Shown: piece by piece, positions 1-64,000 of the stretch
How the letters are laid out: every line of letters starts with the position of its first letter
Numbering within the stretch: position 1 is the stretch's first letter
NCBI GenBank assembly: GCA_006226425.1
Contig: SBGX01000023.1
Coordinates: forward strand, 71,603-135,602
Direction: 5' to 3'
Source of the DNA: Bacteroidota bacterium
Lineage (GTDB): Bacteria; Bacteroidota; Bacteroidia; Flavobacteriales_D; Crocinitomicaceae
DNA length: 64,000 nt
Notes under the pieces: model-generated
Told to the model about the DNA's origin: nothing
Database searches by the model: none
Seen by the model: only the letters and a program-made list of their open reading frames with translations
Made by a program: the position numbers and the translations under genes

Positions 1-900
1 AAATTAGGTGTACTGGGATTGTTTTTACTTTGCTTTGGGTTCAATAGGGCCCAGGAGTTGAATTGTCAGGTTTCCATCGTAGTGGACAACCAGATTCCAG
101 TGACTTCGGTTGAACAGGAAGTGTTTGATCTGCTGAAGCAAACGGTCTATGAGTTGATGAATAATACCAAATGGACCAAGGATAATTTTAAGTTGGAGGA
201 GCGAATCAATTGCAATATTCAGATTCAAATCAATTCCATTCCTCAAACGGGAACTTATTCGGGGATGATTCAGGTGCAATCGACCAGACCAGTTTATAAT
301 AGTTCCTACAATACGACATTGATTAATTTTCAGGATGAAAACGTGACCTTCAATTTTTCGAGGAATGCGATCCTGATTTATGCACCCAATCAGTACCGGG
401 ACGAGTTGACATCCATTCTGGCATTTTATGCTTACATGATCCTTGGAATGGATTACGATTCCTTTTCCCTAAAGGGAGGGACGGCTTATTTTAAGGAGGC
501 GCAGCAAGTAGTAAGTATTGCTCAGTCTGCCGGAGGCCCTGGGTGGTTGGCAAGTGATCGCAAAAAAAGCAACCGCTTTTACATGGTAGACAACGTTCTG
601 CAACCGCTTTACGAATCACTCCGAAATTGTAATTATGAGTACCATCGCAAAGGCCTGGATCAGCTATTTGATAATCCGGTGGAGGCCCGAAAGGCCATGA
701 ATCAATCTTTGTCAAAATTGACGCGGATAGTCGGTGCCCGTCCGAATTCAATTAATGTATTGAATTTTGTGCAGGCCAAATCCATTGAAATTAAGAATAT
801 CTTTCAGGATGCTGAGAATGATGAAAAAACACAGGTGGTCAATACCCTGAAACGAGTTGACCCGGCTAATTCATCTCGCTACCAGGAAATTCTCAACTGA
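1..900 (+). CDS. porD: PorD-like type IX secretion protein (DUF4835), 5' end missing
   Basis: The reading frame is open from base 1, so the true start lies just outside the window. The first visible residues (LGVLGLFLLCFGF, then AQELNC) are the hydrophobic core and probable cleavage region of a signal peptide. An internal TTG at 19 would cut that core and is not a convincing start. The rest, about 275 residues, is soluble, has no transmembrane segment, and matches the size and composition of the DUF4835 family, recognised as PorD of type IX secretion. Its position directly before recN is the usual neighbourhood of this family in Bacteroidota. The stop overlaps the recN start by one base, so the two are probably co-transcribed. 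PorD's exact role in secretion is poorly defined; I infer an envelope accessory role. The family call rests on recognition and context rather than a catalytic motif. Confidence 0.78.
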   Translation, partial: KLGVLGLFLLCFGFNRAQELNCQVSIVVDNQIPVTSVEQEVFDLLKQTVYELMNNTKWTKDNFKLEERINCNIQIQINSIPQTGTYSGMIQVQSTRPVYNSSYNTTLINFQDENVTFNFSRNAILIYAPNQYRDELTSILAFYAYMILGMDYDSFSLKGGTAYFKEAQQVVSIAQSAGGPGWLASDRKKSNRFYMVDNVLQPLYESLRNCNYEYHRKGLDQLFDNPVEARKAMNQSLSKLTRIVGARPNSINVLNFVQAKSIEIKNIFQDAENDEKTQVVNTLKRVDPANSSRYQEILN

Positions 901-2558
901 TGTTGCGATCCCTCTATATAGAGAACTTTGCCCTCATTGATCGTTTAGAGATTCAACTCGATGGGGGATATACAGTGTTCACCGGAGAAACGGGATCAGG
1001 AAAATCCATTTTGTTGGGAGCATTGAATCTGATTCTAGGAGAGCGCGCTGATTTGGGAAGCGTCCGCAACCCAGGTCGAAAGACCATCATCGAAGGAAAT
1101 TTTGAATTAGGAACAGAATATAAAAGCTTTTTTGAGGAGCACGATCTGGATTTTGAAACACAGACCTGTATCCGAAGAGAAATCAGTCATCAGGGCAAAT
1201 CGAGGGCGTTTATAAATGATACTCCGGTACAACTTCAGGTCTTGAAACTATTGACCGAACAGTTGATTCATATCCATTCGCAGCATCATACACTTCAGCT
1301 AAAAAGCGAACAATTTCAGTTGGATGTGCTAGACGAGTTGGGGCAAACTATGCCTTTGAGATCCACATTTCAGCAACAGTTTTTGGAAGTAAATCGTTTA
1401 AAGCGCCAATTGGATGAGAAGAGGGGGCTTTTGTCTGGTATAGATCAGGAGGCAGATTACATTTCTTTTCAGCTGAAAGAACTGGAAGAGATGAGTTTGG
1501 GAGAATTAGATTATGCATCCATGGAGGAAGAGCTGAATGGATTGGAGCGCTTTGACCAGTTGAAAGAGGCTTTTCAGCTTGTCTCATTTACTTTGGGAGG
1601 AGAGAATCAGTTGCTAGATCGGCTTGGGAATTTGCAAAGTCAGCTTCATCGGACATCTTCCCTGCATCCCAAACTGCAAGAATTATCGGAACGAATAGAT
1701 AGTGTGTTGTTGGAATTGAGGGATTGTGAAGAAGATGCGGCAGGTACTTTTGAAAGTTTGGAGATGAGTCCGGAACGTAAGTTGGAGTTGGAGGAACGAC
1801 TGTCCCGATTCAATCATGTATTGAGTAAGCATCGATTGAGCACGCAGGAAGAGCTGAAGGAGTTGGAGGAAAGTTACCGAAGTAAAGAGGGCAACTCAGC
1901 AGAACTTCAGGGAGAGGTGCAACGGCTTGAGAGGCTGTATGAGGAAGGTCTGACTCAACTATCATCACTTGGAGAAGAGTTGACTCAAAAAAGAGAGGAA
2001 AGCAAGATCTCGGTGGAAAGATCGATCGAAGAAGCCTTGAAAGAATTAAAGATGGAGCACACGAATATCCTTTTTGAGATGGAGAAAAAGGAGTCGCCAG
2101 GAGTCTTTGGTTACGATAAAATCACCTGGAAATTCAGTCCAAATAAGGGCGTTCCTTTGAAAGCGATAGAAAAAACGGCCAGTGGCGGAGAGCTGTCACG
2201 CTTGATGCTTGTGGTGCAATTATTATTGTCCGAACATCGAAAATTGCCCGGTATCGTATTCGATGAGATTGATACGGGAGTTTCTGGTGAGGTCGCAGAA
2301 AAAATTGGACGTTTATTTTCCAAAATGGGGGAACGACAACAATTGATTGCCATCACTCATTTACCACAGGTAGCTGCCAAGGCCACACAACATTTTAAGG
2401 TCTTGAAACAAATGAACGGACAGGAAACAAGCACAGAGGTTGTGGCGCAAAACCAGGAAGAGCGGGTGGTGGAGTTGGCTCGTTTGATGAGTGGGGAGGA
2501 AGTCAGTGAGTCGGCTTTGAAGCATGCCAGAGAGTTAATGAGAAGTAAAAAAGACTAA
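900..2558 (+). CDS. recN: DNA repair protein RecN
   Basis: SMC-like ATPase acting in recombinational repair of double-strand breaks. The Walker A motif GETGSGKS is at residues 29-36. A long central coiled-coil region (roughly residues 150-380, rich in Glu, Leu and Lys) separates the two halves of the ATPase head. The C-terminal half carries the signature TASGGELSR and the Walker B/D-loop stretch FDEIDTGVSG, followed by ITHLPQVAAKA with the switch His. The length (552 residues) is normal for RecN. The start ATG overlaps the porD stop (TGATG), which indicates translational coupling. The stop codon lies inside a short perfect palindrome (ACTAAAATTTTAGT), which has no loop and is not a good terminator. 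Confidence 0.97.
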   Translation: MLRSLYIENFALIDRLEIQLDGGYTVFTGETGSGKSILLGALNLILGERADLGSVRNPGRKTIIEGNFELGTEYKSFFEEHDLDFETQTCIRREISHQGKSRAFINDTPVQLQVLKLLTEQLIHIHSQHHTLQLKSEQFQLDVLDELGQTMPLRSTFQQQFLEVNRLKRQLDEKRGLLSGIDQEADYISFQLKELEEMSLGELDYASMEEELNGLERFDQLKEAFQLVSFTLGGENQLLDRLGNLQSQLHRTSSLHPKLQELSERIDSVLLELRDCEEDAAGTFESLEMSPERKLELEERLSRFNHVLSKHRLSTQEELKELEESYRSKEGNSAELQGEVQRLERLYEEGLTQLSSLGEELTQKREESKISVERSIEEALKELKMEHTNILFEMEKKESPGVFGYDKITWKFSPNKGVPLKAIEKTASGGELSRLMLVVQLLLSEHRKLPGIVFDEIDTGVSGEVAEKIGRLFSKMGERQQLIAITHLPQVAAKATQHFKVLKQMNGQETSTEVVAQNQEERVVELARLMSGEEVSESALKHARELMRSKKD

Positions 2559-2605
2559 AATTTTAGTTATATTTATCTCATTAATAACTAAATGATGATT
2601 ATTAC

Positions 2606-5017
2606 ATGAATTTATTTAAGAATTCTACTCGAGGTTTGGCTTTAGTCTCGTTTTTTTGTCTTGGGTTTGCGGCAGAAACCTATGCCCAAAGACCCTACAC
2701 GGTAAAGAGAAAAATTACTCACAATATTACCTGGGGCTTTAACGAGCTTCGCTTGAATCGCTTTATGGATATATCAAATCCAATGGGATTCACAAATAGG
2801 TATACAGATGGAACAAGGACAAGATTAGCCTCACAGGGTCTTCAGAATGTTTTAAATGTTATTTGGGATCAGGGGATTCGCGATTTAAGAATGTTAAAAA
2901 TAAACTCTTTTGATGCGGGATGGGGTTATGCCTGGGAGGATTTTATGAATAGGGATCTAGATAAATCACCGGCCACTGACCCGAATCCTTTTTCTTTGAA
3001 TTGTCAGAAAACACAGAAGTACGAATTAGGGAACCCAAACCCGATAGGCTTTGACCTGAGTTGTAGTATAAATCCAATATCGGGATTCGTTACTCCAAAA
3101 TTTTACAGCGAACAAATTCCTACATTCATTGCAAATACCCTGATGCATGGGAAGCTAGCTGATTTTAATGTACTGCTTTGTCTTTCGGAACTCCCGTATG
3201 ATTTACGACACTACGCTTTTAGAAAATGGGAATTGAACCATTTTAAACAAGATAACCTTTCTCCTATTTATGAGGAGTTGTTGGACCCAATTTCCGATCA
3301 GGTCAATTTGGATATTAAAATGATCAACCTAAATGGTAATAAGCTGGGGCCGGGAGGTATTAATGATTTTAGCAATCCATATATTACTTATGATCAGATC
3401 AATAGTGCCGGAGGGACAGAGTTAGTTGACTTTTATGAACATACCAAGAAGGACAACCACTCACTGCTCACGAAGTTCAATCACTTGTATCCGGAATACT
3501 TGAATGACCCGGTATTGGGGTCTGATTATCAGTATAGTAATGATATGTATTATCAATACGTTAGAGATATCTGCGAAGAATTGAAGAACTCAGGCCGTCT
3601 AAGTACCGTTAGTTTCGAAATTGGGAATGAGTTTGACGTTCCGTATGAATTTATTGGAACGCCAATGGAGTTTGTTACCCTGGCAAATGGAACGAATGAT
3701 ATTTTGTCTGAATATGGGGCGGATCAGATCGCTGGAGGTCACCTGGGAGTACATATTGGTGGTTGGACTCAACGAATTATGACTAACTTAATGACTCCGA
3801 CAGCTAGATTGAGATACCATAATTATACCGTAAGAAGATATTATACCCTTTATAATCAGTTACCTGATTTGCCCATATCGTTTCACGCATACCAAAGTCC
3901 GAATGTGGATAAAGTGGGCGATGATTACGCAATTGGAAGTGATGGATACGCTTTTGAGTTATATAATCCATGGCTTCATGGTGTGGCACCAAATATCTTG
4001 TATAAGCGTCCAGATTATTTTAGGATTTTGGTGGGCATTCCAAGTTCACAAGGTGGAGCTCCTGACCTTGAGGGAATTCCGTACCTGATTAGTTATTCAG
4101 ATATTCATACTGGTTACAAAATGAATGAAAGCGCCATCACCGAATGGAATGTCTTTAGTAATGTAGAGAATAAAGATGATTATGACTATCAAAATAGTCC
4201 TTATTTTGTCTACGAAATGGCCAAATTTCTCATGTATGCTAGTGAAAACAGAGTTCCAAAGGTATATGTTCATCAGTTGATAGATGGTGCAAGACTTGAT
4301 AATTGTATTGAACGCGACAAAGATGATAATTGTATTGCCATAGATGAAAGTATTGAACAAGGTCAGGGAGGTTTTTTCTACTCCTACGGAGGCGGAATGT
4401 TTCACTACGACGGTACGCCTAAGGAATCTTGGAAACACTTCAAAATGGTTCATGATATTATTAAAGATGGTTACGTAATTACAAAGATGGAGGGGCCTCA
4501 AGGAGAGACCTTTGTAGATATAATGTCTCAGGATCAAGCAGATAATGTCGGATATACGTATTTTTTAAGAGTTGTTTTGCAAGGAGATCACACTCTATCG
4601 GGATCTGAAAGAATTCTTGGAGAGGGATTTAAAAGATCACAGGATATAAGTAATAAAACAAAAATTCAGGAGCGAGGTTGGTCTGAGATGTTTACATTTT
4701 CTGGAGGTTTATTGAATGGAGGTTCAGATAATCAGTCCGGTAATACCGCTCCAGAAGTGGTTATTTCACCGAACCCGGCAGGTTGCGGTCCACTACAGAT
4801 TGCCCTGAAGAAGTTTACGGGACCTGAACCGATTGAAAATTTAAGGGTTCAGATCTTGTTGGCTATTACTGGAGAGATAGTCATGAATCGGATTGTTGAA
4901 AAGGGGAAAAGAGAAGTTTCTGTGGATGCTTGTGAGTTTAATCCGGGAGACCATATCGTCATTTTTAAAGATGGTGATCGTATTCTGGCTAGTGAGAAAA
5001 TGATCATCAATAGATAG
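2606..5017 (+). CDS. Secreted clan GH-A-like glycosidase with T9SS C-terminal sorting domain
   Basis: This is an 803-residue exported protein. Residues 1-27 form a signal peptide ending near ETYAQ. The central part resembles a clan GH-A (beta/alpha)8 glycosidase. It has FEIGNEFDV with E342 after Asn, as expected for the acid/base, and AITEWNVFS with E513 as the likely nucleophile, giving the usual strand-4/strand-7 spacing. The ITEWN pattern is most reminiscent of GH39 and related agarase-type families, but I cannot place the family. The last 75-80 residues (PEVVISPNPAG onwards, ending KMIINR) are a type A T9SS sorting domain, so the protein should be secreted or surface-attached through the Por system. 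No SusC/SusD pair or other polysaccharide-utilisation genes adjoin it. The substrate is unknown. The upstream gap is AT-rich with only a weak TATATTTA element. Confidence 0.72.
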   Translation: MNLFKNSTRGLALVSFFCLGFAAETYAQRPYTVKRKITHNITWGFNELRLNRFMDISNPMGFTNRYTDGTRTRLASQGLQNVLNVIWDQGIRDLRMLKINSFDAGWGYAWEDFMNRDLDKSPATDPNPFSLNCQKTQKYELGNPNPIGFDLSCSINPISGFVTPKFYSEQIPTFIANTLMHGKLADFNVLLCLSELPYDLRHYAFRKWELNHFKQDNLSPIYEELLDPISDQVNLDIKMINLNGNKLGPGGINDFSNPYITYDQINSAGGTELVDFYEHTKKDNHSLLTKFNHLYPEYLNDPVLGSDYQYSNDMYYQYVRDICEELKNSGRLSTVSFEIGNEFDVPYEFIGTPMEFVTLANGTNDILSEYGADQIAGGHLGVHIGGWTQRIMTNLMTPTARLRYHNYTVRRYYTLYNQLPDLPISFHAYQSPNVDKVGDDYAIGSDGYAFELYNPWLHGVAPNILYKRPDYFRILVGIPSSQGGAPDLEGIPYLISYSDIHTGYKMNESAITEWNVFSNVENKDDYDYQNSPYFVYEMAKFLMYASENRVPKVYVHQLIDGARLDNCIERDKDDNCIAIDESIEQGQGGFFYSYGGGMFHYDGTPKESWKHFKMVHDIIKDGYVITKMEGPQGETFVDIMSQDQADNVGYTYFLRVVLQGDHTLSGSERILGEGFKRSQDISNKTKIQERGWSEMFTFSGGLLNGGSDNQSGNTAPEVVISPNPAGCGPLQIALKKFTGPEPIENLRVQILLAITGEIVMNRIVEKGKREVSVDACEFNPGDHIVIFKDGDRILASEKMIINR

Positions 5018-5039
5018 AATTGACTAAAATCATTTTTTT
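4997..5039 (+). terminator. Possible weak terminator after the glycosidase gene
   Basis: Eight-base arms AAAATGAT (4997-5004) and ATCATTTT (5029-5036) can pair around a 24-base loop, and the 3' arm runs into a T tract. The left arm lies in the last codons of the gene. The stem is A/T-rich, so this is only a plausible terminator. Confidence 0.35.
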
Positions 5040-5055
5040 CTTACAAGAACGAACT

Positions 5056-5063
5056 TATATTTG
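5056..5063 (+). promoter_or_regulatory. Bacteroidota -7 promoter element for the stress-protein gene
   Basis: TATATTTG matches the TAnnTTTG consensus and sits 14 bases before the ATG at 5078. No TTG is found at the usual distance upstream. Confidence 0.5.
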
Positions 5064-5077
5064 TTCAAAAAGCGAAT

Positions 5078-5911
5078 ATGAAGCAGATAGTAGTTCCCGT
5101 TGATTTTTCTTCTTGTGCAGAGAATGCCTTGAAATTTGCTCTGGAGATCGCCCGGGAAACCGGAGCGGAATTGACAATGGTTCACGCGCAGTTCCTGGAG
5201 GTGAATGCTTCCTATGCCAATTTGGGAGCAAATCCGGATGCCAGGGAAATCAGAGGAATTATTATTGAACGCTTTGATCGATTGCGAAAGGAGCTTTTGG
5301 AGAAGAACGTTGATTTTGAAGGAAGACTTAATTATGAAGTTCGTCTGGGGCCAATTACACAGGAAATTTTGGATACAGCCGATGAATTAAAAGCTGATTT
5401 GGTTGTGATGGGAACGCATGGATCAACAGGCTTCCTGGATAAAATCCTGTTTGGGAGCAATACTTCAGAAGTCATTGAGCAGAGCAAAGTACCGATTATG
5501 GTCATTCCCGAGAAGGCCAATTATGAAGGCTTCAAACAAATCGTTTTTGCCGCAGACTATCACGATCTTCAGCATGAAAATTCGTTGAAAATACTATTGG
5601 AAATGGCCCGAATTTGGGATTCGGAAGTGAATTTTGTTTCTGTGAAAGACGGAAGTGATTATGGCGGAGATCGAGCGACGGAAGAGGTGAATTTTGACCA
5701 GCTTTTGGCGGATATACCACATCATTTCAAAGTCATCAAAGACAAGCAAGTGATCCACGTACTGGAGAATTATGCCCGAAAAAAACATGCTCAGTTGCTG
5801 GTAACCATGCCGCAAAAACATTCCTTTTTGGCAGGACTTTTTCATACAAGTGTCAGCAAGGAGTTGGCCTTGAGAGCACGCATGCCACTTCTTTGTCTGC
5901 CTGATAAATAG
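5078..5911 (+). CDS. Universal stress protein, two tandem UspA domains
   Basis: A 277-residue cytosolic protein made of two UspA-like alpha/beta domains (about residues 1-148 and 150-277). The first opens with KQIVVPVDFS and carries the nucleotide-binding pattern GTHGSTGFLDKILFGSN (G-x2-G-x9-G-S/N type), so it probably binds ATP. The second keeps the fold signature (IVFAADY, and PLLCLP at the end) but has TMPQKHSFLAGLFHTS where the glycine-rich loop should be, so it has probably lost nucleotide binding. Tandem Usp proteins with one degenerate half are common in Bacteroidota. The gene stands alone between the glycosidase and a convergent reductase gene, with its own -7 element. Its trigger and target are unknown. 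Confidence 0.92.
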   Translation: MKQIVVPVDFSSCAENALKFALEIARETGAELTMVHAQFLEVNASYANLGANPDAREIRGIIIERFDRLRKELLEKNVDFEGRLNYEVRLGPITQEILDTADELKADLVVMGTHGSTGFLDKILFGSNTSEVIEQSKVPIMVIPEKANYEGFKQIVFAADYHDLQHENSLKILLEMARIWDSEVNFVSVKDGSDYGGDRATEEVNFDQLLADIPHHFKVIKDKQVIHVLENYARKKHAQLLVTMPQKHSFLAGLFHTSVSKELALRARMPLLCLPDK

Positions 5912-5942
5912 CCCTTGTTAGTGGTTCAAAATGAGTAGTTGT

Positions 5943-6476
5943 TTATTTTCGTTCGTACCTCAATTGAGTCAGTCCACTTTCGAATTGCTTCGATGAGATT
6001 AAGGTGAGCGGAATTTGCCCGGAATTTCCCGGAAATAATCGTTTTCCTTCGCCCAATAGAATTGGAATTACAGAAATAATGTATTCATCGATGAGGTCTT
6101 TTTCCAATAGTGCCCGAACAAGTTGGCCTCCACCGTCGCAATAGATGTGACCCTTATTTTCTTTTTTGAGTCGATCAATGAGTTCTTCCAGCTTTCCATT
6201 ATAAAAACGAATTCCATTTTCATCTACCCTGTTTTCTCGAGTAATAACATAGCAATCGAATTGTTGAGCCTGGGGAAAATCACCTCCTGTCAGTTTTAAA
6301 ACGACTTCATAGGTCTTTCGGCCGATCAGGTAGCTGCCAACCTTGCTGGTGAATTCGGTATAACCATAATCTTCCCCTTCTTGCTCAACCATGGAAAGCC
6401 ATGAAAGATCATCGTCTTTCGTGGCCAGGTATCCGTCAAGGCTCATAGAGATGTAAAGGATGAGTTTGTTTTTCAT
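5943..6476 (-). CDS. Dihydrofolate reductase-like / RibD C-terminal family reductase
   Basis: A 177-residue protein of the YyaP/YwjB-type RibD C-terminal fold, a presumed NADPH-dependent reductase with no established substrate. It has the N-terminal strand and helix ILYISMSLDGYLA, the block LIGRKTYEV, the nucleotide-binding piece IYCDGGGQLVRALL, and the late motif ISVIPILLGEGKRLF, all in family order. I start it at ATG 6476 (MKNKLILYIS). The frame stays open further upstream to 6740, but that extension crosses a terminator hairpin and overlaps the end of pnp in another frame, so it is not coding. It lies downstream of pnp on the same strand but beyond that terminator, so it is probably expressed separately. 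Confidence 0.88.
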   Translation of the reverse strand: MKNKLILYISMSLDGYLATKDDDLSWLSMVEQEGEDYGYTEFTSKVGSYLIGRKTYEVVLKLTGGDFPQAQQFDCYVITRENRVDENGIRFYNGKLEELIDRLKKENKGHIYCDGGGQLVRALLEKDLIDEYIISVIPILLGEGKRLFPGNSGQIPLTLISSKQFESGLTQLRYERK

Positions 6477-6524
6477 GATAGTGATAAAGATAGGGGATTT
6501 ATGAACTACTAGTTTAGACAGAAA

Positions 6525-6557
6525 CAAAAAACCGCCAGTCAGACGACTGGCGGTTTT
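6525..6557 (-). terminator. Rho-independent terminator downstream of pnp
   Basis: Perfect 13-base arms AAAACCGCCAGTC (6528-6540) and GACTGGCGGTTTT (6545-6557) enclose a 4-base loop. Read on the minus strand, the hairpin is followed by a run of T. It lies 14 bases after the pnp stop. Confidence 0.9.
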
Positions 6558-6570
6558 GAAGTATAAACGA

Positions 6571-8724
6571 TTAAGCTTCCGTTTGTGGAGCGCTTTTTTC
6601 TTTTCGTTCCGGTCTTGGCAACAACACCTTACGGGATAGTTTCCATTTTCTTGTTTTTGGATCTTTCCCCATGACCTTAAAGCGGACCATGTCTCCTTCT
6701 TTACAGACATCCTCCATTTTATTGATCTTTTCCCAGGCAAATTCCGAAATATGGATCAAGCCATCTGTTCCAGGAACAATTTCCACGAAGCATCCGTAGG
6801 CCTGAATTGATTTTATAGGCCCTTCGTATTCAGCTCCTTCTTCCACTTGTGGAGGGAAGGCGATCAATTTGATTCGCGTGATGGCATTGTTCATGTCATC
6901 TGCATTGTTCGACATTACCTGAACATTTCCTTCTCCATTTTCCAACTCTTCAATGGTGATGGTCGTGTTGGTTTCTTTCTGCAGGGCCTGAATGATCTTT
7001 CCTCCAGGTCCGATCACTGCACCGATCATCTCATTCGGAACCGTGAAGGCTTCGATACGTGGTGTATGTGGTTTCAATTCACTGTTTGGTGCGGAGATCG
7101 TTTCCTCGATTTTATCAAGGATATGCATACGACCTGATTTTGCTTGCTCCAGGGCCTGGATCAATACTTCGTATGGAAGTCCGTCCACCTTGATGTCCAT
7201 TTGACAGGCAGTGATTCCCTGACGAGTACCAGTTACTTTAAAGTCCATGTCTCCCAAATGATCCTCGTCCCCAAGAATATCCGACAAAACGGCAAATTTA
7301 CCTTCATCGGCAACCAATCCCATTGCAATTCCGGATACCGGAGCTTTGATTTGGATACCACCATCCATCAATGCCAGTGTACCTGCACAAACCGTAGCCA
7401 TGGAAGATGAACCATTGGATTCCAAAATTTCAGATACCAAACGGATCGTGTAGGCATTGTCTGCTGGAAGTACTGGCTTCAACGCGCGAAGCGCCAGGTT
7501 TCCGTGACCAATCTCACGTCGGGAAGTTCCGCGAATTGGGCGGGCCTCACCAGTGGAGAATGGAGGGAAGTTGTAGTGAAGCATGAAAGGCTCTGTTCCT
7601 TTGAACGTTGCTCCATCAATCATCTGCTCATCCATTTTACCTCCCAGGGTCAGGGTCGTCAATGATTGTGTCTCACCCCTTGTAAACACAGCAGAACCAT
7701 GTACCATAGGTAAGTAATCAACTTCTGCCCAGATGGGACGAATTTCTTCAAACTGACGTCCATCCAGACGAATTCCCTCGTGCAACATCACGTGGCGAAC
7801 AGCCTTTTTCTTGGCTTCAGAAAAGTAAACGGAAATAAATGAACCGACTTCTTCTAATTCTTCTTCGCTATATTGAGCTTTGAAATTTTCTTTGATTTCT
7901 TCGAAAAGTTCACTTCGTTTTGTCTTGGAAGCAAGTCCCTGACGAGCTACTTCTTTACATTTTTCAAGACATTCGTCCATGACCTTTGTGCGAATAGCGT
8001 CGTCGTGAACCTCGTGGCTGTAAGTTCTTTTCGGGTTGGCTGTTGGGATTTCAGCTGCCAGATCCAACTGGAATTGACACTGATCCTTAATGGCGCCGTG
8101 TGCAATCTTAATGGCTTCAACCATATCCAATTCAGAAACTTCCTGCATTTCTCCCTCGACCATGACAATGTTCTCAGCAGTACCGGCAATTACCATATCC
8201 ACATCTGATTCTTTCAATTGATCAACGGTTGGGTTGATGATGAATTCGCCATTGATCCGTCCGATTCTTACTTCCGACATTGGCCCGTTGAAAGGGATGT
8301 CAGAGACAGCGATAGCACAGGAAGCAGCAAATCCGCAAAGTGCATCTGGATGGTTTTCACCATCATACGAAAGCAATTGCATCATCAACTGAACTTCAGC
8401 GTGATAATCGTCTGGGAACAGTGGACGCAATGCGCGGTCAACCAAACGCATGGTCAGAATTTCTCCTTCAGAAGGTCTTGCCTCACGACGGAAAAATCCT
8501 CCCGGAATACGACCAGCGGCCGCAAATTTTTCTTTGTAATCGACAGTTAACGGAAGAAAGTCAACTCCCGGTTTTGCTTCTTGTGCTGCCACCACAGTAG
8601 CCAACACGACAGTTTTGCCCATTTGTAACACCACGGCTCCGTCAGCCTGCTTGGCCAACTTACCAGTCTCAACGGTGATTTCTTTACCGCCAATGGTGAT
8701 GGACTTTTTGATTCCTATATTCAT
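6571..8724 (-). CDS. pnp: Polyribonucleotide nucleotidyltransferase (PNPase)
   Basis: Phosphorolytic 3'-5' exoribonuclease of mRNA decay, 717 residues, the usual length. Order of domains: first RNase PH domain (begins near [15 protein letters not shown]; includes [15 protein letters not shown]), all-alpha linker, second RNase PH domain ([22 protein letters not shown], the [10 protein letters not shown] block, and the metal-binding [16 protein letters not shown]), a KH domain with GPGG at 572-575, and an S1 domain from about residue 630 ([19 protein letters not shown]). All catalytic blocks are intact. It follows rpsO on the same strand after 83 bases that contain a strong hairpin, the same order as in many bacteria. 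A good terminator follows the stop. Confidence 0.98.
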
Positions 8725-8755
8725 ATTTGTATTTGTTACATTGTTATAATAGAAA

Positions 8756-8782
8756 GGGCAATCGAAATGATTTCAATTGCCC
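8756..8782 (-). promoter_or_regulatory. rpsO-pnp intercistronic hairpin
   Basis: On the minus strand, GGGCAATTGAAAT pairs with the matching arm ending GATTGCCC. The stem is about 12 bp (one G-T pair) with a loop of about 3 bases, followed by TTTCTATT. It sits 31 bases upstream of the pnp start and 25 bases after the rpsO stop. It could be a leaky terminator, a processing site, or an RNase III-type control element. The sequence does not decide which. Confidence 0.7.
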
Positions 8783-8807
8783 CCTCCCATAAAATTTTAA
8801 GTCGCGA

Positions 8808-9077
8808 TTAACGTCTCAGACCAAGTTCTTTAACAATCGCACGGTATCTTTCAATGTCTTTTTTCTTCAGATAATCCAAAAGACTTCTTCGTTTACCTAC
8901 TAATAATTGCAACGCTCTTTGCGTTCCGTAATCGTGACGGTTCTTCTTCAAGTGCTCCGTCAAATGAGAAATGCGGTAAGAGAACAATGCAATCTGACCC
9001 TCTGTAGAACCAGTGTTTGCTTCAGAACCTCCGTGTTTCGCAAAAATCTCTTTTTTCTTTTCTGCTGATAAATACAT
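8808..9077 (-). CDS. rpsO: 30S ribosomal protein S15
   Basis: An 89-residue protein, full length for S15, which binds 16S rRNA in the platform of the small subunit. Family landmarks are present in order: [19 protein letters not shown], the helix block [38 protein letters not shown], and [12 protein letters not shown] at the C terminus. It is the first gene of an rpsO-pnp transcript. A strong promoter lies upstream and gives an approximately 44-base leader, a possible place for the autogenous control by S15 known in other bacteria, though I do not see a clear S15-type pseudoknot. Confidence 0.98.
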
Positions 9078-9127
9078 GCCAAAATTTAATTAGTTAAATG
9101 TTTTTTATGTAGTCCCGTTGGACGCTG

Positions 9128-9157
9128 CAAAGATAGTCATAAATACGGAAGCGGCAA
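9128..9157 (-). promoter_or_regulatory. Promoter of rpsO-pnp
   Basis: Minus strand TATCTTTG (plus-strand 9128-9135) with TTG (9155-9157) 19 bases upstream, a full match to the Bacteroidota TTG-N19-TAnnTTTG pattern. The predicted transcript start is near 9121. Confidence 0.75.
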
Positions 9158-9294
9158 GATAGTTTCTAAATTAAATTAAAATTAAGAATGTCCTTTGTAA
9201 AACATTTGTGATTTGAAAGTGATTGGGGTAGCAAATGTGCATAAACCTGTTAATTAAAAAATGAAATTAAGCCCTTTAAAAGAGAACTAATAGT

Positions 9295-9302
9295 TAATTT
9301 TG
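9295..9302 (+). promoter_or_regulatory. -7 element of the Fur-family gene
   Basis: TAATTTTG fits TAnnTTTG and predicts a transcript start near 9308. This places the possible TTG start codon at 9300 upstream of the RNA and supports the ATG at 9321. The rest of the 9078-9294 gap shows no gene. Confidence 0.55.
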
Positions 9303-9320
9303 TTTTTTACCATTGAAAGG

Positions 9321-9773
9321 ATGGCACCGGAGGATTTACAGGTAAGGGTTAAGGATATTTTTTCTGCTTATATGGAGCAGAACGGGCATCGTAAAACGCC
9401 GGAACGATATGCGATTTTGGCGGAGATTTACAATTACCCTGGACATTTCGATATCGAATCACTTTACCTGAAGATGAAGAATAAAAATTACCGGGTGTCC
9501 CGGGCAACGCTCTACAATACAATCGAATTGTTACTGGCTTGTAACCTGGTGCGTAAACATCAATTCGGAAAAAACATCGCCCAATTTGAAAAATCTCATG
9601 GCTCTAAACAGCATGACCATTTGATTTGTACGGACTCGGGGGAAGTGATCGAATTTTGCGATCCGAGAATCCAGAATATCAAGGCAACCATCGAAGAGTT
9701 GTTCGGGGTGGAAATTCAGCATCATTCCCTGTATTTTTATGGGACCAAAAAGAAAACCAAAGAACAAGAATAG
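9321..9773 (+). CDS. Fur-family metal-responsive transcriptional regulator
   Basis: A 150-residue winged-helix repressor of the Fur/PerR/Zur superfamily. The DNA-binding half runs [14 protein letters not shown] to [16 protein letters not shown] (residues 24-72). The dimerisation half carries the histidine cluster HDHLIC (98-103) followed by EVIEFCD. Where classical Fur has CxxC, this protein has C103-T-D-S106, so the usual structural zinc site is incomplete. A further Cys lies at 113. Which metal or signal it senses cannot be read from sequence. I chose ATG 9321 because the -7 promoter element ends at 9302 and the Met-Ala-Pro start fits the family. The STAS gene begins three bases after the stop, so the two should be co-expressed. 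Confidence 0.9.
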
Positions 9774-9775
9774 AG

Positions 9776-10126
9776 GTGAGCTTATCAGTAAAAATAGACC
9801 GACAACCTTCTTCCGTGATTTTTTCGCTTGCGGGGAAGATTCAGCATGCGGAAGAGACAACGGATGCGCTCCATAGCCTGGATGAGGAAATTGCGGCAGA
9901 AAAGCGAATTTTTCTGTATGATCTGTCCAAACTCGAATACATTACGAGTTCAGGGCTCAATTTTTTTATCCGATCCCTTACACGGATTCGAAATGCAGGA
10001 GGGGAAATCGTTTTGTGCGGTGTTCAGGGACATGTGGAAAAATTACTCAAAATATCTAAACTCAACGAAATATTTACCATTTGTCCGACCTTGACGGAAG
10101 GACTATCTAAAGTGGCCGTTCAATAA
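9776..10126 (+). CDS. STAS-domain protein, anti-sigma factor antagonist type
   Basis: A 116-residue single STAS domain resembling SpoIIAA/RsbV. It has the opening strand VSLSVKIDRQPSSVIFSL, the central LYDLSKLEYITSSGLNFF, where the S-S-G-L turn supplies the serine normally phosphorylated by an anti-sigma kinase, and a C-terminal helix (KLLKISKLNEIF). The frame is open upstream inside the Fur gene, but GTG 9776, right after the Fur stop, gives the correct domain length. It ends three bases before purA. Genes for a partner kinase or sigma factor are not in the window. The SpoIIE-type phosphatase at 24610-28314 is a possible functional partner only by analogy. Confidence 0.85.
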   Translation: MSLSVKIDRQPSSVIFSLAGKIQHAEETTDALHSLDEEIAAEKRIFLYDLSKLEYITSSGLNFFIRSLTRIRNAGGEIVLCGVQGHVEKLLKISKLNEIFTICPTLTEGLSKVAVQ

Positions 10127-10129
10127 GCT

Positions 10130-11404
10130 ATGAAAGTAGATGTGCTTTTAGGTCTCCAGTGGGGAGACGAGGGAAAAGGAAAAATTGTTGATGTACTGAC
10201 CCCAGAATATGATGTGATCGCCCGGTTTCAGGGAGGTCCGAATGCAGGACATACGCTGGAGTTTGATGGCATTAAACATGTGTTGCATACTATCCCATCC
10301 GGGATTTTTCATGAAAACGTGATGAACGTGGTTGGAAATGGGGTCGTGATTGACCCGGTGATCTTTCAACAGGAAATTGAGAAATTAAAGCCTTTTGGGA
10401 TTGATTTTCGTCAGCGAATGATCATTTCCAATAAAGCGCACCTGATTCTTCCAACGCACCGTTTGCTGGATGCGGCTTCTGAACAGGCGAAAGGGAAAAA
10501 TAAAATTGGTTCCACACTCAAAGGAATCGGTCCAACTTACATGGATAAAACCGGGAGAAATGGTTTGCGTGTAGGAGATATATTTACCAGTCGTTTCAAA
10601 GAGAAGTATGATCAACTGGTCGAGAAGCATCTTGGCATTTTAAAACATCATCCGGAATTTGAGTTTGATTTGTCAACTCTTGAGCCAGCCTTTTTCGAGG
10701 GGATAGAATTACTTCGAACATTGAATTGCCGGGATACAGAGCTTTATTTGAATGATCTCTTGAAGCAGGGCAAAAAGGTATTGGCCGAAGGAGCACAGGG
10801 AACCTTGCTCGATATAGATTTCGGTTCCTATCCTTTTGTGACTTCATCGAATACAATCACAGCAGGTACCTGTACAGGATTGGGAGTTGCCCCAACAAAG
10901 ATCAAATCTGTTATCGGAATTTTTAAGGCATACTGCACACGGGTAGGGAGTGGTCCTTTTCCGACAGAACTGCTGGATGAAACAGGAGAAACAATTTGTC
11001 GGGTCGGAAATGAATTTGGTTCGACTACCGGAAGAGCCAGAAGAAGTGGTTGGATCGATCTTCCGGCCTTGAAGTACGCAGTGATGATCAATGGAGTGAC
11101 AGAACTTTCCATGATGAAGGCGGATGTCCTAAGCGTGTTTGATACCATTCGGGTATGTACACAGTACGAAATTGATGGCAAGCTTTTTGATTACATGCCA
11201 TTTGATCTGGATGCCGCAGAAATAAAGCCGGTTTACAAAGATGTTCCGGGATGGAATTGTGATCTGACAGGACTGAAGTCGATGGAGGATGCTCCGAAAG
11301 AGTTGAAGGACTATGTCGCCTATCTGGAAAAAGAACTGGAAGTTCCGATTACTGTTGTTTCCGTTGGACCAGATCGTACTCAAACGCTGGTCAATAAACA
11401 CTAA
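10130..11404 (+). CDS. purA: Adenylosuccinate synthetase
   Basis: Catalyses GTP-dependent joining of aspartate to IMP, the first committed step from IMP to AMP. It has 424 residues, the normal length. The catalytic loop QWGDEGKGK is at residues 10-18. GPNAGHT follows, then KNKIGSTLKGIGPTYMDK, the IMP-binding GAQGTLLDIDFGSYPFVTSS, and STTGRARRSGWIDL near residue 300. All are family hallmarks. It lies three bases after the STAS gene and one base before the OstA-like gene, so a fur-STAS-purA-ostA transcript is likely. Confidence 0.98.
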   Translation: MKVDVLLGLQWGDEGKGKIVDVLTPEYDVIARFQGGPNAGHTLEFDGIKHVLHTIPSGIFHENVMNVVGNGVVIDPVIFQQEIEKLKPFGIDFRQRMIISNKAHLILPTHRLLDAASEQAKGKNKIGSTLKGIGPTYMDKTGRNGLRVGDIFTSRFKEKYDQLVEKHLGILKHHPEFEFDLSTLEPAFFEGIELLRTLNCRDTELYLNDLLKQGKKVLAEGAQGTLLDIDFGSYPFVTSSNTITAGTCTGLGVAPTKIKSVIGIFKAYCTRVGSGPFPTELLDETGETICRVGNEFGSTTGRARRSGWIDLPALKYAVMINGVTELSMMKADVLSVFDTIRVCTQYEIDGKLFDYMPFDLDAAEIKPVYKDVPGWNCDLTGLKSMEDAPKELKDYVAYLEKELEVPITVVSVGPDRTQTLVNKH

Positions 11405-11405
11405 T

Positions 11406-12950
11406 TTGAAATATTGGGTTCATAGAGCACTTATCGGTATTTGTTTCTGGACACTGTTTGCCATAGAAACCGGCTATGCTCAATCCCCTTTCTTAGAACT
11501 GCTGCCCGGTTCCGAGCGGATGATTTATGATGAGAACTCCGGGATTACACGCTTGTTGGGTGGTGCCAGTTTTCGTTATCAGAATAGTCGCATGTATTGT
11601 GATTCGGCTCACTATCACGAGCAAAAGCAGGAAGTTCGTGCCTATGGGAAAGTTCACATAAATCGAAGTGATACGCTGAATTTGTTCTGTGATTCGATGT
11701 ATTATCAAGGCAGAAACAAGCTGGCGAAACTTTGGGGGCATGTGCGGGTAAGAGATCGGGAATACAAGCTGATTACGGATTCATTAGACTACGATGCCGC
11801 GGCGGGAAGAGCGATTTATCGGAATGGCGGTACTGTTAGTAGTCTGACGAAACCGGAGGTATTAAAGAGTCGGATCGGATATTTCTATCCAAAAAGTAAA
11901 AATCTATTCTTTAAAGGAGATGTGCATTTAAACTCCAATGAACTTGAGGTAAGAACAGACACACTTCGCTATCATTATTTTTCCAGAACAGCCTTTTTCT
12001 ATGGGCCGACAAATATTCAAAATGGAAAAAAACAGTTGGAGTGCCATCAAGGCTGGTATCAGGTGGAAGATGAGGAAGGAGTGGCTCAGGGAGATGCCAA
12101 GATAAGAGATGGAAGCCGATTGGTTCAGGGAGATAGCCTTTATTTTAGCCAGAAAAAGGGAATGACCATCGGAAAGGGGAATGTGAGTTATGCGGATAGT
12201 ACGGAGAAGCTCAGTTTCTCAGGAGATCATTTTCAGCGAGATGAGAAGCAGGGAATTGCCTGGTTGACGGGGAGGGCTCTGGCGATGTTTCGTATGAAAT
12301 CGGAGGATACGCTTTTTGTGCATGGAGATACCTTATATGCCCGAAGCGATAGTTTGGACCATCTACGGGAATTGGATGCCTTTTTTGGGGTGAAGTTTTT
12401 CCACAAAGATTTTCAGGGAAAATGTGATAGCCTGCATTATGATTCGGAAGGGGATGAAGTCCATTTTTACAGGGATCCCGTTTTATGGGCAGATCAGATG
12501 CAGTTGAAAGGGGAACGGATGTGGATGACCCTCAAAGATTCTAGTGTACATCGGGTGGATGTCAGGGAACATGCAACTGCTATTAGTGAGGTGGATAGCG
12601 TGGGCTATTATAACCAGATTGCTGGAAGAGAAATGTGGGCTTATTTTCAGGAGAGTAAGCTAAAGTATGTCGAGGTGCAGGGAAATGCTCAGAGTGTATA
12701 TTTTCCAGAAGAAACGAAGGAAACGGACTCGACTGTGACAATCGAAAGAAAAGGGATGACCAGAATTTACTCAGCGAGTTTAAAGGTGTATCTGGATAGT
12801 GGTGAAGTAGTGGGGGTGACCTACCTGGATAAACCTGATGCCGTTGCATACCCTTTGTCAAAGATCAATAAGGAGGAACAGTATGTGAGTCATTTTTCCT
12901 GGCTCCCGATTTTACGTCCGAGAAACAAAGAAGCCATCCTGGAAAATTGA
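11406..12950 (+). CDS. OstA/LptA-like envelope protein
   Basis: A 514-residue exported protein. It has a signal peptide from TTG 11406 (basic start, then IGICFWTLFAIETGYAQ), followed by repeated short beta-strand units with the pattern D-S-x-x-Y and G-x-V-x-x-x-x-x-D-T (CDSAHYHEQKQEVRAYGKV; CDSMYYQGRNKLAKLWGHV; TDSLDYDAAAGRAIYRNG). This is the beta-jellyroll repeat of the OstA/LptA family, which bridges LPS across the periplasm. Later Mets would remove the signal peptide, and frames upstream overlap purA, so TTG one base after the purA stop is the best start. No LptD barrel is fused to it. It converges on tamL, another outer-membrane biogenesis gene. An exact role in LPS export is inferred from the family. 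Confidence 0.82.
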   Translation: MKYWVHRALIGICFWTLFAIETGYAQSPFLELLPGSERMIYDENSGITRLLGGASFRYQNSRMYCDSAHYHEQKQEVRAYGKVHINRSDTLNLFCDSMYYQGRNKLAKLWGHVRVRDREYKLITDSLDYDAAAGRAIYRNGGTVSSLTKPEVLKSRIGYFYPKSKNLFFKGDVHLNSNELEVRTDTLRYHYFSRTAFFYGPTNIQNGKKQLECHQGWYQVEDEEGVAQGDAKIRDGSRLVQGDSLYFSQKKGMTIGKGNVSYADSTEKLSFSGDHFQRDEKQGIAWLTGRALAMFRMKSEDTLFVHGDTLYARSDSLDHLRELDAFFGVKFFHKDFQGKCDSLHYDSEGDEVHFYRDPVLWADQMQLKGERMWMTLKDSSVHRVDVREHATAISEVDSVGYYNQIAGREMWAYFQESKLKYVEVQGNAQSVYFPEETKETDSTVTIERKGMTRIYSASLKVYLDSGEVVGVTYLDKPDAVAYPLSKINKEEQYVSHFSWLPILRPRNKEAILEN

Positions 12951-12954
12951 TTTC

Positions 12955-15636
12955 CTAGAAAGGATAACCGATTCCGAAAGCGAGAATGGGGATAAAGGGG
13001 TTCGGAAGCAATTTTTTGTAATCGGCTCCCAATTTATCCAGTCCCTCATCATAATAGGGCTGTCTGGATTGGAAAATCCATTTGGCCCCGTCGGGAAGCG
13101 CTGGATTGGTTAAAGGAATTCCCAGGTCCAAACGAATGACGAAAAAGCTCATGTCCAGACGCAATCCAACCCCACTTGAAAGAGCGATCTCTTTCATGAA
13201 ATTCTTGGAAAATTGACTTCCAATCCGGTTATCATCTTTCTTATAGGTCCAGATGTTCCCAGCATCAACAAAAATGGCTGTTTTAATAATGTCCGAAAGG
13301 GAGTATCTCCATTCGGCAAACCATCCAACTCTGATGTCACCCAATTGAGTTGCAGTTCGATTTAAATCCAGGTAGTATTTATAGGCACCCGGCCCAAGTC
13401 CTCTGGCCCGCCAACCCCGGTTGTCGTTGGAACCTCCGGCAAAGAAGCTGTAATCAAAGGGGAGAGAAGGGGTCTTATTTCCGTTTGGAACACCTAATCC
13501 AAGTGCACTTCTAAAATGAATCGAAGATTTCTTGTTAATCGGATATCCGTAAATGAAGTCCGTGTCAAAGCGAACAAAACGGGAGAATCCGACACCAAAG
13601 ACTTTGCTCTGACCTGTTTCTGTGGTGTCTTTAATATTGAATTGACTCAGCAGACCTCCAGCTTCTGTGAAGGAAGCGTTGAAAAGAACATTGGCCTTCC
13701 CTTTTTTGTCTGCCTTATTATTGTATTCATACATGAATTTGAAATCTTCCCAAACAAACTGATCACTATAAGCATTCTTCAGGAAGAGGTCGTTCGTCTG
13801 ATCCAGCGTTTGTTCAAATGCCGTACTCTTTTTGATCGAAACGAATTTGACGGCAGCTGCCGGGAAACCAACCTGGAAAACCTGCTTTTTCCCGGTATAG
13901 AATTTCCAGAGGTAGTTGAGCTGGAAAATGGACCGAACAAAATCAGCCCGACTCTGGAAGTTGTAGGCGGCAGATAACACGGTCCGTGGTCGGTGACGCT
14001 TGGACAAAGCGGTGGCTCTGGCTGGAAAAAGACCAGGTAAATCCAGTTTAATCGATGGACCAACCTCGAAGGTGTTAAAGCTTCTTCCTGCCCTTTTTAT
14101 TTTGGACCCATCAACACTTTTGTCGAAAACCGGAGGTTGAGATTCGAAACCGCCACTGAAACTGATGGTTAATTTCTCTGATCCTCTGAAGAGATTTTTG
14201 TTGTTGTAATTGAGGGATGCCGCCAACCCGAGGAAGCCGTTCGAGTTTGTAAATCGCGGTTCCACATTGAAACTTTGTTTCTTGGCAGGGACGAGATAGT
14301 AGTGAACATCGATTAATGGCTCTCCCTCAACTTCCTTGATGACCGGTTTGATTACTTCAAAGACATCCAGCTGGAGGAGTCGGTTATACGATCGATCGAT
14401 GTAATATTCCTTATAGGTGTTGTTTGATTCAAGGTAGTTTTGCAACTCCAGAATTTCCGGTTTAACAGCCGGTTTTCCGTTGTACATGACAGTGGCAAAT
14501 CGCCAGGGATTCAAGGTGTCTTTGTCCAGGGAAATTTTTCTTTTTTTCTTGTCACTTTTGGTGTAATAAATCTTTCGGTAGTGCAGGGTGTCGAAAGTGA
14601 ACAGATACTGGGAACTTTCTCCGTTCAATTGATGTTCTTCTACTTTTTGGGCGTAACTTCCTTTAATATAAGTTGTATCGATGAGGTGAAAATGGACCTT
14701 TCTGACTCCGGTTGGTTGATAAGGAACGGTGTAGATGGTGTCATTCCCTGGGATTTTTCGATCGGCAAAGCGAATTTTGAGTCCGACGTCAAAGGAATTT
14801 CCGCTGGTGTCCGCTTTAAAAGTAATACTCGAAGGACTGAATCCGTACAGCTTTTTATCCTTCATGTATTTGGCCGTTTTAAAACGGTGATCATTCAGAT
14901 AATCGGAATCTAGTTTTTCCCCTACGAGTTGATGGTACTTGTGATCTTTCTGATAACTCTGATAGGCAGCTCTTACATCCGGATTGTCACATACGATGTC
15001 AAGATTTTTAATCACGAAAGGCTGCCCGGTGAAGATTTCATATGTGATCGTTCTCTTTTGTGGATTTGTTCTGGACTCGGAAAAGTCACTACAAACAGTT
15101 GCAAAGTAGTAGCCTTTTTTCTTCATGTAAACCTTCAACTGGTCAACCGATTTTTGATGGAGGACGGAATCGAAGATGACTGGTGGCTCTCCCTTTTTGT
15201 ATTTCAGCCATTCCCGGATTGAAAGTCTTGGGTTCAGGGAATCTTTTAAAGGAATTGTTTTTTCGATGTAGCTGTCTTTTCCTTTTGCGCGAGCTTTGGC
15301 AATTCGTCGATCGTTGATTCGTTTTTGACGAGCTAGTTTCTTATTGTTCTTTTTTCGGAGTTTCGCAAAGTGCTTTTGTCGGGAGGCCACAACCTTGGCG
15401 GAATCAATGGAATTGTAAACGTATAATCGAAGCTTGACACCAAAAGACTTCTTATTGGCTTGTTGTCGGATTATTCCGTGAATTCCCTCCATGTCCAGCT
15501 TGTCACCGCGCAGAACAATATCGTTTTTATGTACCAGGTACTTACCTTTCGGAACGTGTTTGGTCGCATTGCATGACCATAGGATAAAAGCTAGGCCGAT
15601 AGCTATAAAATATGTAAGTTTGAAGGGCTTCCACAT
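12955..15636 (-). CDS. tamL: BamA/TamA-type outer membrane protein with lipoprotein anchor (TamL)
   Basis: An 893-residue Omp85-superfamily protein. The N terminus has a lipoprotein signal with the lipobox ILWSC at about residues 18-22. A basic, POTRA-like periplasmic region follows (up to about residue 450), then a C-terminal beta-barrel. The barrel half includes the D15-type block FFAGGSNDNRGWRARGLGPG and ends in aromatic Phe (GIGYPF), as expected for Bam-dependent barrels. The lipid anchor together with an Omp85 barrel is the feature of Bacteroidota TamL. A role in inserting or exporting envelope proteins is inferred from the family. It is divergent from an RNA methyltransferase gene, with only 34 bases between the starts. 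A minus-strand TAATTTTG ends 7 bases from the start codon. Confidence 0.88.
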   Translation of the reverse strand: MWKPFKLTYFIAIGLAFILWSCNATKHVPKGKYLVHKNDIVLRGDKLDMEGIHGIIRQQANKKSFGVKLRLYVYNSIDSAKVVASRQKHFAKLRKKNNKKLARQKRINDRRIAKARAKGKDSYIEKTIPLKDSLNPRLSIREWLKYKKGEPPVIFDSVLHQKSVDQLKVYMKKKGYYFATVCSDFSESRTNPQKRTITYEIFTGQPFVIKNLDIVCDNPDVRAAYQSYQKDHKYHQLVGEKLDSDYLNDHRFKTAKYMKDKKLYGFSPSSITFKADTSGNSFDVGLKIRFADRKIPGNDTIYTVPYQPTGVRKVHFHLIDTTYIKGSYAQKVEEHQLNGESSQYLFTFDTLHYRKIYYTKSDKKKRKISLDKDTLNPWRFATVMYNGKPAVKPEILELQNYLESNNTYKEYYIDRSYNRLLQLDVFEVIKPVIKEVEGEPLIDVHYYLVPAKKQSFNVEPRFTNSNGFLGLAASLNYNNKNLFRGSEKLTISFSGGFESQPPVFDKSVDGSKIKRAGRSFNTFEVGPSIKLDLPGLFPARATALSKRHRPRTVLSAAYNFQSRADFVRSIFQLNYLWKFYTGKKQVFQVGFPAAAVKFVSIKKSTAFEQTLDQTNDLFLKNAYSDQFVWEDFKFMYEYNNKADKKGKANVLFNASFTEAGGLLSQFNIKDTTETGQSKVFGVGFSRFVRFDTDFIYGYPINKKSSIHFRSALGLGVPNGNKTPSLPFDYSFFAGGSNDNRGWRARGLGPGAYKYYLDLNRTATQLGDIRVGWFAEWRYSLSDIIKTAIFVDAGNIWTYKKDDNRIGSQFSKNFMKEIALSSGVGLRLDMSFFVIRLDLGIPLTNPALPDGAKWIFQSRQPYYDEGLDKLGADYKKLLPNPFIPILAFGIGYPF

Positions 15637-15670
15637 GCTCAGACAAAATTAATAAAAATACGATTGACAG

Positions 15671-16405
15671 ATGCTTTCTAAAAACAGGATCAAATTCATC
15701 AAATCACTCCAAAACAAAAAGTTTAGAGATCGTGAGGGATTTTTTGTTGTGGAGGGAGAGAAAGCCGTCCGGGAATTACTTAAAGAGGGAAGGGGAAAGC
15801 TAGTGGAACTCTATTTGTTGGACGGAACTGAATGGGAGCTGGATGACCTGAAAGGAATAGCAGTCCATTTTATTTCTACTTCAGACCTGGAACGAATTTC
15901 TGGTCTTCGGACACCGAACAAGGCCCTGGCAATTTGTCGTATCTGGGTGGATGAGTATCAGGATGTTGAATTTTCCCTGGCGCTGGACGGGATTCAGGAT
16001 CCGGGAAACCTGGGGACCATTCTCCGGCTGGCTGACTGGTATGGAGTGAATCAGGTGATCTGTTCTGAAGACACAGTAGATCGCTTCAACTCAAAAGTTG
16101 TGCAGGCGACGATGGGTTCCCTGTTTCGGGTTTCGCTAGTTTACACGGACTTAAGCGCATTGTTTGAGACGAATGACAAGCGGGTTTATGGAACGCTTCT
16201 GGAAGGTAAAAGTGTGTACCAATCCAATCTTAAAGCATCAGGTTTTTTGTTGCTCGGAAATGAAGGTCAGGGCATTCGTCCGGAGTTACAGTCTTACATT
16301 CATGAAGCAATTCACATTCCTGGAAAAGGCGGCGCTGAATCATTGAATGTGGCTGTGGCCACCGGGATTTTTCTTTCAGAATTTTTACGAGGTACTTTCC
16401 AATAA
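15671..16405 (+). CDS. TrmH/SpoU-family RNA 2'-O-methyltransferase
   Basis: A 244-residue SPOUT methyltransferase with an N-terminal substrate-binding domain (KFIKSLQNKKFRDREGFFVVEGEK, residues about 8-31). The knotted catalytic domain carries motif 1 LDGIQDPGNLGTILRLAD, motif 2 LLLGNEGQGI, and motif 3 IPGKGGAESLNVAVATGI. The domain order is that of RlmB/TsnR-like enzymes that methylate ribose in rRNA or tRNA with SAM. The exact nucleotide is not predictable. Its last 21 bases overlap the end of the convergent flavoprotein gene. It is divergent from tamL, a pairing I recognise as usual in this phylum. Confidence 0.92.
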   Translation: MLSKNRIKFIKSLQNKKFRDREGFFVVEGEKAVRELLKEGRGKLVELYLLDGTEWELDDLKGIAVHFISTSDLERISGLRTPNKALAICRIWVDEYQDVEFSLALDGIQDPGNLGTILRLADWYGVNQVICSEDTVDRFNSKVVQATMGSLFRVSLVYTDLSALFETNDKRVYGTLLEGKSVYQSNLKASGFLLLGNEGQGIRPELQSYIHEAIHIPGKGGAESLNVAVATGIFLSEFLRGTFQ

Positions 16406-17938
16406 GTGCGCAGCGGCATCCAGGCATTTCATGCCGTCAATAGCTGCGGAAATGATACCTCCTGCATAACCAGCACCTTCTCCACAAGGAAAAAGTTGTG
16501 GTAACTCAGGATGGGAAAGACTTTCTGCGTCTCTGGGAATCTGAACAGGAGAAGAAGTCCGGGATTCCGGTGCATGTAAAACCGCATCATTGGTGAGAAA
16601 TTCGGGCATTGATTTTCCAAATTGACGAAAGGCTTTCTGTAGTCGTTGAGCAATCAAAGGTGGTAGAATTTCGTTCAGATTGAGACATTCATATCCGGGT
16701 TGATAAGATGACCGGGGAATGCTTTCAGAAGGAACATTATTCAGAAAATCAATGAGTCGCTGGGCAGGAACTTTCTGGGTTGAACCAGCTGCTTTCCAGC
16801 ATGCTTTTTCCACTTCCTTTTGAAAGTTCAGACATACGAATGGATCTTCCGGGTTTCCCAGGTCTTCTGGAAGAATGGAAACAACGATTCCTGAATTGGA
16901 GTAGGGATTGTTCCGTTTGGAAGGGGACCACCCGTTAGTCACCACCTCATTCTGTTCAGTAGCACAGGGAGCAATGATTCCTCCCGGACACATACAAAAA
17001 GAGTAAACTCCGCGCTCGTTGACCTGTGTGGCCAGGGAATAGGATGCCGGGGGAAGAAAATCGTCATTCACCCTCCCATGATATTGAATCTGATCAATGA
17101 GTTCTTGCCGGTGTTCGATTCGTACTCCAAGGGCGAATCCCTTAGATTGAATACGTAGTCCTTTTTCGTGAAGCAGGTAAAAAATATCTCGAGCGGAATG
17201 TCCGGTAGCCAGGATCAAAGCCCTGGTTTCTTTCCGGATTTTACCATTCAATTCGATTTCATAGAGCTTTCCGTCCTGGACGTGCAGATCCGTTAATTTG
17301 TGTTCAAAATGGATTTCACCACCAGATTTCAGGATTTGTTCGCGCATGGCGACGATGACCTGAGGTAGTTTGTTCGTGCCAATGTGTGGATGTGCATCGA
17401 CCAGGATATCAGGGTCTGCTCCAAAGAAAACAAAGGTTTCAAGGGCGTGTTGAACATTGCCACGCTTTTTGGAACGGGTATATAGTTTTCCGTCAGAATA
17501 AGTCCCTGCGCCTCCTTCGCCAAAACAATAGTTAGATTCCGGATTGACAATGGATTCCTTGTTCAGTTTTGCCAAATCGCGTCTCCTGGATCGAACATCT
17601 TGGCCACGTTCATAGATAAAAGGTTTGAGTCCCAGTTCCAGGGCTCTTAAGGCAGCGAATAAGCCAGCCGGACCAGCTCCAATAATGACTATTTCCGGGG
17701 CGTTCTGAACGTTTGGGTGATAGTTAGGAGTTGGAATGGGAGGAATTTCTTCACCTTTTTCGAAAAGTTCCAGTTTGGCATTGATTCGGATGTCTTTTTT
17801 TCGGGCATCAATGGAGCGTTTTCTCCAAACAAATTGGGTAGCATCTGAAAGGCCAAATTGTTCCCGCAAACGTAGGCGAATGGCATCGTCATTTCGGGCC
17901 TCTTCCGGACTTAGTTGGAGTTGTACCAATTTTCCCAT
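16385..17938 (-). CDS. FAD-dependent dehydrogenase of the COG2509 type
   Basis: A 517-residue flavoprotein. A short N-terminal region of about 85 residues (LQLSPEEARND and WRKRSIDARKKDI) typical of this family precedes the dinucleotide fold IVIIGAGPAGLFAALRALE (near residue 85). Next come the GEGGAGTYSDGKLYTR block and LILATGHSARDIFYLL. Near the C terminus is the FAD-binding FPCGEGAGYAGGI. No membrane segment is seen. The family is widespread but its substrate is not established, so I give no reaction. The start ATG shares one base with the porT stop, which suggests a ubiE-porT-flavoprotein transcript. The 3' end overlaps the convergent methyltransferase gene. Confidence 0.87.
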   Translation of the reverse strand: MGKLVQLQLSPEEARNDDAIRLRLREQFGLSDATQFVWRKRSIDARKKDIRINAKLELFEKGEEIPPIPTPNYHPNVQNAPEIVIIGAGPAGLFAALRALELGLKPFIYERGQDVRSRRRDLAKLNKESIVNPESNYCFGEGGAGTYSDGKLYTRSKKRGNVQHALETFVFFGADPDILVDAHPHIGTNKLPQVIVAMREQILKSGGEIHFEHKLTDLHVQDGKLYEIELNGKIRKETRALILATGHSARDIFYLLHEKGLRIQSKGFALGVRIEHRQELIDQIQYHGRVNDDFLPPASYSLATQVNERGVYSFCMCPGGIIAPCATEQNEVVTNGWSPSKRNNPYSNSGIVVSILPEDLGNPEDPFVCLNFQKEVEKACWKAAGSTQKVPAQRLIDFLNNVPSESIPRSSYQPGYECLNLNEILPPLIAQRLQKAFRQFGKSMPEFLTNDAVLHAPESRTSSPVQIPRDAESLSHPELPQLFPCGEGAGYAGGIISAAIDGMKCLDAAAHLLESTS

Positions 17939-18657
17939 TATCCCTCAAAGATAAGCGAGAATGTCCAGACTCTGTTCTTTAGATGATCAAGTGGCAGGGA
18001 AACTGGGGTGTAATCCTGTATCAGTACATTGTTGAATCCGTGTGAGTATTTGATCTCCATGCCGAACTTAAAAAAGACGGCAAAAAATTCCACGCCTACT
18101 CCTGCTTGTGCCTGCCAGTCTGTTTTCTTTATTTTCACAAAGGGATCGATCAAGGATTGGTTGGAGTCCTCTGAAGATTGAAGATCCAGCGTGTATTGAA
18201 TGCCTCCGATGGCATAGGCTGCAAAGTTATTGTAGCGCAATGTTCGATATTGCAAAAGGAAAGGGAAATCGATATTTGTCGAATTGATCCGCTCCTCATT
18301 GAAAGCATCTTTGTCTGACTGCGGGTCTTCTGATACACTGTAATACTTCAGAGACCTTTCCTGGAAAGAGAGGGAAGGAACAAAGCGAAGTCGCAGCATG
18401 GGAGTGCCGAGTTTCATGGTTGACATAATCCCGATTTGTCCACCAGGTTGCGCTCCATTTTCAAGTGAGATCAGTTGATACTTATTGTAGGCGTCAGGAA
18501 CCACAGACATGCCAAAATCAGCCATATTCCCACCGAGCAGACAACCAAAATGAATCAGCTTTTGATCAAATTTTCGATAGTTTTGAGTTTTTTGCTTCTG
18601 TCCGAAGATACCAAAGGCAAAAAGACTGAATGAAATAAGTATCAGGACTCTGCTCAT
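17938..18657 (-). CDS. porT: PorT-like outer membrane barrel of type IX secretion
   Basis: A 239-residue protein with a signal peptide (VLILISFSLFAFGIFGQ) and a predicted eight-strand outer-membrane barrel pattern of alternating residues (for example LGTPMLRLRFVPSLSFQ, AYAIGGIQYTLDL, VGVEFFAVFFKFGMEIKYS). Size, order and the gene neighbourhood, directly downstream of ubiE, are those of PorT/SprT, which is required for type IX secretion and gliding in other Bacteroidota. It ends in FEG rather than a terminal aromatic residue. Together with porD at the left edge and two sorting-domain substrates in the window, it shows that this genome uses type IX secretion. The assignment leans on context because barrels share little sequence. 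Confidence 0.8.
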   Translation of the reverse strand: MSRVLILISFSLFAFGIFGQKQKTQNYRKFDQKLIHFGCLLGGNMADFGMSVVPDAYNKYQLISLENGAQPGGQIGIMSTMKLGTPMLRLRFVPSLSFQERSLKYYSVSEDPQSDKDAFNEERINSTNIDFPFLLQYRTLRYNNFAAYAIGGIQYTLDLQSSEDSNQSLIDPFVKIKKTDWQAQAGVGVEFFAVFFKFGMEIKYSHGFNNVLIQDYTPVSLPLDHLKNRVWTFSLIFEG

Positions 18658-18683
18658 AGGATCATAACGTAGAATAAACGCAT

Positions 18684-19412
18684 CTATTTTGTTCCGGAGT
18701 AGATGGTGGCAATTCCACCGCTCACTCTTTTTTGTTGGACATCCTTATAACCCACTTTAGTCAAAATGTTAACAAATGCTTCTCCTTCCGGGAACGCTTC
18801 AACGGATTCTGGGAGATAAGCATAAGCTCTTTTGTCTTTGCTAATTCCCTTTCCGAGTACAGGAATCAGGTATTTTGAATAGAATCCAAAAAGTTGTTTG
18901 ACCGGGAAACTCTTTGGCTTGGAAAATTCAAGAATGATGAGTTTCCCATCCGGTCTGACGACCCGAAGCATTTCAGCCAGTCCTTTTTCCAGGTTTTCAA
19001 AATTCCGGACTCCAAAACCAACGGTCAGAGCATCAAAATAATGATCATCATAGGGGATGGCTTCTGAGTCGCCCAGCTCCATGCGAATAATATGATCAAC
19101 TCCTTTTTTCTTCATTTTTTTTCTCCCGACCTCAAGCATTCCATCCGAAATGTCCAATCCGACAATTTCTGTAGGTTGAAGGCGGAGTGCCTCCAGAGCA
19201 AAATCTCCGGTACCACTGGCAATGTCCAAAATCTTTTTGGGTTGTGATTTTTGCAACATGCGAATGGCCTTTTTTCTCCACAGGCGATCAATCCCCATGG
19301 AAAGGAAATGATTGAGAAAATCGTATCTCCCCGAAATGTTGTCGAACATTTCAGCAACTTCCTGTTTTTTGGTGCTGGATTCTTTTCCGTAAGGCTTAAC
19401 TGGTGTTCCCAT
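18684..19412 (-). CDS. ubiE: Demethylmenaquinone methyltransferase (UbiE/MenG)
   Basis: A 242-residue class I SAM methyltransferase. The UbiE signature start is clear: VAEMFDNISGRYDFLNHFLS, then the SAM motif LDIASGTGDFALEAL at about residues 62-76, the block ALTVGFGVRNFENLEKGL, and KLIILEFSKP. It carries out the last step of menaquinone synthesis, methylating the demethylated ring. In Bacteroidota, which use menaquinone, that is its main job. It is the first gene of a run with porT and the flavoprotein, 26 bases upstream of porT, and has its own -7 element only 11 bases before the ATG. Confidence 0.96.
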   Translation of the reverse strand: MGTPVKPYGKESSTKKQEVAEMFDNISGRYDFLNHFLSMGIDRLWRKKAIRMLQKSQPKKILDIASGTGDFALEALRLQPTEIVGLDISDGMLEVGRKKMKKKGVDHIIRMELGDSEAIPYDDHYFDALTVGFGVRNFENLEKGLAEMLRVVRPDGKLIILEFSKPKSFPVKQLFGFYSKYLIPVLGKGISKDKRAYAYLPESVEAFPEGEAFVNILTKVGYKDVQQKRVSGGIATIYSGTK

Positions 19413-19422
19413 AATTAGTTCG

Positions 19423-19430
19423 CAAAATTA
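19423..19430 (-). promoter_or_regulatory. -7 element of ubiE
   Basis: Minus-strand TAATTTTG, ending 11 bases before the ubiE start. The predicted leader is only a few bases long. Confidence 0.5.
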
Positions 19431-19472
19431 CGACAAATTAGAGAATCAGGAGTTTTTGGCAAATAAAAGAAA

Positions 19473-20456
19473 TCAGAAATCAAGGTTCTCCATTTGCTGC
19501 ATCAACTCCTGGGGGAGGATGCTGACAACTCCGCTTTTTTCACAGACCAGTCCTCCAGCCAGATTGGAGATGGCCGCCACTTTTTCGATGGGGAGATCAA
19601 TGCACATGCAAAGGGTAGCAACACTAATGACTGTGTCACCGGCACCACTCACATCCGAGATGTTTCTTAAGTGTGCAGGTAAGAAGTGCTCTTCTTGTTG
19701 ATCATCAATAAAAACGCCATGTTCCGAAAGTGTAATAAAAGTGATTCGGTGAGCCAATTTTTGTTGCAAGGCCTTCACGGCATTTCGGAATGAGTCACGG
19801 TCCTGAATATCGAATTGAAGATCCAGTCCTTCCTTGAGTTCTTTGAGGTTGGGCTTGAACAAATCGACGCCCTGATAGCTGAAGAAATTTTTCTTTTTAG
19901 GATCAACCGTGGTGATGACCTGGTATTTTTTGCAAAGTGCAATTACCTGTTGGATCAACTCTTCAGTCAATACGCCCTTGTTGTAGTCTTCAAAGATCAA
20001 TGCATCAACCCCGTTTTGGAGGAGTTGTTCTATTTTTTTTATCAATTGCCCAGTCAACTCGGAAGAAATATCATCGCATTGTTCCGAATCAATTCGGATC
20101 AGTTGTTGATGATCTGCGAGTACCCGAGTTTTAATCGTTGTTTTTCGATTGGGACTATCGATGATTCCTTCTGAAGAAATTTCGTTTTCATGAAGCAGAT
20201 CGATGAGTTTTCTTCCTTCCGAATCATTTCCGATAACGGAACAAATGGTTGTCTTTGCTCCTAGTGAGACCAGGTTCAGGGCAACGTTTGCGGCACCTCC
20301 CAGGCGTTGATCTTCTTGTTGTAATCCGACGATGGGCACCGGAGCTTCCGGACTAATTCGCGAAACTTTTCCGATGAGGTAAGCGTCCAGCATGACGTCC
20401 CCAAGGACTAAGACATGTTTTCCTTCAAATTGTTGTATGATCCTGGATGCCCTCAT
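19473..20456 (-). CDS. rfaE1: PfkB-family heptose-7-phosphate kinase-like protein (RfaE domain I)
   Basis: A 327-residue ribokinase-fold sugar kinase. Diagnostic RfaE/HldE features are SRISPEAPVPIV near residue 35, the PfkB signature 1 GGAANVALNLVSLGA from residue 53, and the catalytic DVSGAGDTVISV with GAGD at 271-274. In HldE this domain phosphorylates D-glycero-beta-D-manno-heptose 7-phosphate at C1. Here it stands alone, without the nucleotidyltransferase half. Whether this organism makes heptose or uses the kinase on another sugar is not shown in the window. The ATG overlaps the aminotransferase stop by four bases, so the two are co-transcribed. Confidence 0.85.
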   Translation of the reverse strand: MRASRIIQQFEGKHVLVLGDVMLDAYLIGKVSRISPEAPVPIVGLQQEDQRLGGAANVALNLVSLGAKTTICSVIGNDSEGRKLIDLLHENEISSEGIIDSPNRKTTIKTRVLADHQQLIRIDSEQCDDISSELTGQLIKKIEQLLQNGVDALIFEDYNKGVLTEELIQQVIALCKKYQVITTVDPKKKNFFSYQGVDLFKPNLKELKEGLDLQFDIQDRDSFRNAVKALQQKLAHRITFITLSEHGVFIDDQQEEHFLPAHLRNISDVSGAGDTVISVATLCMCIDLPIEKVAAISNLAGGLVCEKSGVVSILPQELMQQMENLDF

Positions 20457-21649
20457 TGATTCAGTTTGCTTAATGCTTCACCCACCCGCTGCATAGCTTT
20501 GTGTAATTCTTCTTCGGAAGCAGCATAGGAAATCCGGATGCAATTTGGATCACCAAATGCTTCCCCGGTAACAAGAGCCACACCCACTTCGCGAAGTAAG
20601 TACATGCAAAGATCACTGGCACTTTCAATCTGCTCTCCCTGGAATGTTTTTCCAAAATAGGCGGAAACGTCCGGGAAGAGATAAAAAGCTCCTTCAGGGA
20701 CATTTGTTTTAACTCCGGGCATTTTTTGCAAGTAGTCCAGCACGAGGTCCCTTCTATTTTTGAAGGCAGCAACCATGTCATTCAGGATACTTGGGTCAGC
20801 CTTCATAGCGGCAATCGTCGCACGTTGCGTAATGGAACAGGTTCCGGAAGTAAACTGCCCCTGGATTTTGGTACAGGCATCAGCAATTCGTTTTGGTGCG
20901 CCGATAAAACCAAGACGCCAGCCAGTCATGGCCCAGGCCTTAGAAACCCCGTTGACCGTAACCACTTGTTCTTTAACTTTAGGGATGCGAGCCAGGCTGT
21001 AATGCCCTCCTGAAAAATTAATATGTTCGTATATTTCGTCTGAGATGACCACAAGTTGTGGATGTTCGGCAATCACATCTGCCAGGGCTTCCAGTTCTTC
21101 CTGACTATAGACCGATCCAGTCGGATTACAGGGAGAAGAGAAAATCATCATCTTGCTTTTGGGGCCGATGGATTGGCGAAGCTGTTCTGCAGTGATTTTG
21201 AAGTCATTTTCGATTCCGGCGGAAACAATGTGCGGAATACCCTCTGCCACTTTGACTATCTCCACATAGGATACCCAGTAGGGAGCTGGAATGATCACTT
21301 CATCTCCCGGGTTGATACAACTAAGCACGACATTGGCAATGGATTGTTTGGCTCCGGTGGATACTACAATTTGATCCTTTGTATATTCTAGGTGATTGTC
21401 CCGGCGGAATTTTTCAACAATACTTTCACGCAGATCGTCATATCCCGGAACGGGTGTATAACTCGTGTAGTTTAGTTTCATGGCTTCAATGGCAGCAGCC
21501 TTGATGAAGTCAGGTGTGTGAAAGTCTGGTTCCCCGAGGCTGAGAGAAATAATATCCTGCCCGGCGGTTTTTAACTCACGAGATACTCTGGACATGGCAA
21601 GTGTTGCCGATTCTTCCATGCTTTCCAGACGTTTTGATAATTGTATCAT
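20453..21649 (-). CDS. Class I PLP-dependent aminotransferase (aspartate aminotransferase type)
   Basis: A 398-residue fold-type I aminotransferase. Substrate and cofactor contacts are all visible: ISLSLGEPDFHTP near residue 35, the phosphate-binding STGAKQSI around 98-105, SSPCNPTGS with N175, SDEIYE with D204, GVSKAWAMTGWRLGF with the Schiff-base K237, and the C-terminal Arg in CIRISYA. The length and motifs fit the AspC subfamily I-gamma of bacteria, so aspartate/2-oxoglutarate transamination is most likely, though related members use other amino acids. It is the first gene of a two-gene transcript with the sugar kinase, an unrelated function. Confidence 0.92.
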   Translation of the reverse strand: MIQLSKRLESMEESATLAMSRVSRELKTAGQDIISLSLGEPDFHTPDFIKAAAIEAMKLNYTSYTPVPGYDDLRESIVEKFRRDNHLEYTKDQIVVSTGAKQSIANVVLSCINPGDEVIIPAPYWVSYVEIVKVAEGIPHIVSAGIENDFKITAEQLRQSIGPKSKMMIFSSPCNPTGSVYSQEELEALADVIAEHPQLVVISDEIYEHINFSGGHYSLARIPKVKEQVVTVNGVSKAWAMTGWRLGFIGAPKRIADACTKIQGQFTSGTCSITQRATIAAMKADPSILNDMVAAFKNRRDLVLDYLQKMPGVKTNVPEGAFYLFPDVSAYFGKTFQGEQIESASDLCMYLLREVGVALVTGEAFGDPNCIRISYAASEEELHKAMQRVGEALSKLNQ

Positions 21650-21672
21650 AGAACCCTGTGTTTAAGAGGATG

Positions 21673-21680
21673 CAAAGCTA
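21673..21680 (-). promoter_or_regulatory. -7 element of the aminotransferase-kinase transcript
   Basis: Minus-strand TAGCTTTG matches TAnnTTTG, 23 bases before the start codon. No TTG at the expected upstream spacing. Confidence 0.5.
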
Positions 21681-21730
21681 AGAATTTATCTCGTATACGG
21701 CGGGAGTGTATTCTGGTTTCAGACTTGAAA

Positions 21731-22186
21731 TCAATGTCCCGGGGAATCAGGAAAATCAGCCAGTTGTTCCGCTTTATGGTCTTCGTACCGAAGGTGAAAG
21801 ATGTAATGTTCAACCCCATTGGTCATCGCCAGGTAGGGAACTTGCAGTTGACTGTTGTATTGGACGGTTTGATTGATCGTACTGTGATCCAAGGGAATGG
21901 TTGGGGCCTTGCATTCTACAAGGAGGTAGGGAGTCCCCTGATCATCAACGACCAGTAGGTCGCAACGTTTCTTTTGTCCGTTTAATTCAAGCTGAACCTC
22001 TGATGCCATCCTTCCCAAAGGATAGTTCTTGTGATGTAACAGGTAATGGATGAGGTGCTGTCGGACCCATTCTTCCGGACTGAGACGCAGTTTTTTTCGC
22101 CTGATCTCGCACCAAACAAAGACCTCATTGCCTTGCTTCTGAAGTTTCAAATTGGCTTTTGGGAAGTTCAAAACACTGAAATCCAT
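21731..22186 (-). CDS. Stand-alone HsdR N-terminal (PD-(D/E)xK-like) domain protein
   Basis: A 151-residue protein equivalent to only the N-terminal nuclease-fold domain of type I restriction subunit HsdR. It has LRLSPEEWVRQHLIHYLL (residues about 32-50), SEVQLELNGQKKRCDLLVVD, and YLLVECKAPT, where D-x(n)-E-x-K (RCDLLVVD and VECKA) gives the PD-(D/E)xK active-site pattern. There is no helicase part and there are no hsdM or hsdS genes nearby, so it is not a restriction system. The same short family is common in Bacteroidota next to holA, as here. Function is unknown; a DNA-metabolism role is a guess from fold and neighbour. I use ATG 22186. A TTG at 22192 lies inside the promoter element. Confidence 0.83.
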   Translation of the reverse strand: MDFSVLNFPKANLKLQKQGNEVFVWCEIRRKKLRLSPEEWVRQHLIHYLLHHKNYPLGRMASEVQLELNGQKKRCDLLVVDDQGTPYLLVECKAPTIPLDHSTINQTVQYNSQLQVPYLAMTNGVEHYIFHLRYEDHKAEQLADFPDSPGH

Positions 22187-22189
22187 ATC

Positions 22190-22197
22190 CAAAAGTA
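22190..22197 (-). promoter_or_regulatory. -7 element of the HsdR-N-like gene
   Basis: Minus-strand TACTTTTG ends 3 bases before ATG 22186, so the transcript would start at or inside the start codon. Either it is leaderless or the element is a chance match. Confidence 0.35.
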
Positions 22198-22248
22198 CAT
22201 ACTTCGTGAAAATGCAGCCAAAAAAAGAAAGGATTCCATTGAATTGTT

Positions 22249-22256
22249 TAATTTTG
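22249..22256 (+). promoter_or_regulatory. -7 element of holA
   Basis: TAATTTTG ends 5 bases before ATG 22262, again predicting a leaderless or nearly leaderless mRNA. Confidence 0.45.
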
Positions 22257-22261
22257 GTTCT

Positions 22262-23260
22262 ATGGACTTTCGATCACTGATAGGAGAGATCAAAAAAGGA
22301 GTATTTCAGCCCATCTACCTCTTACATGGTGAAGAGCCTTATTACCTGGACCTGATTTCTAAAGAGATTCAGCACAGGGCTTTGGAGGAGCATGAGCGAG
22401 ACTTTAATCAAACGATCGTTTACGGGAAGGATGCTGATTTGCCAGCTCTGGTAACAGAGGCGAATGGTTTTCCTATGATGTCTGAGCGACGTCTGATCAT
22501 CATTCGCGAGGCCCAGGACATTCGTGATTGGGACCTGCTTGAGCGCTATTCGGAGAAACCAAATGAAACAACCATCTTTGTGTTGGTGCACAAATACCGG
22601 AAGTTTGATTCCCGGAAAAAGCTGTATAAGCACATCCAAAAATCAGGAAGTGTCTTCCTCTCTGAAAAAGTAAAGGAGTACAAGTTGGGGGAGTGGATCG
22701 AGTCTTACCTGAAAGAGAAAAATTATACGATTACGCCAAAGGCAACCAGTCTACTGGCAGATTTCCTGGGAAACGATCTGGGTAAAATCAGTAATGAACT
22801 GGAGAAACTAGCAGTGTTGGTCGAAAGTGGGACAACGATTAGTGAGGTACATATTGAAGAAAATATTGGAATTTCGAAGGACTACAACATTTTTGAATTG
22901 GTTAATGCAATCACCGTTCGGGATGTCCCCAAAGCTTTTCGAATTGTCCACTATTTTGAGCATAACCCCAAATCGGGGTCAATCATCATGGTCATTCCCA
23001 ATATGTTCAATACCTTCATGCGAATCATGCGAATTCATTTTTTGCCAAACAAATCACGTGAAGCAGTGGCATCGGTGCTAAAAATTCATCCCTATGCCAC
23101 CAAGGATCTGATTCAGGCAACGAAAATATATCCTCCCAAGAAAATAGCTTCCAATGTGGCCATTTTGCATGAGTATGATTTGAAATCCAAAGGAATCAAT
23201 AACAGTACATTCAGTCAGGGGGAATTGCTCCGTGAACTGATTTATAAACTGATGCACTAA
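22262..23260 (+). CDS. holA: DNA polymerase III subunit delta
   Basis: A 332-residue clamp-loader delta subunit that opens the beta clamp. It begins MDFRSLIGEIKKGVFQPIYL with the Walker-A-like region LLHGEEPYYLDL (degenerate, as expected for delta, which does not hydrolyse ATP). It continues with RLIIIREAQDIRDWDLLERY, LFVLVHKYRKFD-type strands, and the C-terminal collar helices (AFRIVHYFEHNPKSGSIIMV). The frame is open to 22046, but that part overlaps the divergent gene and the promoter. ATG 22262 gives the family start. rsmE follows after two bases and DUF4159 overlaps rsmE, so the three form an operon. Confidence 0.94.
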   Translation: MDFRSLIGEIKKGVFQPIYLLHGEEPYYLDLISKEIQHRALEEHERDFNQTIVYGKDADLPALVTEANGFPMMSERRLIIIREAQDIRDWDLLERYSEKPNETTIFVLVHKYRKFDSRKKLYKHIQKSGSVFLSEKVKEYKLGEWIESYLKEKNYTITPKATSLLADFLGNDLGKISNELEKLAVLVESGTTISEVHIEENIGISKDYNIFELVNAITVRDVPKAFRIVHYFEHNPKSGSIIMVIPNMFNTFMRIMRIHFLPNKSREAVASVLKIHPYATKDLIQATKIYPPKKIASNVAILHEYDLKSKGINNSTFSQGELLRELIYKLMH

Positions 23261-23262
23261 CT

Positions 23263-23961
23263 ATGAATATCTTTTACATACCTGAGGTAGAAAAGGACGC
23301 TGTACAAATTGAACTTCCCCTGGAAGAATCCAAGCATGCCTGTAAGGTCATGCGGATGAAAGAAGGCGATCAATTGACAATCATGGATGGAAAAGGTTCC
23401 CATTTTCTGGCGGAGATTCAAGAGGCGAACCCAAAAAAATGCATTGTTAAAGTGCTGGAACATAGTTTTGAGGAAGGATCCAGCAAAGAAGTACATATTG
23501 CGATTGCTCCGACCAAAAATATGGATCGCCTGGAATGGTTTGTAGAGAAAAGTACCGAATTGGGAATTGATGAAATTTCACTTTTGATTTCTAAGAACAG
23601 TGAACGGACAAAAGTAAAAATGGAGCGTCTGGAAAAGATTGTTATCGCAGCTTCCAAACAGTCCCAACGGCGTTACCTGCCACGTTTGAATCCGCCAATC
23701 AAAATGCAGGATTTTGTGACGCACTACAAATACGGAGCGATTGCCCATTGCTACAACGGAAACAAAATGCACCTGAAGAATAACTTCCAGTCGACAAATT
23801 ATCCTATTCTCATTGGTCCAGAGGGTGATTTCACGGAAAAGGAAGTGAGTTTTGCTCTCAAAAGTGGTTACGATCCGGTAACTTTGGGAAAGACAAGATT
23901 AAGGACAGAAACGGCAGGCTTATTGTGCTGCATTTTGGCAAAAACAATTCTTGAGCGATGA
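23263..23961 (+). CDS. rsmE: 16S rRNA (uracil-1498-N3)-methyltransferase
   Basis: A 232-residue SPOUT enzyme that methylates U1498 in 16S rRNA. The N-terminal PUA-like part has SKHACKVMRMKEGDQLTIMD. The knotted C-terminal domain carries IAIAPTKNMDRLEWFVEKST, the block QSQRRYLPRLNPP, LIGPEGDFTEKEV, and LGKTRLRTETA with the knot. All are family hallmarks and the length is normal. It lies two bases after holA, and its stop overlaps the start of the next gene by four bases (ATGA). Confidence 0.96.
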   Translation: MNIFYIPEVEKDAVQIELPLEESKHACKVMRMKEGDQLTIMDGKGSHFLAEIQEANPKKCIVKVLEHSFEEGSSKEVHIAIAPTKNMDRLEWFVEKSTELGIDEISLLISKNSERTKVKMERLEKIVIAASKQSQRRYLPRLNPPIKMQDFVTHYKYGAIAHCYNGNKMHLKNNFQSTNYPILIGPEGDFTEKEVSFALKSGYDPVTLGKTRLRTETAGLLCCILAKTILER

Positions 23962-24608
23962 GACTTTGTGGTTTTTTTCTTTTGCTATTCTTGCCTGTCT
24001 TCGGGATACATGCACAGGGTACCTATAAATTGGCTGTGTTGAAGTATAGTGGAGGTGGAGACTACTATGCGAATCCTAGTGCCATGCCGAATCTGATTGA
24101 TTTTTGCAATAAACAGTTGCACATGAATATTGACCAGGATGTTCCTTATGTAGAAGTGGGGAGTCCCGATCTATTTAATTATCCCTTTGTGCACATGACG
24201 GGGCACGGAAATGTGGTGTTTTCGACAGCGGATGCAGAAAATTTGCGGACTTATCTGGAGTCAGGAGGTTTTTTGCACATCGACGACAATTATGGGATGG
24301 ATCAGTTTATTCGGGTCGAATTACAAAAGGTATTTCCAAATCAGGAACTGGTTGAGCTGCCATCGGATCACCCTGTCTTTCATCAAAAATTTGATTTTAA
24401 CGGACTCCCGAAAATTCATGAGCACGACGACAAAAGGGCTCAGGCCTTTGGGATTTTTCTAGAAGGGAAATTGGTGCTGCTTTACACTTATGAAACGGAC
24501 TTGGGAGATGGTTGGGAAGATCAGGCTGTGCACAATGATCCTCCTGAGAAGCGAAGAGAATCTTTACGAATGGGGGCTAATATTGTGATGTACGCATTTT
24601 CACGGTAG
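23958..24608 (+). CDS. DUF4159 exported protein
   Basis: A 216-residue protein with a signal peptide (LCGFFLLLFLPVFGIHAQG). The mature part has the recognisable DUF4159 layout: KLAVLKYSGGGDYYANPSAM, a histidine-containing strand VHMTGHGNVVFS, LRTYLESGGFLHIDDNYGMD, ELPSDHPVFHQKF, and GDGWEDQAVHNDPPEKR near the end. This resembles a Rossmann-like/GATase-like fold (ThuA-like), but no activity is known. It is the last gene of the holA operon, and its stop is separated by one base from the stop of the convergent sensor gene. Confidence 0.85.
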   Translation: MRLCGFFLLLFLPVFGIHAQGTYKLAVLKYSGGGDYYANPSAMPNLIDFCNKQLHMNIDQDVPYVEVGSPDLFNYPFVHMTGHGNVVFSTADAENLRTYLESGGFLHIDDNYGMDQFIRVELQKVFPNQELVELPSDHPVFHQKFDFNGLPKIHEHDDKRAQAFGIFLEGKLVLLYTYETDLGDGWEDQAVHNDPPEKRRESLRMGANIVMYAFSR

Positions 24609-24609
24609 A

Positions 24610-27600
24610 TCAAATTCGCATACCGATCACACAAATATCATCTACCTGTTCCAGTTCACCTTTCCAGTTTTCGAATTCCGCTAAGAGAATTTTAGCCTGT
24701 TCATTCATGGGTTTTTCGTTGATCTTTAGAAGCAATTCCTTGAAAGACTGATATTTGAATTTTTTTCCTTTGGGACCTCCAAATTGGTCCGCATAACCGT
24801 CACTGAAGAGAATCAGTACATCGTCGCTTTGTAGTTGGAGTACGTGATTTTCAAAGTCCTGCATGTTACGACTATAGCCAATGGGTTGTTTGGAGGCGGG
24901 GATAACCATTAAGCCACTTCGCTCATCGGAGATTCCCTTTACTCCGACATCCTGAAGTCCTTTCCGGATGATATAGAGCGGGTTGTTAGCCCCTGCCCAC
25001 ATGGCCTCGGTTTTCTCCCCCTTTGGATGGAGTTTTAAACGGAGTAAACTGAGGTCGATCCCATCCTTGTTTTCCCCGATCGATCCGGTTTGTTTGAGCT
25101 CTTTGATGATTCGCTTACGTAGTTCATTCAGGATTTCACCCGGATTTAGTAGGTGTTCCCGGGAATTGATCTCATTCAGGAATGAAATTCCCAGTAAACT
25201 CATGAAGGCTCCCGGAACGCCATGCCCCGTACAATCTGCCACACAGACGTACAAATAATCGTGTCGCTGTCCCTCTTTCCATTCCGATTTTTCCAGTACC
25301 CAGTAGTAGTCTCCACTGACCACATCTTTCGGCTCATAAAGCACAAAATGTTCCGGAAGATGAGGGCTCGTATGTTCTTTTTCGGCCAGGAGAGCTTCCT
25401 GAATCCGTTTGGCATAATTGATACTGTCTTTGATTTCCTGGTGTTGGTAGGCCAATTGTGCATGGGCCTGCTCGACGGCTTCTTTCTGGAGTTCAATTTC
25501 TGTATTCTTGCTTCGCAGTTCGGTAGTTGCAAGAGCTACTTCCTGTTGAAGTTCTTGTTGTCTGGAGCGGAGTTTAGCAGTTCTCCAACGGAAAAACTGG
25601 AATAGGATGAGTATGGAAAGCAAGACTAATAGGACGCGGAACCAGCTTGTATGCCACCATGGAGGTAGGATTTCGAAATGATAGACAAATTCGCGGCTCC
25701 AGCAGCCAGCCTGTCCGATGGCCTTGACGCGGAAGGTGTATTGTCCGTAAGGAATATTTCGGTAGTCCGCTTTGGCTTCGTCGCTCAGTTGACTCCAACT
25801 CTGATTGAGCTCATCAATTTTATAACTATACCTGATTTGATGAGGCGCCTGCCAATCACTCGCATGAAAGTGGAAGGTCAGGTGGTTCAAGTCGTATGGT
25901 AGCTGGAGCCCTTTAGGGTAGTTGGAAAAAGGCTCTGTGGAATTCAAGCCGATTTGCTTGTAAAAATCGGAAGAGTCTTTTTGCTTTTCAGAGAGGCGAT
26001 CATATTGGATGAAATGTTCATTGATGTCAATGCGATCCAGTTGAATCCCTGGTTTTTTGGCTTGAATGCTGAATTTTTGGAGGTTGATCTTGCTCAGGCA
26101 TTTTCCACTTCCCAGCCAGAGTTGTTGTTTGGAATCGATGAATGAACTGTTTGAATAAAAGTCGATCCCTTTTAGTCCGTCCAGCTTATTGAGTGCCATG
26201 ATTTGATATGGCTCCTTGCTGTCCTGATTGAGCATGTTCGATGGATAGAAACAGCTTAACCCCGATTCAGTTCCCATCCAGATTCGGCCAAGGGCGTCTT
26301 CCTGAATGGACCAGACAATATTGTTTCCCAGTCCTTCTTTTTCCGAATAGCTTCTGAATTTATGGCCGTCGAAAATACTAATTCCTCCACCGTAGGTGCC
26401 CACCCAAATGTTTCCTTGTTGATCTTCCATCAAACAGGTTGCCTGATTCATGGAGAGGCCTTCCTTGTCAGTGAAATGGGTGATTTGCATGTCTTCAATT
26501 TTGCTCAGTCCTCCACCCAGCGTAGCTAACCAGATTCGGCCCTGTTTGTCTTCCAGCATATCCATGATGATATTGCTGCTTAAGCCTTCTTCCTCAGTGA
26601 TATGAAAGAATTTTCCCTCCTGGAGTAGGGTGATTCCCCCACCGTATGAACCGAACCAAAAATTCCCCTTTCGATCCTCGTGAATGATTCGTACAGAGTT
26701 GGAAGCAAGTCCGTTGGAAGTCGTGTATTGAAAAAAATCTTTTCCGTCGTATTTAATGACTCCGTCTCCTTCGGTTCCGATCCAAATGTTTCCACTTCGG
26801 TCTTCGTACAGGGAGATAACGACGTCAGCCGGGAAGTTTTGATCGCTGGTATAATGATAAAAGTTTTCAGAGTCTCTGTAGCTAAAACCACCGCCATAGC
26901 TGGCGAGCCATAAATTTCCTTTTCGATCCTCCAGCATAGATAAGATCACATCTTCAATCAGTCCTTCGTTACTGGTGAAATGTTCAAAGGATTGGGGGCG
27001 ATAATTGACCAAACCACCTCCGGAAGTACCGATCCAAATATTTCCATCGTCATCGGGGAAAATGGTTCGAACAGTGCTGTAGGTCAAGCCCTGGTCCTTG
27101 CTAAATTGGGTGAATGTTCTTCCATCGAATTGGACCATTCCCTCATTATAGGTTCCCATCCAAACGTGTCCAGAGGGGTCGCATTGAACATTTTTGATGT
27201 GGAGGGCTACTAGTCCCTGGTCAGGACCGTATTGAGTCATCTTTCCCCGGTCGTAGCAAAGGAGCCCCCTTTCAGCGGTGCCAAACCATAGGCGATGGGT
27301 GATGCTGTCTTCGGCAATGGACCAAATTTCGCTTTCAAGTCCCTTGATACTGTAAAATAAGCCATTTTCGTAACGTCCGAGACCGTTTTCAGTGGCAAAC
27401 CAGATTCGCTGTTGTTGATCTTCGTGAATGTCCCAGACCAATTCACCTGGTACGCCTTCCGATGGTCCATAGCTAGTCATCTTATCTCCTTGGATGAGAC
27501 AAACGCCTGCTCCACCTGTTCCCATCCAGATATTGCCCTGATGATCTTCCGTGATGCTGAGGACGACATTGCTGCTCAAGCCATTATCCTGATTTAGATG

Positions 27601-28314
27601 GTAGAAATTCTTACCATCGTAGTACATGGCTCCGCCGCCGTCGGTTCCCATCCAGAGATTTCCGTGATGATCTTCTGTGATACAGGTGATGTTGTTCGCA
27701 CTGAGTCCTTCATTTTCGCTGAAATAGGTAAAGGAGTTGCCGTCATATTTGCACAGGCCGTTATAAGTCCCCAACCATAAAATTCCCCGGCGATCCTTGT
27801 GAATGGCATAAACGTAGGATGATTTCAATCCCTGATCAACGTCCAGGTATTTGATGTTGTATTGCACATTGTCTCGAAAACGTGGGGGTAGGGCGCGACT
27901 CGACTTCTGAAGTACCTGAGGAATGATCTTTCCAAGGTGACCGGCTTTGTTGAATCCTAGTTTTTTGGCTTTTCCAGTTTCTATTTTTTGCCCCAGATCA
28001 TTGGTGATTTCGTAATTCTTACTTCGTTTATCTCCTGTGAATTTTGTGATTTGGATCGGAATCGGAAGTCCATTTGTTGCCCGCGTCGAATTGCTGTGCG
28101 CCTTTTTAATTTCTGGAGCACTCAATTGAAGATGTTTCGGAGGCAGGATACTGTCAGTTGGAACGATTCGTTTTCGGAGAGGTGATGTCTGATTTGTCTG
28201 CAAGGTATCCCCGGATTGCAGGACGATGACTTCATAATGTTCATCCTGTTTGGTTCCGGAAGAAGCCAAAAAAATGAGCAGGCTTAGAATGACAATGATA
28301 TAGGATGTCCTCAC
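24610..28314 (-). CDS. Two-propeller periplasmic sensor with SpoIIE/PP2C phosphatase output
   Basis: A 1234-residue membrane sensor, started at GTG 28314 (VRTSYIIVILSLLIFL signal segment). The in-frame extension to 28458 overlaps the upstream ATPase gene and was rejected. Residues about 158-745 hold 14 regularly spaced propeller-blade repeats of the type (I/L/F)W(M/I/L/F/V)(G/A)(T/S)..G, consistent with two seven-bladed propellers. A Y_Y_Y-like immunoglobulin fold follows (to about 885), then one transmembrane helix (about 890-908), a coiled coil (912-975), and a SpoIIE-type PP2C domain. Metal-binding aspartates are present in VADCTGHGVPGAF (D1027), LFSDGYADQ (D1172) and QVDDICVIG. The sensor half is like that of hybrid two-component (HTCS) regulators, but the output is a Ser/Thr phosphatase. 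A target STAS protein is not adjacent. Confidence 0.9.
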   Translation of the reverse strand: MRTSYIIVILSLLIFLASSGTKQDEHYEVIVLQSGDTLQTNQTSPLRKRIVPTDSILPPKHLQLSAPEIKKAHSNSTRATNGLPIPIQITKFTGDKRSKNYEITNDLGQKIETGKAKKLGFNKAGHLGKIIPQVLQKSSRALPPRFRDNVQYNIKYLDVDQGLKSSYVYAIHKDRRGILWLGTYNGLCKYDGNSFTYFSENEGLSANNITCITEDHHGNLWMGTDGGGAMYYDGKNFYHLNQDNGLSSNVVLSITEDHQGNIWMGTGGAGVCLIQGDKMTSYGPSEGVPGELVWDIHEDQQQRIWFATENGLGRYENGLFYSIKGLESEIWSIAEDSITHRLWFGTAERGLLCYDRGKMTQYGPDQGLVALHIKNVQCDPSGHVWMGTYNEGMVQFDGRTFTQFSKDQGLTYSTVRTIFPDDDGNIWIGTSGGGLVNYRPQSFEHFTSNEGLIEDVILSMLEDRKGNLWLASYGGGFSYRDSENFYHYTSDQNFPADVVISLYEDRSGNIWIGTEGDGVIKYDGKDFFQYTTSNGLASNSVRIIHEDRKGNFWFGSYGGGITLLQEGKFFHITEEEGLSSNIIMDMLEDKQGRIWLATLGGGLSKIEDMQITHFTDKEGLSMNQATCLMEDQQGNIWVGTYGGGISIFDGHKFRSYSEKEGLGNNIVWSIQEDALGRIWMGTESGLSCFYPSNMLNQDSKEPYQIMALNKLDGLKGIDFYSNSSFIDSKQQLWLGSGKCLSKINLQKFSIQAKKPGIQLDRIDINEHFIQYDRLSEKQKDSSDFYKQIGLNSTEPFSNYPKGLQLPYDLNHLTFHFHASDWQAPHQIRYSYKIDELNQSWSQLSDEAKADYRNIPYGQYTFRVKAIGQAGCWSREFVYHFEILPPWWHTSWFRVLLVLLSILILFQFFRWRTAKLRSRQQELQQEVALATTELRSKNTEIELQKEAVEQAHAQLAYQHQEIKDSINYAKRIQEALLAEKEHTSPHLPEHFVLYEPKDVVSGDYYWVLEKSEWKEGQRHDYLYVCVADCTGHGVPGAFMSLLGISFLNEINSREHLLNPGEILNELRKRIIKELKQTGSIGENKDGIDLSLLRLKLHPKGEKTEAMWAGANNPLYIIRKGLQDVGVKGISDERSGLMVIPASKQPIGYSRNMQDFENHVLQLQSDDVLILFSDGYADQFGGPKGKKFKYQSFKELLLKINEKPMNEQAKILLAEFENWKGELEQVDDICVIGMRI
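26089..27843 (-). repeat. Fourteen tandem propeller-blade repeats within the sensor gene
   Basis: The encoded protein repeats a unit of about 40-45 residues 14 times, each with a core such as GNIWIGTSGGG or GRIWLATLGGG preceded by an acidic turn (EDRKG, EDKQG). The third to last blades are more divergent than the middle ones. This is protein-level repetition, not an independent element. Confidence 0.85.
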
Positions 28315-28393
28315 AGTAGCAGATCTTGGATGCTGTGAAGATACTAAAAATGAAATAAAATAGGACGGGAAAACCCTATTGATTGTAGTATTT

Positions 28394-29494
28394 CTAGGTG
28401 ATTCGGTGCCAGGAAATCCATTTGACATCCCGGTAAATTTTGTTTTTAAAAGCCCCACAAATCACATTTCGACTCAAGACAAGTCCATCAGATAACTGAT
28501 CAAAATAATCGAGTTCAGCATGTTGTTCCCGAAAAGGAGTTTCTCTGGATGTAAAGACGAAAATATCTACGGAGGTGGGGTTGCGGATTAGGAGGGGGAT
28601 TTCATGTCCATTGGATTCCTTCCAGTAGAATAATTCTTTTGTCGGCTCCAGAAGCAGGTTTTGTTTCATTATTTCGAGCAGATAATAGTTGTTGCAGAGT
28701 GCCGAAAACGCGGGATGACCTGCCAGCTTTTCCAACTTCCTGATTCCGAGGAAATGAGCAGCGAGTCCTGTGTCACAGCAATAGAGTTTGGGACTTTTGC
28801 TTTGTCGTTTTCCGAAATCTCTGTCCCAGGCAGGGAGTAGAATAAGTAGCCCGAGTTGGACCAGTAGATCGAGCCATCTGGCCGCAGTTGGTTGACTAAT
28901 CTCACAGCTGTCAGCCAGTTTTTTGAGGTTCAGGCATTGATCAATTTGCTGCAGAGATTTGATGAAAAAGGAACGAATCCGGTCTTTCTCATGGACCCGG
29001 ACTGAAGGAGTTTGAAGTGATTGTTTGAGGTAGTATAAATAGGAACTATTTGCCCCGCGAGGAAATCCGCCTTCCCAGATGCTTTCTTCCAGGAGGAAAG
29101 AAAATAGATGCTCGTTTTTTAATTCCCGGGCGGAAAGTGGGAGCATACGAACAATTCCTGGGTGCTCTGTTTCAGGAGGAAGGTCAGAAACGATCATGAT
29201 GTTTTGAGGAGTTTCTGTTCCATATTGCATGAATAATTGTTCAAAACCAGGGAATTCCTGGATTTCATCAAACAGGGTGTCCACTCGGAATTTTCGGAAG
29301 AAACGCTCTGGGTCAAGCTCCAGTAATTGTTTCCATTTATTGTATTTGAGCGAAACGTAATTCAGTTCCGGAAAATAGCTTTTGAAAAAGGAACTTTTAC
29401 CAATGAATTTAGATCCGTAACAATAGACATAGCCTTTAGAATTAATTCTTTCACGAATGATTTCATAAGAATTTCTGAAACTTATCCTTTTCAA
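28394..29494 (-). CDS. AAA+ ATPase with DUF4143-type C-terminal domain
   Basis: A 366-residue ATPase. Walker A is GSKFIGKS at residues 27-34 and a Walker-B-like stretch TLFDEIQEFPGFEQLF follows near residue 73. MIVSDLPPET, then LPLSARELK, and the winged-helix/DUF4143 region (LADSCEISQPTAARWLDLLVQLGLL in part) lie in the C-terminal half. This layout is that of the ATPases often listed as ATP-binding protein DUF4143; they are frequent in accessory DNA and their function is unknown. The start is TTG (MKRISF); no ATG lies close by. The upstream 158 bases are very AT-rich, unlike the surrounding sequence, which may mark an acquired gene. Confidence 0.8.
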   Translation of the reverse strand: MKRISFRNSYEIIRERINSKGYVYCYGSKFIGKSSFFKSYFPELNYVSLKYNKWKQLLELDPERFFRKFRVDTLFDEIQEFPGFEQLFMQYGTETPQNIMIVSDLPPETEHPGIVRMLPLSARELKNEHLFSFLLEESIWEGGFPRGANSSYLYYLKQSLQTPSVRVHEKDRIRSFFIKSLQQIDQCLNLKKLADSCEISQPTAARWLDLLVQLGLLILLPAWDRDFGKRQSKSPKLYCCDTGLAAHFLGIRKLEKLAGHPAFSALCNNYYLLEIMKQNLLLEPTKELFYWKESNGHEIPLLIRNPTSVDIFVFTSRETPFREQHAELDYFDQLSDGLVLSRNVICGAFKNKIYRDVKWISWHRIT

Positions 29495-29652
29495 TTAAAT
29501 TACTTTCTCATAAAAGTAAATATATTTTTTCATATTAAATATATTATATTTTCATAGATCAACTATAAGAAGGAGCTGATGGAACCATGTACGATCAGGA
29601 TGGCAAGCATGTTCATTCGGAGTGGATCACTCCTCAGAAAATGGTGAAAAGT

Positions 29653-30468
29653 TTAGTACTGTTCTTTTTCGTTGGGGAAATTCCCTTTAACGATGTCTTC
29701 TTTGTACTGTTTGAAAGCAGTCATCATCTGCTCGAAAAGGTTGTTGTATTTGCGTAGAAAGCGTGGATTGAATTCATTATTGATTCCGAGCATGTCGTGA
29801 ACCACAAGCACTTGTCCATCGACCCCGTTTCCGGCCCCAATGCCGATGATTGGAATAGAAAGATTTTCGGCGACCTTACTCGCAAGTTTTGCTGGAATTT
29901 TTTCCAAAACAATGGCAAAGCATCCTGCTTCTTCGAGTGCTTTGGCATCTTCGATCAGTCGTTGGGCTTCATCCTCTTCCTGTGCCCGAACCACGTAAGT
30001 TCCAAATTTATAGATCGATTGTGGAGTGAGTCCCAAATGTCCCATGACGGGGATCCCGGCAGTTAAAATTCGTTTGACCGATTCGATGATTTCCTGTCCA
30101 CCCTCCATTTTTACAGCGTGGGCTCCGGATTCTTTCATGATCCGAATGGCGTTGGAAAGGGCTTCTTTGGAATTCCCCTGATAAGATCCAAAAGGCATGT
30201 CCACCACAATCAATGCTCTCTGAGCCGCTCGTACCACGGAGGACGCGTGATAAATCATCTGGTCAAGGGTAATCGGAAGGGTGGTTTCGTGTCCGGCCAT
30301 CACATTGGAAGCGGAATCTCCAACCAAAATAACATCGATCCCGGCCTGATCAATGATCTTGGCCATGGAATAATCGTACCCGGTCAGCATGGAGATCTTT
30401 TCTCCGCGCAACTTCATTTCCTGCAGCACGTTGGTGGTAACCCGTTTGACTTTATGATGGACTGACAT
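29653..30468 (-). CDS. panB: 3-methyl-2-oxobutanoate hydroxymethyltransferase
   Basis: Transfers a hydroxymethyl group from methylene-THF to 2-oxoisovalerate, giving ketopantoate for pantothenate and CoA synthesis. It has 271 residues. Family blocks are [37 protein letters not shown] with the Mg-binding Asp, [40 protein letters not shown] and [15 protein letters not shown]. The TIM barrel is complete. I start at ATG 30468 ([10 protein letters not shown]). An upstream start at 30486 would lie inside the -7 element. The gene stands alone on this strand and is divergent from the M1 peptidase. Confidence 0.96.
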
Positions 30469-30483
30469 ATTTCTTATTTTGAG

Positions 30484-30491
30484 CAAAAATA
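30484..30491 (-). promoter_or_regulatory. -7 element of panB
   Basis: Minus-strand TATTTTTG, 15 bases before the chosen ATG. It supports the shorter panB start. Confidence 0.5.
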
Positions 30492-30538
30492 CTCATAAAA
30501 AACAGATTCACTTAGCCTGGAATTAGGATGAGCGGTCT

Positions 30539-30567
30539 TTGTCGGATTTTGGGAAATTCTATCTTTG
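30539..30567 (+). promoter_or_regulatory. Promoter of the M1 peptidase gene
   Basis: TTG at 30539-30541, an 18-base spacer, then TATCTTTG at 30560-30567, a full match to the Bacteroidota pattern. The ATG follows 13 bases later. Confidence 0.7.
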
Positions 30568-30580
30568 CTGAAAAGGGATT

Positions 30581-33500
30581 ATGAAAAATTACAGCTGTAT
30601 TTTGTTGTTTATGTTCAGTGGCATATTCAGTCTATGGGGGCAGGAATACTGGCAACAGGAAGTGAACTATCAAATCAATGTCAAACTGGATGATGTTCAC
30701 CATCGTTTGGATGCCTGGATTGAAATGGAGTATATCAATCATTCACCTGATGAGTTGAAGGATATATACATTCATTTATGGCCGAATGCCTATCGAAACA
30801 GCGAAACAGCTCTGGGAAGACAAAATTATAGCTCCGATTACGAGATGTTTCCTAATGGTCCGGATAAAGATGCAGGATGGATCGATTCCCTGGATTTCAG
30901 AACTTCTGCTGGCCCAATTTCCTGGGAATATGATGCCAACCATCAGGATATTGCCATACTCCATTTGTCCGAAGCCTTAAAACCGGGTCAGAAATTAGTG
31001 TTTAACACTCCGTTCCAGGTAAAAATTCCAAGCGGTGAAATTTCCAGGCTGGGACATATTGGTCAGTCTTACCAGATTACTCAATGGTACCCGAAACCTG
31101 CGGTCTATGATCGGGATGGATGGCATCAGATGCCCTATTTGAATCAGGGGGAGTTTTATTCTGAATATGCCTCTTATGATGTGTCGATTACCCTGCCGAA
31201 AAATTATGTGGTAGGTGCAACAGGTGATTTACAGACTTCTTCCGAGCGCAATTTTATGGATAGTCTGGCTGAAGCAACCCTGGAACGTTATGATCGTGAG
31301 GGAAGAATTACGAAAAAAGGACGCGGGGGCCGCGATAGCGCTTTTCCTGCTTCTTCAAAGAGCTGGAAAACAATTCGTTTTACGCAAAAGAAAGTGCATG
31401 ATTTTGCCTGGTTTGCCGACAAACGAAATCAGGTACTGAAAGGAGAGCTGGAATTGCCTCATTCGGGAAGAAAGGTGACGACGTGGTCGCTGTTTACCTG
31501 GGGGAATTCGGAATTGTGGCGAAGAGCTCCGGAGTACATTCGGGATGGAGCCTATTATTATTCACTCTGGAATGGAGATTATCCTTATGATCAAATTACG
31601 GCAGTAGATGGGACGATCAGTGCGGGTGGCGGAATGGAATATCCAAACGTCACGGTGATTGGAAATTCTGGAAAGGCTATCGATTTGGAAGTGGTCATCG
31701 TCCATGAGGTCGGGCATAACTGGTTTTATGGAATTCTTGGTTCAAACGAACGAGTGCACGGATGGATGGATGAGGGATTGAATACCCTGAATGAAATGCG
31801 GTACATGTCCACCAAGTATCCGGACAATAAATACCTCTCCGACATGGTATTGAATGGAAGCTTTCATCTGAATGATCTGGATCATCATGATTCGGGAGAC
31901 ATATCCTATCGTTTATTGGCTGGAATAGGGGAAGATCAACCGATTGAGACGCACTCAGCGGCATTCAACTCAATCAATTACGGGATTGTCATGTATCAGA
32001 AAACAGGCCTGGTGTTCCATTACCTCAAGGAGATGCTGGGGGATAGTCTGTTTGATCAGGGAATGAGGAAGTACTATGATACCTGGAAATTCAAACACCC
32101 CCAACCAAAGGACCTAAAACGAGTTCTGGAGCAGGAAAGCGGAAAGGATTTGTCCTGGCTTTTTGAGGAATTGATCCCGACAACTAAGCACCTGGATTTT
32201 AAGCTGAAAAGTGTCCGTAATACAAAAGATGGAACCCGGATTCGGGTCAAAAACAAGGGGCAGCTCGAAGTGCCTTTGAAACTAACCGTGTTTGCCGGTG
32301 AAGAAAAAGAGGTGTTGTTAACAAATCCCTTTAAGGGCAAACTGGAATTACACTCGAAACTTCAGGGAGTGGATCGGGTCATTATTGATGAGAACAAACA
32401 AATCCCTGAACTCAACCGTCGCAATAATCAATGGAACAGAGGCTGGCTATTCAAGCGTTGTGAGCCTCTGAAACTCGAATTTTTGATCGGCGACATGGAA
32501 CGGGACCGAAATAATCATTTTTGGTTGCCGCTGATGGCAGCCAACGCACACGATGGATTCATGCTTGGTTTGGGGGCACATAATATGGGGATTTCCATGA
32601 ATCATTTTCAGTATCTGCTAGCTCCAATGTATGCTTTCAAAGGCAAACGGGCTTCTGGAATAGCGGAGTTTTCGTATCGGTTTTTGCCTGCAAAAGGGAT
32701 CAAATTGAGCCGTGTGGGAGTCTCTGTCAAGTCTTTTAGTCAGGGGTTGACATCGCAGGCACAGGACAGAAGTGAAGCCTATTATTTGGGGATTTCACCC
32801 TATCTGTATTTGAAGTTGGGGAATCGTGGTCCGGTGAAAGATTATGAGCAGAATGTCTTGTTTCAGGGACTATTTCGCCAGGATTATCTGGATGGTTTTA
32901 CAAATCGTTCCGGAGCCTTTGCACGCTATCGCTTGAAACTATCGAAGAAGCGTTTCCGTTGGGAATTGATGGCGCGGACAGATTATTTAGCCGATGTGGA
33001 TTCCGGAGAAGATATGCTTCGCTATCAACTTTCAAGTACTTATGAATTCAAGTACCTGAATCGAGAAAAAGAACGATGGATTGAATTGCGTACCTATGCA
33101 GGAACTTTTGCATTTAATCATTTTGCTTCGGGAACGATCAGTAATCAAATGACTCAACTGGCGCTTGCCGGAACGAATGGTATCCAGGATGTGTATTTGG
33201 AAGACTATTATTTTGATCGGCAGTACACCCGAAACTGGTCCGGACAGCGGGGTGAAAATATGGGTGGATTTAAGAGTACCAGCGATTATGGTCAGGGAGC
33301 TGACTGGCTAATGACGGCAAACGTGTTTGCTCAACTTCCATTCGGACCTCGTTCATTGGGAATTTTTGCAGACGTCGGTGGATTGAAACAGGGGACTGTC
33401 GTATATGGCGTTTTCAACACGGGAATTGGGCTTCGTTTCGGAGATTTCTTCGGACTTTATTTCCCGATCTACAACAGTGATCATCTGGAAGCGGCATACA

Positions 33501-33586
33501 CAGGAAAAAATTACCTGAATCGCATTCGCTTTTCGCTGCGATTGAATCCGGTCAATCGTCCCCTGCCATTGCAACAAATTTTCTAA
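30581..33586 (+). CDS. Secreted M1-family zinc metallopeptidase
   Basis: A 1001-residue gluzincin. It has a signal peptide (CILLFMFSGIFSLWGQ), then the M1 N-terminal beta domain. The catalytic domain has GGGMEYPN near 349-356 in place of GAMEN, and the zinc site HEVGHNW (H375, E376, H379) with the third ligand E398 in MDEGLN, giving the H-E-x-x-H-x18-E spacing. The last 350 or so residues, after the peptidase core, are rich in beta strands and are not part of a classical M1 protein. They could be a barrel-like or C-terminal beta domain of this Bacteroidota subgroup. It probably acts as an aminopeptidase in the periplasm or on the surface. The stop is one base from the convergent ABC-F stop. 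Confidence 0.9.
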   Translation: MKNYSCILLFMFSGIFSLWGQEYWQQEVNYQINVKLDDVHHRLDAWIEMEYINHSPDELKDIYIHLWPNAYRNSETALGRQNYSSDYEMFPNGPDKDAGWIDSLDFRTSAGPISWEYDANHQDIAILHLSEALKPGQKLVFNTPFQVKIPSGEISRLGHIGQSYQITQWYPKPAVYDRDGWHQMPYLNQGEFYSEYASYDVSITLPKNYVVGATGDLQTSSERNFMDSLAEATLERYDREGRITKKGRGGRDSAFPASSKSWKTIRFTQKKVHDFAWFADKRNQVLKGELELPHSGRKVTTWSLFTWGNSELWRRAPEYIRDGAYYYSLWNGDYPYDQITAVDGTISAGGGMEYPNVTVIGNSGKAIDLEVVIVHEVGHNWFYGILGSNERVHGWMDEGLNTLNEMRYMSTKYPDNKYLSDMVLNGSFHLNDLDHHDSGDISYRLLAGIGEDQPIETHSAAFNSINYGIVMYQKTGLVFHYLKEMLGDSLFDQGMRKYYDTWKFKHPQPKDLKRVLEQESGKDLSWLFEELIPTTKHLDFKLKSVRNTKDGTRIRVKNKGQLEVPLKLTVFAGEEKEVLLTNPFKGKLELHSKLQGVDRVIIDENKQIPELNRRNNQWNRGWLFKRCEPLKLEFLIGDMERDRNNHFWLPLMAANAHDGFMLGLGAHNMGISMNHFQYLLAPMYAFKGKRASGIAEFSYRFLPAKGIKLSRVGVSVKSFSQGLTSQAQDRSEAYYLGISPYLYLKLGNRGPVKDYEQNVLFQGLFRQDYLDGFTNRSGAFARYRLKLSKKRFRWELMARTDYLADVDSGEDMLRYQLSSTYEFKYLNREKERWIELRTYAGTFAFNHFASGTISNQMTQLALAGTNGIQDVYLEDYYFDRQYTRNWSGQRGENMGGFKSTSDYGQGADWLMTANVFAQLPFGPRSLGIFADVGGLKQGTVVYGVFNTGIGLRFGDFFGLYFPIYNSDHLEAAYTGKNYLNRIRFSLRLNPVNRPLPLQQIF

Positions 33587-33587
33587 G

Positions 33588-35456
33588 TCAGGCCAATTCG
33601 GAAAGTTCCAGCCAACGTTCTGTTTTGGTGTCGATCTCTGATACAATTCGGGCTAGTTCTTCGCCTGCTTTCATCAGCGTTTCGTTGTCGGCTTCGGGAT
33701 CAGACAAAGTAGCGGTCAGTTTTTCTTTTTCCGCTTCGAGTGTTTCCAGATCGCCTTCAATCTGTTCAAACTCTTGTTTTTCCTTGTAGGAGAGTTTACG
33801 TTTTTCTTTCTCGGGTGTTGCAGTAGGAGTGACTACCTTTTCTTCTTTTGCCCGTTGTTGTTCCCGGTAGGCTTGCAACTCCTGTTTCTGTTGTTCGCGA
33901 TAGGCTTGATAATTTCCGAGGATATCTTTCACGACTCCCTGTCCTTCAAAAACAAAGAGGTGGTCCACCATTTTATCCATGAAGTAGCGATCGTGGGAAA
34001 CGACAATGAGACAGCCCGGAAAGCTTTTTAGGTATTCTTCCAGAACACTCATGACAAAAATGTCGAGATCGTTCGTCGGTTCATCCAAAATCAGAAAGTT
34101 TGGATTGGCCATCAATACGGTCAGTAGTTTGAGTCTTCTTTTTTCTCCGCCACTTAATTTATGAACGAAGTGATAATGCATGTCTCGTGGAAAAAGAAAC
34201 TTTTCGAGCAATTGAGCAGCCCTTAATTGTTTTCCTTTTTCGAGTGGAATGTATTCGGCAATGTCCCGGACGATATCGATCACCTTTTTATTGTCATCTA
34301 CTTTGATCAGTTCCTGGCTATAATATCCGAACTGTACGGTATCTCCCCGGACGATTTTTCCGCCATCTACTTCTACGAGTTCCTGAATCAGGTTGAGAAA
34401 GGTTGATTTTCCACTTCCGTTGTGGCCAACAATTCCGAGTCGTTCACGTCTTTGGAAATGATAGGAAAATTGGTCGAGGATCACTTTTTCGTCATAGGAT
34501 TTGCTGACCTTATGGAGTTCCAGAATCTTCGTTCCCAGGCGTTCCATTTTGATCGGAATGTCTAGTTCGTCCTCCCTTAAATCCGTTTTGGCCACTTTTT
34601 TGACCTCGTGAAAATTCTCAATCCGTGCTTTTTGCTTGGTGCCTCTTGCCTTTGGTTGACGACGAATCCAGTCCAACTCCTTTTTGAAGGTGTTTTTGGC
34701 CTTTTCAACCGTCGCTTCCAGTTGTTCCCGTCGTTCTGCCTTTTTTTCAAGGTAGTAGGAAAAGTTTCCTTTGTAGCGATAAATTTGTTCGTCCTCCAGT
34801 TCGAGGATTTGATTACAAACAACCTCCAGGAAATAGCGGTCGTGAGTCACCATCAGGATCGTCGACTTAGAGCGGGAAAGATATTCTTCCAGCCATTCAA
34901 TCATGTCCAGATCCAGGTGGTTCGTTGGTTCATCAAGTAACAAGAAATCGGCTTCGGAGATCAGTACCTTTGCCAGGGAAACTCGTTTTTTTTGTCCTCC
35001 GCTCAATGCATCAATCTTTTGACTAAGATCGTCCAGTTTCAGGACCGAGAGAATTTGCTTGACACGTACCTCTATTTCCCAGGCCTGCAAGTCGCTCATT
35101 TGTTGAAAACAAGCTTCAATTTGGGCTTCGTCTTCCGACTGAAGAGCCAGTTGATATCGTTTCAGAGCCTGGATTTCAGGTAATTCGTAGGAAAGAACTT
35201 CTTCCAGGATGCTGTTATCCGGGTCCAATTGATCGCCCTGTTCCATGAAGGCGACTCGAATATCTTTTCGGTAAACGACTCTTCCGGAATCAATTTGTTC
35301 CAGATCCATGAGACAGCGGAGCAGCGTTGTTTTTCCCTTCCCGTTTTTGGCAACGATCGCGACTTTTTGTCCCTGATCAATTCCAAAATTGAGATCTCTA
35401 AAAAGGACACGATCCCCAAAGGATTTGGTCAGGTTTTCTACGGAAAGATAATTCAT
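33588..35456 (-). CDS. ABC-F family ATPase (Uup-like)
   Basis: A 622-residue soluble protein with two ABC nucleotide-binding domains and no membrane part. Domain 1 has AKNGKGKT (residues 36-43), LSGGQKKRVSLAKV and LLLDEPTNHLDLD. Domain 2 has GHNGSGKS near residue 345, LSGGEKRRLKLL and LILDEPTNDLD. Between them is the charged linker typical of ABC-F (KKELDWIRRQPKARGTKQ). The last 80 residues form a coiled coil (EQIEGDLETLEAEKEKL), as in Uup. ABC-F proteins act on the ribosome or on DNA structures; which applies here is not readable. It lies nine bases after DUF4293 and shares its promoter. Confidence 0.93.
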   Translation of the reverse strand: MNYLSVENLTKSFGDRVLFRDLNFGIDQGQKVAIVAKNGKGKTTLLRCLMDLEQIDSGRVVYRKDIRVAFMEQGDQLDPDNSILEEVLSYELPEIQALKRYQLALQSEDEAQIEACFQQMSDLQAWEIEVRVKQILSVLKLDDLSQKIDALSGGQKKRVSLAKVLISEADFLLLDEPTNHLDLDMIEWLEEYLSRSKSTILMVTHDRYFLEVVCNQILELEDEQIYRYKGNFSYYLEKKAERREQLEATVEKAKNTFKKELDWIRRQPKARGTKQKARIENFHEVKKVAKTDLREDELDIPIKMERLGTKILELHKVSKSYDEKVILDQFSYHFQRRERLGIVGHNGSGKSTFLNLIQELVEVDGGKIVRGDTVQFGYYSQELIKVDDNKKVIDIVRDIAEYIPLEKGKQLRAAQLLEKFLFPRDMHYHFVHKLSGGEKRRLKLLTVLMANPNFLILDEPTNDLDIFVMSVLEEYLKSFPGCLIVVSHDRYFMDKMVDHLFVFEGQGVVKDILGNYQAYREQQKQELQAYREQQRAKEEKVVTPTATPEKEKRKLSYKEKQEFEQIEGDLETLEAEKEKLTATLSDPEADNETLMKAGEELARIVSEIDTKTERWLELSELA

Positions 35457-35465
35457 GGAGCTTGC

Positions 35466-35939
35466 TTAGCGAAGTCGATCGAGTGAATCCAATAATTTTT
35501 TGTCGCGTTTGACTCCCAGATTTCCCATGAAAATAAAAGGGAATCCGACTGCGAAAAGGATGAAACCGATGCCCAGTTTTTTGTCCGTAATTTCCTCACC
35601 CGTGATGCGATTTCCCATGTAAAAAGCAGCGATCATGGCAATGAGGATGAGGATATAAATAAGCAAGGTTAAGCGTCCGAGTTTCATTTGCCGATCCAAA
35701 TTTTTGTACGACAGAATGGCCATAATACAAAGAAGAGCCAGGGCGACACTGGAAAGGAACAACCATCCTGATTGTACTTCGACCAGTTGTCCTTGCTGAT
35801 CCAATTTTTCCAATCCGTATGCAGAAAAAATAATTTGATGTTTTTCCGAAACAAAGAGGAAGAGCGTCATACCAAAAGAGACGATGATAAGACAGATGGC
35901 GCTGATGGCGTAATAGACGGTTTGAATGCGTTGGATCAT
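35466..35939 (-). CDS. DUF4293 integral membrane protein
   Basis: A 157-residue protein with four hydrophobic segments: YYAISAICLIIVSFGMTLFLF, WLFLSSVALALLCIMAIL, LTLLIYILILIAMIAAFYM, and IGFILFAVGFPFIFMGNLG (given in part). It starts MIQRIQTVYY, the usual DUF4293 beginning, and ends in a basic cytosolic tail (KRDKKLLDSLDRLR). The family is restricted to Bacteroidota and has no known role. It is the first gene of a two-gene transcript with the ABC-F ATPase. Confidence 0.88.
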   Translation of the reverse strand: MIQRIQTVYYAISAICLIIVSFGMTLFLFVSEKHQIIFSAYGLEKLDQQGQLVEVQSGWLFLSSVALALLCIMAILSYKNLDRQMKLGRLTLLIYILILIAMIAAFYMGNRITGEEITDKKLGIGFILFAVGFPFIFMGNLGVKRDKKLLDSLDRLR

Positions 35940-35959
35940 CTTGAATTCTTATTTAGGGT

Positions 35960-35967
35960 CAAAAGTA
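35960..35967 (-). promoter_or_regulatory. -7 element of the DUF4293/ABC-F transcript
   Basis: Minus-strand TACTTTTG, 20 bases before the ATG; a TTG lies 22 bases further upstream (35990-35992). Confidence 0.5.
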
Positions 35968-36038
35968 TCAAAAATGGGTCAGATTGAACCAATTTAAAAT
36001 GGAGTTGTACAGTAAATAAATCATAAAAATCAGGCCTT

Positions 36039-37193
36039 ATGAAAAAATGGAAGATAAAAGCGATAGCAATGACAGGAATTTTGGGAGCCGCACTCATGAT
36101 GAGTTCGTGGACTTCGGAAAAGAATACACAAAGCAAAGAAACGGGTAGAAAGATTCAGATCGCCATTCTTTTTGACACCTCCAATAGTATGGATGGTTTG
36201 ATCGACCAGGCTAAGTCCCGGATTTGGAACATCGTGAATACCATGTCCAATTTGAGTCACAATCAGCAAATTCCAGAGATTGAAATAGCACTCTATGAAT
36301 ACGGGAATGATTTCCTGGAAGAAAAGAAGGGCTTTGTCCGGCAGGTACTCCCGCTTTCAACAGACATGGACCTGATTTCGGAGCAGTTGTTTGGGCTTGC
36401 CACCAATGGAGGATCAGAGTATTGTGGAACAGTCATTGACCGTGCGATCAAAGATTTAAAATGGACGAATCAATCTGGAGATATTCGAATTATATACATC
36501 GCGGGGAACGAACCTTTTGACCAGGGAAACGTGGACTATAAGGCAAGTTGTCGAAATGCGGCCAAAAAAGACATTAAGGTGCATACTATTTACTGTGGAG
36601 ATCGCGAAAGAGGGATCAAAGAGTTGTGGTATGAAGGGGCTGTGCAGGGAAAAGGCGAGTATTCAAACATCAATTCAGATTTGGAAGTTGTTCAGTACAA
36701 AACACCTTATGACGAGGAGATCAAGGCGTATAATGACTCATTGAACGGAACGTATTTAATGTACGGGAAAAAGGGGATTGACTATCGAATGAATCAATTG
36801 AAGCAGGATTCCAATGCCCTCTCTATCTCGGAGAACGTTCAGGTAGAACGAACGGTGGCTAAGGCCAAAGAAAGTTATTTGAACGACAAATGGGATTTGG
36901 TAGATGCTCAAAAAGTAAATGAGAATTTCGATATTGATGAAGTGAAGGAAGAGGAATTGCCCGAGGAGTTGAAGAATAAAACGACGGAGGAAAAAAAGCA
37001 GATTATCGCCGTAAAGGAAGCAGACCGAAAGCGTTTTCAGCAAAAAATCGGAGAATTGTCTTCTCAAAGGCAGGCTTTTATCACTGATTTAAAGAAAAAA
37101 GAGGAGCCAAAAGAAAGTGACCTGGGAGAAGAGATCAATCTGGGGATCAAAAAGCTTGCGGTAGAAAAAGGCTATGAGTTAAAACAACCATAG
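36039..37193 (+). CDS. Exported von Willebrand factor A domain protein
   Basis: A 384-residue protein. An N-terminal hydrophobic segment (AIAMTGILGAALMMSSW) is a signal peptide or anchor. A VWA domain spans about residues 38-240, starting IQIAILFDTSNSMDG with an intact D-x-S-x-S metal site. Later MIDAS pieces are the TNGGSEYCG region and IIYIAGNEPFDQG. After this comes an acidic/basic coiled-coil tail (VKEEELPEELKNKTTEEKKQ, and more to the end). The VWA domain probably binds a protein partner through a divalent metal. The gene has no operon partner and ends in a strong terminator shared with the convergent lipoprotein gene. No precise role can be given. Confidence 0.82.
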   Translation: MKKWKIKAIAMTGILGAALMMSSWTSEKNTQSKETGRKIQIAILFDTSNSMDGLIDQAKSRIWNIVNTMSNLSHNQQIPEIEIALYEYGNDFLEEKKGFVRQVLPLSTDMDLISEQLFGLATNGGSEYCGTVIDRAIKDLKWTNQSGDIRIIYIAGNEPFDQGNVDYKASCRNAAKKDIKVHTIYCGDRERGIKELWYEGAVQGKGEYSNINSDLEVVQYKTPYDEEIKAYNDSLNGTYLMYGKKGIDYRMNQLKQDSNALSISENVQVERTVAKAKESYLNDKWDLVDAQKVNENFDIDEVKEEELPEELKNKTTEEKKQIIAVKEADRKRFQQKIGELSSQRQAFITDLKKKEEPKESDLGEEINLGIKKLAVEKGYELKQP

Positions 37194-37215
37194 TGGTTTA
37201 TAGTAGTTGATTCGA

Positions 37216-37245
37216 AAGGCTGTCCGAATCGGATGGCCTTTTTTT
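37216..37245 (+). terminator. Terminator after the VWA gene
   Basis: Arms AAGGCTGTCCG (37216-37226) and CGGATGGCCTT (37230-37240) form an 11-bp stem with two G-T pairs and a 3-base loop, followed by a T run to about 37245. It lies between convergent genes, so it may also serve the other strand. Confidence 0.8.
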
Positions 37246-37819
37246 ATTTAGAACCCTTTAGGAGACGAACACTTTTCACGATTCCGCTCGTCTCACGTTG
37301 AAGCCACTGGAGGTCTTTTTTGCTCCAAAAGAAGAGTTGAACAGTTTTTTTTGGTCCTTCAAAATAGTATTCGATCAGATGCAACTGTTCATTTTTCGTG
37401 GACCATTCAAAGTCGATTTCATAGCAGGTAATTTCGCCAAATTGTTTGATTATCCCATGAACATTGCTGACTCCATGGATCGATTTAAGTTCCTGTGTTC
37501 GTTGTTTTTCGATTTGTTTGAATGAAATTGCCGGAATTTCTCTGGAAATAGCACTGGCGTGTGGTTCCAGGACCGTGTATGCCCGAAACTGTAAGGCCCC
37601 CTGGTTGGAGAATTGACGAATGACTTTTCGATCCAAAGAAGTGGTCGTACTTTTTCGAAATTTTTGAAAGCGATAGTCGCCATAGAAATGCATCTGAAAG
37701 CCGGCTTCAGGACATTTGATGAGTTGTTTACCTATTTCGGGATCCTGAGAAATTAGTCTCAACCCGGAGCAAGACGTGCACAGAACGATCAGACCAAGAA
37801 AAAGGGAACTTCGGATCAT
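37244..37819 (-). CDS. Predicted lipoprotein of unknown function
   Basis: A 191-residue protein with a lipoprotein signal: SLFLGLIVLCTSC, where Cys 17 is the likely lipidated residue. No domain is recognised in the mature part. It has alternating beta-like stretches and ends with VKSVRLLKGSK. Its ATG directly follows the stop of the flavoprotein gene (TAAATG), so translation is probably coupled. The link between a lipoprotein and a cytosolic reductase is not obvious. Possibly the pairing is only for expression. Confidence 0.75.
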   Translation of the reverse strand: MIRSSLFLGLIVLCTSCSGLRLISQDPEIGKQLIKCPEAGFQMHFYGDYRFQKFRKSTTTSLDRKVIRQFSNQGALQFRAYTVLEPHASAISREIPAISFKQIEKQRTQELKSIHGVSNVHGIIKQFGEITCYEIDFEWSTKNEQLHLIEYYFEGPKKTVQLFFWSKKDLQWLQRETSGIVKSVRLLKGSK

Positions 37820-38830
37820 TTAGAAGCCCTGTACTCCGTTTACCGTAGTGTATTTCAGGATGTTTTTCTTCTCTGGATGAATTCGTGCGAAGGCAGATTG
37901 AAGGGCAATCGTCCCTTCGTGGAATCCACAGAGGATCAATTTCAATTTTCCTTCGTAGGTATTCACATCGCCAATAGCGTAAATTCCGGGAATATTTGTT
38001 GAATAATCCCGCGTGTCTACTTTAATCGCATTCTTTTCGATTTCCAGTCCCCAATTCGCGATGGGTCCAAGACTCGGTTTCAAGCCAAAGAGCGGAATAA
38101 AGTGATCTGTTTCCACTGATTGCTCTCCTTCTTTTTGGTGCTTAACAGTCAAGCTTTCCACTTTTCCGTTCCCTTCAATCCCTACTACCTCGGATTCGGT
38201 GATCAAACGGATGATGCCTTTTTCGGCCAAATCAAATACTTTTTGCACGGAATCCAGGTGTCCCCGGAAAGAGCTGCTTCGATGTACCAGAGATACTTCA
38301 GAGGCAATTTTCTTTTCAGCCAGGAAAATAGACCAGTCCAGTGCGGAGTCACCACCCCCAGCAATCACACAACGCTTCCCACGATAAAATTCCGGGTCTT
38401 TAATGATGTATTCAACTCCTTTGTCCTCGTAATCCGTAATATTTGAAATAGGTGGTTTACGGGGTTCAAAAACACCCAATCCACCAGCGATCATGACAAT
38501 TGGAGCGTGATGTTTCGTTCCTTTGATCGTTGTGACAATGAAACTTCCGTCTTCTTGCTTTTCAATATCAGTGGCTGCTTCACCCAGGGTGAATCCTGGT
38601 TTAAATGGAGCTGCCTGTTCCATCAGATTATCCACAAGTTCTCCTGCCAATACGGAAGGAAATCCCGGAATATCGTAGATGGGCTTTTTGGGATAAATCT
38701 CGGAACACTGTCCTCCCGGTTGAGGAAGTGAATCAATCAGGTGACATTTTAGCTTGAGGAGTCCGGCTTCAAAAACGGCAAACAAACCAACAGGTCCAGC
38801 CCCGATAATAATAATATCTGTTTTGATCAT
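37820..38830 (-). CDS. Ferredoxin/flavodoxin-NADP+ reductase, thioredoxin reductase-like
   Basis: A 336-residue two-Rossmann flavoprotein. FAD motif IIIGAGPVGLFAVF is at residues 7-20, with QPGGQCSEIYPKKPIYDIPG following, and the NADPH motif VIAGGGDSALDW is near 155-166. YAIGDVNTYEG near the end binds FAD. The redox CxxC of thioredoxin reductase is absent, which places it with the TrxR-like ferredoxin-NADP+ reductases. It would exchange electrons between NADPH and ferredoxin or flavodoxin in the cytosol. The lipoprotein gene follows without a gap. Confidence 0.9.
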   Translation of the reverse strand: MIKTDIIIIGAGPVGLFAVFEAGLLKLKCHLIDSLPQPGGQCSEIYPKKPIYDIPGFPSVLAGELVDNLMEQAAPFKPGFTLGEAATDIEKQEDGSFIVTTIKGTKHHAPIVMIAGGLGVFEPRKPPISNITDYEDKGVEYIIKDPEFYRGKRCVIAGGGDSALDWSIFLAEKKIASEVSLVHRSSSFRGHLDSVQKVFDLAEKGIIRLITESEVVGIEGNGKVESLTVKHQKEGEQSVETDHFIPLFGLKPSLGPIANWGLEIEKNAIKVDTRDYSTNIPGIYAIGDVNTYEGKLKLILCGFHEGTIALQSAFARIHPEKKNILKYTTVNGVQGF

Positions 38831-38915
38831 GGCGAAAAAATTCGCCGTAAAAGTAATTAACTTTTAGCAAATGAGCGGAACCTGTGTAAATGGAAATGCC
38901 TGGTGATCCGAATAT

Positions 38916-39458
38916 TTATTTCTTCTCCATCAGGCCTTTCAGGTTGTCCAGCCCGGTCTGTAAATCACCGCCAACCATTTCTTCCATATCCATGAAAAGA
39001 AGCATGACATTCATGGGGTAGTTCATACGACCCGTAAACCCCCATTTGACTTTTGTCTTATTTCCTTCCATGGCTTCTGTTTCCATATAGGCCTGATCGG
39101 TGGCTTCGAAAGGCTCTTTGAATCGGAGTTCGGTTTCGATGCGTTTGCCTTCGTCAATTTTGGTGATTTCCTGTTCTCCGGATCCAACTTCTTCATTTTC
39201 ACTTTTCCAGGAGGCGATAAAGCCAACAGTTCCGTCAGTTCCTGTGAAGGTGCGTTCCATATTTGGATCGCGTTGTTGCCAAACACTGTACTCACTTTGA
39301 TTTTTCAGGTGTTTGATGAAGCTAAACACTTCTTTACTGTCTTTTTCGATGATGACTTCTCTTTCAACAGCGTAATCTTTCTTGACAAACAGGGCTGCAA
39401 TTAATGGGATGGCGACCAGCACAAGGGCAGTGATCAACATGCCTTTTAGGATCTTCAT
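38916..39458 (-). CDS. SRPBCC (START-like) family protein
   Basis: A 180-residue protein with one N-terminal transmembrane helix (MLITALVLVAIPLIAALFV), then a START-like polyketide-cyclase fold: VIIEKDSKEVFSFIKHLKNQ, WQQRDPNMERTF, GTVGFIASWKS, and the C-terminal helix (MEEMVGGDLQTGLDNLKGL). Such proteins bind hydrophobic ligands in a deep cavity. The ligand is unknown. It stands alone, and a possible minus-strand element TATCTTAG lies in the gap upstream. Confidence 0.85.
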   Translation of the reverse strand: MKILKGMLITALVLVAIPLIAALFVKKDYAVEREVIIEKDSKEVFSFIKHLKNQSEYSVWQQRDPNMERTFTGTDGTVGFIASWKSENEEVGSGEQEITKIDEGKRIETELRFKEPFEATDQAYMETEAMEGNKTKVKWGFTGRMNYPMNVMLLFMDMEEMVGGDLQTGLDNLKGLMEKK

Positions 39459-39546
39459 TTCTTCAATGTATTTTTGGTTAGAACACGACTAAGATACATT
39501 TTTTTTAGTCAAGCAGTTGTTTTTTGACGACAAAAATAACATTGAG

Positions 39547-40077
39547 TTAAAAATGTCTTTTGGCTACTTCCCATAGGACGACCCCGGCACAAACGGAAAC
39601 ATTCAGACTGTGCTTGGTTCCGAATTGTGGTACTTCAATGACATAGTCAGACTGGTTGACCACTTCCTGATCGACCCCGTCCACTTCGTTTCCAAAGACC
39701 AGTGCGAGCTTTTGCTCCGGGATTTGATTGAGATGTTGGAGTAGGAGGGTGTTTTCTGTCTGTTCGATGCTGGCTACGGCAACACCCTGTGTCTGAAGCT
39801 CCCGAATGAGCTCCTGGATCGATTCACGGTATTCCCAATCCATGGAGTCAGTGGCTCCCAGTGCCGTTTTTTGAATATCCCGGTGGGGTGGACATGCGGT
39901 AATGCCACAGAGATAAATTTTTTCAACATTGAATGCATCGGCCGTTCGGAAGAAGCTCCCAATGTTGTTCAGGCTTCGGATACTATCTAATATCAAGATG
40001 ATCGGGAATTTTTTCTGCGCCTTAAAGTCATCTTCACTGAGCCTTTCCAGTTCCCAAAGTTTTAGCTTTTTGTTCAT
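39547..40077 (-). CDS. TrmH-family tRNA/rRNA methyltransferase
   Basis: A 176-residue SPOUT methyltransferase without the N-terminal substrate-binding domain, so it resembles the short TrmH/TrmL type. Motif 1 is LDSIRSLNNIGSFFRTAD, motif 2 LALVFGNEVDGV, motif 3 IEVPQFGTKHSLNVSVCAGV. I start at ATG 40077 (MNKKLKLWEL). The open frame continues to 40182 but crosses the mutS promoter and start region. It is divergent from mutS. The substrate base is not predictable. Confidence 0.9.
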   Translation of the reverse strand: MNKKLKLWELERLSEDDFKAQKKFPIILILDSIRSLNNIGSFFRTADAFNVEKIYLCGITACPPHRDIQKTALGATDSMDWEYRESIQELIRELQTQGVAVASIEQTENTLLLQHLNQIPEQKLALVFGNEVDGVDQEVVNQSDYVIEVPQFGTKHSLNVSVCAGVVLWEVAKRHF

Positions 40078-40105
40078 ATTGTTGATAATATCCCCATTTA
40101 ATCCA

Positions 40106-40136
40106 TTGTTCGGCCTGCTCTTCCATGCTAATTTTA
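40106..40136 (+). promoter_or_regulatory. Promoter of mutS
   Basis: TTG at 40106-40108, a 20-base spacer, then TAATTTTA at 40129-40136 (one mismatch to TAnnTTTG). The possible ATG at 40125 lies inside this element, so the transcript cannot include it if the promoter is real. Confidence 0.5.
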
Positions 40137-40160
40137 CGTCAAAACCAAAAAAAGATCTCC

Positions 40161-42785
40161 TTGGCGAAGCAGGCAAAGACAAAAAAAGTAAAAAGTTCGG
40201 AAACTCCCTTGATGAAGCAGTACAATCAGATCAAGGCAAAGCATCCGGAAGCCTTGCTATTGTTTCGCGTGGGTGATTTTTACGAAACTTTTGGAGAAGA
40301 TGCGGTGATTGCGTCTAAAATCCTCGGAATTGTATTGACCAAGCGAAAGAATGGATCGGCCTCTCATATTGAATTGGCGGGTTTTCCGCATCATTCGCTG
40401 GAAACTTATTTGCCACGCCTGGTGCGTGCTGGGCAGCGGGTAGCGATCTGTGATCAGCTGGAAGATCCCAAAATGACTAAGACAATCGTCAAACGAGGGG
40501 TGACTGAGCTAGTGACTCCGGGAATTTCATTCAATGACCAGGTCCTGGACTCCAATAAGAATAACTTTTTGTGTGCCATACACTTTGATAAGGAGGTCCA
40601 CGGAATCGCTTTTTTAGATATTTCTACGGGAGAATTTTTACTAACACAGGGAGACGAAAATTATCTGCAGAAAATCATCCAGGGCTTTGATCCGAGCGAG
40701 GTGATCTTTCAGAAAAAGTATCAATCTACGTATCGGGAATCTTTTGGAGAGAAATATCACAGCTTCAAATTGGAAGACTGGGTGTTTGGAGAGGATTTTG
40801 CCCATGAATCCCTCAATCGCCATTTTGGAACGAAGAGCCTGAAGGGCTTTGGAGTGGATCGTTTGCCCATGGGAATCGTGGCGGCAGGAGCTATTCTTCA
40901 CTATTTGTCGGAAACTCAGCACGATCGTTTGGGACACATTCGTCAACTGGCTCGTATTGAAGAAGAGAAGTATGTTTGGTTGGATCGTTTTACAGTCCGG
41001 AACCTTGAGTTGATCCATTCGCCGAATGAAAATGCCTGTACGCTTCTGGACGTCATGGATGAAACCAGAACCCCGATGGGTGGGCGGATGTTGAAACGAT
41101 GGATGGTGTTGCCTTTGAAGGAGCTAAGCCCAATACAGGAACGATTGGAGTGTGTCGGTCACCTGGTAACGGCAAATGAGCTTCTCTTTGAGTTAGGGGA
41201 ACGACTGGGAAATATAGGTGATTTGGAGCGCTTGATTTCCAAAGCGGCAGTTGGAAGAATTAGTCCGAAGGAGATCAAATCCCTGGAAATGAACCTCCGG
41301 GAAATTACCCCCATCCGGGCTCGTCTCCAGGACCAAAAGCACGAGGTTTTGGGGAAGCTGGCGGAGCAATTGGATCCGTGTGAAGATCTGACAGAACAAA
41401 TTGCTGCAAACTTTGTGGAAGAACCCGCCAATCAGTTGGGGAAAGGACAAATTATAGCTGAGGGAGTCAATCAGGAGCTGGACGAGTTGAGAAGCATTGC
41501 TTTTTCTGGGAAAGATTATTTGCAAGGCATTCAGCAACGTGAGTCGGAGCGAACGGGAATTCCTAGCCTGAAGATTTCCTTCAATAATGTGTTTGGGTAC
41601 TATCTGGAGGTGACTAACGCGCATAAAGACAAGGTGCCCGAGAACTGGATCAGAAAGCAAACCCTGGTCAACGCCGAACGCTATATTACGGAAGAACTGA
41701 AAGAGTATGAGGTTAAAATTCTGAATGCAGAAGAACAAATATTGCAATTGGAAAGTCGTTTGTTGCAGGAGTTTGTTCTTTCCCTGGCTGATCATGTTCC
41801 GGTCATTCAGCGAAATGCCCGAAATCTGGCACGCTTGGATTGCCTGTGTTCGTTTGCGCAGATCGCGAATAAATATGATTACCACCGCCCGGAAGTAGAT
41901 GATAGCTATGTGATTGATATCAAAGAGGGGAGGCATCCGGTCATTGAAAGGCAATTGGGTGCAGGAGAGCAGTATGTAGCGAATGATGTGTTCCTGGATC
42001 GTGAGACGCAACAGATTATGATGATTACCGGACCGAATATGTCCGGGAAAAGTGCCCTTTTGAGACAAACGGCATTGATCTCATTGATGGCGCAGATGGG
42101 AAGTTTTGTTCCGGCTGCTACTGCACGTCTGGGGATTGTCGATAAGGTTTTTACCAGAGTGGGAGCTTCCGATAATATTTCTTCCGGAGAATCCACATTC
42201 ATGGTCGAAATGAATGAAACCTCCAGTATTCTGAATAACCTTTCCGATCGCAGTTTGATTCTGTTGGACGAAATCGGTCGTGGAACCAGTACTTACGACG
42301 GAATCTCTATCGCCTGGGCGATTGCTGAGTACCTGCATGACCATCCGGCTTTGCGTGGAAAAACGCTATTTGCGACACATTACCACGAGTTAAATGAGAT
42401 GACCCGTCAGTTTGATCGGATCAAGAATTACAATGTGTCCGTGCGAGAAAGCGGGAACAAAATTCTGTTTCTCCGGAAACTTCAAGAGGGGGGAAGCGCG
42501 CATTCATTTGGGATTCACGTAGCCCGTTTAGCAGGGATGCCTGAACAAGTTATTAACCGGGCTGGCAAATTATTAACAAAATTGGAGCAGCAGCATCTTT
42601 CTGGAGAACAGTCTGAAAAATTGGATTTGAGCAAGGAATCTGAGATGCAATTGAGCTTTTTTCAGTTGAATGACCCTGTATTAGAGCAGGTTAGAGAAGA
42701 ATTGGTCGCCATTGACATCAATACACTGACTCCAGTGGAGGCTTTGATGAAATTAAACGAGATCAAAAAACTGACCGGAGGATAA
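40161..42785 (+). CDS. mutS: DNA mismatch repair protein MutS
   Basis: Mismatch recognition ATPase, 874 residues from TTG 40161. Domain I has the Phe-x-Glu mismatch wedge in [16 protein letters not shown]. The lever and clamp domains follow. The ATPase domain has Walker A GPNMSGKS near 624-631, the signature block [15 protein letters not shown], Walker [17 protein letters not shown], and the HIS switch in [11 protein letters not shown]. The C-terminal tail is present. I prefer TTG 40161 ([10 protein letters not shown]) to ATG 40125 because the upstream ATG falls in the apparent promoter and the Met-Ala-Lys start fits the family. The start affects only 12 residues. Confidence 0.96.
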
Positions 42786-42828
42786 ACGGTTTAGTAAGAA
42801 TTTAGTGTTTAGTTTACGTTCTCTTAAC

Positions 42829-42858
42829 TTGCTTAAATGCCCGATTTTGTTATTTTTG
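42829..42858 (+). promoter_or_regulatory. Promoter of the SprB-repeat protein gene
   Basis: TTG at 42829-42831, a 19-base spacer, TATTTTTG at 42851-42858: a full Bacteroidota promoter. It predicts a transcript start near 42865 and a leader of about 77 bases. Confidence 0.75.
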
Positions 42859-42867
42859 CATAGGAAA

Positions 42868-42919
42868 GTGAAGGGTGATCTCCTTGATGTGCGTTCGGCA
42901 CTGAAACCACCTCTTTCAC
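42868..42919 (+). ncRNA. Structured 5' leader (candidate regulatory RNA)
   Basis: GTGAAGGGTG (42868-42877) pairs with CACCT-CT-TTCAC (42908-42919) to give about 10 bp (one G-T pair) with a 2-base bulge. Inside it, GTGC/GCAC (42889-42892 and 42898-42901) closes a GTTCG loop. The fold begins a few bases after the predicted transcript start and ends 22 bases before the ATG. I do not recognise a known riboswitch or RNA family. Confidence 0.4.
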
Positions 42920-42941
42920 CTAAAGTCAGGCACAAAAGAAT

Positions 42942-45410
42942 ATGAAATTAAAACTACTGATTGCTCTTTTTCTGAGTTTATTTAGTCTATCCGATTTTTT
43001 TGCACAACAATTAATGATCAATGAACTTTCGCAGGGACCAGGCGGTTTAAAGGAATACGTTGAGTTTGTCGTGATTGGAAATCCCATTTGTGAAGGTGAT
43101 CCGGTTCCCTGTATTGACATTCGAAAGGTAATTTTTGATGACAATAATGGTTTTTTTGCCTCCAGCGGTAGTGTCGGTATAGCTCCTGGTGCACTAAGAT
43201 TTTCTAATGATGATTTTTGGAGCTGTATTCCACAAGGCACCTATATCGTTATCTATAATGAGGATGACATCAATCCAGCGGTAGGAGAAATTGATACTTT
43301 GTTGAACGATGGAAATTGTAAGTTGGTATTGCCCGGAGATCACCGATTGTTGGAGGCAACGTCGGTAAGTCCAACTAGTTCGAATCCTGCGTACCCCACT
43401 GATGATAATGATTGGAACCCAAGTTTGGGTTGGCAAGGAGCAGGGATTGAAGGTGTTTTGATGAGTAATAGCAATGATTCTTTTCAAATACCGGATTTAA
43501 GTAATAATGGAACTCCACTTCATGCGATCAGTTGGGGGAATAATACTAATGGTACCATTATCTACTTTGATGGCCCGATGGGTGGGAAAGTGATTTCTTT
43601 CAAGAACATTGTATCCAACGACTGGAATGATCAGCAAAATTGGGTGGTAGAAGATGTTGATGTGGCTCAAACACCTGGTGAACCAAATAATCAGGGAAAT
43701 GATCGCTGGATTGCCACGATGAATCCAACCTGTCGCATTTTTCCTTTCCTGACATTTACGACCACCCCATCTACTTGCGGTGGTTCTGATGGTACAGCAA
43801 CAGTTGATCTGACAGGGATTTCGGCGAACAATAGCGTTTTGTGGAGCGATGGTCAGCAACAACAAACCGCAGTGGACTTGGCTGCCGGAACGTATTCCGT
43901 CACCGTAACAGATAATGATTTAGGATGTATTTATACGGATTCCACGTTTGTCGATAATCAAGGAGCAGCAACGCTAAGTGACGTGACTTCTGATGAGACC
44001 TGTCCTGGGGCTTGTGACGGAGGAACGAGCATTACAGCTGTTGGTGGAACAGGAACGTTGACCTATAACTGGAATACTGGCCAAACTGGTTCAGTGGTTC
44101 TGGACTTGTGTCCGGGGATATATAGCTGTACTGTGTCAGATGAAAATGATTGTTTATCGCAAATATCCGTAACGATTGATGCCGCAGCGTTAATTAATGT
44201 CGCTTCTTCAAGTGTGGATGCCAGCTGTGGAAATGCAGATGGTTCGGCAACGGTTGATGTAACTGGTAGCACTGGCCCGTATGAAATCCTTTGGGATGCG
44301 GCAGCGGCGAATCAGGTGACCCCAACGGCGAGTAACCTATCGGCAGGTTCGTACGTGGTGACCATTAAAGACGTGAACGATTGTGAGGTCACAGAAACAG
44401 TGACGGTAAATAATGTGGGTGCGGCTACCTTGAGTGTTAGTTCAACTCCGGTAACCTGTGCTTCTGCCTGTTCGGGAACAGCGACGGTTGTGGCAACGGG
44501 AGGAACGGGGACACTGGATTATTTATGGGATGCAACTGCAGGAAATCAGACCACAGAACTGGCGACTAATCTTTGCGAAGGGACTTATACTTGTCAGGTA
44601 ACAGATGACAATAATTGTGAATCCTTTATTACTGTGACGGTTGATCCAGCTCCGGTAGTTACGCTGAATGGACAGGTGACGAATGAGAGTTGTACGAGTC
44701 TTTGTGACGGAGAACTGGCATTCCAGGTTTCCGGTGCAACGGGCAATGCCGCGTCAAGTTATAGTTTGGATGGTGTAACATTTACGGATGTTAATGCCTC
44801 TCCGATCCAAAACCTGTGTCCTGGAATCTACACGCTTAACGTCATTGACGATATCGGATGTTCGGATGCGATTCAATTTGAAATATCAACAGATGCTGTC
44901 CTGGATTTTGGAGTGAGCAACGATACCTTGATTTGTGAGGGAGAAACGGCTACACTGGCGGTAACGGGTACAGGACTTAGTAACATCGTTTGGTCTACTG
45001 GTTCCAATGATCCAAGCATTCAGGTCAGTACGGAGACAACAACGGCTTATACGGTGGACTTCACTCAATCAGGCTGTAATTTGCAAAAGAGTATTCTGGT
45101 AACCACACAGTTTTGTTCGATCCCAGTGGAAGAACAGTTACAGCTTCCGAATATTTTTACGCCGGATGGAGACGGAAAGAATGATGTATACCTTCCCGTT
45201 TTTGCGACACCAGGAGTCATCGTTGAATCCTTCATGATCCTAAATCGCTGGGGGAATGTGATGATTGAATCAGGAGAGATTTCCTGGGATGGAAAGTTAC
45301 CGAGTGGAAAAGAAGCTGTAGACGGAACTTATTTCTATAAACTGATCTACAATTTCAAAGGACAGGAGCAAACAACGCTTCACGGATTTATCCAGTTGGT
45401 TAGAAAATAA
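42942..45410 (+). CDS. SprB-repeat surface protein with gliding-type (type B) C-terminal sorting domain
   Basis: An 822-residue secreted protein. Signal peptide: LLIALFLSLFSLSDFFAQ. Residues about 24-245 resemble a lamin-tail-like beta domain (LMINELSQGPGGLKEYVEFV, SWGNNTNGTI). Five SprB-type repeats of about 70-80 residues follow, then an Ig-like unit. The C terminus (LPNIFTPDGDGKNDVYLP, FMILNRWGN, DGTYFYKLIYN) is the CHU_C/gliding motility-associated type B domain that directs type IX secretion. It is probably a surface adhesin-like protein. It is much smaller than SprB itself, so a direct role in gliding is not implied. A strong terminator follows. Confidence 0.9.
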   Translation: MKLKLLIALFLSLFSLSDFFAQQLMINELSQGPGGLKEYVEFVVIGNPICEGDPVPCIDIRKVIFDDNNGFFASSGSVGIAPGALRFSNDDFWSCIPQGTYIVIYNEDDINPAVGEIDTLLNDGNCKLVLPGDHRLLEATSVSPTSSNPAYPTDDNDWNPSLGWQGAGIEGVLMSNSNDSFQIPDLSNNGTPLHAISWGNNTNGTIIYFDGPMGGKVISFKNIVSNDWNDQQNWVVEDVDVAQTPGEPNNQGNDRWIATMNPTCRIFPFLTFTTTPSTCGGSDGTATVDLTGISANNSVLWSDGQQQQTAVDLAAGTYSVTVTDNDLGCIYTDSTFVDNQGAATLSDVTSDETCPGACDGGTSITAVGGTGTLTYNWNTGQTGSVVLDLCPGIYSCTVSDENDCLSQISVTIDAAALINVASSSVDASCGNADGSATVDVTGSTGPYEILWDAAAANQVTPTASNLSAGSYVVTIKDVNDCEVTETVTVNNVGAATLSVSSTPVTCASACSGTATVVATGGTGTLDYLWDATAGNQTTELATNLCEGTYTCQVTDDNNCESFITVTVDPAPVVTLNGQVTNESCTSLCDGELAFQVSGATGNAASSYSLDGVTFTDVNASPIQNLCPGIYTLNVIDDIGCSDAIQFEISTDAVLDFGVSNDTLICEGETATLAVTGTGLSNIVWSTGSNDPSIQVSTETTTAYTVDFTQSGCNLQKSILVTTQFCSIPVEEQLQLPNIFTPDGDGKNDVYLPVFATPGVIVESFMILNRWGNVMIESGEISWDGKLPSGKEAVDGTYFYKLIYNFKGQEQTTLHGFIQLVRK
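43744..44895 (+). repeat. SprB-type protein repeats
   Basis: Five units each built on the plan Cys-x2/3-C/A-(D/N/S)G-x-(A/L) ... W(S/N)xG or WDA ... (L/N)xxGxYxxxVxDxxxC. Two units (around 43970 and 44420) also share near-identical motifs such as GGTGTL. The pairing of Cys residues suggests disulphides outside the cell. Confidence 0.8.
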
Positions 45411-45431
45411 AATCTTAAGAAATGAAATGAG

Positions 45432-45458
45432 AAAGGCAGGTTTAACCTGCCTTTTTTT
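45432..45458 (+). terminator. Terminator after the SprB-repeat gene
   Basis: AAAGGCAGGTT (45432-45442) pairs with AACCTGCCTTT (45444-45454), followed by a run of T. It lies 22 bases after the stop codon. Confidence 0.9.
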
Positions 45459-45480
45459 GTTTCCCGGAAATTTACTTCAG

Positions 45481-45740
45481 TCAAAATGCTTACGAAAAGG
45501 GAGGGTGAACACCTCACCATTTGGTGACTATGAAATCACCAAAAGGGGACTTGTGTGACAAGTATGGGCTACCTAGTTTTGTCGCAAGCGGTTTAAATCG
45601 TGCTCTGCAACTTGAAAAAAATCCTGAGCATGGCTCTAAACAGCCAATGAAACAACTCTACAACAGCGAGGACCTCCTTTTGGCATTGAAAAAACTCACT
45701 AGAACTCTACTATAAAACCAAAAGGAGGTTTCTTTTTTCC
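45481..45740 (+). other. Gene-poor, hairpin-rich interval; possible RNA or small gene
   Basis: This is the main part of a 437-base gap. It contains, in order, TTTGGTGA/TCACCAAA (45520-45527, 45536-45543), ACTTGT/ACAAGT (45549-45554, 45558-45563), TGGCT/AGCCA (45631-45635, 45642-45646), and a 12-base perfect pair ACCTCCTTTTGG/CCAAAAGGAGGT (45672-45683, 45718-45729) that ends in a T run like a terminator. A 61-codon frame (ATG 45530 to 45715, MKSPKGDLCDKYG...) with a GGAGGG upstream also crosses it; I recognise no protein family. It could be a structured RNA or a small gene with a terminator. I cannot choose. Confidence 0.35.
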
Positions 45741-45814
45741 GACAAATATGTATGTGGAGTAAAAGGACAAAGCTATTCCGGGTCCAAAAGCTGTGTAATT
45801 TCTCATTTTGATTG

Positions 45815-45822
45815 TATCTTTG
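45815..45822 (+). promoter_or_regulatory. -7 element of valS
   Basis: TATCTTTG, a full match to TAnnTTTG, 26 bases before ATG 45849. No clear TTG upstream at the right distance. Confidence 0.55.
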
Positions 45823-45848
45823 CGAGTCTAAAACAAAGCCTTAATAGC

Positions 45849-48473
45849 ATGGAGATCCCAAAAACTTACGAAGCAAATAAAGCAGAAGATAAGTGGTATG
45901 AACATTGGATGAATAAAGGATATTTTCATTCGGTGCCGGATGATCGTGAACCATATACAGTGGTCATTCCTCCTCCCAATGTGACAGGAGTGCTCCACAT
46001 GGGACACATGCTTAATAATACCATTCAGGATGTACTGGTTCGTCGTGCACGCATGATGGGGAAGAATACCTGTTGGGTTCCTGGAACGGACCATGCTTCC
46101 ATCGCCACAGAGGCCAAGGTTGTTCAAAAACTGCGGAAAGAGGGGATTAAAAAATCTGATCTGAGCAGGGAAGAATTCCTGGGACACGCCTTTGAATGGA
46201 AGGACAAACACGGTGGGATCATCTTGGAACAGTTGAAAAAACTCGGAGCATCCTGTGATTGGGAACGCACCGATTTTACGATGAATCCAGATTATTCGGA
46301 GTCGGTAATTGATGTATTTATCGACCTATACAAGAAAGGAAAAGTTTACCGCGGTTATCGGATGGTTAACTGGGATCCGGAAGCATTGACAGCGGTTTCT
46401 GATGAAGAGGTAAATCACAAAGAGGTGAACTCCAAACTCTTCCACCTAAGATATAAGGTGGCCGGAAGTCAGGATGAATGGTTGACGATTGCGACGACCC
46501 GACCTGAAACAATTCTGGGGGATACAGCCATCTGTATACACCCGGAGGACGAACGTTATAAGCACCTGCACGGAAAACAGGCCGTTGTTCCGATTTGCAA
46601 CAGAACCATTCCGATTATCCTCGATGATTACGTGGATATGGAGTTCGGAACAGGATGTCTAAAGGTGACTCCGGCTCATGATGTCAATGATTACGATTTG
46701 GGACAACGACATGATTTGGAAACCATCGATATCTTCAATGATAACGGAAGCCTGAATGCGCATGGGATGCATTATGAAGGAATGGATCGCTTCGAAGTGA
46801 GAAAGGCCATTGAGAAGGAACTGTATGATAAGGGCTACCTCGTGAAGACGGAAGATCACATCAATAAAGTTGGTTTTTCAGAGCGGACGGATGCGGTGAT
46901 TGAACCGAAATTGTCCCTGCAGTGGTTTGTGAGCATGAAAGAATTGGCTGCTCCGGCACTGGAAAATGTCATGAACGGAAATATTCGTTTTCATCCGGAG
47001 AAATTCAAGAATACCTACCGTCACTGGATGGAAAACGTCAAAGACTGGTGTATTTCGCGTCAGTTGTGGTGGGGACATCGGATTCCAGCCTGGTTCTATG
47101 GAACCGGAACAGAGGATTATGTGGTTGCCAAGACCCGTGAGGAGGCCAGTGAACTAGCCAGTAAAAAGGCAGGAAGAAACATCGATGCTTCAGAATTGAA
47201 GCAGGATGAGGATGTACTGGATACCTGGTTCTCGAGTTGGGTATGGCCGATCTCCGTATTTAAGGGACTGACGAATCCAGGGAATGAAGAAATTAAATAC
47301 TATTATCCGACCAATGATTTGGTGACGGCTCCGGAAATTATGTTTTTCTGGGTAGCACGTATGATCATGGCAGGTTATGAATACATGGATGAGTTGCCTT
47401 TCCGAAATGTCTATTTTACAGGAATTGTTCGGGATAAATTGGGACGCAAAATGTCCAAATCATTGGGGAATTCACCTGATCCGATTGAACTGATTGAGAA
47501 ATTTGGGGCAGACGGAGTACGTGTTGGAATCTTAATTTCATCCCCGGCGGGAAATGATTTGCCATTTGATAGTTCACAATGTGAGCAGGGAAGAAATTTT
47601 GCTAATAAAATCTGGAATGCCTTTCGTCTGATTGATTCCTGGGAATCCAAGGCAGACTTGGAACAAAGTGAAGCAGCGAAGGTAGCCGTTGAATGGTTTG
47701 AGTCCAGATACAATGAAGTACTGGAAGAAATCAATGGACAATTTGAACGTTTCAAGATTTCGGAGGCTTTGATGACCACCTATAAGTTAGTATGGGATGA
47801 TTTCTGTTCCTGGTATTTGGAGATGATTAAGCCAGGATACCAACAGCCGATCGATCAGTTGACCCTGGAACAAAGCAAAGTCTTCTTTGAAAAAGTATTG
47901 AAGCTCATGCAGCCTTTCACGCCATTCATTGCAGAGGAATTGTGGCATTTGATCAGAGAACAGGAAGAAGATATCATTGTTTCGGCCTGGCCTGAAGTGG
48001 GATCGAAAGACAAGAGGATTTTACAGAACTTCGGCAAGGCAACAGAAGTGATTAGTAACATTCGAAATATTCGTAAACAGCACAATATTGCTAACAAAGT
48101 GAAGATTGATCTGCTGATTGTGAAACACAATGATTTGGACGAAGGTTTTGATGCCGTAATCAAAAAACTGGGGAACCTTTCCCGACTGTCTTATGTGACG
48201 GAAAAGGCGCAAAATGCCAATTCGTTTATTGTGGATGGAAACGAATATTACATTCCTTTTGGAGAGGAGATCGATATTGATGCGGAAAAACAAAAGTTGC
48301 AGGAAGAACTGAGTTATACTCAGGGTTTTTTGAACTCAGTTCAAAAGAAATTGCAGAATGAACGCTTCATCAGTGGTGCACCCGAGCAGGTGATTGCCAA
48401 TGAACGGAAGAAAGAAAGTGATGCTCTTCAGAAGATAGAACTTCTGACAGAAAAATTGTCGTCTCTTAACTAA
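45849..48473 (+). CDS. valS: Valyl-tRNA synthetase
   Basis: Class Ia aminoacyl-tRNA synthetase, 874 residues. HIGH-type motif [14 protein letters not shown] is near residues 38-51, the CP1 editing domain ([15 protein letters not shown]) follows near 215, and the KMSKS-type motif [13 protein letters not shown] is near 535. A C-terminal tRNA-binding coiled coil ([19 protein letters not shown]) ends the protein, as in ValS. All signature parts are intact. It has its own -7 element. Confidence 0.98.
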
Positions 48474-48587
48474 GAAGCGACTTTCAGGCGTTGATCTTTC
48501 GGAAAGCTGTTAAATCTGTTGAAAAACAAGGTTTTGAGCTCGGTGCCTTGATGGGAATTGTGTATCTTAGCTGAGAGAAAAATCGCT

Positions 48588-50006
48588 ATGACATTGAATT
48601 GCCTACGTTCTTTAAGAAGAACCATTTTACTTACACTGTTCGGGACACTATTCCTGGTAAATTCAAGTGCGCAGGAACTTGTTGGAGACTGGTTCGGTGA
48701 GCTGCCAGAGGAAGCATCCTCCCTGAAACTAGTATTTCATATAGACCAAAAGGACGGGGTCCTGGAAGGGACCATGGACAGTCCGTATCAAGGAACCTTT
48801 GGCTTAAAGTTGAGCAGTGTAAAACACGAAGGAGAGCAAGTCGTTTTTGACCTTAGTATTTTTAAAATTTTGTTCGAAGGAAAATTTTGTGCGGCGGATT
48901 CTCTCAAAGGTTTTTTCCGGCAGGGTGAAATGAAATTCCCACTGATTTTGAAAAAAAGTGAGCAGCCGCTCCCCCGAAAGCCAATCCGCCCGCAGGATCC
49001 GAAACCGCCTTATCCATATAAGGAGAAAGAGGTTACTTTTAGGAATCGGTCGGCAAACATTTCCCTGGCAGGGACATTGACGATTCCAGAAGGAAAGGGA
49101 CCATTTCCAGCGGTAGTGTTGATTACAGGATCGGGAGCTCAAAATCGGGATGAAGAGTTTTTTGGGCATAAGACATTCAAGGTGCTGGCGGATCATCTCA
49201 CGAGAAAAGGAATTGCCGTTTTGAGGTATGACGATCGGGGAGTGGGAAAATCGGAAGGAGATTTTGTCCAGGCGACCACGGCAGATTTTGCCTTTGATGC
49301 GGCCTCAGCCTTACTTTATTTGAGACAACAGAAAAAGATTGATTCGGATAAGATAGGTTTGATTGGACACAGTGAAGGAGGTACAGTCGCAACCATGGTT
49401 GCTTCCGCAGATACTCAGGTCCGTTTCGTAGGATTACTCGCCGCCCCGGGAATCCCCATGGACGAATTACTTTTGAAGCAAAATGCGGTGACACAGGAAT
49501 TGGCGGGGATTAGTTCGGAAGAGACGATGATTAGTACAGAGTTAATCCGAAAGTTCTATGATGTGTTGCTCAAAGTACCAGATCAGGATAGTGCCAAACG
49601 AGCTATTGAGGATTTATTGTTGCGGCACCAGCAAAGTATGCCCAAAGTCATTGCGGATGAGATTGCCAAGCAAACACCAGCGATTGTGGCCAACTTCTTG
49701 TCGCCATGGTTTCGCTACTTCATCCAAATCGATCCGAAACATTATCTAAAGCAAATCAAGTGTCCGGTATTGGCTGTAAATGGAAGTAAGGACGTACAGG
49801 TCGCAGCGATCGACAATTTGATGGCCATCCGTAAAGTATTGAGTGAATCGGGGAACAAACAGGCATACACCTACATTATGCCTGATCTAAATCACCTGAT
49901 GCAGCATTGTGAAACAGGAGAAGTTTCGGAGTACGTGTTGATTGAAGAGACGTTTTCTGCGGAATTACTGAACATTATATCAAACTGGATTTTGAATCTG
50001 TACTGA
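48588..50006 (+). CDS. Exported alpha/beta-hydrolase
   Basis: A 472-residue protein. Signal peptide: RTILLTLFGTLFLVNSSAQE. An N-terminal beta domain (ELVGDWFGELPEEASSLKLV) of about 130 residues precedes the hydrolase fold. The hydrolase has the oxyanion-region LITGSGAQNRDEE, IAVLRYDDRGVGKSEGD, and the nucleophile elbow GLIGHSEGGTVA with S262. A later acid and His are suggested by LAVNGSKDVQV and PDLNHLMQH. The set Ser/Asp/His is thus complete. An esterase or peptidase acting in the periplasm is likely; the substrate is not known. I start at ATG 48588; TGTATCTTAG upstream is a weak -7 match. Confidence 0.87.
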   Translation: MTLNCLRSLRRTILLTLFGTLFLVNSSAQELVGDWFGELPEEASSLKLVFHIDQKDGVLEGTMDSPYQGTFGLKLSSVKHEGEQVVFDLSIFKILFEGKFCAADSLKGFFRQGEMKFPLILKKSEQPLPRKPIRPQDPKPPYPYKEKEVTFRNRSANISLAGTLTIPEGKGPFPAVVLITGSGAQNRDEEFFGHKTFKVLADHLTRKGIAVLRYDDRGVGKSEGDFVQATTADFAFDAASALLYLRQQKKIDSDKIGLIGHSEGGTVATMVASADTQVRFVGLLAAPGIPMDELLLKQNAVTQELAGISSEETMISTELIRKFYDVLLKVPDQDSAKRAIEDLLLRHQQSMPKVIADEIAKQTPAIVANFLSPWFRYFIQIDPKHYLKQIKCPVLAVNGSKDVQVAAIDNLMAIRKVLSESGNKQAYTYIMPDLNHLMQHCETGEVSEYVLIEETFSAELLNIISNWILNLY

Positions 50007-50022
50007 TCCAAATAATCAAATT

Positions 50023-51423
50023 ATGAAGGTAAAATTTTTGGGAGCTGCGAGGACTGTGACAGGAAGTAAGCACTTGATCACAACCAAATCGGGAAGGAGA
50101 ATTTTACTGGATTGTGGATTTTTTCAGGGAAAAGGACAGGAGTCGGAAGAGAAAAATCGGCATTTAGGATTGGATCCTCGCATGATTCACTATTTGATTT
50201 TATCGCACGCGCATATAGATCATTCGGGGAACATTCCATATTTGGTCAAGCAAGGATATTCAGGTCCCATTTATTGTACTTCAGCGACAAAGGATTTATG
50301 CGAGATCATGCTTCGAGACAGTGCGCATATTCAGGAAAGTGATGTCAAGTATATCAATAAACGACGAATCAAGAGGGGACAGGAGCCATTGAAGCCACTT
50401 TACAACGAAGCGGATGTTCGGAAAGCAATGAGTCAGTTTGTGACCATTCCTTACGATGAAGAATACCGAATTGACGATGACATTATTGTAAGACTGACCG
50501 ACTCAGGACATATTTTGGGGAGTGCGGCAGTCAATCTAAAGATCAAAGAAGATGGTCAGGAGCGAAAGATTTGCTTTACTGGTGATATAGGGCGTTATGA
50601 CGGATCAATTTTAAGAGACCCGCAGGAATTCCCAGAGTGTGAAGTCCTGATTTGTGAATCGACTTATGGAAACCGGCTTCACAGTACAAATGAATTGAGT
50701 CAGCGACAATTGTATGATGCCATTCATGAAACCTGTGTGCAAAATCAGGGGAAACTCATTATTCCGGCATTCAGCCTCGGAAGAACCCAGGAACTGGTAT
50801 ACGCACTAGATCGGATGGCTACCAACAAAGTGTTGCCCGAAATCCCTGTTTATGTGGATAGTCCGCTATCAACAAATGCGACCAGGGTTATTCGGGAGCA
50901 CAAGGAATGTTTCAATCGAGACATCCTGGATTATATGGAACGTGACCCGGATCCTTTCGGTTTTGATAAGTTGACCTACATTCGGGAAGTGGAAGCATCA
51001 AAGGCCTTAAATGCTGAGCATGGCCCGAGTATCATTATTTCCGCATCGGGAATGATGGAAGCAGGAAGAATTAAACACCATGTGGCCAATAATATCGGTG
51101 ATCCTAAAAATACCATCCTGATTGTAGGATATGCAGAGCCTAGCTCATTGGGAGGTAGAATTCGAAACGGGTCCAAACGCGTTCGAATTTTTGGAGAAGA
51201 GTATGAAGTGAAGGCGAAAGTCGTAGTGCTTGATTCCTACAGTGCCCATGCTGATTATCAGGAAATGATCCGTTACCTTTCTTGTCAGAATAAAAAGACC
51301 CTAAAACGGATTTTTCTGGTTCACGGTGAATACGACAGCCAAATTCACTTTAAAGGACATCTGCAGGAAGCCGGTTTTGGGCGAATTTCAATCCCTGCGG
51401 AGGGAGATGAGATTGAACTTTAA
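50023..51423 (+). CDS. Beta-CASP metallo-beta-lactamase-fold nuclease
   Basis: A 466-residue cytosolic protein with the MBL motif LSHAHIDHSGNIPYL (H62, H64, D66, H67), further metal ligands in LTDSGHILGSAAV and CFTGDIGRYD, and the beta-CASP block CESTYGNRLH, then IPAFSLGRTQELVYAL. The C terminus carries the RMMBL part (SYSAHADYQEM, FLVHGEYDSQIHFKGHL). This is the CPSF73-like/YsnE-type group of RNA endonucleases in bacteria. It lies 16 bases after the hydrolase gene. Its stop overlaps the end of the convergent SpoT gene by four bases. Confidence 0.93.
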   Translation: MKVKFLGAARTVTGSKHLITTKSGRRILLDCGFFQGKGQESEEKNRHLGLDPRMIHYLILSHAHIDHSGNIPYLVKQGYSGPIYCTSATKDLCEIMLRDSAHIQESDVKYINKRRIKRGQEPLKPLYNEADVRKAMSQFVTIPYDEEYRIDDDIIVRLTDSGHILGSAAVNLKIKEDGQERKICFTGDIGRYDGSILRDPQEFPECEVLICESTYGNRLHSTNELSQRQLYDAIHETCVQNQGKLIIPAFSLGRTQELVYALDRMATNKVLPEIPVYVDSPLSTNATRVIREHKECFNRDILDYMERDPDPFGFDKLTYIREVEASKALNAEHGPSIIISASGMMEAGRIKHHVANNIGDPKNTILIVGYAEPSSLGGRIRNGSKRVRIFGEEYEVKAKVVVLDSYSAHADYQEMIRYLSCQNKKTLKRIFLVHGEYDSQIHFKGHLQEAGFGRISIPAEGDEIEL

Positions 51424-53651
51424 TCAGTTTCATGGATCGCCTCTTCTTCTTGTGAATCCCAACGTTCAACACGTTTGACCCCCTCGATTAGTTCGAATTG
51501 ATTGGTCAGTTCCTGTAAATGTTCGCGGTCGTAAACAAGGACTTTGATCTTCCCCTCAAAAATGCCATCAGTTGCTTCAAAAGAAATGGATTTCATATTG
51601 ACGTTGTGCTGATTCGAAATGATCTCGGTGATTTGATTAACAATCCCGACGTTATCAATTCCGATCAGACGTAGTGAGGCGACATGTGCAGTAAGTTCCT
51701 CATTTTTCCAACGCGCCTTGATACAGCGATAGGCCATTTTAGACATCAAATGCTCCGCATTCGGGCAATTGTTCCGGTGGACTTTAATACCTTCGTTCAT
51801 GGTGATGAAACCGAAAACCTGATCCCCTGGAATCGGGTTGCAACATTTGGCCAGTTTGTATTCAATATTTTTGAAATCTTCACCAATAATCAATACGTCC
51901 GCCTTGCCATCGATTTTCGGATAGACATCCACTTCGTTTTTGATTTTGGCTCCTCGTTCCAGATTCAGCTTTCCTTTTTTGTTCTCCAGTTCGCGCAGGT
52001 CGGCTAGGTCAATCTTACTCTTGGCTAGTTTATAGTAGAGTGCCGAATGCGAAGGGAGATCAAAGTATTTGCAGGCCACTTCCAGGTTTTCGCGGCTTAC
52101 ATTGAAGTTGAATTTTGCAAATTTTCGTTCCAGGATTTTCCGGCCTTCTTCGATGATTCGCTTTCGTTCTTCCTGAAGTGAAGATTTGATTTTTTGCTTG
52201 GCTCTTGCGGAAGTCACGAACTTCAGCCATTCTTCATTGGGCTTTTGTTTGTTAGAAGTAATGATCTCCACCTGATCTCCGTTGGAAAGCATGTGGCTCA
52301 GTGGTACTAACTTGTTGTTGACTTTAGCGCCAATAGCGTGATTACCAATTTCAGTATGAATGTCGAAAGCAAAATCCAAGATGGTTGCGCCATAAGGAAG
52401 TACTCTCAAATCTCCTTTAGGAGTAAAGACGTAAATTTCCTCTTTGAACAAATTCATTTTGAATTCATCCACAAAGTCCATGGCACTGAAATCCGGATTC
52501 TCCATGAGGTCACGGACTTCCGCTAACCAACGGTCGAATTTTGAATCTTCAGCTTTGTCTTCCTTGTACTTGTAGTGTGCCGCCAATCCTTTTTCCGCGA
52601 TTTCGTCCATGCGCTTGGATCGAATTTGAACTTCTACCCATTTTCCCTGGGGAGACATGACTGTCGTGTGCAGAGATTCGTAGCCATTAGCTCGTGGGGT
52701 CGAAATCCAGTCTCTCAAACGATCTGGACTCGGCTGATAGAAATCAGTAACGATACTGTAAATCCTCCAACAATCCGGTTTTTCTAATTCGATGGGGGTA
52801 TCCACGATGATCCGGATCGCAAAGAGGTCATAAACTTCTTCGAAAGGAATGTCTTTTGTCTGCATTTTCCTCCAAATAGAAGAAACGGACTTGGTTCTTA
52901 CCTTGATTGTGAATACATAGCCTTCATGTAATAGTGCTTCCCTGATCGGATGAGTAAAGCGTCTGATAAAGCGATTACGAACATCCTTGGTCGATTTCAG
53001 TTTTTCTTCAATCTGCCGGTAAATATCTGGCTCGGTGTACATGAAAGAGAGATCTTCCAATTCACTTTTGATTGAGTAGAGTCCCAAACGATGTGCCAGC
53101 GGTGCGTAGAGAAAGCGGGTTTCGGAAGCAATTTTCAATTGTTTTTCCGGAGCCATACTTTTTAGGGTCCGCATATTATGCAAACGATCGGCCAGTTTGA
53201 TGAGGACCACCCGGATATCATCCGAGATCGTCAGGATCATCTTGCGAAAGTTCTCTGCCTGAATCGAAGCATTTTCATCAAATACTTCTGGTATTTTGGT
53301 CAGACCGTCAATGATCCGACGAACCTCTTTTCCGAAAAGGTCTTCGACATCTTCGAGGGTGAGGTGGGTATCTTCTACTGTGTCATGCAAAAGAGCGCAA
53401 ACAATGCTGGTGGTTCCCAGTCCGATTTCCTCTGCACAAATTCGGGCGACGGCAATCGGATGATAGATGTAAGGTTCCCCGGACTTTCTGCGCATCTCGC
53501 TATGGGCTTCAACGGCGACGTCAAAGGCCTTACGGATCATCCGGGTGTTTTCGCGCGTTCGGTCTTTGGACGCACGTAACAATCCACGAAAGGCGTTCAG
53601 GATTTCTTTTCGTTCCTGTTCCAGATCATTTGGGGTCGCTTTGGCAGACAT
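51420..53651 (-). CDS. spoT: Bifunctional (p)ppGpp synthetase/hydrolase
   Basis: A 743-residue RelA/SpoT enzyme of the stringent response. The hydrolase domain has YIYHPIAVARIC and LLHDTVEDTHL with the HDxxED metal motif, so hydrolysis should work. The synthetase domain has YDLFAIRIIVDTP, PRANGYESLHTTV and WVEVQIRSKRMDEIAE. A TGS domain follows (IYVFTPKGDLRVLPYGATIL), then a helical/zinc-finger region (KCCNPIPGDQVFGFITMNEG) and a C-terminal ACT domain (RLIGIDNVGIVNQITE). It lies 32 bases after fahA on the same strand; I see no clear promoter in that gap. Confidence 0.96.
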   Translation of the reverse strand: MSAKATPNDLEQERKEILNAFRGLLRASKDRTRENTRMIRKAFDVAVEAHSEMRRKSGEPYIYHPIAVARICAEEIGLGTTSIVCALLHDTVEDTHLTLEDVEDLFGKEVRRIIDGLTKIPEVFDENASIQAENFRKMILTISDDIRVVLIKLADRLHNMRTLKSMAPEKQLKIASETRFLYAPLAHRLGLYSIKSELEDLSFMYTEPDIYRQIEEKLKSTKDVRNRFIRRFTHPIREALLHEGYVFTIKVRTKSVSSIWRKMQTKDIPFEEVYDLFAIRIIVDTPIELEKPDCWRIYSIVTDFYQPSPDRLRDWISTPRANGYESLHTTVMSPQGKWVEVQIRSKRMDEIAEKGLAAHYKYKEDKAEDSKFDRWLAEVRDLMENPDFSAMDFVDEFKMNLFKEEIYVFTPKGDLRVLPYGATILDFAFDIHTEIGNHAIGAKVNNKLVPLSHMLSNGDQVEIITSNKQKPNEEWLKFVTSARAKQKIKSSLQEERKRIIEEGRKILERKFAKFNFNVSRENLEVACKYFDLPSHSALYYKLAKSKIDLADLRELENKKGKLNLERGAKIKNEVDVYPKIDGKADVLIIGEDFKNIEYKLAKCCNPIPGDQVFGFITMNEGIKVHRNNCPNAEHLMSKMAYRCIKARWKNEELTAHVASLRLIGIDNVGIVNQITEIISNQHNVNMKSISFEATDGIFEGKIKVLVYDREHLQELTNQFELIEGVKRVERWDSQEEEAIHETD

Positions 53652-53683
53652 AGCTCGGTAGGATCAAATAAATGATTTCAAAA

Positions 53684-54958
53684 TTATTTAGCGGGCAAAA
53701 TTTTGGTAGAAACTTCACCAAAACCAACTCGTACTCCTTCTTTTTCAGCATATCCACGTATGATCACCGTATCGTGATCTTCTAAGAATTTACGTTCACT
53801 TCCATCTGACAATTGGATTGGTTTGGTTCCCTTCCAGGCCAATTCCAGCATGGATCCATAAGAATCCGGAGTTGGTCCGGAAATCGTACCTGATCCCATC
53901 AGGTCACCGGCTCTTACATTACAACCATTCACCGTGTGGTGAGCCAATTGCTGGGCCATATTCCAGTACATGTATTTGAAGTTGGAGCGACAAACCAGGT
54001 TTTCCTCCCCATTATTTGGTTGGATCAATACCTGGAGATTGATGTCGTACGATTTTTGACCCTTGTACTCCAAATAGCTCAATACCTTGGGATCTTGTTC
54101 GGGACCTTCACATTGATAAGGTTGTAGTGCGTCTAAAGTGACAATCCAGGGTGAAATGCTGGAAGCAAAATTTTTGGCCAGAAATGGCCCCAGGGGAACG
54201 TATTCCCAGGTTTGGATATCACGCGCAGACCAATCGTTAAACAGACACATGCCGAAGATATAGTCTTCCGCTTCATCTGTTGAAATAGAATCACCTAATG
54301 CTTTTCCATCATAGGTGATAAATGCTGTTTCCAATTCGAAATCCAAACGACGACAAGCCTCATATACTGGCGGTTCTTCCGGGTTTGGTTTGATTTGTCC
54401 TTTGGGGCGATGAATGTTTTCTCCGGAAATGATCACTGAACTGGCTCTTCCATGGTATCCAACCGGAATCCACAGCCAATTGGGAAGTAGTGCGTTATTT
54501 GGGTCTCTGAACATGGTTCCCACATTGGTAGCGTGTTCTCTGCTGGAGTAGAAATCTGTATAGTCACCAATTTGAACAGGCATACACATTTCAGTTTGCT
54601 CCACCGGGATCAATACCTGCTGAACGTGGTGTTCGTTCTTTTGAAGATCTTCTTGATTCGCATCCAATAATTTGGAAATTCGATTGCGTAAATCACGGGT
54701 TCCTTTTTTCCCTTTCTTCATGATGGGATTCAGACTGACAGCATCAAAATCACTCAATTCGAAAGGAAGGTTTTCCAGGTAACCCAGTACAAAAAGTGTT
54801 TTCAGATCAAGTACATGATTTCCGATTCGCGTTCCTACCCGTTCTTTCAGTTGGGGTGTTTTAAAAATTCCAAAAGGAAGGTTCTGAATGGGGAAGTCTG
54901 ATCCGGCCGGAACATCGACCCAGGATTTTAAATGTGGATTGTTTGCTGCTATTGTCAT
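53684..54958 (-). CDS. fahA: Fumarylacetoacetase
   Basis: Hydrolyses fumarylacetoacetate to fumarate and acetoacetate, the last step of tyrosine breakdown. It has 424 residues. The N-terminal domain begins NPHLKSWVDVPAGSDFPIQN. The catalytic domain has DYTDFYSSREHATNVG, PVGYHGRASSVI, DFELETAFI with metal ligands, LFNDWSARDIQTWEYVPLGP, and MGSGTISGPTPDSYGSMLEL. All active-site blocks are intact. A -7 element lies in front of it. Its place between a glycan operon and spoT is not explained by function. Confidence 0.97.
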   Translation of the reverse strand: MTIAANNPHLKSWVDVPAGSDFPIQNLPFGIFKTPQLKERVGTRIGNHVLDLKTLFVLGYLENLPFELSDFDAVSLNPIMKKGKKGTRDLRNRISKLLDANQEDLQKNEHHVQQVLIPVEQTEMCMPVQIGDYTDFYSSREHATNVGTMFRDPNNALLPNWLWIPVGYHGRASSVIISGENIHRPKGQIKPNPEEPPVYEACRRLDFELETAFITYDGKALGDSISTDEAEDYIFGMCLFNDWSARDIQTWEYVPLGPFLAKNFASSISPWIVTLDALQPYQCEGPEQDPKVLSYLEYKGQKSYDINLQVLIQPNNGEENLVCRSNFKYMYWNMAQQLAHHTVNGCNVRAGDLMGSGTISGPTPDSYGSMLELAWKGTKPIQLSDGSERKFLEDHDTVIIRGYAEKEGVRVGFGEVSTKILPAK

Positions 54959-54977
54959 CTGTCTAATGTATATCTTA

Positions 54978-54985
54978 CAAAGTTA
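54978..54985 (-). promoter_or_regulatory. -7 element of fahA
   Basis: Minus-strand TAACTTTG, a full TAnnTTTG match, 19 bases before the fahA ATG. It overlaps the last bases of the methyltransferase gene, so fahA-spoT can be expressed apart from the glycan genes. Confidence 0.5.
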
Positions 54986-55903
54986 TTGATTTTGACTTTT
55001 TTTGATCCCTACCGCGTGCCAGTAAGGTGTATTTTCCGAAAAACGAATTTGTTCCAGTCCTGCTTCGGTCATCATCTGTTCGATTTCTTTCCTTGAAAAA
55101 CGCTGTTCCAGTGGAGTTCCGAATCGATCTAAGGCATCGTTTCGAACAATATTCAGTGATTTTCCAATGTAATAAGAAAGAGGAACTTTTTGATACAGTT
55201 TGGAATTTGGAGTCAGGGCTTTCACAAGTTTTCCCAGTCCGATGAAGGGTAAATAAATGGTGAAGGCAATGATGTCACAGACAACACTTTTGAGTCCCTG
55301 TGGCATTTTACAAATCATTCTTCGAAAGAAAGTAGAACAATGGAAAATAAATTTGTAAAAGGCGCCTTTGTTGTCCAGACTGTAATATAAGTAAACCAAA
55401 AATTGTCCACCTGGCCGAAGCTTGGAAACGGCATCTTTCATGGCCTGAGAAGTATCAGGAATATGGTGTAAAACTCCTAAGCTAAACACGAAATCAAAAC
55501 TGTCATTGGCAAAGGGCAAATCGGAAACCCCGGCGACACTCAGGCGCACATTTTGTTCTTCGCGAAGTAATTTCGCCGCTGGATAAATCGCTTTACTAGG
55601 GTCGATGGCATCAATATGAGCAACGTGTTTGGCCAGAAACTTGGTCCATCTCCCGGTCCCACAACCGACGTCAAGGGCCCTTGCTTCTCTTAAGGCTTCC
55701 AGGTCAATGATATCGAAATATTCGTTCCCAACCTGATGAATCTCTTGTTGATCAAAGTCGTCAAATTTTTCCCATTCCTCCCCAAAGGATTCTACGGTGA
55801 CGGTATCAATGTTTCGGTCGCCAATCGGAAAGTGTGAGATGACTTTTCCTTCTATTTCCTCTTCTTTGCTTGCTGGGATCGAATATGGAACTGCTTGACT
55901 CAT
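54983..55903 (-). CDS. Class I SAM-dependent methyltransferase
   Basis: A 306-residue enzyme. The SAM-binding motif I ALDVGCGTGRWTKFLA is at about residues 76-91, followed by IDAIDPSKA, SDLPFANDSFDFVFSLGVLHH and LRPGGQFLVYLYY. A middle part of 60-70 residues (KFIFHCSTFFRRMICKMPQG) with hydrophobic stretches is unlike small methyltransferases. It is the last of the glycan-associated genes in the run, 30 bases after a glycosyltransferase. It may methylate a sugar or lipid in the same pathway; the target is not readable. A weak TAACTTTA lies upstream. Confidence 0.85.
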   Translation of the reverse strand: MSQAVPYSIPASKEEEIEGKVISHFPIGDRNIDTVTVESFGEEWEKFDDFDQQEIHQVGNEYFDIIDLEALREARALDVGCGTGRWTKFLAKHVAHIDAIDPSKAIYPAAKLLREEQNVRLSVAGVSDLPFANDSFDFVFSLGVLHHIPDTSQAMKDAVSKLRPGGQFLVYLYYSLDNKGAFYKFIFHCSTFFRRMICKMPQGLKSVVCDIIAFTIYLPFIGLGKLVKALTPNSKLYQKVPLSYYIGKSLNIVRNDALDRFGTPLEQRFSRKEIEQMMTEAGLEQIRFSENTPYWHAVGIKKSQNQ

Positions 55904-55933
55904 AGAATTGTTAATCGCGTTGTAAAGTTAGTA

Positions 55934-57091
55934 TTATCCCCGTTCAATTGTGATGGCTCTTAGGTAAAACTCTTCCAGTTGTCGGATCATTCTGGAAAGG
56001 TGATATTTGTCCTGAAGCATTTCATAGGCTTTCTCTGCCAGTTTCTGCTGATGTTCGGGAGCGAGAAGCAAACTTCTGATGGCCGTCGCATATTTAGGCA
56101 CATCATAGGGAGGAACCAGGACTCCGGAGATATTATTTTCGAGGAGTTCAGAAGGGGAAGGGACATCAAAAGCAATGATTGGTCTCTTGACAGACATGGC
56201 TTCTGCCAGGACGATTCCAAACCCTTCTGAGATCGAAGGGAGCAGGATGATATCTGAACTGGCCATGTAATCACGTGCATTTTTTTGGAAACCAGTGAAA
56301 ATGACATTGTCTTCCAGTCCTTTGTCCTGAACCATCTGTTTCAGTTCCTGTTCCAGTTCTCCCCAACCAACGAGTACCAGTTTGATCTCCGGAAATTCAT
56401 CTTTCAGAATTTCAACGGATTCAATAGCAAAACGATGTCCTTTAAAGGCGGTCAACCGTCCGACAATACACAATTGCTGGGGTCCAAATCGCAGATTGGG
56501 ATCATTTTTGAACTGATTGTCAAATTCAAAGCCATAGTAGATCAGATCAATAGCATTGGTGGGGGAAATATCCGCACCGATAAATAAATTTTGAATCCCT
56601 TTTGAAATGGCAAAACTTCGGTTCGTATTTTTTTCAGCTAAGCGGGAAATGTACCAGTATTTGTTTTTAGTCTTGTGTTTTGGATCAAAGCCAAATTTGT
56701 TGATGTACCACTCTTCATATCCGTGCTTTCCGGAAACAAGAATCATTTTTCGGTGAAAAAAACGTTTCGCAAGACTCAAGGTCAGATCGGCGTGCAACAA
56801 GTGAGAATTGATCAGGTCAAAGTGCCGACAAAGTTTGGCAATACCTTTCAGAGATTTGAGAAGGGAAAATCCTTTAATGTCAAACGAGTGATGTTTGATT
56901 GCTCGTTCATCTAATAATTTTTTGAAGGCTTCTGTTTCCTGTTGATCTACATAAAGGATGAGCATTTCCACCTGATGCCCTTTCGCTTTTAAACCAGAAA
57001 TGGCATTCAGCAAAAAGTTTTCACTCCCGGCAACTCCTCGCACGTAGGTAGCCTGTAAAATTTTCATGGATGAACCTCGAAGCTCTGTCAT
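55934..57091 (-). CDS. Glycosyltransferase, GT4 type
   Basis: A 385-residue GT-B enzyme. The N-terminal domain starts MKILQATYVRGVAGSENFLL (after a short lead from the assigned start). The C-terminal donor-binding domain has LCIVGRLTAFKGHRFAIES, VIFTGFQKNARDYMASSDI, and the E-x7-E signature in LPSISEGFGIVLAEAMSV. It is cytosolic and would add a sugar in glycan assembly. Its start overlaps the previous gene by four bases, so it belongs to the asnB operon. An internal ATG at 57067 (MKILQATYVRG) is a reasonable alternative start. Confidence 0.88.
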   Translation of the reverse strand: MTELRGSSMKILQATYVRGVAGSENFLLNAISGLKAKGHQVEMLILYVDQQETEAFKKLLDERAIKHHSFDIKGFSLLKSLKGIAKLCRHFDLINSHLLHADLTLSLAKRFFHRKMILVSGKHGYEEWYINKFGFDPKHKTKNKYWYISRLAEKNTNRSFAISKGIQNLFIGADISPTNAIDLIYYGFEFDNQFKNDPNLRFGPQQLCIVGRLTAFKGHRFAIESVEILKDEFPEIKLVLVGWGELEQELKQMVQDKGLEDNVIFTGFQKNARDYMASSDIILLPSISEGFGIVLAEAMSVKRPIIAFDVPSPSELLENNISGVLVPPYDVPKYATAIRSLLLAPEHQQKLAEKAYEMLQDKYHLSRMIRQLEEFYLRAITIERG

Positions 57092-58200
57092 CTTTTCTTT
57101 TTGCGTTTAGATGATTTTTTAAGCGTACTGGCAATGAGCCTTTTGTATTGATCGAACATCCGCAGGTTGGAGTAGTTTTTTTCGATCTTTTTTCTGGCAT
57201 TTTGTCCCATAGAGTCCCTGATCTCTTTGTGCTCAATAAGGTAGTTGATCTTTTGAGCTAATTGGGAGACGTTTTTATTCTCATAGAGCAGTCCACTTTT
57301 TTTATGTTCGATCAGGTTATTGATCCCTGCAATATTGGACCCGATGACGGGAAGTTCGCAAGACATGGCCTGAAGGATGGAAGTGGGCAGGGTTTCCCCA
57401 AAGGAAGCATGAACATATATGTCCGTGTTTCGGAACAGTTCGATAATCTGTTTTTCATTGAGCAGTCCGCATAAATCGACCTTGTCCTCCAGCTCATTTT
57501 TTCGAATGAATTCGTTGATCTCATTCCAGGTGGCTCCGTTTCCGGCGATGGTCAGTTTGGCTCCATCTACTTGTTTCATTGCCATGATCAGTGTCTTGTG
57601 ATCTTTCTGGATTGAGAAGCGCGAGATCATCGTAAGATGGATATAGTCCCGCTCCTGATTTTGATGAATTTTATTAAAAATGGCGGTTTCAATGCCATTG
57701 GGAATGATTCTGAGTTTGTGTCCGATATTCAATTTATAATTCTTCAGATAATCCCGCTTGGACTCTCTGGAAAGGAGCACTACCTTGTCGGAAAGAATTC
57801 CGGCGATGTATGAAGAAATGTTCTCCACACGACGTTTTACAACAATCGATGTATGTTCGATTCCAATGATCTTTTTTCGATACACTTTTGCGTAAATCCA
57901 GGTCGGAATAATCAAACTAATAGAGTGAAGCAGAATGACTTCTGGTTTTTTGCGACGCAATTCCTGGAACACGCGCCACCAGGAAACAAGGTCCAATCCT
58001 TTTCTCTTTTTGATATTCAAATACGGGATTTTTAATTCCTCGGAATTGTCAATATGCGATTGAAGAATGCTCTCGATCCCATAAAAAATGAGTGAATGCT
58101 TGAACTCATGTTCCAAATCGGCTTTGATACAGGAAAAAACGACGGAAGAGTGGCCTCCCAAACCTGAAAAAAGAATATGTGTTATTTTCATTTGTTCCAT
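57088..58200 (-). CDS. Glycosyltransferase, GT4 type
   Basis: A 370-residue GT-B enzyme. The acceptor domain starts ITHILFSGLGGHSSVVFSC. The donor domain has LRIIPNGIETAIF, MISRFSIQKDHKTLIMAM, VDLCGLLNEKQIIELF, and VHASFGETLPTSILQAMSCE with the E-x7-E-like pattern. The C terminus is extremely basic (KKSSKRKKKR), which may hold it to the membrane. It overlaps the upstream gene by 13 bases and the downstream gene by four, so all three glycosyltransferases are translated together. Donor and acceptor are unknown. Confidence 0.88.
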   Translation of the reverse strand: MEQMKITHILFSGLGGHSSVVFSCIKADLEHEFKHSLIFYGIESILQSHIDNSEELKIPYLNIKKRKGLDLVSWWRVFQELRRKKPEVILLHSISLIIPTWIYAKVYRKKIIGIEHTSIVVKRRVENISSYIAGILSDKVVLLSRESKRDYLKNYKLNIGHKLRIIPNGIETAIFNKIHQNQERDYIHLTMISRFSIQKDHKTLIMAMKQVDGAKLTIAGNGATWNEINEFIRKNELEDKVDLCGLLNEKQIIELFRNTDIYVHASFGETLPTSILQAMSCELPVIGSNIAGINNLIEHKKSGLLYENKNVSQLAQKINYLIEHKEIRDSMGQNARKKIEKNYSNLRMFDQYKRLIASTLKKSSKRKKKR

Positions 58201-59492
58201 AGTTTTTCCAGTGTTTGTACAATAATTTGAGACTGAGATTCCCGGGAGTAGGCCTTGATTTTATCTGAATTACCTTCGTATGGAACAGTTCCGGATTGCT
58301 CCCAGGCATCATAAAGTTTGCAAAGATGGGCCAGACATGCCTCCTGCTTGTCAAAAGATTTTCCGGCTCCAGTCTCTTCCAGTAAATTGTCCAGGACCGA
58401 GTGATCTTTGGGGACGACCAAAATATTTCTTCCCGAACCGAGGTATTCGAACATTTTTCCGGAATAAATGCCTTTATAGCCACTCCATACCGGGTAAAAC
58501 AACAGGTGGGCATTCCGGGTTTCCTGCAAGGCGATTTTTCGGTCTACAAAGCCTGTAAGGGTCAAAACTTCCGGATTGATGTTCGCTTCAATCTCCCGGG
58601 CAACGGCCTCATTGATCTTGGCTCCGATGAATTTGATTTCGATTTTTTCCGTGCCTCTTTCTTGTAAGAAGGATTGAATGGCTTGAAAGAAAAATTGTTT
58701 ATTCTGTTCCTGATACAGGGTTCCAAGACAAAGGATTGTGAATTTATCCAGTTTTTGAGGTGGATAGTCATTGTACAGGGTACTTTCATAGCCATTTTTG
58801 ACCATGATGACTTCTTTTCCGGGAGCAATGTCCTCAAATACATCCGAGAAACCTTCGCTACAGGAAAGAATTTGATCGTTTCTTTTCATCCATTTACGGA
58901 GATAGAAGCGGTGGAAGAAGAAACGAAGCGTATTTCTTTTAAGGCGATCGTTCTTATTGACCTTTAACAGATCGTTGTTCCAGACATCTCGAAAATCTGC
59001 GAGCCAGTGAAATTGATGTTTTTTCTTGAGTTTGGAAACGACTTTGATCCCGATATAAGGACCCGCCGAATTGATCACTGCATCAACTGGCTCTGTTTTC
59101 AGATAGGCATCCAAAAAAGGGAAGTAGTTCCGGTACATGTCCCGGTCAAAATCGATTTGTCCAAAACAATGAGCAGCTAATTCGATCAGGAAGCGGAGTA
59201 GTTTGCTTCCTTTGATCCATGATTTTTGACTGAGCCGATAAAGCGGATGTTGCCTGAAGGGAAGGTGAATGACCTTGTATCCTTCAGGTGCCAGTCTCGT
59301 TTGAACGGCTTGATTCGATTCCGCGAGATATTCATCCCAGTTTTTTTCCTGTCCGGTCCATTGTCGGGTGACGACGGTTACGTCATATCCGGCCTGATGC
59401 AATGCCATCGCCCACGATTTGGGACGATGCGCTGCAATGACGTTGCAGGGTTCAAAAAAGTGAGCCAGAATAATGATCTTCTTTTTCGTCAT
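58188..59492 (-). CDS. Glycosyltransferase, GT4-like, longer N-terminal domain
   Basis: A 434-residue GT-B protein starting MTKKKIIILAHFFEPCNVIA. It contains the motif AHRPKSWAMALHQAGYDVTVVT and ADFRDVWNND, then the donor domain with FTILCLGTLYQEQNKQFFF, LTLTGFVDRKIALQETRNA and YSGKMFEYLGSGRNIL, which holds the late Glu. The features (HRP/W, DFRD) place it in the group of sugar transferases seen in capsule and O-antigen loci. It overlaps asnB by four bases. Confidence 0.86.
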   Translation of the reverse strand: MTKKKIIILAHFFEPCNVIAAHRPKSWAMALHQAGYDVTVVTRQWTGQEKNWDEYLAESNQAVQTRLAPEGYKVIHLPFRQHPLYRLSQKSWIKGSKLLRFLIELAAHCFGQIDFDRDMYRNYFPFLDAYLKTEPVDAVINSAGPYIGIKVVSKLKKKHQFHWLADFRDVWNNDLLKVNKNDRLKRNTLRFFFHRFYLRKWMKRNDQILSCSEGFSDVFEDIAPGKEVIMVKNGYESTLYNDYPPQKLDKFTILCLGTLYQEQNKQFFFQAIQSFLQERGTEKIEIKFIGAKINEAVAREIEANINPEVLTLTGFVDRKIALQETRNAHLLFYPVWSGYKGIYSGKMFEYLGSGRNILVVPKDHSVLDNLLEETGAGKSFDKQEACLAHLCKLYDAWEQSGTVPYEGNSDKIKAYSRESQSQIIVQTLEKLWNK

Positions 59493-61195
59493 GATTCAAA
59501 ACACTTGATGAATTCACAGGCAATATAATTTCTCCAGCCATCCTCACAGGGAGTGTATTGGCGTTCTGTCAAAAAGTTCTTACAGGATGCTTCATCATAC
59601 AATTTATCCATCCAGGCATGTTGTGGAGCTTCATAACCTATCTTGTCCTTCCGTTCAACGATTGCATCCGGAACAATTCCCCGAATGGCATTTCTGAGCA
59701 CGTATTTGGTGGTTCCATCATGATACAATTGCTCATCAGGCAGACTGAATCCATATTCGACCAACTCATGATAGAGAAAGGGAAGTCTAACTTCCACACC
59801 AAAGGCCATTGAAACGCGGTCTGCATTGCTAAGTAGTTCCTGAAGTCGGTGAAAAGTTTCATATTTCAGGCGCTGTTTAAAGGTACGGGCATGATAAAAT
59901 GCTCCTCTAGGGTGCTTGATCAGGGCTAACAATGGGTGTGCCCAAAGCATTTTGCCAAGTGGGTACTGTTGTCCGTAAAGTTTTCGATATGCTTTTCTGG
60001 CTCTCACAAAACGCCTCCATTTCCCTTGCGCCAGATACTGCATTAACAAATAGTTCTTAAAGACAGGGTAACCGGCGAGGTATTCATCTGCTCCCTGGCC
60101 GTCCAGCACGACCTTCACTCCCTCTTCTGAAACCCGTTTCATCACAAACCAACTGGCACTGATTGAAAAGGAGCCAAAGGGGTACTCAAGGTGGTAAATC
60201 ATTTTTTGGATGTCCTGAGATACTTCCTGCGATTCCGGATAAATGTCATGGTGTTTTGTTTTGGCCTTTAGTACAACCTGATCAATCCATTGTCCTTCAT
60301 CGCGTCCCTCGGTAAATCTGGCCGAAAAGGTCTGTTGATTCGCATCCGGACCAATAATGTCCCTTACAAAACAGACGACACTGGAAGAATCCAGTCCGCC
60401 GGATAAACTAGATCCAATTGGAACGTCACTTCTCAATCGTCGTTTAAGCCCCCGTTTAAATAGTTCTCTAAATTTGAGCGCATAACCTTCGTCATGGTCG
60501 CTGGCAGCTTTTTTCTTGAGGTCAATATCGTAGTAGCGCTCAATCGTTAGATTTCCCTCCTGAATGCTGAGGTAATGCCCTTGTTCAAGAACAAAAATGT
60601 CTTCAAAGAAAGTTTCGTTTTTTCCGCTGATTAAATAGTGTAGCAGAAATTCTTCCATATTCTTTCTGGAAATTCGCTGTGGGACTCCGGCCGCAAAGAG
60701 GGCTTTTATTTCAGAGGCAAAGCAAAATCGTTCTCCATTCCAATGGTAGTGGAAGGGTTTTTCCCCAAAACGATCGCGAGCACAAAAAAGTCTTTTTTCC
60801 TGTTCGTCCCAGATGACAAAAGCAAACATTCCATCCAGTTCCTGAAGGCATGCTTCTTTTTTGGAGTCGTACATGGCCAGGAGCACTTCCGTGTCACTAG
60901 CACTTTGGAACTGGTAGCCCGCTTCCTGTAAACGCTCTTTGAGCTCCAGGTAATTGTAGATTTCTCCGTTAAAAGTGATGCTATATCGATCCTTGAAATG
61001 CATAGGTTGCGCGCCCCCTTCACTGAGGTCAATGATAGAGAGTCTTCGGTGACCAAGTCCCACCTGCGCATTCGGATTCAGCCATTGTCCTTCTCCGTCG
61101 GGTCCCCGGTGAACAATTCGATCCGTCATTTTTCGGATGATTTCCGGTGTCAATGACCCTGCTCTGATATCATAAATACCAGCTATGCCGCACAT
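59489..61195 (-). CDS. asnB: Asparagine synthase (glutamine-hydrolysing) of a glycan locus
   Basis: A 568-residue class II amidotransferase. Cys2 (MCGIAGIYD) is the glutaminase nucleophile, with HRGPDGEGQW and RLSIIDLSEGGAQPM in the glutaminase domain. The synthetase domain has the PP-loop SLSGGLDSSSVV near residues 260-270 and YPFGSFSISASWFVM, VLDGQGADEYLAGYP. Many such paralogues sit in exopolysaccharide operons, where they may amidate a sugar acid instead of making free asparagine. Here it leads three glycosyltransferases, so that is likely but unproven. It has a strong promoter and a 50-base leader. Confidence 0.92.
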   Translation of the reverse strand: MCGIAGIYDIRAGSLTPEIIRKMTDRIVHRGPDGEGQWLNPNAQVGLGHRRLSIIDLSEGGAQPMHFKDRYSITFNGEIYNYLELKERLQEAGYQFQSASDTEVLLAMYDSKKEACLQELDGMFAFVIWDEQEKRLFCARDRFGEKPFHYHWNGERFCFASEIKALFAAGVPQRISRKNMEEFLLHYLISGKNETFFEDIFVLEQGHYLSIQEGNLTIERYYDIDLKKKAASDHDEGYALKFRELFKRGLKRRLRSDVPIGSSLSGGLDSSSVVCFVRDIIGPDANQQTFSARFTEGRDEGQWIDQVVLKAKTKHHDIYPESQEVSQDIQKMIYHLEYPFGSFSISASWFVMKRVSEEGVKVVLDGQGADEYLAGYPVFKNYLLMQYLAQGKWRRFVRARKAYRKLYGQQYPLGKMLWAHPLLALIKHPRGAFYHARTFKQRLKYETFHRLQELLSNADRVSMAFGVEVRLPFLYHELVEYGFSLPDEQLYHDGTTKYVLRNAIRGIVPDAIVERKDKIGYEAPQHAWMDKLYDEASCKNFLTERQYTPCEDGWRNYIACEFIKCFES

Positions 61196-61251
61196 GAATG
61201 AACTGTTTTAAAAATGAGCCTGTAGTAAGGGTGATTCATAATCGATTCAGA

Positions 61252-61281
61252 CAAAAATAAGCCCTTTTATTGGTTTTCCAA
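61252..61281 (-). promoter_or_regulatory. Promoter of the asnB-glycosyltransferase operon
   Basis: Minus-strand TATTTTTG (61252-61259) with TTG (61279-61281) and a 19-base spacer: a full Bacteroidota promoter. The transcript would start near 61245. Confidence 0.75.
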
Positions 61282-61335
61282 ACCCCTTATGGAAATTGCT
61301 TGAATCGATGCTTTCCGGACATTTTCAAAAGTTGC

Positions 61336-61343
61336 TATTTTTG
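61336..61343 (+). promoter_or_regulatory. -7 element of the FkbH-ACP cassette
   Basis: TATTTTTG, 43 bases before ATG 61387. A TTG at the usual spacing is missing. It is back to back with the asnB promoter in a 191-base gap. Confidence 0.55.
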
Positions 61344-61386
61344 TAGGATTACAGCATTTTTCCGAAGACATATTTAGATCGAAGAT

Positions 61387-63120
61387 ATGAAGAACTTTAC
61401 CCAATTGAAAAAGAACCTGAAAAAGGATTTCGATGCGTTTAAAAAAATAAGAGTAGCTGTGCTGGGGGATACGGCCACCCAGTTCCTGGTTCAGGCGATC
61501 CGGGGATATGGATATGAAGAATCCATGGATCTGGAGATATTTGAAGCTGAATTCAATCAAATCGAACGACAAATACTTGATCCGTCCTCCGAACTCTATG
61601 AATTCAAGCCGGAAGTAGTCATTTTGTTTCAGTCCAGTCACAAACTCTTGGGGAAATACAATAAAAAGAAAGACGGTCATGGAACCTTTGCGGCAGATCA
61701 GTTAGAGCATTTGAATAATTTGCTCGATAACCTGGGTAATCAGTTGAACGCCAAGGTGATTTGCTATAACTTCCCGGAAATCGACGATGCTGTGTACGGC
61801 AGTTATGCCAACCAGATAGGCTCTTCGTTCCTCTATCAGCTGCGCTCGCTGAACATCAAATTGATGGAACTGGCCGAAGATCGAAACAATCTGTTTATTT
61901 GTGATATGTCCTCCATTCAGAATCGGATTGGAAAGGAGCGACTGTTTCAAGCTTCCATTTATGTGAATACGGAGATGGTACTCAGTATTGATGCACTTCC
62001 GGAAGTTGCGGCTAAAACAGTATCTATTATCGGAGCCTTCCAGGGAAAAATGAACAAATGCCTGATCATCGATTTGGATAATACCATGTGGGGAGGAGTG
62101 ATTGGAGATGATGGGATTGAAAACATCCAGATCGGGGGCCTCGGAATAGGGAAAGCCTTTACTGAATTCCAGTACTGGTTTCGCAAGTTGAAAAACCGCG
62201 GGATCATCCTGGCCATTTGTAGTAAGAATACGGAATCAGTAGCCCTGGAGCCATTTGAGAAGCATCCGGATATGGTCATCCGAAAAGATGATATTGCTGT
62301 TTTCGTGGCTAACTGGGAGAATAAAGCAGACAATATCAGGTACATTCAGGAAATTTTGAATATTGGTTTTGATTCGATGGTCTTTTTGGATGACAACCCC
62401 TTTGAACGCAACATCGTTCGGGAAAATATTCCGGGAATTACTGTTCCGGAACTTCCCGAAGACCCGGCCGAATACCTGGAATATCTGTACGGTCTAAATT
62501 TGTTTGAAACGATTTCTTATTCGGGGGCGGATGAAAAACGAACCAAACAATACCAGGTAGAAGCACAGCGAAATCAGGTGAAGAAACAATATGTGAATGA
62601 AGAAGAGTTTCTGAAAAGTTTGGAAATGATTTCGGTGGTAGAACCATTCAATAAGTTTAATACCCCTAGAGTAGCCCAGTTGTCGCAGCGCTCTAACCAG
62701 TTTAACCTCAGAACAGTTCGTTATACAGAGGCAGATGTGGAACGCATGTCTCAATCGGATGATTTTCACACCTTCACTTTCACGCTGGAGGACAAATTCG
62801 GAGATAATGGCCTGATTTGTGTGATTATTCTGAAAAAGGAGAACGAAGAAAGCTTGTTTATAGATACCTGGTTCATGAGTTGTCGTGTCCTAAAACGAGG
62901 AATGGAGAACTTTGTACTGAACACGCTGGTAGAGTATGCCCGTGAGAAGGGATTCAAGTATCTACAGGGAGAATATATCCCGACGGCCAAGAATGAAATG
63001 GTTCGGGATCATTATAGAAACCTGGGCTTTAAAGAGCAAGACGGTCGCTGGATTTTGGAGACGGCCTCCTATCAAAATAATACTACATTTGTACAAGCAA
63101 ACATGAAAATTTATGGATAA
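61387..63120 (+). CDS. HAD-IIIC family FkbH-like protein
   Basis: A 577-residue three-part protein. Residues 1-215 form an SGNH-like N-terminal domain (VAVLGDTATQFLVQAIRGYG, VVILFQSSHKLLGK). The HAD domain has IIDLDNTMWGGVIGDDG with D229, D231 and T233, then ICSKNTESV, and FLDDNPFERNIVRENIPG. The C-terminal GNAT-like region has the FkbH motif SQRSNQFNLRTVRYTE and LVEYAREKGFKYLQGEYIPT. FkbH proteins load a glyceryl unit from 1,3-bisphosphoglycerate onto an ACP in some polyketide pathways. The ACP gene here overlaps its end by eight bases, so the same carrier-loading role is likely, but for a glycan locus. All catalytic Asp residues are present. Confidence 0.9.
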   Translation: MKNFTQLKKNLKKDFDAFKKIRVAVLGDTATQFLVQAIRGYGYEESMDLEIFEAEFNQIERQILDPSSELYEFKPEVVILFQSSHKLLGKYNKKKDGHGTFAADQLEHLNNLLDNLGNQLNAKVICYNFPEIDDAVYGSYANQIGSSFLYQLRSLNIKLMELAEDRNNLFICDMSSIQNRIGKERLFQASIYVNTEMVLSIDALPEVAAKTVSIIGAFQGKMNKCLIIDLDNTMWGGVIGDDGIENIQIGGLGIGKAFTEFQYWFRKLKNRGIILAICSKNTESVALEPFEKHPDMVIRKDDIAVFVANWENKADNIRYIQEILNIGFDSMVFLDDNPFERNIVRENIPGITVPELPEDPAEYLEYLYGLNLFETISYSGADEKRTKQYQVEAQRNQVKKQYVNEEEFLKSLEMISVVEPFNKFNTPRVAQLSQRSNQFNLRTVRYTEADVERMSQSDDFHTFTFTLEDKFGDNGLICVIILKKENEESLFIDTWFMSCRVLKRGMENFVLNTLVEYAREKGFKYLQGEYIPTAKNEMVRDHYRNLGFKEQDGRWILETASYQNNTTFVQANMKIYG

Positions 63121-63349
63121 AGAGCAGGCACTCAAGGAGACGAATGAAATTTTCGTCGATATGTTTGATGATGAAGATATTGTACTTAGTTACGAGACTA
63201 CCGCTGAAGATGTGGAAGAATGGGATTCTTTGACGCATATTCAATTGGTGGTTGCGATTGAAAAACACTTTAAAGTACGCTTTACCTCCAAGGAAATCCA
63301 GAGCTGGCAGAACGTTGGAGAAATGCTGGACTGTATTTTGACAAAATAA
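63113..63349 (+). CDS. Acyl carrier protein
   Basis: A 78-residue ACP. The phosphopantetheine attachment Ser is S39 in EEWDSLTHIQLV. It is acidic with four predicted helices (for example IFVDMFDDEDIVL and QLVVAIEKHFKVRF), and differs from the housekeeping AcpP in having WDSLTH rather than GADSLD. It overlaps the FkbH gene by eight bases and is followed one base later by the MaoC-like gene. It is probably the dedicated carrier for the acyl group made by its neighbours. Confidence 0.93.
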   Translation: MDKEQALKETNEIFVDMFDDEDIVLSYETTAEDVEEWDSLTHIQLVVAIEKHFKVRFTSKEIQSWQNVGEMLDCILTK

Positions 63350-63350
63350 G

Positions 63351-63743
63351 ATGCTTTTTAAGGCAGGAGATAGCTACGAACATCAGTTTTTGGTCAGCGA
63401 GGAACTGTATAGCGGCTTCATTCACTTGTTTGAAGATCGGAATCCGCTGCATACCAACGAGGATTTTGCCCAGGGAAAGGGTTTTGAATCCAGGGTCATG
63501 CACGGAAATATCCTCAATGGTTTCCTGTCCTATTTCATTGGAGAATGTCTTCCAACAAAGGATGTCATTATCCACACACAAGAAATTCAGTATAAAAAAC
63601 CGGTCTATTTGGGAGATCAGTTGGATTTTTCTGCAACGGTGCAGGATTACTACGAATCTGTTCAGGCAGTCGTTTTTAAATATCAATTTAAGCGGGAAGG
63701 AGTTGTGTTGGCCAAAGGAAAGATACAAATCGGTTTGATATGA
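63351..63743 (+). CDS. MaoC-like hot-dog dehydratase/hydratase
   Basis: A 130-residue hot-dog protein. The catalytic pair of R-specific hydratases is present in LFEDRNPLHTNEDFA (D29 and H34), followed by the family helix GFESRVMHGNILNGFLS and the strand IQYKKPVYLGDQLDFSATV. It would add or remove water at an enoyl thioester, probably on the ACP coded just before it. It overlaps the reductase gene by four bases (ATGA). Confidence 0.9.
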   Translation: MLFKAGDSYEHQFLVSEELYSGFIHLFEDRNPLHTNEDFAQGKGFESRVMHGNILNGFLSYFIGECLPTKDVIIHTQEIQYKKPVYLGDQLDFSATVQDYYESVQAVVFKYQFKREGVVLAKGKIQIGLI

Positions 63744-64000
63744 AAGTTTTGATTACCGGTGGCGCTTCAGGACTGGGAGAAGCTTTGAGTCGGTCCTTGT
63801 CTTCAGAGCAGGATTTACAGGTGTATGCCACTTATTGTCATTCGGAAGAAAAAGCCAAAAAAATAGCATCTGAGTTTTCAAATTTGACAATGATCAAGTG
63901 CGACTTTGGAAATGCGGATGAGCTGTCATCGCTTTGTGAGCAGATTTCTGAATGGGACATTGATGTGCTGATCCACAACGCATATTCGGGTACTTTTCTG
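63740..64000 (+). CDS. Short-chain dehydrogenase/reductase, cut by window end
   Basis: Only the first 87 codons are seen. The N terminus MKVLITGGASGLGEALSRS has the TGxxxGxG NAD(P)-binding motif. The strand IKCDFGNADEL and the NNAG-equivalent IHNAYSG, as HNA, follow. The rest, including Tyr-x3-Lys, lies beyond the window. Next to an ACP and a MaoC protein, a 3-oxoacyl-ACP reductase role is likely. The start overlaps the MaoC-like stop. Confidence 0.88.
   Translation, partial: MKVLITGGASGLGEALSRSLSSEQDLQVYATYCHSEEKAKKIASEFSNLTMIKCDFGNADELSSLCEQISEWDIDVLIHNAYSGTFL

Follow-up and report, generated by a model that had tools for sequence, protein, structure and literature searches.

A candidate carrier-protein-fed MBOAT-SGNH acylation cassette with an FkbH-type loader in the Bacteroidota

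A cassette of six genes in a Crocinitomicaceae (Bacteroidota) genome encodes, in order, an FkbH-type glyceryl loader, an acyl carrier protein (ACP), a MaoC-type hydratase/dehydratase, an SDR reductase, an MBOAT O-acyltransferase and an SGNH-like partner. This architecture is well supported, and there is moderate confidence that it represents a carrier-protein-fed MBOAT-SGNH acylation pathway, in which a unit loaded by FkbH and edited by MaoC and the SDR would be delivered to a surface glycan. The sequence analysed, termed the window, is a stretch of 64,000 nt from contig SBGX01000023.1 (C29 in this analysis) of assembly GCA_006226425.1; genes beyond its right edge are given by their position in locus L002 of the same contig, to which 50397 is added to obtain the window position.

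The first four genes lie on the forward strand at the end of the window: FkbH (61387..63120; 577 aa, consisting of FkbH_N, HAD-IIIC and a C-terminal part), the ACP (63113..63349; 78 aa), MaoC (63351..63743; 130 aa) and the SDR (63740..64000 in the window). FkbH and the ACP overlap by 8 bases, a single base separates the ACP from MaoC, and MaoC overlaps the SDR by 4 bases. The SDR frame, open at the window edge, is completed on the same contig (whole gene L002:13343-14065; 240 aa). The initial annotation had described this four-gene set, and its coordinates, overlaps and residues were all reproduced; its expectation that the cassette continues past the right edge was also borne out, as the remainder of the SDR is followed in the same operon by the MBOAT gene (L002:14071-15516; 481 aa, ending FIYFQF) and the gene for the SGNH-like protein (L002:15473-16606; 377 aa as listed, with a likely start at 15521). 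With these two genes past 64000, the set therefore resembles an operon for MBOAT-SGNH acylation that encodes its own carrier protein.

Each of the first five proteins scores above the cut-off for its family. FkbH matches TIGR01686 (311.8 bits, cut-off 146.65) and PF21211, the FkbH_N model (246.6 bits, cut-off 27), in the family scan, and its residues 3-380 match PDB 3slr, the uncharacterized protein BF1531, at E 2.9e-150. The corresponding scores are 25.5 bits for the ACP (PF00550, cut-off 20.8), 41.8 bits for MaoC (PF01575, cut-off 27), 114.1 bits for the SDR (PF13561, cut-off 27) and 67.2 bits for the MBOAT (PF03062, cut-off 27). The catalytic and attachment residues named in the initial annotation are present and invariant among homologues: the DxDxT nucleophile motif of FkbH (D229/D231/T233) in 81 of 81 compared proteins, the ACP attachment site S39 in 76 of 76, and D29 and H34 of MaoC, together with N31, as the motif D-x-N-x-x-H in 34 of 34. 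The YxxxK residues of the SDR, Y148 and K152, were likewise found in all 34 proteins compared, comprising 32 cassette proteins and two others from those loci. The best solved relatives of the MaoC profile are 3-hydroxyacyl-thioester dehydratase 2 and an (R)-specific enoyl-CoA hydratase.

In the proposed pathway, FkbH would use 1,3-bisphosphoglycerate as the source of a phosphoglyceryl group and load glyceryl onto the ACP, as its family membership suggests. MaoC may then remove the C3 hydroxyl, giving a 2-hydroxyacryloyl product that would tautomerise to pyruvyl-ACP, and reduction of the C2 ketone by the SDR would yield lactyl-ACP. By homology, the DltB-like MBOAT would accept the ACP-bound acyl group at the cytoplasmic face and transfer it to the tyrosine within the FIYFQF motif at its own C-terminus; the SGNH serine would receive it and esterify a hydroxyl of a cell-surface glycan. 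We infer the ACP as donor because of the gene order, and both the lactyl product and the acceptor are likewise putative. In bryostatin, FkbH modules reportedly convert glyceryl to lactyl; no passage on such a conversion by FkbH modules was found in the literature searched.

Variation in the cassette was studied in the best 80 of 173 FkbH relatives, some of which are near copies; FkbH occurs in all 80 loci by design, because they were picked as FkbH relatives. A gene was counted as near if it lay on the same strand between 3 kb upstream and 4.5 kb downstream of FkbH, with distances and identity thresholds (e.g. 40% for the SDR) fixed after viewing the first locus data; genes were called with a simple script that missed some, such as the window's MaoC, and neighbour counts were taken from stop-to-stop frames. 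An ACP accompanies FkbH in 79 of the 80 loci, being downstream in 78, and chance is therefore not a plausible cause of this pairing. An MBOAT is found near FkbH in 61, six of which have no detected partner gene after it. By contrast with this loader and exit, the enzymes between them differ: MaoC is found in 33 loci, methyltransferases in 16 and an epimerase-like VOC protein in 14 (13 and 13 for the latter two by another method), with none of these in 27. Editing genes differ even within otherwise conserved loci, as in the pairs L006/L009 and L011/L040, of which the second has MaoC-SDR in L011 and methyltransferase-VOC in L040. As these enzymes are replaced in other genomes, different acyl variants would be expected from a similar loader and exit: methyltransferases or an epimerase-like protein in the editing slot may lead to glyceryl, O-methylglyceryl or epimerised groups.

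MaoC and the SDR act as a pair. A close SDR is present in 31 of the 33 MaoC loci and in 0 of the 47 others, and the two genes are concordant in 7-8 of 9 independent tree pairs and never opposite (median p 0.008). A reverse search with the MaoC profile matched 12 of 395 genomes of the phylum at E 1e-15; two of these matches, G000 and G424, were strong, and the other ten have no FkbH, ACP or MBOAT within about 3.4 kb. Searching 395 genomes of the order of G424 gave six places in five genomes at E 1e-20, five of which adjoin FkbH and ACP genes; at the sixth, in G634, MaoC and SDR lie apart from FkbH and ACP, which are elsewhere in the genome. These matches overlap the 80 loci, G424 being the genome of L056 and one place in G952 being L005.

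What this pair does to the loaded unit bears on the identity of the product. It is conceivable, though unlikely, that loader, carrier and MBOAT-SGNH exit function as proposed and that MaoC and the SDR catalyse different chemistry, for instance with the SDR oxidising the C3 hydroxyl and MaoC acting later, such that the group is not lactyl. The solved relatives of the SDR are mostly named 3-oxoacyl-ACP reductases, whereas lactyl requires reduction at C2; MaoC-SDR occurs together with a methyltransferase in L006 and L055, which the simple lactyl scheme does not predict; and in L050 MaoC is accompanied, without a close SDR, by a radical SAM protein encoded between MaoC and MBOAT. MaoC with an SDR is nevertheless the classical dehydrate/reduce pair and occurs here as a unit, and no further redox gene lies between FkbH and MBOAT in the window's cassette. 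The VOC protein is also absent wherever the MaoC-SDR pair occurs (0 of 33 MaoC loci, against 14 of 47 without MaoC; p 2.4e-4), as would follow if C2 is erased and then set anew by MaoC-SDR, although this exclusion falls to 2-5 pairs and is not significant (median p 0.25) once relatedness is counted. Other arrangements include a more distant, upstream SDR in L064 and two methyltransferase families with FkbH in L027 and L032.

The lactyl scheme, like its variants, depends on an exit that resembles the Dlt system (DltA, DltC, DltB, DltX, DltD). The two solved sequence relatives of the MBOAT at E 0.1 are both DltB, and its H325 is aligned with DltB H336 by alignment count; a histidine is found there in 81 of 83 MBOATs, the other two having gaps. 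A predicted model of the L006 MBOAT homologue has DltB as its nearest solved fold, matching over residues 1-403 (Z 28.6), with two extra helices and a tail besides the DltB-like part. The FxYxxF acyl-shuttle hexapeptide forms the very C-terminus in 76 of the 83 MBOATs, and two further ones have Y in place of the first F. Among SGNH partners, G95, S97 and H357 are present in 71 of 71, an N in 65 and a D in 53 (motifs G-x-S and D-x-x-H), and the best Foldseek matches of the L006 homologue are DltD structures. Inputs to the fold analysis were chosen sets of 49 of 70 SGNH rows and 53 of 73 MBOAT rows (465 aa or more). The MBOAT tree did not single out MBOAT specificity; in an FkbH tree built from the same 56 loci, 'plain' labels cluster as much.

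As in Dlt, therefore, a carrier, a DltB-like MBOAT and a DltD-like SGNH protein are encoded together, with the ACP three genes before the MBOAT, and the donor would likewise be a carrier-bound acyl thioester. The cassette differs in having FkbH as loader rather than an AMP-forming ligase, in carrying the shuttle motif fused to the MBOAT rather than on DltX, and in the insertion of editing enzymes. It appears to work like Dlt but fails tests of Dlt membership, a classification rejected on family models: the MBOAT scores 172.5 bits against the cut-off of 375 for the DltB equivalog TIGR04091, the SGNH protein has no match to PF04914 (the DltD family) and the ACP none to a DltC model at E 0.01, and no DltA-type AMP-binding enzyme is found among the six proteins in the family scan. 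The DltA-like gene of this genome is on contig C1, and there is a separate Dlt-like operon (L110).

The two extra helices, C-terminal FxYxxF tail and SGNH partner are instead shared with PatA-PatB, which belongs to the same group of MBOAT-SGNH O-acetyltransferases as AlgI and WssH. Two other MBOAT-SGNH pairs with a similar tail are encoded in the genome with no carrier gene nearby. Acyl-CoA is named as the donor of all MBOATs except DltB in the relevant part of a 2023 review (PMC10213974), and MBOAT-SGNH pathways other than Dlt, PatA-PatB included, are described in sections of a 2025 paper as using acyl-CoA and lacking a carrier protein (PMC12148441), whereas in this cassette loader and carrier come first. 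The gene order speaks for the carrier rather than acyl-CoA as the putative donor. The opposing reading, in which the MBOAT-SGNH proteins are an ordinary acetyl-CoA O-acetyltransferase and mere neighbours, the FkbH product going to a separate cytoplasmic transferase acting on a sugar nucleotide, appears quite improbable. The MBOAT could use acyl-CoA as PatA does, and the other two pairs lack a nearby carrier gene; excerpts of PMC6519341 predict for Flavobacterium psychrophilum an ACP-bound acyl group and a cytoplasmic PglD-type transferase, and a member of a PglD-like gene family is present in the FkbH-ACP-KSIII loci L031 and L036 as well. No PglD-type transferase is found among the six cassette proteins in the family scan, however, and while no MBOAT lies near FkbH in 19 of the 80 loci (L044, of the window's own family, among them), in five of these the locus terminates no further than 2.2 kb from FkbH and three carry an MBOAT at a different position in the locus, against the 61 with one near and on the same strand.

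A carrier-fed exit leaves the nature of the acceptor to be considered. Divergent from the cassette is an asnB-type gene (59489..61195, reverse strand; PF00733), the first of a set of neighbouring glycan genes that continues with three glycosyltransferase-like genes, one below its Pfam cut-off (58188-59492; 21.5 bits, cut-off 28.5) and two above (57088-58200 and 55934-57091), and a methyltransferase gene (54983-55903). Past the SGNH gene, the opposite strand carries a flippase-like gene and the pseudaminic-acid set PseB, PseC, PseF, PseG and PseI. The initial annotation had proposed reading beyond 64000, and the acyltransferase (the MBOAT), flippase-like and pseudaminate genes were found there; its core idea, that a carrier-bound short hydroxyacyl unit is built, edited and passed to a surface glycan, gains support from the MBOAT, SGNH, flippase-like and Pse genes. 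The specific acceptor it named, the sugar product of the divergent asnB and glycosyltransferase genes, is unsupported, because pseudaminate genes are also near and because a similar cassette in a locus common to several Flavobacterium records (L010) is flanked by a truA-ABC exporter pair on one side and a pyridine nucleotide-disulphide oxidoreductase gene on the other, with no genes recognised as glycan genes around it. A link to the asnB side alone was rejected. Glycan genes were found around 36 of the 80 loci by homology count, a low estimate because 13 query proteins were used, and taken alone this count gives no support to a glycan link in general. The most likely acceptor would be a cell-surface glycan assembled by the flanking genes.

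These neighbours also bear on whether the cassette might belong to a secondary-metabolite glyceryl pathway of PKS or tetronate-like type. FkbH-ACP-FabH sets make tetronates according to part of PMC4979870, and FkbH-ACP-KSIII occurs in five related loci, none with an MBOAT beside it (0 of 5; p 5e-4), KSIII marking a different exit. The cassette shares an FkbH family member and an ACP with tetronate, NRPS and PKS loading systems, but it has no ketosynthase or FabH partner and ends in MBOAT-SGNH. PF00109 ketosynthases were found at four places in the genome, on contigs C17, C4, C13 and C1 and none on C29; a FabH-type (KSIII) query had no match at E 0.001 in 40 kb of L002 and L003, nor among the six cassette proteins; and flippase-like and pseudaminate genes come next. 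Such a pathway is accordingly very improbable, and an ordinary fatty-acid or polyketide set, which the initial annotation had already discounted, is rejected on the same ketosynthase searches. A role in anti-phage defence was also rejected, no PADLOC match being found for the three proteins scanned (FkbH, MaoC and MBOAT).

Glyceric units on surface glycans have a parallel in Campylobacter jejuni, where di-O-methylglyceric acid is reported on flagellin pseudaminic acid in a section of PMC3068675, and where cj1302, an fkbH-domain gene, is among the glycosylation genes compared in part of PMC7099621. The likeness extends to a glyceric unit on a pseudaminate glycan together with an fkbH-domain gene; the difference is that the portions of these two papers concerned describe no MBOAT-SGNH route. 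For suomilide, loading of glycerate by an FkbH-like domain, followed by methylation, is proposed in passages of PMC13122637, a paper naming both FkbH and MBOAT that, in those passages, concerns a different system. An FkbH-loaded, carrier-fed MBOAT-SGNH cassette was not found in the open-access literature, nor was a link of DltB, carrier or MBOAT to 'Bacteroid' or lactyl.

It is on balance slightly favoured that Bacteroidota and a few others harbour a second, independent lineage of carrier-fed MBOAT-SGNH systems, loaded from a glycolytic intermediate and with an exchangeable editing slot, either empty or filled by MaoC-SDR, methyltransferases, an epimerase or radical SAM, which would put lactyl, glyceryl and methylated glyceryl esters on surface polymers. 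Carrier-fed transfer across the membrane onto a surface molecule has, as far as seen, previously been described only for D-alanine. If the proposal is true, carrier-fed envelope acylation would not be a speciality of D-alanine, a major Gram-negative phylum would have a modular route to unusual esters, and FkbH enzymes would gain a role outside natural-product assembly. A pathway of six proteins could be reconstituted completely, and the loci with exchanged editing genes would be expected to yield differing products although their loader and exit are almost the same.

The four cassette genes recognised in the initial annotation were recovered at the same coordinates, all on the plus strand: FkbH (61387-63120), ACP (63113-63349), MaoC (63351-63743) and SDR (from 63740, open at the window edge), divergent from asnB (59489-61195, minus strand). 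When read past the edge, the SDR is a 240 aa protein. Beyond position 64000, where the initial annotation had suggested reading on, an MBOAT O-acyltransferase (481 aa) continues the cassette, beginning 5 bases after the SDR end, and a flippase-like gene lies on the opposite strand. Directly after the MBOAT comes an SGNH-like protein, 377 aa as listed, whose listed start overlaps the MBOAT gene; a methionine column at residue 17 in 59 of 71 aligned partners, just past the MBOAT stop, suggests that this residue is the true start. The earlier remark that no ketosynthase is visible also held, with a FabH-type query finding no match in L002 or L003, the contig stretches running past the window edge, and all four PF00109 places in the whole genome lying off C29, the contig of genome G000 that carries the window at 71603-135602. 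The open frame of 4656 residues that holds the ketosynthase domain at G000:C17:112037-112753 probably encodes a megasynthase, at a site away from the window.

FkbH scores above both the TIGR01686 and PF21211 cut-offs, and its residues 3-380 match structure 3slr (uncharacterised protein BF1531). MaoC has as its best solved relatives a 3-hydroxyacyl-thioester dehydratase along with (R)-specific hydratases, and those of the SDR are mostly 3-oxoacyl-ACP reductases. Active-site residues of the cassette enzymes are retained across homologues; the SDR catalytic serine is absent from the columns conserved at ≥95%. In tetronate pathways, FkbH proteins are described as activating glycerate on carriers (PMC4979870), and a proposed route to suomilide has O-methylation after the FkbH domain (PMC13122637). 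It is proposed that glyceryl-ACP would be the substrate in the cassette, with MaoC dehydrating it at C2-C3 to the enol of pyruvyl-ACP, which the NAD(P)H reductase would convert to lactyl-ACP. Such a route would explain why MaoC and SDR travel together, and would make a ketosynthase unnecessary and a C2 epimerase redundant.

A single FkbH scan of named genomes yielded 173 relatives, and the loci of the best 80 were compared; by title these are mostly Bacteroidota, with single representatives of Methylobacter, Treponema and Deltaproteobacteria. Genes were counted on the same strand from 3 kb upstream to 4.5 kb downstream of FkbH. ACP was found in 79 of the 80 loci and an MBOAT within range in 61, upstream of FkbH in five. 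Editing genes were more variable: MaoC was present in 33 loci, a close SDR in 31 (each with MaoC), a methyltransferase in 16, accompanied in two by a TylF-type methyltransferase, and a VOC/methylmalonyl-CoA-epimerase-like protein in 14, while 27 lacked MaoC, methyltransferase and VOC in this range. MaoC and VOC never shared a locus (Fisher 2.4e-4), a pattern not significant on independent tree pairs. On the FkbH tree the MaoC label switches 22 times, at least nine of them by well-supported branches, and SDR switches together with MaoC in 7-8 of nine tree pairs and oppositely in none.

Closely related loci differ in these genes. L006 and L009 share FkbH (87% identity), MBOAT (88%), SGNH protein (86%), flanking glycosyltransferases (87% over a fragment, and 81%) and a methyltransferase (55%), with MaoC-SDR in L006 where L009 has VOC. 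Likewise, L011 and L040 have similar flanks (truA 89%, ABC exporter 90%, oxidoreductase 97%) and related cassettes (FkbH 81%, MBOAT 66%, SGNH 64%), one carrying MaoC-SDR and the other methyltransferase and VOC. These comparisons therefore indicate that the contents of the editing slot are exchanged while the loader before it and the exit after it stay conserved. In L006 and L055, two loci that have a methyltransferase as well as MaoC, the product could be O-methyl-lactyl. Two methyltransferase families, one TylF-type, precede ACP in two further FkbH loci (L027:8455-9195 and L032:12585-13328), which would fit a di-O-methylglyceryl unit, as on C. jejuni flagellin. At L050:12346-13965, a 540-aa radical SAM protein occupies the SDR place between MaoC and MBOAT. 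Five FkbH-ACP loci without an MBOAT (L022, L031, L036, L069, L073) instead include a KSIII (FabH-like) gene, for which an alternative exit for the unit and chain extension are candidate readings; L031 and L036 additionally include a PglD-like family member. The Flavobacterium paronense assembly has three nearly identical FkbH-to-MBOAT cassettes (L020, L026, L037), two of them facing opposite ways within a single 25-kb contig, possibly an assembly artefact.

In the scheme described for PatAB and Dlt, an acyl group passes from a carrier or CoA thioester to a tail tyrosine of the MBOAT, then to the SGNH serine and the polymer (PMC12148441), and DltB is described as accepting its acyl group from the DltC carrier (PMC11035591). 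Acyl transfer in the cassette would follow this MBOAT-SGNH scheme, the gene order pointing to the ACP as acyl donor. The window MBOAT ends in FIYFQF, and FxYxxF ends 76 of 83 homologues, with YxYxxF in two (L025, L072); the five others are shorter (172-449 aa) and lack an FxYxxF end. Among 53 homologues selected at ≥465 aa, the histidine, tail tyrosine and final phenylalanine are invariant. Both solved sequence relatives of the window MBOAT at E 0.1 are DltB. The 377-aa SGNH-like protein had no match above cut-off in family scans; among the MBOAT partners from the compared loci, G95, S97 and H357 occur in 71/71, N114 in 65/71 and D354 in 53/71, and no SGNH partner was found in six of the 61 loci with an MBOAT near FkbH.

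Structures were predicted for the L006 homologues of both proteins. The SGNH model (mean pLDDT 79.3) had just three Foldseek matches at E ≤0.001, all DltD structures (E 1.4e-4 to 8e-4, TM-scores 0.37-0.40), one of them titled D-alanyl-lipoteichoic acid synthetase; with VIA-align it gave Z of 11 to 12 against many SGNH enzymes, PatB (Z 12.1) and DltD (Z 11.1, 247 aligned, rmsd 6.0) being nearly tied. The MBOAT model (mean pLDDT 88.6) matched DltB best (Z 28.6, 370 aligned, rmsd 4.1, residues 1-403), and its last 80 residues, beyond this match, comprise the tail and a pair of long helices (419-438 and 454-471). This predicted arrangement agrees with the description of MBOATs from MBOAT-SGNH pairs, in which FxYxxF is borne on two helices absent from DltB (PMC12148441). 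'Plain' cassettes cluster on the MBOAT tree beyond shuffled labels (9 changes against a shuffled mean of 17.1); an FkbH tree restricted to those loci shows equal clustering, so MBOAT specificity is not singled out.

The genome has five MBOAT places. In L108 and L109 the MBOATs end in FIYFQF and FIYLRF, each followed by an SGNH-like gene, with no ACP match within the ~10-kb stretches; a further MBOAT, in L111, ends in FVYLQY. L110 (G000:C1:203500-214500) is a DltA-DltC-DltB-DltD-like operon in a genome of a Gram-negative phylum. Its four proteins all fall below NCBIfam equivalog cut-offs, including the DltA-like ligase (451.3 bits against 476), the DltC-like carrier (43.8 against 68) and the DltB-like MBOAT (251.5 against 375), which lacks the tail motif; DltD exceeds the PF04914 cut-off (171.9 against 22.7 bits). 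With the L108 and L109 pairs and this Dlt-like operon alongside it, the cassette is therefore distinct from both known arrangements in one cell. It resembles Dlt as far as the carrier, yet several tests of Dlt membership were negative; it resembles PatAB in its MBOAT tail, and those tests of MBOAT-SGNH membership that were run were positive. In C. jejuni, glyceric acid is described on pseudaminate glycans (PMC3068675) and a comparison of glycosylation genes includes an fkbH gene (PMC7099621), and an ACP-bound acyl group has been predicted for an F. psychrophilum O-antigen sugar, via a PglD-type transferase (PMC6519341). The open-access literature searched yielded no account in which FkbH supplies an MBOAT.

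After the cassette, on the opposite strand, come the flippase-like gene (PF01943, 57.2 bits, cut-off 28.2), a PhyH-like protein just below its family cut-off, and then PseI, a formyltransferase (L003:2565-3476, minus strand, between PseI and PseG), PseG, PseF, PseC and PseB, the five Pse proteins all above NCBIfam cut-offs. Since a formyltransferase is present and PseH is not among the genes recognised there, this set suggests synthesis of N-formyl pseudaminate. Two minus-strand proteins of this stretch (L002:18086-19306 and L003:275-1507), each scoring 22.0 bits against a cut-off of 23.3 for the alpha-2,8-polysialyltransferase Pfam, are candidate pseudaminyl transferases.

Among 150 genomes from the order, the cassette MaoC protein was found in one, which is the genome of the window. 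FkbH, at E 1e-60, was present in 10 of 120 family genomes, this one included, and absent from the four other listed genus members. One family member, G565 (locus L044), has FkbH-ACP-MaoC-SDR with no MBOAT match in 14 kb. As a distribution, this patchy occurrence would fit a cassette exchanged for surface variation.
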